Part shown: in pieces, positions 1-13,699 of the stretch | Layout: each line of letters starts with the position of its first letter | Position numbering within the stretch: the first letter of the stretch is position 1 | Assembly: GCA_016209155.1 (NCBI GenBank) | Contig: JACQWU010000193.1 | Coordinates: 1-13,699 of the forward strand | Length of the DNA stretch: 13,699 nt | Reading direction: 5' to 3' | Source: Candidatus Desantisiibacteriota bacterium | GTDB lineage: Bacteria; JACRDZ01 | Program-made: the position numbers and the translations under genes | The notes under the pieces: model-generated | Told to the model about the DNA's origin: nothing | Databases searched by the model: none | What the model saw: the letters and a program-made list of their open reading frames with translations, nothing else

Positions 1-2
1 TA

Positions 3-1565
3 TTAGATAATTCCTATTTTTTTTCCGGCTTTTTCAAGCGCATTTAAAGATATTTCTAAATCTGCTAAAGTATGAGTAGCCATTATACTAATCCTTAATC
101 GCGATTCATTTCTTTTTACTGCTGGATATACCACAGAACTAACAAATACACCTTTTTCCCCTAACATTTCTGTCATTTTAAACGTTTTTTTATTTTCACC
201 AACGATGATTGGAATTATAGCTGATTCTGTATTCCTGATATTAAAACCCAATTTTTTCATGCCATCTTTCATAAATGCAATATTAGCCCATAACTGTTTC
301 CTTATCTCAGGCTCGTTTTCAATAACATCAATAGCAGTAATAATACCAGCAGAAACACTTGGCGGCAAACTTGTGGTAAAAAGAAAAGATCTGCTTCCTG
401 TATTCTTTAAATATTGTATGATTTTTTTATTCCCCGCGATAAATCCACCAATGCTTCCAAGTGCCTTACTTAGAGTACCACCGATTATATCAATCTTTCC
501 CATAAGATTAAAATATTCCGATGTACCTTTCCCTTTTTCTCCAATTACTCCTGTTGCATGAGCATCATCAATCATTACCGCAGAATTATATTCTTGCGCT
601 AAAATATAAATTTTATCTAATTCAGCAATATCTCCATCCATACTAAAAACACCATCGGTTATTATTAATTTATTTTTTTCTTCACCATATTTTTTAAGCT
701 TTTTCTCAAGATCAATCATATCGTTATGATTAAAGATTAAAAGTTCGGCACCTGATAAATTACAACCATCTATAATACTTGCATGAGCTTTTTCATCAAT
801 AATAACCACATCTTCTTTTCCCAGAAGTCCGGAAATTGTTCCTATATTAGTAGTATACCCCGTGCTATAAACAACACAATCTTCTCCTCCTTTAAATTTA
901 GCTAATTTATATTCCAATTGATTATGTAAATCTAATGTTCCTGAAAGAATTCGTACCCCACCCGATCCGGTTCCATATTTTTCAATTGCTTTAATTGCAG
1001 CCTCTTTCACTTTAGGATGAGTGGTTAATCCTAAATAATTGTTTGACCCAAGATTAATCATCTCTTTTTTATTTATTATTATTCTATCTGCGGAAGCAGT
1101 TGATAATTCTCTAAAGAAACAAATTTTTTCCTGTGAAAGAAATTCGTGAACTATTTTCGAATTAATACATTTTCTAAACACTCCTTTTACTAATCTTCTT
1201 TCGATCTTTCTTTTATCCTCCGGCGTACCTAAATTATTTTTTCGCCTTTCAAACTTATCTCTTCTTTCATCTATTTTTTTATTAGAACTAATATTATTAA
1301 GATACTCATTAAACATATCAGCATCATACTCTTCATTCCACTTTATAAAAATAATACCATAACAAAATTCTTTTATTGATTTTTCCAGTATCCAAATAAT
1401 TCTTCCCTTTCCTTGAACATATTTTTTATCCGGTAGGGTGATTAGATAATCTATTTTTCGGGATATAGGGATAGACTTATCTGATATAACTTTAAATCCC
1501 TGTTCGCTAATATTATAAATTTTACCTTTTATATCTTCATTATCAATTTTTATTTCAACAAACAA
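3..1565 (-). CDS. PilZ domain-linked alpha-oxoamine synthase (AONS/KBL/SPT family, PLP-dependent)
   Basis: Residues ~130-520 form a fold-type I PLP enzyme that condenses an amino acid with an acyl-CoA, releasing CO2 and CoA. Visible motifs are GSNNYLGL (173-180), YGTGSGGVRILSGT (197-210), DDAH (D333, H336) and GTLSKALG with the Schiff-base lysine K367. Which member it is (8-amino-7-oxononanoate synthase, 2-amino-3-ketobutyrate ligase or serine palmitoyltransferase) cannot be read from sequence; no biotin or sphingolipid genes are nearby. Residues 1-95 are a PilZ domain (NISEQG, 18-23), followed by an Arg-rich linker (DERRDKFERR). The first usable start is TTG at 1563-1565 with only a weak purine-rich stretch upstream, and it cuts the PilZ fold: the arginine motif LQRRVHHRRI is encoded in frame just upstream. 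The frame stays open to a TAA at 1692-1694. The true N-terminus is therefore uncertain. The C-terminus is complete. Confidence 0.82.
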   Translation of the reverse strand: MFVEIKIDNEDIKGKIYNISEQGFKVISDKSIPISRKIDYLITLPDKKYVQGKGRIIWILEKSIKEFCYGIIFIKWNEEYDADMFNEYLNNISSNKKIDERRDKFERRKNNLGTPEDKRKIERRLVKGVFRKCINSKIVHEFLSQEKICFFRELSTASADRIIINKKEMINLGSNNYLGLTTHPKVKEAAIKAIEKYGTGSGGVRILSGTLDLHNQLEYKLAKFKGGEDCVVYSTGYTTNIGTISGLLGKEDVVIIDEKAHASIIDGCNLSGAELLIFNHNDMIDLEKKLKKYGEEKNKLIITDGVFSMDGDIAELDKIYILAQEYNSAVMIDDAHATGVIGEKGKGTSEYFNLMGKIDIIGGTLSKALGSIGGFIAGNKKIIQYLKNTGSRSFLFTTSLPPSVSAGIITAIDVIENEPEIRKQLWANIAFMKDGMKKLGFNIRNTESAIIPIIVGENKKTFKMTEMLGEKGVFVSSVVYPAVKRNESRLRISIMATHTLADLEISLNALEKAGKKIGII

Positions 1566-1700
1566 GTCATTAATAATTCTTCTATGATGAACTCTTCTTT
1601 GTAAAAAATTTAATTTGATACTTTTGTTTTTTTTATTAAATTGATTCCCTATTTCATTTAAAGCTTTATGGGCTTGTGCAAGATTGGGAATTTAGACCAT
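1566..1700 (-). pseudogene. in-frame upstream coding remnant holding the PilZ RxxxR motif
   Basis: Reading leftward from 1700, the frame of the oxoamine synthase gives ATG GTC TAA and then 42 sense codons running into the TTG at 1565. The 42 codons include LQRRVHHRRI, the arginine signature that in PilZ proteins binds the c-di-GMP phosphates together with the downstream NxSxxG. No ATG, GTG or TTG occurs between the TAA and 1565, and no Shine-Dalgarno is seen before the ATG at 1700. Either a nonsense change (or sequencing error) broke the original start, or translation begins at a non-canonical ATT/ATC/ATA codon. The homology reading is clear; the mechanism is not. Confidence 0.55.
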
Positions 1701-1711
1701 TTATTTATAAT
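1684..1711 (+). promoter_or_regulatory. candidate promoter of the DUF5661 gene
   Basis: A perfect -10 box TATAAT (1706-1711) follows a weak -35 TTGGGA (1684-1689) with a 16-bp spacer. Transcription would start near 1718, leaving a leader of about 55 nt that contains the palindrome at 1731-1751 and the ribosome binding site AAGGAG. Confidence 0.4.
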
Positions 1712-1730
1712 GGAATTAATATATTACCTT

Positions 1731-1751
1731 TAATCTCACAATGTGATATTA
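1731..1751. promoter_or_regulatory. 21-nt palindrome, candidate operator
   Basis: The arms TAATcTCACA and TGTGAtATTA are reverse complements except at one position and flank a single central A. It sits between two genes that point away from each other, about 13 nt downstream of the predicted DUF5661 start of transcription and 22 nt before its ATG. It is a plausible repressor site or RNA hairpin. The regulator is unknown. Confidence 0.45.
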
Positions 1752-1772
1752 TATTAAAAAAAGGAGATTAAA

Positions 1773-2219
1773 ATGAATATTCCGGAATATATTACCATTG
1801 TAGAAACGAAAAGAGTCTGCAAAGAGCTTAAGATCAGTGATTGGACGAAATTAAAAGATCCGGTTAAAGTTTCACCTAAAGAAGCAAGTATAATACTCAA
1901 AGAAGTAAATAAGGAAAAGATGGAAGTATCACTCGATCAATTCTGCGCGGGTCTTGAAGTGGAGCTTGAGCATGGGACAAGATTTAAGGATGTAAATGTA
2001 ACTAATAATCATCCAATTTTGACAGGTAAAATAGTGCTTGCTCATATGAAAGAATCACTTGATTATTACAAATATCTCGAGGTTGCGGAGCTGGAAGGTG
2101 ATCTGAATAAAGCTGTTAAAAATAAAGATCTAAAAAAGATAACAGATAAATATAAAAAACTTATTAAAGCCAAACTCATTCTTAATAATGCTGAGATGAG
2201 TAACTATTCAGGTGAATAG
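1773..2219 (+). CDS. DUF5661 family protein
   Basis: A 148-residue soluble protein. The central stretch, residues ~56-105, carries the family pattern: GLEVELEHG, then NVTNNHPILTGKIVLAHM and DYYKYLE. This resembles the short DUF5661 proteins found in bacteria and phages, whose function is not known. The N-terminal ~55 residues and the lysine-rich C-terminal helix (DLNKAVKNKDLKKITDKYKK) are extra to the conserved core. The start is well supported: AAGGAG lies 7 nt before the ATG. The stop codon TAG is the first base triplet of a dispersed hairpin repeat, so the transcript probably ends or is protected there. It stands alone between leftward genes. Confidence 0.72.
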   Translation: MNIPEYITIVETKRVCKELKISDWTKLKDPVKVSPKEASIILKEVNKEKMEVSLDQFCAGLEVELEHGTRFKDVNVTNNHPILTGKIVLAHMKESLDYYKYLEVAELEGDLNKAVKNKDLKKITDKYKKLIKAKLILNNAEMSNYSGE

Positions 2220-2315
2220 ACTGAAGGCTAAAGGCTTTTAGGAAATCATGTGTAATACTACAGAATTTTGTGCATTATGTTGTGGCTAATATCCTTCAGT
2301 CTTCAGCCTAAATAC
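2217..2315. repeat. dispersed hairpin repeat, copy 1
   Basis: Left arm 2217-2241 (TAGACTGAAGGCTAAAGG, then CTTTTAG) pairs imperfectly with right arm 2285-2315 (GCTAATATCCTTCAG, then TCTTCAGCCTAAATAC) around a 43-nt loop. The second copy at 10813-10885 matches it at 23 of 25 left-arm and 30 of 31 right-arm positions. One arm difference (T2300) changes a G-C pair to G-T, so pairing is kept. Here it lies between convergent genes and overlaps the DUF5661 stop codon, so it could act as a bidirectional terminator-like or mRNA-end structure. Confidence 0.8.
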
Positions 2316-2324
2316 TTGCATTAA

Positions 2325-2747
2325 TTAAAACACTCCTGAGGATCCGAATCCTTCACCTCGTCCGGTTTCATTGAGTTCAGTGGATTTAATAAAATTCGCT
2401 TGCTCAACCTTTTGGATTAAAAGCTGGGCAATCCTCATACCGGTTTCAACTTTAAAAAGCTCTTTGCCGTGGTTATGCAATAGTATACAGACATTATCTC
2501 TATACTCGCTGTCTATTACTCCCGCCAGTGTATCTAATCCATGCTTTGCGGCAAGTCCGGAACGCGGCCATACGAGGCCCACATAACCGCCTGGAATTTC
2601 AAGTGCGATATCTGTTTTTACAGCTACATATTCTCCCGGCGGAATATCTTTATTTTCAGCGCTATAAAGATCCGCGCCTGCATCGTACATATTTTTTCTT
2701 ACCGGCAATTTACCTTTTTCAGAAAGTAATTTTACTTTAACTATCAT
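2325..2747 (-). CDS. dut: deoxyuridine 5'-triphosphate nucleotidohydrolase (dUTPase)
   Basis: A trimeric-type dUTPase of normal length (140 aa) that hydrolyses dUTP to dUMP and pyrophosphate, keeping uracil out of DNA and supplying dUMP for thymidylate synthesis. All five family motifs are present in order: DAGADLYSA (22-30), PRSGLAAKHG (61-70), GVIDSEYRDN with the catalytic D79 and uracil-stacking Y82, GMRIAQLLI (103-111) and GRGEGFGSSG (129-138). The start is ATG 2747-2745 with GGAGAG 8 nt upstream. The ATG overlaps the stop of the preceding FnIII/VCBS gene as ATGA, so translation is probably coupled, although dut has its own binding site. Its 3' end faces the hairpin repeat. Confidence 0.96.
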   Translation of the reverse strand: MIVKVKLLSEKGKLPVRKNMYDAGADLYSAENKDIPPGEYVAVKTDIALEIPGGYVGLVWPRSGLAAKHGLDTLAGVIDSEYRDNVCILLHNHGKELFKVETGMRIAQLLIQKVEQANFIKSTELNETGRGEGFGSSGVF

Positions 2748-4948
2748 TGATATATCTCTCCAGTAAATTGGTAATATTTCTCAATAATATATTTCCCCGC
2801 AGAATTATTAAATAAATACCTGTCTCTTATAATTTTTAACTTTTGCAAAAAATAAATTGAGCGGCAGGTTAAACTATTTGATATTATACATGGCCCGGTA
2901 CCGCTGGAATGCACTCCGGAGGAAGTATTGGAAAATTGCTTACCTTTAAAAAACAAGACCTCACCCTCAGCATTTCCGACAATTAAATCCATTACATTAT
3001 CATTATCCCAATCAATCCAGAATGGATGCGCATTATTACCGATATCAATATTCCCTCCGTCGGAAATTGCGAAAATTTGATAAGAAAAAACATTATTACC
3101 ATTATTTTTACCATAATATATCATGCCGTTTACTTCACCTAAAATAATATCATTTGTTTCTATATCATCCCATCTGCTGAAAATAAAAAATCCATTTACA
3201 CTTAATTTTTCTCCGTTTACATATAAAGAAAAATTACCCTCCCTCTCTAATATAGGTTTATAATCTGTACCTTTGTTAATATATATAGTTAACTTACCAT
3301 CTCTTCCGCCTATGACAAGATCCTTTTTGTTATCGAATTTATTATTGTATTTCCAATCAACAACAAAAGGGACAGCATCATTTCCGACATCAATTTCTAC
3401 CCCGCTGATATCTTTTAAAATTTCAGGGATACTCCATTCCGGGGATATGTCTGTCCCTGTATTTTTAAAAAGATATACTTTGCCGTCACTTGAACCAACA
3501 AGCAGATCTTTTTTTTCGTCATCATCCCAATCAACAACAAATGGCGAAGCATTTCCGGTTACATGGAGGTTATCACCGGAAACTTTTAAAAATTCCTCTG
3601 AATTATTTAAATTTGGAGATTTATATAGTTTTACAAAACCGTTCGCATCTCCCACTAATAAATCCTTATTCCCGTCATTATCCCAGTCAACAACGAATGG
3701 CATAGCATATAAACTCTTTGTGTCAATAAGCATGGCCTCTTTATTAAATATTATATTTTCAGCAGGGATTGCTTTTTTAATATTGATATTCGAGATTTGC
3801 ATATTAATATCAGATATGTTGTAGTAATTAGAATTTTTGGACGATATTAAAGTAAGAAAATTTTTTTTAGGATAAAGATAAATATCAAATGTTTCTTTAT
3901 TTTTAACTATTCCGATATATTGTCCTTTGTATGCATAATTTCCATTTTTATAGATCTTAACTTCTTCGAAAATAGGTGAATTAAAAACAATTTTGTTAAA
4001 TCCCCATGATTTTCCGGAAATATCCTTATATTCATTATTCATCTCATCTATCGCAGTAACCGCAAAATAATAAATATTGTTTTCATTTAAATTATCAAAT
4101 ATATAAATTTTAGTGCCTGCTTTAGTACTGTCAAAAAGCAAATTAGAAGATATAAAATCAAAAGGTTCCATTGATTTATAAATCCTGTAAAGAATAACAT
4201 CTTTTTCTTTTGATTCATTATATACATCCCAATCCAATTTAACACTCCCCGGTGTTGTTCCCGGACCTATATAGAAATCTACAGGAGACGGAGGATTAAT
4301 ATCAAGAGTGGGAATAGCTATTTTCGTTTCCACTTCTTTATTTTCATTTCCTGCTTCATCCACTGCAGTAACTGCAAAATAATAAGCTGAGCCATTATCA
4401 AGTCCGCTTGCCGTAAAAGTTGAATCATTCTTTATCTGTGTAAGCAATATGGCATCAGATATATTCTGATAGGATAGTAATTTTTTATAATATAAATTGT
4501 AATGTTCTATATCATCCGCAGAACTTCCTCCTTTCCAGCTTAAATTTACTTTACCGCTTGAATTATCATCTTCAGCGCTTAAGGTAGTAATTTTGAAAGG
4601 AGCTGTTGTATCGGACATAACAATAGAAACCGGTGTAATTATCGAAAAATTTTCCATTTCATCATAACTGAATACTCCATAATATGCTTCAGTTCCATTA
4701 GACAAAGAATCTTTATAGAATGAAGTAGAATCAAATCCCATAAATAATTTATCTCCGTCATCAGGAGAAGACGGCTGTCCGGATAAATTGCGGACTATTT
4801 TTATTCCCTTAAAATCATTATCGTTTGGATTATGCCATGACAGAGTCACATGGGAATCTCCATCTGAAACTATTTTTAAATCTGTAACAGGTCCGGGAGG
4901 AGTATTATCACCTACATAACGTGCACTATAACTATAACCGTACTGCAT
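2744..4948 (-). CDS. FnIII and VCBS/FG-GAP repeat protein with CFI-box C-terminus; C-terminal part of the interrupted metalloprotease
   Basis: Three fibronectin type III domains (about 16-110, 115-212, 218-312; each starts with a TPP/TAP/NPP-like turn and has YYFAVTAxDE) are followed by a linker and five VCBS/FG-GAP-like blades (near 417, 468, 527, 587 and 641) of the pattern PFVVDWDxDxxKDLLVG. The tail (about 686-730, CIIS then KIIRDRYLFNNSAGK) resembles a degenerate CFI-box, a C-terminal module of secreted proteins. There is no signal peptide. ATG 4948 has no Shine-Dalgarno, and the same frame is open upstream to the TAA at 5093-5095, encoding YGNETSEEIPILNN and IILIPAV, the normal continuation of MXAN_6640-type proteases. 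It is therefore probably not an independent gene but the distal part of the upstream one. It overlaps dut by 4 nt. Confidence 0.75.
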   Translation of the reverse strand: MQYGYSYSARYVGDNTPPGPVTDLKIVSDGDSHVTLSWHNPNDNDFKGIKIVRNLSGQPSSPDDGDKLFMGFDSTSFYKDSLSNGTEAYYGVFSYDEMENFSIITPVSIVMSDTTAPFKITTLSAEDDNSSGKVNLSWKGGSSADDIEHYNLYYKKLLSYQNISDAILLTQIKNDSTFTASGLDNGSAYYFAVTAVDEAGNENKEVETKIAIPTLDINPPSPVDFYIGPGTTPGSVKLDWDVYNESKEKDVILYRIYKSMEPFDFISSNLLFDSTKAGTKIYIFDNLNENNIYYFAVTAIDEMNNEYKDISGKSWGFNKIVFNSPIFEEVKIYKNGNYAYKGQYIGIVKNKETFDIYLYPKKNFLTLISSKNSNYYNISDINMQISNINIKKAIPAENIIFNKEAMLIDTKSLYAMPFVVDWDNDGNKDLLVGDANGFVKLYKSPNLNNSEEFLKVSGDNLHVTGNASPFVVDWDDDEKKDLLVGSSDGKVYLFKNTGTDISPEWSIPEILKDISGVEIDVGNDAVPFVVDWKYNNKFDNKKDLVIGGRDGKLTIYINKGTDYKPILEREGNFSLYVNGEKLSVNGFFIFSRWDDIETNDIILGEVNGMIYYGKNNGNNVFSYQIFAISDGGNIDIGNNAHPFWIDWDNDNVMDLIVGNAEGEVLFFKGKQFSNTSSGVHSSGTGPCIISNSLTCRSIYFLQKLKIIRDRYLFNNSAGKYIIEKYYQFTGEIYQ

Positions 4949-5077
4949 GTAAGTGGTATCTGACGTGCATACAGCCGGAATTAAAATTATTTTTTTATAT
5001 TCGCTCCCAAAGTTTTTGACAATTGCTTCACCTCTATTATTTAATATAGGAATCTCCTCGCTTGTTTCATTTCCATA

Positions 5078-5094
5078 TTTTTTTTTTTTTTTTT
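5078..5094 (-). repeat. A17 homopolymer at the break in the metalloprotease gene
   Basis: The plus strand has 17 consecutive T (A17 in the coding strand). The stop codon TAA of the upstream half consists of the T before the tract plus its first two A. The tract continues as lysine codons and then the in-frame second half. Such runs are prone to replication, transcription and sequencing slippage, so the exact length is doubtful. Confidence 0.85.
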
Positions 5095-6475
5095 AATTAA
5101 CTCTCCATACATTCTCACTGCTGTTCGTGCCATCACTCTGAAAAACAATTTCTAAATTGGAATCAAGATTTTCACTGTTAAATATTATATAATTTGCGCC
5201 CCAATTATATGGTTTTTTTAAATAGGGCGGAAAACTGTTATTTATAGGATAAGCATAATAATCATATATAGCTGCAATTTCAGGATAATATGCTCCATCA
5301 TAATAATATTTACCCTGATGCAGAAATTTATTATGGTTTATACCTGTAAAATAATTATAAATTGTAAAAAAAGGGAAAACATCTCTCATGTCAGCCGCAT
5401 ATCTTGCCCTTAATGCCCGCTTAATTGCTTCTGTTGCCTGAATTTTATTTGTATCTTTCATTGCGCATTCTTCCCATATATATTTTATCACGTTAACATC
5501 TTTAAAATAATCAGTTAAGAATATAGGAAAAATACCTGCGGCATAATGATGATTTGGACCAGGATTAACTATTGATCTATTGCGATCTAAAGCTATCCAC
5601 GGATAATTAAAAAAATCTTTTAAAAAAACAAGATACCCGTTTATATCGGGATAGGTTTCTTCTTCCATCCATACGGAAGATGCCTCACACCACCATATTT
5701 CCTCAAGCCAGTCATATGAGTTCTGAATAGCATGAAAAAATTCATGAGCGGCTGTAATGCGTAATGCATCAAGAGGATCGGAAAAACCATAAACATTAAA
5801 AGGAAAATCATTATCAATAACAATAAAACTCGGATAGGTTGTTTTTTTACTATCATTAATATTACCCTCCGGTTGTGTATATCCAAACCATTTTCTAATA
5901 TCGAGATTTAGTAAATAAATATCATATTTATTATTTCCGCCTAACCCTGCATCTGATTCCGGCTTTTTATATCCTAATTCATCTATTTCATGAACCCATA
6001 CAGATTCAAATATCGACGCGCATTTTTCCACGTAATCCGGAACATTATTACTATTATTATCGGTAAGCGGGACCAGATTATTTCTTGAGCTTTTTGTTTT
6101 GGTATAATGAACTCTAAAATTCCCGTTAATAATCTCATAATCAAGAACTGTTTCTGATTTATCAAATTGAAAATCATCAGACTCCTCGCTAAATTCTGTA
6201 GGGCGTCTGAAAAACTTTCTTATGGTTTTTGACCGCGCAGCCTTAGATAATTTATTAAAATTTAAGTACAATTCTTTAAAATCCGAAGTACCGCATTTTG
6301 CATGAGAGGAAAAATTATTCGATTTTTTTTCTTTAACTTTAGAATATGAAACCGGAATAAGTCCGGGCGAAATACTGTATATTTCAGACAAATCAATATC
6401 TTCTCCAAAAACATTACCGGCACAAAAACAGCAAAATAAAAAAATAGCTATTAAATACATATTTCTTGCTTTCAC
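5093..6475 (-). CDS. secreted MXAN_6640-like putative zinc metalloprotease, N-terminal part of an interrupted gene
   Basis: Starts at GTG 6475-6473 with AAAGGA upstream. Residues 1-24 form a signal peptide (MKARNMYLIAIFLFCCFCAG, then NVFG), probably cut by signal peptidase I; no good lipobox. The catalytic region has the zinc motif HEFFH (244-248), followed by WWCEASSVWMEE, in which E264 is the likely third ligand, a gluzincin layout. TDNNSNNVPDYVEK (138-151) and DAGLGGNNKYDIYLL are further hallmarks of this family. The frame ends WRVN-TAA at the start of an A17 tract and then continues open in the same frame into the FnIII/VCBS part. The natural protein would be about 1240 residues, exported and probably cell-surface or extracellular. 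Lies 21 nt downstream of the zinc-ribbon gene, so likely one operon. Substrate unknown. Confidence 0.82.
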   Translation of the reverse strand: MKARNMYLIAIFLFCCFCAGNVFGEDIDLSEIYSISPGLIPVSYSKVKEKKSNNFSSHAKCGTSDFKELYLNFNKLSKAARSKTIRKFFRRPTEFSEESDDFQFDKSETVLDYEIINGNFRVHYTKTKSSRNNLVPLTDNNSNNVPDYVEKCASIFESVWVHEIDELGYKKPESDAGLGGNNKYDIYLLNLDIRKWFGYTQPEGNINDSKKTTYPSFIVIDNDFPFNVYGFSDPLDALRITAAHEFFHAIQNSYDWLEEIWWCEASSVWMEEETYPDINGYLVFLKDFFNYPWIALDRNRSIVNPGPNHHYAAGIFPIFLTDYFKDVNVIKYIWEECAMKDTNKIQATEAIKRALRARYAADMRDVFPFFTIYNYFTGINHNKFLHQGKYYYDGAYYPEIAAIYDYYAYPINNSFPPYLKKPYNWGANYIIFNSENLDSNLEIVFQSDGTNSSENVWRVN

Positions 6476-6496
6476 ACTAAATCCTTTATTTTCAGA

Positions 6497-6925
6497 TTAA
6501 TCCCAGAGTATTAAACTATCCTCATCTATTTTCAAAGCTTTATTCTGGCATCTGGGACATGTCTTATACTTTTTGGGAGTAATTAAATCCACTTTATTTT
6601 TACATGTATGACATATAAAACCATTTTCCTCCTGATCCTCTCCCTCCTTGACCAAACGGTTCAAAATCTCAATATTTTTTTCCACACTTTCGGTTAATTC
6701 AATAAAATAACGAAAAGCTTTCTTCCCTTTTTCTGTTACCGCATCTCTATATTTAATTGCTTTTTTTAAATCGATTACATTAACTGTGGATATCTTTCTG
6801 CATTTATAACATACATACGGCGTACTTTTTTGTATCCCCCAGACAGGCAATACACCACTGCCTATATCCAGCATCTTACTTCTATAACCGCAATTATTAC
6901 ATTCCATACAGAAAGCTTCACCCAT
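6497..6925 (-). CDS. double zinc-ribbon protein of unknown function
   Basis: A 142-residue cytosolic protein with two zinc-ribbon-like cysteine sets. The first uses CxxC at 9-12 (C6 is also available) and C39-C42; the second uses C105-C108 and C123-C126. A charged, helical middle (about 52-95) joins them. The start chosen is ATG 6925-6923, because a strong AGGAGGT (6937-6931) ends 5 nt before it; an upstream in-frame GTG at 6949 would place this binding site inside the gene. The operator-like palindrome at 6945-6966 precedes it. It is first in a likely operon with the metalloprotease and dut. The arrangement suggests metal-dependent binding to nucleic acid or protein, but I do not recognise a named family. 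Confidence 0.75.
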   Translation of the reverse strand: MGEAFCMECNNCGYRSKMLDIGSGVLPVWGIQKSTPYVCYKCRKISTVNVIDLKKAIKYRDAVTEKGKKAFRYFIELTESVEKNIEILNRLVKEGEDQEENGFICHTCKNKVDLITPKKYKTCPRCQNKALKIDEDSLILWD

Positions 6926-6944
6926 ATGAGACCTCCTATTTGTA

Positions 6945-6966
6945 TTCACATCAAATTTGATATGAA
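6945..6966. promoter_or_regulatory. 22-nt palindrome, candidate operator of the zinc-ribbon/protease/dut operon
   Basis: Arms TTCAcATCAAA and TTTGATaTGAA are reverse complements except for one position; the inner 12 nt ATCAAATTTGAT are perfectly symmetric. It lies 19 nt upstream of the chosen ATG at 6925. Two perfect -10 boxes on the minus strand, TATAAT at 6979-6974 and at 6988-6983, stand just upstream, so the palindrome would cover about +1 to +22 of the first. No good -35 box is seen. Confidence 0.45.
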
Positions 6967-6983
6967 ATTTCCTATTATATAAA

Positions 6984-7838
6984 TTATAAGCTATTTTTGC
7001 TTTTTATTCTATTTTTTTCACGGGTTTTAATTATTTTTGCTCTAATTTCCGGATCATGGATAAATCCCAGCATCATTTTCCGCTGTTCAGGGTTCTTCCA
7101 TCTTTTTTTAGCAGCTTTGCTTAATTTAGCTTTATATTCAGGATCCATTTTTATCTTCATTAATCTATCTCTCTCTTGAGGATTATGCCACATTTCTTTA
7201 ATTGTTTTTACCAGTTTTTTCCTATTTTTAAGGGAGTTTAATTTTTTTAGCATTTTCCCTCTGTATTCCGGATCTTTCCATCTTTTTAATGATTTCTTTC
7301 TAATAACTGCTCTAACCTCAGGATCTCTCAAATGCATAATTCTTTTAGCTTTAAATTCAGGGTTTTCATTCATTTTTATAAAATTTTTTATTCTTCTTTC
7401 TCTATCTTTACTTTTTCCCCAGCTTTCTTTAATTGATTCAGTCATCATTTTTCTATATTTAGGATTCTTCCATCTTTTCTTAGCTTTCTCACTAAGGATC
7501 GCTAACATTTTAGGATTTTTCATATTTTCCCGAAGAACTTTTTCTATTTTTGCACGAGATTTGGGATCATTCCATCTTTTTTTAATGATTTTGCTAAATC
7601 GCTCTGAAAGTTGTTTTCGAAACACCGGATTTTTCAATTTTTGTCGAAGCCTGTAAGTAGTATTATAAAGAAGTAAAGGCGAGACTAATGCAGCATCTTT
7701 ATATATTTTTCTATATTCCCGCATTTCCATAGTATGTTCTTTATATAAATGCGATGCAGTGATTCTTTGATACCAATTATGACATATTGCACATTGAATT
7801 TTATCATCTAATATTTTATTATTAATTTTTCTTTTCAT
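6984..7838 (-). CDS. zinc-finger protein with a long array of NUMOD3-like basic repeats, probable DNA-binding protein
   Basis: A 284-residue, strongly basic protein. The N-terminus has a C2H2 finger, C16-x2-C19-x10-H30-x4-H35, followed by EYRKIYKDA, similar to Ros/MucR-type fingers with one extra residue in the loop. From about residue 66 to the end runs an array of short helical repeats of the form KKRWKNPEYRKKM. The Pro positions (71, 92, 109, 126, 160, 173, 190, 220, 233, 250, 263, with degenerate units at 143 and 203) are spaced 17 or 13 residues apart. Such repeats resemble NUMOD3-type DNA-binding modules of homing endonucleases, but no GIY-YIG or HNH catalytic motif is present. Start ATG 7838-7836 has AAAGGG 7 nt upstream and its own promoter. 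Function is inferred as sequence-specific DNA binding; a stand-alone relic of a homing enzyme is also possible. Confidence 0.7.
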   Translation of the reverse strand: MKRKINNKILDDKIQCAICHNWYQRITASHLYKEHTMEMREYRKIYKDAALVSPLLLYNTTYRLRQKLKNPVFRKQLSERFSKIIKKRWNDPKSRAKIEKVLRENMKNPKMLAILSEKAKKRWKNPKYRKMMTESIKESWGKSKDRERRIKNFIKMNENPEFKAKRIMHLRDPEVRAVIRKKSLKRWKDPEYRGKMLKKLNSLKNRKKLVKTIKEMWHNPQERDRLMKIKMDPEYKAKLSKAAKKRWKNPEQRKMMLGFIHDPEIRAKIIKTREKNRIKSKNSL

Positions 7839-7851
7839 ATTATAGCCCTTT

Positions 7852-7882
7852 ATATATAGGTAAGCAATTATTACCTTTATAT
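7852..7882. promoter_or_regulatory. 31-nt interrupted palindrome in the leader of the repeat-protein gene
   Basis: Arms ATATAtAGGTAA and TTACCTtTATAT pair at 11 of 12 positions around the 7-nt centre GCAATTA. On the minus strand it begins close to the expected start of transcription of the repeat-protein gene (about 7879) and ends 14 nt before its ATG. It could be an operator or an mRNA hairpin. Confidence 0.45.
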
Positions 7883-7885
7883 TAA

Positions 7886-7915
7886 ATTATAAGTTATTTT
7901 AGCTTTCAGCGTCAA
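7886..7915 (-). promoter_or_regulatory. promoter of the zinc-finger/repeat-protein gene
   Basis: On the minus strand, TTGACG (7915-7910) and a perfect TATAAT (7891-7886) are separated by 18 bp. The -35 box is the left half of an inverted repeat, GTCAAA-N5-TTTGAC (7911-7927), shared with the divergent glnE promoter. Confidence 0.65.
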
Positions 7916-7922
7916 ATAGTTT

Positions 7923-7952
7923 TTGACCTGACATTAATTAATATTATATAAT
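7923..7952 (+). promoter_or_regulatory. promoter of glnE
   Basis: TTGACC (7923-7928) and a perfect TATAAT (7947-7952) are separated by 18 bp. The short leader then carries GGGGG (7964-7968), a ribosome binding site 5 nt before the ATG at 7974. The -35 box stands back to back with that of the leftward gene. Confidence 0.65.
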
Positions 7953-7973
7953 CTAAAAAAAAAGGGGGAAATA

Positions 7974-9296
7974 ATGGAGATGGATCATGATGAATATAAA
8001 CTTCTTTTTGCGCCAATACTTGCAAAAGAAGAAATAGCATCCATTCTTAGCCCTTATGGATTTAAAGATATACCCAAAGCTGATAATAATATACAGCTTA
8101 TAGCCGGGGATCCATTACAAAGAAAAGTTTTTGCGATTTTCTTTATCCATTTATTGAAAATCCTTGGGGAATCTCCTGATCCTGATATGGCTCTTAATAA
8201 TATGGAAAAATATATCAGGAATGTAGCAAGCCCTGTTTCCTTATTTTCTTTTTTTGCAAATAATTTAAAACCTCTGGAAATATTAATCTTGATATTGTCA
8301 CATAGCCAGTTTTTTTCAGATATAATATGCATAAATACAACCTATTTTGACTGGCTTTTTGAATCAAAAAATATAGGAATTGCTAAAACATCCGCAGACT
8401 TTTCATATGATATTAATGAAATGCTTAAATCCGTTAAAAGTTTTGAAAAAAAAACCAATATACTCCGTATTTTTAAACGCCGGGAAATACTCAGAATAGG
8501 TGTAAACGATTTAATTGATGCTCTTTCGCAGGAAGCAGTCATGCGGCAAATTTCTCTCCTTGCTGAAACTCTGCTCGAAGCAGCATATCAAATATCGAAA
8601 GAAGAACTCCAGCTAACATATGGAATACCAAAAACACCTCATAAAGAGGAGGCTGATTTCTGCATAATAAGCATGGGAAAATTGGGCGGAGAGGAGTTAA
8701 ATTACAGTTCAGACATTGATATTATTTTTATTTATTCTGATGATGGAGAGGTAGAAAATACAGATAAGAAATCTCAAAATATAATTTCTAATCTTGATTT
8801 TTTCACAAAACTTGCAGAGATGATTATCCGTCATATTTCAAACATTACAGATGAAGGTTATTGTTTCAGGGTTGATACACGCCTTAGGCCTGACGGCAAA
8901 TCAGGACAACTGGTGCGCAGTCTTGAAAGTATGGAAAAATATTATTACAGTCATGGAGAAACATGGGAACGGCAGGCACTTATTAAAGCCAGAGTTGCAG
9001 CAGGAGACAGGAAACTCGGAAAAACTTTTCTTAAAAAAATTGATGGTTTTATATACAGAAAATATCTTGATTACCAGGCAATTCAGGAAATAAAAATGCT
9101 TAAAAATAGAATCGAACAGGAAGTTGATAAAAAAGAACTTTTTGAGCGTGAAGTAAAATTGGGATATGGCGGAATTCGCGATATTGAATTCACCGTTCAG
9201 TTTCTTCAGCTTTTACATGGCGGAGAAAATGAAATTTTAAAAAATACAAATACATTAACGACCTTAAAAAATCTTTTCATCGGAATAAACCTATAG
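7974..9296 (+). CDS. glnE: glutamine synthetase adenylyltransferase/deadenylylase, N-terminal (deadenylylase) part, truncated
   Basis: GlnE adds and removes AMP on glutamine synthetase in response to PII and glutamine; the N-terminal half carries the deadenylylation activity. Here it has RIFKRREILRIGVNDLI (165-181), GKLGGEELNYSSDIDIIF (235-252) with the metal-binding pair D247/D249, RVDTRLRPDGKSG (299-311) and GYGGIRDIEFTVQFLQ (397-412). It stops after TLTTLKNLFIGINL, where the helical segment AYxFLRxxEHRLQ...MGY should follow. The reading frame downstream, one base back (-1), picks up again with RNKPIDTK and EEFRKDYKMHTENIRQ, so about 45-50 residues appear lost together with the frame. Start and ribosome binding site are sound. 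As it stands the enzyme is broken or misassembled. Confidence 0.88.
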   Translation: MEMDHDEYKLLFAPILAKEEIASILSPYGFKDIPKADNNIQLIAGDPLQRKVFAIFFIHLLKILGESPDPDMALNNMEKYIRNVASPVSLFSFFANNLKPLEILILILSHSQFFSDIICINTTYFDWLFESKNIGIAKTSADFSYDINEMLKSVKSFEKKTNILRIFKRREILRIGVNDLIDALSQEAVMRQISLLAETLLEAAYQISKEELQLTYGIPKTPHKEEADFCIISMGKLGGEELNYSSDIDIIFIYSDDGEVENTDKKSQNIISNLDFFTKLAEMIIRHISNITDEGYCFRVDTRLRPDGKSGQLVRSLESMEKYYYSHGETWERQALIKARVAAGDRKLGKTFLKKIDGFIYRKYLDYQAIQEIKMLKNRIEQEVDKKELFEREVKLGYGGIRDIEFTVQFLQLLHGGENEILKNTNTLTTLKNLFIGINL

Positions 9297-9349
9297 ATAC
9301 AAAGCAAGAGATAAAAACGCCGGGAGAAGAGTTTCGTAAAGATTATAAG

Positions 9350-10837
9350 ATGCATACAGAAAACATACGGCAGGTTTTTATGCATCTGTTCCAGGGGCTA
9401 TTTCAGTATAATATAGAGCAGGCTGAGGAAACCGATTTGATATTAAATCCTAATCCGGACGGGACTTTGATATTAAATATTCTTTCCCGCTATAATTTCT
9501 ATGATATAAAAAAAGCATATAAAAACCTTAAACTTTTAAGTGAGCGTGATATTTTTACCCCTTATACTTTCCGTACAAAAAAATATTTAGCTAATATTTT
9601 GCCTATACTTTTAAAAGGATGTTATTCCTCATCCCGCCCTGACCGGGCATTAAATAACTTTGAATATTTTACAGGGAAATTAGGCGCTAAAACTATATTT
9701 TATGAAAGTTTGAAATCAAGTCCCAATATGATCTCAATACTGACTAATATTTTTGGCACAAGCATTTATCTTAGCGATATTTTAATGCAAAATCCTGAAT
9801 TCCGTGATCTTATAGTTAAAATACTCGGGACTATTCTTACCGGAATAAATTTTTTTATGCATAAAAATATGCAAAGGACAATGAAAGCCCTTACACAGCT
9901 TGCTTTATTTATTCTGGAAAATATATTTTATACAAACTGGGAAAATTCACAATTAAAAGGGAAGATCTCTTTATGTATTTTAAGTCTCGGGAAATTGGGC
10001 AGAAAAGAACTTAATTTTGACTCTGACCTGGATATTATATTTTGTTATGAAATACATCAAGACCATATTAATTCTAATGAATCTATGGAAATTCATTATA
10101 TGGTTTGCGAGTGGATAAAAAAATTTTTACAGGATATGCAGAAAATATATAAAGTTGATTTGCGATTACGCCCCATGGGAAACTCCGGAGAATTGGCAAT
10201 CCCATTATCTCGGTTTCTGGAATACTTTCAAAAACAGGCACGCACATGGGAAAAAATAGCTTTTCTTAAAGCAAGTTTTGGCGGTGGAGATAAAAAAACA
10301 GCAGAAAAATTAATAACAGGTATTCGAAAAATAATATTTGCGTCACTATCAAACGAAAAACTCTTATATGATATTATTGAAATTAAAAATTTGATAGAAA
10401 AAAATACTAAAGATAGTGCCAATGATTTCAAACATGGAATCGGCGGACTTATGGAAATTGAGTTTATAATAGATTATATAGTATTAAAAAGTGGTATGGA
10501 AAAATATTTTCTGTCCGGTACAGGGACTACCAACTCATTAAAAATTTTAAAAGAATTAAAAATAAAAAAACTTATTACTTCCAAAGACTATAATATTCTA
10601 AAAAATGCATATATATTCCTTATGCATATTGAAATGACACTCCGGCTAAATATGACAGGTGAAAAAACATATATTCTTTCAAATGATCCTGAATGGATTA
10701 CTTTAGCGGCCAGACAGATGGGATATAATACTGTGGAACAATTTATATCACAATACAAAAAAAATTCCGCTTGCGTAAGAGATATATTTGATAAATTAAA
10801 TATTCAGGTTGATAGACTGAAGGCTGAAGACTTTTAG
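9350..10837 (+). CDS. glnE: glutamine synthetase adenylyltransferase, C-terminal (adenylyltransferase) part of a broken gene
   Basis: The nucleotidyltransferase half that adenylylates glutamine synthetase: GKLGRKELNFDSDLDIIF (214-231) with D226/D228, KVDLRLRPMGNSGEL (268-282), TWEKIAFLKASFGGGD (299-314), GIGGLMEIEFIIDYI (363-377) and the closing helical bundle AYIFLMHIEMTLRLN...ARQMGY (420-459). ATG 9350 has no convincing Shine-Dalgarno, and the frame is open upstream to 9233, overlapping the first part by 64 nt, so this is probably a continuation, not a separate gene. The spacing from LSDI (141-144) to GKLG is about 47 residues shorter than in the N-terminal half, and the basic 'KRREILRIG' motif is absent, suggesting a second, in-frame deletion. 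The last residues, RLKAEDF, are encoded by the dispersed hairpin repeat. Confidence 0.85.
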   Translation: MHTENIRQVFMHLFQGLFQYNIEQAEETDLILNPNPDGTLILNILSRYNFYDIKKAYKNLKLLSERDIFTPYTFRTKKYLANILPILLKGCYSSSRPDRALNNFEYFTGKLGAKTIFYESLKSSPNMISILTNIFGTSIYLSDILMQNPEFRDLIVKILGTILTGINFFMHKNMQRTMKALTQLALFILENIFYTNWENSQLKGKISLCILSLGKLGRKELNFDSDLDIIFCYEIHQDHINSNESMEIHYMVCEWIKKFLQDMQKIYKVDLRLRPMGNSGELAIPLSRFLEYFQKQARTWEKIAFLKASFGGGDKKTAEKLITGIRKIIFASLSNEKLLYDIIEIKNLIEKNTKDSANDFKHGIGGLMEIEFIIDYIVLKSGMEKYFLSGTGTTNSLKILKELKIKKLITSKDYNILKNAYIFLMHIEMTLRLNMTGEKTYILSNDPEWITLAARQMGYNTVEQFISQYKKNSACVRDIFDKLNIQVDRLKAEDF

Positions 10838-10885
10838 ATACAGATCGCATAATTGCTAATATCCTTCAGCCTTCAGCCTAAATAC
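10813..10885. repeat. dispersed hairpin repeat, copy 2
   Basis: Left arm 10813-10837 pairs with right arm 10855-10885 at 20 or more positions around a 17-nt loop. Arms are nearly identical to those of copy 1, while the loops are unrelated in sequence and length. The element overlaps the 3' end of the glnE fragment: its left arm encodes RLKAEDF and the TAG stop. It separates glnE from murJ and could stop or attenuate transcription. Confidence 0.8.
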
Positions 10886-10893
10886 CTGAATAG

Positions 10894-10921
10894 TTACAAA
10901 AAGTTAAACCTGTGTTAAAAT
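10894..10921 (+). promoter_or_regulatory. candidate promoter of murJ, possibly leaderless
   Basis: TTACAA (10894-10899) and TAAAAT (10916-10921) are separated by 16 bp. The murJ ATG begins 7 nt after the -10 box, where transcription itself would start, and no Shine-Dalgarno precedes the ATG. Confidence 0.35.
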
Positions 10922-10927
10922 ACTTCT

Positions 10928-12574
10928 ATGCTGAAAAAATGGTTTAACAAAGAAACAACTTCAATAAGCGCGGGTGCTGTTATTCTGGCTTTTTCATCTC
11001 TTACCAGCCGTATTATAGGAATACTGCGCGATCGTATTCTTGCCGGCAAATTCGGAGCGGGCGATGCTCTTGATATCTATTATGCTTCTTTCCAGATACC
11101 TGATTTTTTTTACAATATTTTTATTCTTGGAACACTTTCAGTAGCTTTTATTCCCATATTCACATCATATATCAAAAAAAACAATGAATATACTTTTAGC
11201 GAAGAAGCTATGGATTTTACAAATACTATAATTAATGCCACTCTTATCGGAATGGGAACAGGCTGTCTTTTGCTCATGCTATTCACCCCTGCTTTTATAA
11301 CTTATGTAGCTCCGGGATTTACAGGTGAAAAAAGAGAAACAGCAATAGATATTACAAGAATAATACTTATATCTCCGTTTATTTTCAGCATAAGCAGTAT
11401 TTTAAGCAGTATATTGACGTCGTTTAAACGCTTCATCGCTTTTTCTTTTTCGCCGATACTTTATAATTTAGGTATAATTTTCGGAGCATATTTCTTTGCT
11501 CCGATTTGGGGAGTTAAAGGCCTTGCCATGGGAGTTGTGCTTGGTGCATTTTTACATATGCTGATTCAAATCGCTCCGGTAAAAAATATTGGATATGTAT
11601 ATAAAAAAATTATAAACCTTAAACTTCCCGGAGTCAAAGAATTCAAACGTCTTTTCATTCCAAGAATTTTTGGAATAGATATTTCACAGACAAGTCTTTT
11701 AATCGGCAGTATTATAGGATCCACCTTAAGCACAGGCACTATTACCATATTTAATCTTGCAAACAATCTCCAGAGTATGCCGATTGGTCTTTTCAGTATT
11801 TCACTTGTTAGCTCTGCATTCCCGCATCTGGCGGAAGCCTATTCTCAAAAAGACTTTAATCAATTCGGAGAAATTTTTTATAAAACCGCATCCAAAATTC
11901 TTTTCTTCATAATACCTTCCGCAATATTTTTATATGTATTGCGTATACCTATTATTAAATTTATTCTGGCAACAGGCAAATTCACCCAAAAAGATGTAGC
12001 AATAACCGGCGCAGTGCTTGGATGCTTTTATTTCAGCCTTTTCTCACAGGGAATGACTCCGCTTATTCTGCGATGCTACTATTCAATGCACGATACAATA
12101 ACTCCGTTTATAATAAACCTTATAAGTATTGCGATTGATGTGACGGCATCCTACCTATTCATTAAATTATTAACACCTTCAACAGAATTTTACTTATTCA
12201 GTCAAAAAATATTAAATCTGACAAACTACGAGGATATAAGAGTTATGGGACTTGTACTGGGTTTTTCCCTAACAAGCATTATCCATATGACCATGTTATA
12301 TTTCATTCTGCATTTGCGTGTTAAAAACCTATACGGTAAAAAACTTCTTATTTCTTCATTAAAATTTCTCTTCGCATCTATCATAGCGGGTTTTATTTTA
12401 AATTTTCTCAAGCACTATTTAGAAACATTACTGCCATCTCAAAACATACTGACTCTGGCTTTAATACTGATAGCATCAGGCATAATAGGAATTTTGATAT
12501 ATACGTTTATCTCATGGATATTAAAAGTGGAAGAGATTATATCGATTAAAAAATGGTATTTGTTGAAAAAATAA
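10928..12574 (+). CDS. murJ: MurJ/MviN-type lipid II flippase
   Basis: A 548-residue polytopic membrane protein of the MOP superfamily that moves lipid II across the inner membrane for peptidoglycan synthesis. The N-terminal signature is clear: SLTSRIIGILRDRILAGKFG (24-43), then DALDIYYASFQIPDFFYN and GTLSVAFIPIF. About 14 hydrophobic segments can be traced, including the two extra C-terminal ones usual for MurJ. The second-helix region reads NIFILGTLS where proteobacterial MurJ has RRxFAEGA, so two charged residues important in E. coli are replaced; similar forms are familiar from divergent phyla. SSAFPHLAEAYSQKD (297-311) and GMTPLILRCYYSMHDTITP are further family blocks. Start ATG 10928 lacks a ribosome binding site but aligns with the expected N-terminus. 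Monocistronic, downstream of the hairpin repeat. Confidence 0.92.
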   Translation: MLKKWFNKETTSISAGAVILAFSSLTSRIIGILRDRILAGKFGAGDALDIYYASFQIPDFFYNIFILGTLSVAFIPIFTSYIKKNNEYTFSEEAMDFTNTIINATLIGMGTGCLLLMLFTPAFITYVAPGFTGEKRETAIDITRIILISPFIFSISSILSSILTSFKRFIAFSFSPILYNLGIIFGAYFFAPIWGVKGLAMGVVLGAFLHMLIQIAPVKNIGYVYKKIINLKLPGVKEFKRLFIPRIFGIDISQTSLLIGSIIGSTLSTGTITIFNLANNLQSMPIGLFSISLVSSAFPHLAEAYSQKDFNQFGEIFYKTASKILFFIIPSAIFLYVLRIPIIKFILATGKFTQKDVAITGAVLGCFYFSLFSQGMTPLILRCYYSMHDTITPFIINLISIAIDVTASYLFIKLLTPSTEFYLFSQKILNLTNYEDIRVMGLVLGFSLTSIIHMTMLYFILHLRVKNLYGKKLLISSLKFLFASIIAGFILNFLKHYLETLLPSQNILTLALILIASGIIGILIYTFISWILKVEEIISIKKWYLLKK

Positions 12575-12591
12575 ATACAAAAAATAAATTA

Positions 12592-12723
12592 TTACGATAA
12601 CCATGAGGTAGGAGCAATCTCCGTATTCATCGTTTCATTCACATCTTCAGCCGCACATACCGGACACTCATGTTTTTGATGACCAACCTTTAAGTGGCGT
12701 GAGCGGTTACATAAATTTAACAT
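12592..12723 (-). CDS. small ORF with a CxxC motif, unknown function
   Basis: A 43-codon reading frame, ATG 12723-12721 to TAA 12594-12592, ending WLS. The peptide has C5, then HLKVGHQKHECPVC with H10, H15, H18 and C20-x2-C23, which could bind one zinc ion. Its G+C (about 43% over 12601-12720) is clearly above that of the surrounding DNA, as expected for a constrained coding stretch in an otherwise poor intergenic region. No Shine-Dalgarno is present, but TATACT (12735-12730) lies 6 nt before the ATG, allowing a leaderless transcript. It converges with murJ and lies back to back with the MerR gene. I do not recognise a family; it could still be a chance frame. Confidence 0.4.
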   Translation of the reverse strand: MLNLCNRSRHLKVGHQKHECPVCAAEDVNETMNTEIAPTSWLS

Positions 12724-12744
12724 TAAAAAAGTATAAAAAAAATC

Positions 12745-12775
12745 TTGACTCTCCTCCATGGGCAGGGTTTATAGT
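12745..12775 (+). promoter_or_regulatory. MerR-type promoter with 19-bp spacer
   Basis: TTGACT (12745-12750) and TATAGT (12770-12775) are separated by 19 bp, the overlong spacing typical of promoters that MerR-family activators untwist. The spacer holds CTCCTCCATGGGCAGGG, with an imperfect dyad (CCT 12753-12755 with AGG 12764-12766, around 12759/12760) where the regulator would bind. It drives the adjacent regulator gene, so autoregulation is likely. Confidence 0.7.
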
Positions 12776-12827
12776 ATTTAAAACTGGAATAGAGGTTTGA
12801 AAAACAAATTTTGAATGGGAGAGAAAA

Positions 12828-13625
12828 ATGCTGCCGATTGGTGAATTTTCAAAAGTTACTCAACTTACCATTAAAGCCTTAAGAATATATCATGAAGAGG
12901 GAATCCTTATTCCTGATAAAATTGATAAATTTACAAATTACCGGTATTATGGAGATAAGGCTTTTGAAAGAGCGAAGATTATAAAAGATTTAAAGGAATT
13001 TGGTTTTTCGCTAAATGAAATAAAATCAATTTTGGAAATCTGCAAGGATGACAGGGAAGTAGCTGTTTTTTTAGAGAAAAAATTAAAAGAAATTGAGTCT
13101 AAAATAAAAGAGCATAAATTTTTAAAAGAAAAATTAAAATTATACATTGAAAATTCAAAGGAGGATATTAAAATGGATGAAAATTTTAGCGTTGTAGAAA
13201 AAAGTTTACCGGAAAAATTTATCTGCGGAATAAGATTCACAGGGATATATCAGGAAGTAGGAAATTACTTTAAGGAAATATATAAAAAAGCAGGCAGATA
13301 TTCCACGGGTACAGCTTTTGCTCTTTATTATGATGCGGAATACAAAGAAAATGATGCTGATATCGAGACCTGTACTGAAGTTAAAAAAGAGGTTAAAATC
13401 GAAGGTTTAAATTGCAGAAAACTTCAGGGCGGTAAATGTGTGAGTATTATGCACAAAGGGCCATACGCAAATCTACACAAAAGTTATAAAAAAATATTTG
13501 ATTATTGCACAGAGAAAAAATATAAAATTTTAATTCCTATCAGGGAATTCTATATTAAGGGACCGGGAATGATTTTCAAAGGCAATCCGAATTATTATAT
13601 TTCGGAGATTGTATTTATGGTTTAA
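12828..13625 (+). CDS. MerR-family transcriptional regulator with GyrI-like effector-binding domain (BmrR type)
   Basis: Residues 1-75 form the MerR winged helix-turn-helix (IGEFSKVTQLTIKALRIYHE, then NYRYY and IKDLKEFGFSLNEIKSIL). A coiled-coil dimer helix follows (about 76-113, EKKLKEIESKIKEHKFLKEK). Residues 120-265 are a GyrI-like/AraC effector-binding domain with GPYANLHKSY (211-220), IREFYIKGP (238-246; E240 corresponds to the conserved acidic residue) and the terminal YISEIVFMV. In BmrR such domains bind lipophilic cations and switch on an efflux gene; the ligand here is unknown and no transporter lies in the window. ATG 12828 has GGGAG 6 nt upstream. Its own promoter has MerR architecture. 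A promoter-like stretch follows, so a target gene may lie just outside. Confidence 0.9.
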   Translation: MLPIGEFSKVTQLTIKALRIYHEEGILIPDKIDKFTNYRYYGDKAFERAKIIKDLKEFGFSLNEIKSILEICKDDREVAVFLEKKLKEIESKIKEHKFLKEKLKLYIENSKEDIKMDENFSVVEKSLPEKFICGIRFTGIYQEVGNYFKEIYKKAGRYSTGTAFALYYDAEYKENDADIETCTEVKKEVKIEGLNCRKLQGGKCVSIMHKGPYANLHKSYKKIFDYCTEKKYKILIPIREFYIKGPGMIFKGNPNYYISEIVFMV

Positions 13626-13646
13626 AAAAAAAATCAAAAAAAATTC

Positions 13647-13678
13647 TTGACAACCAATGGTTTGCTTCTTTTGCTTCT
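13647..13678 (+). promoter_or_regulatory. promoter-like stretch with small palindrome and tandem repeat
   Basis: A perfect -35 TTGACA (13647-13652) overlaps the palindrome AACCA-A-TGGTT (13652-13662) and is followed by two tandem copies of TTTGCTTCT (13661-13669 and 13670-13678). No good -10 box is found 16-20 bp downstream, so it may be a regulated promoter or only part of one. It would serve a gene beyond the window. Confidence 0.3.
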
Positions 13679-13699
13679 TTAAAAACAATAATTATTTTA

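What the first reader, a model, noticed from the sequence alone, without database searches (positions are those of the whole stretch)
2217..2315. Dispersed hairpin repeat with conserved arms and variable loop at gene 3' ends (copy 1)
Two copies in 14 kb share arms at 23/25 and 30/31 positions, yet their loops differ completely (43 against 17 nt). The T2300 change keeps pairing as G-T. Both copies overlap a stop codon. This pattern suggests a family of short palindromic elements inserted at 3' ends, selected for structure.
Basis: seen in the sequence. Interest (0 to 1): 0.6.

Follow-up and report, generated by a model that had tools for sequence, protein, structure and literature searches.

The report
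Oriented IS66-type mini-transposon hairpins before genes
The two hairpins are members of a family of about 56 short, old copies of a mini-transposon (the non-coding kind moved by IS66-type insertion sequences); in this bacterium nearly all sit in one orientation in the gap between a stop codon and the next gene's start, which suggests that the leftovers were kept because they do something for the gene that follows.

Summary
In detail: two copies, arms 23/25 and 30/31 identical, both touching stop codons. The genome holds about 56 copies. Relatives occur as multi-copy families in MAGs labelled Nitrospirae, Nitrospinota, Deltaproteobacteria and Magnetocorallium. Young copies there end in GTAACTACTCAGGT…ACCTGAGTAGTTAC and carry 8-bp target duplications (81% identity against 34% shuffled, at no other length). 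The same terminus closes IS66 insertion sequences in Magnetocorallium and matches published ISDge4 (IS66/ISBst12). So this is an IS66-type MITE, not a Y1/REP element.

In the window's genome the transposition tips and duplications have eroded (tips 42% identical, random 28%) while the arms persist (88%). Copies lie in one orientation: a start codon follows the right arm within 60 nt in 39 copies and the left arm in 5 (p=1e-7). In 34 of 43 copies with a same-strand upstream gene, that gene's stop lies in or within 6 nt of the left end. Young families show no orientation bias (11:11); older deltaproteobacterial ones do (19:1). Orthologous copies evolve slower in the arms than in the tips or left flank.

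I read it as a MITE retained as an oriented stop-to-start leader. Compensatory pairing is absent, so "selected for structure" is unproven. The mechanism is inferred.

The parts
2200..2209 (+). copy 1, left transposon tip GTAACTATTC (intact)
   Evidence: matches the terminus GTAACTAYTCAGG of young copies and IS66 ends
2210..2241 (+). copy 1, left arm AGGTGAATAGACTGAAGGCTAAAGGCTTTTAG; holds the stop TAG (2217-2219) of the DUF5661 gene 1773-2219
2242..2285 (+). copy 1, near full-length hairpin tip, homologous to tips of other copies and of other phyla
2286..2317 (+). copy 1, right arm CTAATATCCTTCAGTCTTCAGCCTAAATACTT
2318..2327 (+). copy 1, right transposon tip, decayed (GCATTAATTA for GAATAGTTAC); overlaps the stop of the convergent dUTPase gene (2325-2747, -)
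10796..10805 (+). copy 2, left transposon tip, decayed (TTAAATATTC for GTAACTATTC)
10806..10837 (+). copy 2, left arm; its last three bases TAG are the stop of the glnE ORF 9350-10837
10838..10855 (+). copy 2, short loop (deletion form of the tip)
10856..10887 (+). copy 2, right arm CTAATATCCTTCAGCCTTCAGCCTAAATACCT
10888..10897 (+). copy 2, right transposon tip GAATAGTTAC (intact)
10928..12574 (+). murJ (lipid II flippase), the gene that copy 2 precedes (40 nt from ACCT to ATG)

Best explanation
[quoted passage not shown] The full element is about 120 bp and almost wholly self-complementary, with GTAACTAYTCAGGT ends and 8-bp target duplications. In this genome it is no longer visibly mobile: tips and duplications have eroded. 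About 40 of 56 copies have been retained, by selection I infer, in one orientation as leader segments filling the gap between an upstream stop codon and the Shine-Dalgarno site of the next gene. Shown: family, IS66-type ends and duplications in relatives, orientation and position bias, unequal decay of arms and tips, slower evolution of the arms in orthologous deltaproteobacterial copies. Inferred: that retention is by selection, and that it works in the mRNA. The likeliest mechanism is an intercistronic hairpin that sets off the downstream cistron, as a site for cleavage (for instance by RNase III), as a block to 3' exonucleases for the upstream message, and as a spacer keeping the downstream ribosome site clear. 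Confidence about 0.85 for IS66-MITE origin, about 0.5 for selective retention, about 0.3 for this particular mRNA mechanism; the figure below is for origin plus retention.
For: About 56 copies. Related families in 15 other genomes searched, up to 54 matches each. Sharp GTAACTAC...GTAGTTAC ends with 8-bp duplications, 0.81 against 0.34 shuffled at k=8 only. IS66 copies in Magnetocorallium end in the same GTAACTACTCAGGT with eight different flanks; published ISDge4 (ISBst12 group of IS66) has GTGACTACTCAGCA/GTAACTGCTCAGCA and an 8-bp repeat (PMC12898284); the window's genome has an IS66 remnant preceded by GTAACTATTCAGC. Start codon near the right end 39, near the left end 5, p=1.4e-7, robust to ORF cut-off; older delta families 19:1 after removing orthologous duplicates; young families 11:11 (Fisher, focal against young, 0.0015). 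Tips 0.42 (random 0.28) but arms 0.875 in the same copies; young families 0.79 and 0.92. Orthologous copies: arms 390/408 identical, tips 63/72, left flank 293/335; p=1.6e-5 for arms against tips, left flank and loop together. Downstream genes are diverse and mostly housekeeping (murJ, lpxB, uvrA, gyrB, pdxA, accA, ksgA-type, gidB, seryl-tRNA synthetase N-terminal domain), and start about 25 nt after the right arm with a Shine-Dalgarno between.
Against: No excess of compensatory changes; the commonest state at pair 17/105 is a mismatch. Folding energy does not differ between strands in a way that explains the orientation. No 8-bp duplication survives in the window's genome. IS66 was found in 5 of 15 element-bearing genomes. 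Better arm preservation at oriented sites than elsewhere is only a trend (p=0.08). Within the young genomes, copies that lost their duplication are not clearly more oriented. The ortholog test rests on six pairs, and one of them does not show it.
Confidence: 0.55

Rival explanations
1. The copies are plain decayed MITEs without function. The orientation and place reflect how the transposase chose targets (for instance transcribed operon junctions, with a polarity), followed by removal of harmful insertions.
For: All copies are dispersed and diverged, covariation is absent, genes after them share no theme, and most lie between genes as any tolerated insertion would.
Against: Young families of the same element show no polarity (11:11), so insertion itself is not polar there. 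Neutral decay should erode tips and arms alike; they differ within the same copies and between orthologs.
Confidence: 0.25
2. The element is an outward promoter (or carries a site for a DNA-binding protein) that drives the gene beyond its right arm, which would explain the one orientation.
For: The right arm of focal copies carries a conserved CTAATAT; a promoter-like pair GTTACA-17-TAAAAT spans the right end of copy 2.
Against: The promoter-like hit is at the number expected from shuffles (0.7), and none was found at copy 1. The spacing upstream of CTAATAT varies from copy to copy with the loop, and the delta elements with the same polarity that were read lack CTAATAT there.
Confidence: 0.12
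3. The copies are REP/BIME-type elements spread by the genome's Y1 (RAYT-like) transposases, which make no target duplications.
For: Six Y1_Tnp genes in the genome, four of them in open frames of 330-367 aa; no target duplications in the focal copies.
Against: In the four Y1 loci checked, none is flanked by the element. Size (about 100-120 bp) and ends differ from GTAG/CGTC REPs (PMC3733652). Relatives of the same element show 8-bp duplications and IS66 ends.
Confidence: 0.05

Closest known systems
IS66 family insertion sequences, ISBst12 group (ISDge4; PMC12898284)
   Same: terminal GTRACTRCTCAGC-type repeats and 8-bp target duplications; the ends of IS66 copies in Magnetocorallium match the element's ends over the first 14 bases
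   Different: about 120 bp, no transposase gene, almost fully self-complementary
ERIC and Correia/NEMIS MITEs (review PMC10969869)
   Same: short palindromic non-coding transposable elements, mostly intergenic; the review reports that Correia-containing transcripts are cut by RNase III and that ERIC changes transcript stability
   Different: different sequence; from my own knowledge those duplicate TA, here 8 bp with GTAA ends; here a strict orientation toward the next gene's start
REP/BIME with RAYT (Y1) transposases (PMC3733652)
   Same: dispersed palindromes between same-strand genes
   Different: REPs are 20-40 bp with GTAG or CGTC tags and lie mostly downstream of genes; here longer, IS66-type ends, tied to the downstream start

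Membership tests
IS66-family MITE | terminal inverted repeats equal to those of an IS66 element | tested here: met
   GTAACTACTCAGGT shared by young MITE copies and eight IS66 ends in Magnetocorallium; in the window's genome only a few copies keep their tips
IS66-family MITE | 8-bp target duplication | tested here: met
   met in relatives (weaker in deltas); not detectable in the window's genome
IS66-family MITE | no coding capacity, short, multi-copy | tested here: met
   about 70-150 bp, about 56 copies
IS66-family MITE | IS66 transposase present in the same genome | tested here: inconclusive
   two PF03050 matches, both partial, in the window's genome; 5 of 15 other element-bearing genomes; genomes are incomplete MAGs
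IS66-family MITE | mobilised by IS66 TnpC | not testable with these tools
   needs a transposition assay
REP / RAYT-associated palindrome | copies flank the Y1 transposase gene | tested here: not met
   four of six Y1 loci read; no element beside them, one has a single short arm-like string
REP / RAYT-associated palindrome | 20-40 bp with GTAG or CGTC tag | tested here: not met
   consensus length and ends against PMC3733652
Known structured RNA family (Rfam 15) | match above gathering score | tested here: not met
   no match in the window
Structure-selected RNA hairpin | compensatory base changes above controls | tested here: not met
   2 pairs with a change on both sides observed, 4.6 in shuffles

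The most novel reading that the evidence does not exclude
A transposon-derived hairpin has been domesticated as a standard, oriented stop-to-start leader in front of some 40 mostly housekeeping genes of one bacterium, and separately in deltaproteobacteria, acting on mRNA processing or translation of the downstream cistron.
Probability: 0.3. Interest if true: 0.75.

Novelty: new variant of a known kind. Interest (0 to 1): 0.55.

Why it matters
MITEs are usually treated as selfish debris, with single cases of regulatory effect. Here one element occurs in MAGs assigned to several phyla at different ages: young families are unoriented with intact ends, older ones are oriented with worn ends and preserved arms. 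That gradient would make it possible to test how transposon remnants turn into genome-wide mRNA elements.

Tried and rejected
REP/Y1 origin. Known Rfam family. Hairpin stability differing between strands as the cause of orientation. Covariation as proof of RNA structure. Intrinsic terminators (none). A regulon theme among downstream genes (none). Empty-site comparison at glnE-murJ: same-phylum genomes have murJ, but glnE is not beside it. Literature search for the sequence strings gave no paper (only openly licensed full texts are searched). The organism could not be named: the collection scan may leave out the window's own genome, and only three same-phylum genomes are held, in which the element was not found.

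Full report
Check. Both copies are as described: the arms are 23/25 and 30/31 identical and the loops 43 and 17 nt. Each folds better than nearly all shuffles, on either strand. The true extent is about 2200-2327 and 10796-10897. The whole genome (3.08 Mb, 352 contigs, 79% complete MAG) holds 83 sites of the 15-mer with up to 2 mismatches against 7 for the reversed control, and a covariance model built from 24 copies finds about 56 distinct places.

Anatomy. The focal consensus is ATTCAGGTGRATAGACTGAAGGTGGAAGGCTTTTAGGTACAAAT - tip - GACTAATATCCTTCAGYCTTCAGYCTAAAYACCTGAAT. The tip ranges from almost nothing to tens of nucleotides. The long form, of which copy 1 is one, is homologous to the tip in other phyla (CAATCATGCGTGATCAT...GGTATTATGAGTGATAG), so short loops are deletions.

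What it is. A scan of 84,980 species genomes with CTTCAGYCTAAAYACCTGAAT gave 16 places in unrelated MAGs (about 0.5 expected by my own estimate). All 15 genomes then searched with the model (14 of those and one) had matches, up to 54 per genome, counting both strands. In Nitrospirae SZUA-215, Nitrospinota B83T1B8 and Magnetocorallium the ends are sharp: GTAACTAC(T/C)... ...GTAGTTAC. In 20 copies with intact ends the flanking 8 bases match at 81% against 34% for shuffled pairs, and at no other length. Eight IS66 copies in Magnetocorallium end in the same GTAACTACTCAGGT, followed by eight different flanks. ISDge4, of the ISBst12 group of IS66, is reported with GTGACTACTCAGCA/GTAACTGCTCAGCA ends and an 8-bp direct repeat (PMC12898284). 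The window's genome carries an IS66 remnant preceded by GTAACTATTCAGC. Hence an IS66-type MITE. IS66 itself was found in only 5 of 15 element-bearing genomes, which incompleteness or loss may explain.

Age and place. In the window's genome no duplication remains (0.317 against 0.305 shuffled at k=8). Tips are near random (0.42; random 0.28), while arms in the same copies are at 0.875; young families have 0.79 and 0.92. Detection through the arms cannot produce this contrast within copies. The copies are polar: a start codon lies within 60 nt of the right end in 39 and of the left end in 5 (p=1.4e-7; much the same with ORF cut-offs of 50 or 110 aa). In deltaproteobacterial genomes, whose tips and duplications are partly worn, it is 19 to 1 after removing orthologous duplicates; in the young families 11 to 11. 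From the right arm to the start the median is 24.5 nt with a Shine-Dalgarno between (32 copies). Of 43 copies with a same-strand upstream gene, 34 have its stop within 6 nt of, or inside, the left end. Copy 2 fits the rule (glnE stop in the left arm, murJ after it); copy 1 does not, as it lies between convergent genes, both of whose stops fall in the element.

Constraint. Six orthologous copies between delta genomes: arms 390/408 identical, tips 63/72, left flank 293/335, right flank 319/335 (the right flank runs into the next gene). No compensatory changes above shuffles, so the constraint, if real, is on sequence or on keeping the arms as they are, not visibly on pairing. Downstream genes share no theme and are mostly housekeeping.

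Reading. Origin as an IS66-type MITE is well supported. Retention by selection as an oriented stop-to-start leader is the best account of polarity together with unequal decay, but the evidence is statistical and the ortholog set small. The mRNA mechanism is inference by analogy: Correia transcripts are cut by RNase III and ERIC changes transcript stability (review PMC10969869).

Noticed in passing
window 7974-9296 and 9350-10837 (+): glnE is split into two ORFs, both with GlnE/GlnD_UR_UTase domains: a frame break near 9296, real or an assembly error.
   Followed up: partly
window 5077-5093: A long T run separates two minus-strand ORFs, 2744-4948 (fn3, FG-GAP) and 5093-6475; it may be one gene broken at a homopolymer (slippage, phase variation or sequencing error).
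   Followed up: no
window 6984-7838 (-): A 284-aa ORF containing degenerate internal repeats (repeat families D1, D2, D5); Pfam gives only weak hits.
   Followed up: no
window 3-1565 (-): PilZ domain fused to a class I/II aminotransferase in one ORF.
   Followed up: no
L121, L122, L123, L125, L126, L127 (IMG/VR): Viral contigs carry lone right arms CTTCAGCCTTCAGCCTAAAYACCT (CTTCAGTCTTC.. variant in places); in L121, L125 and L126 shortly after a stop and directly before an ATG.
   Followed up: no
L056 (C199), L046 (C36), L073: A second palindromic repeat (GGGCAAGGCTTTAGCCTTGC / GGGGCAGGTCTTGCACCTGCCC) lies next to some copies; it may be the true REP of the genome's Y1 transposases.
   Followed up: no

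Follow-up and report, generated by a model that had tools for sequence, protein, structure and literature searches.

The window analysed here is a stretch of 13,699 nucleotides, positions 1-13,699 of contig JACQWU010000193.1 (assembly GCA_016209155.1, Candidatus Desantisiibacteriota bacterium). On its minus strand an open reading frame (6984..7838) encodes a protein of 284 amino acids (pI 10.6) with a Ros-type C2H2 finger followed by a helical array. Its coordinates and translation, as given in an initial annotation, proved correct on re-checking, as did the absence of a nuclease domain: domain searches that included Pfam found no catalytic domain, whether HNH, GIY-YIG, LAGLIDADG, PD-(D/E)XK or another. 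The gene sits between glnE and a zinc-ribbon gene and does not lie within another gene. The next ORF downstream encodes the zinc-ribbon protein and no nuclease remnant was seen beside the gene. In a synteny and empty-site comparison, neither neighbour found a match in three genomes of the same phylum, and no close orthologue of the array protein was present in those genomes. The gene is single copy in its own genome, where its product holds the sole array and the sole Ros/MucR-like finger found. Searches for orthologues returned none in plasmids and, save for one intein, none among 60 and then 386 sampled genomes; the array itself was present in 2 of the 386, its own genome counted among them.

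Elsewhere in the window, GlnE-like adenylyltransferase/deadenylylase halves occupy two plus-strand ORFs (7974-9296 and 9350-10837). This arrangement may be a true split or a frameshift, and a portion of the second ORF can be aligned with the first at 34% identity. At 3-1565 on the minus strand, a PilZ-like N-terminus appears by eye to be fused to an AONS/KBL-type aminotransferase.

The finger spans residues 16-35 (7734..7793, minus strand) with the ligands C16-X2-C19-X10-H30-X4-H35. It had been described as Ros/MucR-like. The CX2CX10HX4H ligand set is indeed present, but the Pfam model ROS_MUCR (PF05443) scored 18.6 bits against a curated cut-off of 25.4. Used alone as a query, the finger found no matches in phages.

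Of sigma-70-like promoters directed into the gene, the best candidate is TTGACG-18-TATAAT (7886..7915, minus strand), identified by consensus match only, at 11 of 12 positions. Directly downstream of its -10 box lies an imperfect palindrome, TATATAGGTAA-N7-TTACCTTTATA (7853..7881, assigned to neither strand), which we regard as a candidate operator. Its full form is unique in the genome. The core is not enriched, with 11 matches genome-wide versus 34 for the reversed control, and thus no regulon is visible and the palindrome was rejected as a regulon site. A 5' RNA hairpin at this position was likewise discarded, being no better than shuffles. By analogy with I-TevI, for which autorepression is the precedent (PMC2988022, PMC3943268), the palindrome would be reasonably placed to serve as the site of an autorepressor.

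Repeat anatomy and predicted structure

Repeat analysis, AlphaFold2 and a unit profile together delimit an array of 14 single-helix units at residues 53-284 (6987..7682, minus strand), and the protein terminates with the last helix. Each unit opens with N/D-P-x-aromatic-R and continues as a basic helix. Anchors fall at residues 54, 71, 92, 109, 126, 143, 160, 173, 190, 203, 220, 233, 250 and 263, with proline at every one of these positions except 143 (KSKDR) and 203 (SLKNR), and the resulting spacings are 17, 21, 17, 17, 17, 17, 13, 17, 13, 17, 13, 17 and 13. The series 21, 17, 17, 17, 17, 13, 17, 13, 17, 13, 17, 13 reported in the initial annotation is exact once the two proline-less units are counted, which is fair because AlphaFold2 helices start at 146 and 203; one additional unit, at P54, precedes that series. 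A unit profile trained on other proteins only recovered 10 units in the protein versus approximately 1.4 expected. Tryptophan, said to be usual in the units, is found at position -3 in 6 of the 14, with leucine in a further 4, and the description is thus partly right.

A 30-residue super-repeat had been proposed for the later part of the array. Identity autocorrelation, scored against 2000 shuffles, bears this out with its highest peak at lag 30 (z 4.8), followed by lag 17 (z 3.0) and lag 13 (z 2.6). The alternating 13- and 17-residue units occupy residues 159 to 276 (7011..7364, minus strand). At identical residues of aligned units the codons are the same in 173 cases versus 195.5 predicted from codon usage, and third positions 30 codons apart show near chance similarity; synonymous sites among the units are saturated. 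Nearly all anchors are nevertheless intact. Since the anchor residues persist while synonymous sites are saturated, the protein sequence appears to have been under constraint: as judged from these comparisons, the units are of ancient origin, and selection has preserved their amino acids over at least a large part of that time.

The AlphaFold2 model, built from a 7-sequence alignment, has a mean pLDDT of 79 and a pTM of 0.34. Helix starts coincide exactly with 13 of the 14 anchors; at anchor 143 the helix begins at residue 146. Because predicted helix starts and anchors coincide, one unit is predicted to correspond to one helix, and the array to a chain of short helices. The plain coiled coil raised as an alternative in the initial annotation is not what the model gives, its short helices being separate. 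The helix packing and overall fold are not reliable at this pTM. In a Foldseek search of viral models an SP-15 endonuclease ranked first, followed by endonuclease I, Holliday junction resolvase and phage proteins annotated as ROS/MUCR. No match at E≤0.001 was obtained against the PDB.

Relatives of the array in endonucleases

Searches with tblastn and profiles placed the array mostly in endonucleases, and nearly every relative whose domains are known is an endonuclease of a mobile element. The catalytic domains are unrelated to one another, being of the HNH, GIY-YIG and PD-(D/E)XK types, and the enzymes are free-standing, intron-encoded or contained in inteins. Scans of viral contigs added few new loci and mostly returned the query phages themselves.

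In Bacillus phage SP-15, three proteins (SP15_103, SP15_023 and SP15_033) combine a Ros C2H2 finger, an array and a nuclease of PD-(D/E)XK type, the assignment for SP15_103 coming from annotation and PHROG membership. SP15_033 is located within the major capsid gene of the phage, itself in two parts. A Phage_endo_I/TnsA-like nuclease is supported by Pfam in SP15_033, whilst SP15_023 and LIS04 fall below the cut-off; LIS04_52, of the endonuclease I type, adjoins terminase and intein pieces. All three SP-15 proteins match phrog_22215 strongly. The window protein also matches this family (E 6.5e-18), with the match confined to positions 80-195 of the 324 in the profile, without the nuclease end.

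Array endonucleases of HNH type include I-LimI in uvsW and proteins of GMA2 and phiA8-29, with Pfam supporting the HNH assignment for GMA2 and scoring below its cut-off for phiA8-29. Those of GIY-YIG type are found in FLC6 and RHph_X2_25; Pfam supports both, the latter through LEM-3_GIY-YIG. Arrays also occur in inteins of GyrA (genome G287), GyrB (G410) and the SP-15 terminase. In the two gyrase inteins (loci L016 and L076, respectively) an HNH-like motif is followed by a helix array of the type seen in the window protein. The SP-15 example, SP15_022 (316-1935 of locus L069, plus strand), is annotated as hypothetical and comprises part of a terminase with an intein bearing an HNH-like motif and array units.

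The initial annotation had likened the units to NUMOD3. A 17-residue capped-helix period and an equivalent position in endonucleases are shared, but the units fail the Pfam test: NUMOD3 (PF07460) did not match the window protein at E≤1 or anything in its genome at E≤0.1. The 17-residue capped-helix period as the DNA-recognition part of an endonuclease is a trait of the repeat class; the window protein has no nuclease of its own. Profile-profile comparison by hhalign aligned the array units with NUMOD3 in the same register, weakly (E 6e-4, probability 30%). The Aeromonas phage phiA8-29 encodes two HNH proteins that agree at 98 of 112 residues as far as the start of the array. One then runs on in W-x-D/N-E-x-Y/F-R units, its counterpart in NUMOD3 units of the canonical kind. 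In the latter protein a single D-P-E unit also stands exactly 17 residues ahead of a T-E-E unit, and the unit profile matches the ORF of this protein weakly (E 0.003). Since the same HNH domain carries either type, array and NUMOD3 behave as interchangeable modules. The two are equivalent in use and probably related.

Unit spacing across the repeat class

The initial annotation had pointed out that all spacings equal 4n+1. This is real in the window protein and not peculiar to it. Using leave-one-out unit profiles, in which spacing was not an input, we found that 63 of 67 single steps across 13 array proteins are 1 modulo 4 (13, 17 or 21), so that the rule is a property of the class; p-values for this count overstate independence, as units within one array share ancestry. 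Of the 27 steps other than 17 residues, 23 are 13 or 21, and all seven double steps are 2 modulo 4. Most simply, the helices would grow or shrink in steps of about one turn. We found no description of the rule in the open literature, although one may exist.

Alternation also recurs, between 13 and 17 residues in one nuclease-free protein encoded by genome G646 and largely between 17 and 21 residues in phage locus L014. The phage protein (2692-3798, plus strand) has at least 14 near-identical units; its start is GIY-YIG-like by eye only, without Pfam confirmation, and Pfam reads GBP_repeat and GerD.

Nuclease-free arrays in other bacteria

Two further genomes encode tandem pairs of array proteins in which Pfam detected no nuclease. 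The pair in Vampirovibrionales (locus L002; 4662-5912 and 6007-7056, plus strand) shares a C-terminal flank identical at 97 of 107 residues (91%), with arrays of 198 and 90 residues. The pair in G646, from the same phylum as the window (loci L075 and L078, contig C14, approximately 39.3-41 kb), has an N-terminal flank identical at 156 of 167 residues, and the first 60 array residues are identical at 22. On the strength of these tandem paralogues, nuclease-free arrays recur and, as far as their sequences indicate, the array is the changing part. A sigma-70 region-4-like reading of the Vampirovibrionales C-terminus, made by eye, was not confirmed, with no Pfam hit and an AlphaFold2 pLDDT of 54.

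Discussion

On balance we favour, without great confidence, the view that the window protein is a nuclease-free DNA-binding protein made up of that half of a Ros-finger homing endonuclease which recognises DNA. Units of 13, 17 or 21 residues would each form one short helix starting at the D/N-P-x-aromatic-R cap, with unit length varying by four residues, approximately one helical turn. The row of basic helices and the N-terminal zinc finger would then lie along a long DNA site in the manner of NUMOD3 helices; in I-TevI the helix of this type occupies the DNA minor groove. The protein is inferred to bind such a site, to act by occupancy and to play a regulatory role; by analogy, it is perhaps an autorepressor. 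The initial annotation had similarly envisaged a modular array and finger reading an extended DNA site. Support for this is partial and comes from the type of array, a recognition module of homing endonucleases that follows the same HNH domain as NUMOD3 does and is also found after Ros-type fingers.

The main rival, possible but rather doubtful, is that the gene is a decaying homing-endonuclease gene whose nuclease was lost by deletion, leaving the finger and array as an idle remnant. The nearest architecture, that of SP-15, has a C-terminal domain of PD-(D/E)XK type precisely where the window protein stops, and the gene is a single-copy orphan within the phylum sample. The initial annotation had itself named a nuclease in longer homologues as evidence of truncation, and for the family such nucleases do exist, in SP-15 and LIS04. 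However, the ORF following the gene encodes a zinc-ribbon protein and not the remains of a nuclease, and array proteins lacking a nuclease occur in other bacteria. Furthermore, the 284-codon frame has stayed open in AT-rich DNA with nearly all anchors intact at saturated synonymous divergence, and the Ros-finger endonucleases have arrays of fewer units. That the protein is instead one half of a split homing endonuclease, with a nuclease encoded elsewhere and acting in trans, would suit a DNA-binding half standing alone and an array that is modular relative to nuclease type. We consider this highly improbable: the neighbouring genes are not nucleases, and Phage_endo_I found no match in the protein's own genome, although that genome is 79% complete and the search found no match in the controls either.

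It is also improbable that the basic helical repeats serve some purpose other than reading DNA, the protein being RNA-binding, a scaffold or a DP-helix protein resembling GerD or STI1. The Pfam GerD model (PF17898) does score 32.9 bits, above its cut-off of 29.5, and STI1-HOP_DP falls just short of its own. Yet the GerD model also matches the arrays of several endonucleases, suggesting that it detects the look of a DP helix, and the NCBIfam GerD equivalog lies far below its cut-off, at 25.7 of 100. GerD was thus rejected as an identity and regarded as a look-alike. Moreover, the N-terminus is a zinc finger region with no visible lipoprotein signal. As PF17898 exceeds its cut-off on D-P helix arrays, spore germination annotations of such proteins may be wrong.

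Homing endonucleases recombine nuclease and DNA-recognition parts, the latter being poorly understood. A search of the PDB with a unit profile (A6) turned up no solved endonuclease structure of the D/N-P, Trp-type repeat, whilst the NUMOD3 profile found I-TevI (1i3j, E 0.036). We regard the class-wide whole-turn spacing as the most interesting part of the result. A strict rule that holds over several catalytic types defines a structural unit open to testing. Nuclease-free proteins whose flanks stay constant while their arrays change would reveal how recognition parts become host DNA-binding proteins, and also whether arrays follow a simple recognition rule. In its boldest form, which we think unlikely, the array would be a single-helix DNA-reading repeat quantised in whole turns (13, 17 and 21 residues), common to mobile endonucleases of multiple types and reused by bacteria in nuclease-free, array-variable proteins, with a readable relation of unit to base.

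Among known systems, the Ros/MucR regulators (PF05443) have a finger related in sequence to that of the window protein, with the latter's score sub-threshold, and Ros/MucR proteins are not known to carry an array of this type. NUMOD3/IENR2 repeats (PF07460; I-TevI) resemble the array in their 17-residue period and in having one capped short basic helix per unit, and sit behind the same HNH domain in phiA8-29. They differ in having Ser/Thr caps and Gly-rich linkers, where the array has D/N-P caps, Trp, almost no Gly and the tight 4n+1 spacing. I-LimI, GMA2 gp110, FLC6 gp69 and phiA8-29 orf_016 and orf_058 share the repeat type and spacing of the window protein, but carry HNH or GIY-YIG domains and no Ros finger. 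The Vampirovibrionales and G646 proteins are, like the window protein, arrays without a recognisable nuclease, one of those of G646 also alternating 13 and 17 residues; unlike it, they have other N- and C-terminal domains, lack the C2H2 finger and occur as tandem paralogues. The closest architecture is that of the SP-15 trio of phrog_22215, in which an N-terminal Ros-type finger is likewise followed by D/N-P-x-aromatic-R units, mostly of 13, 17 or 21 residues. The SP-15 proteins end in a nuclease, whereas in the window protein the array comprises more units and forms the C-terminal end.
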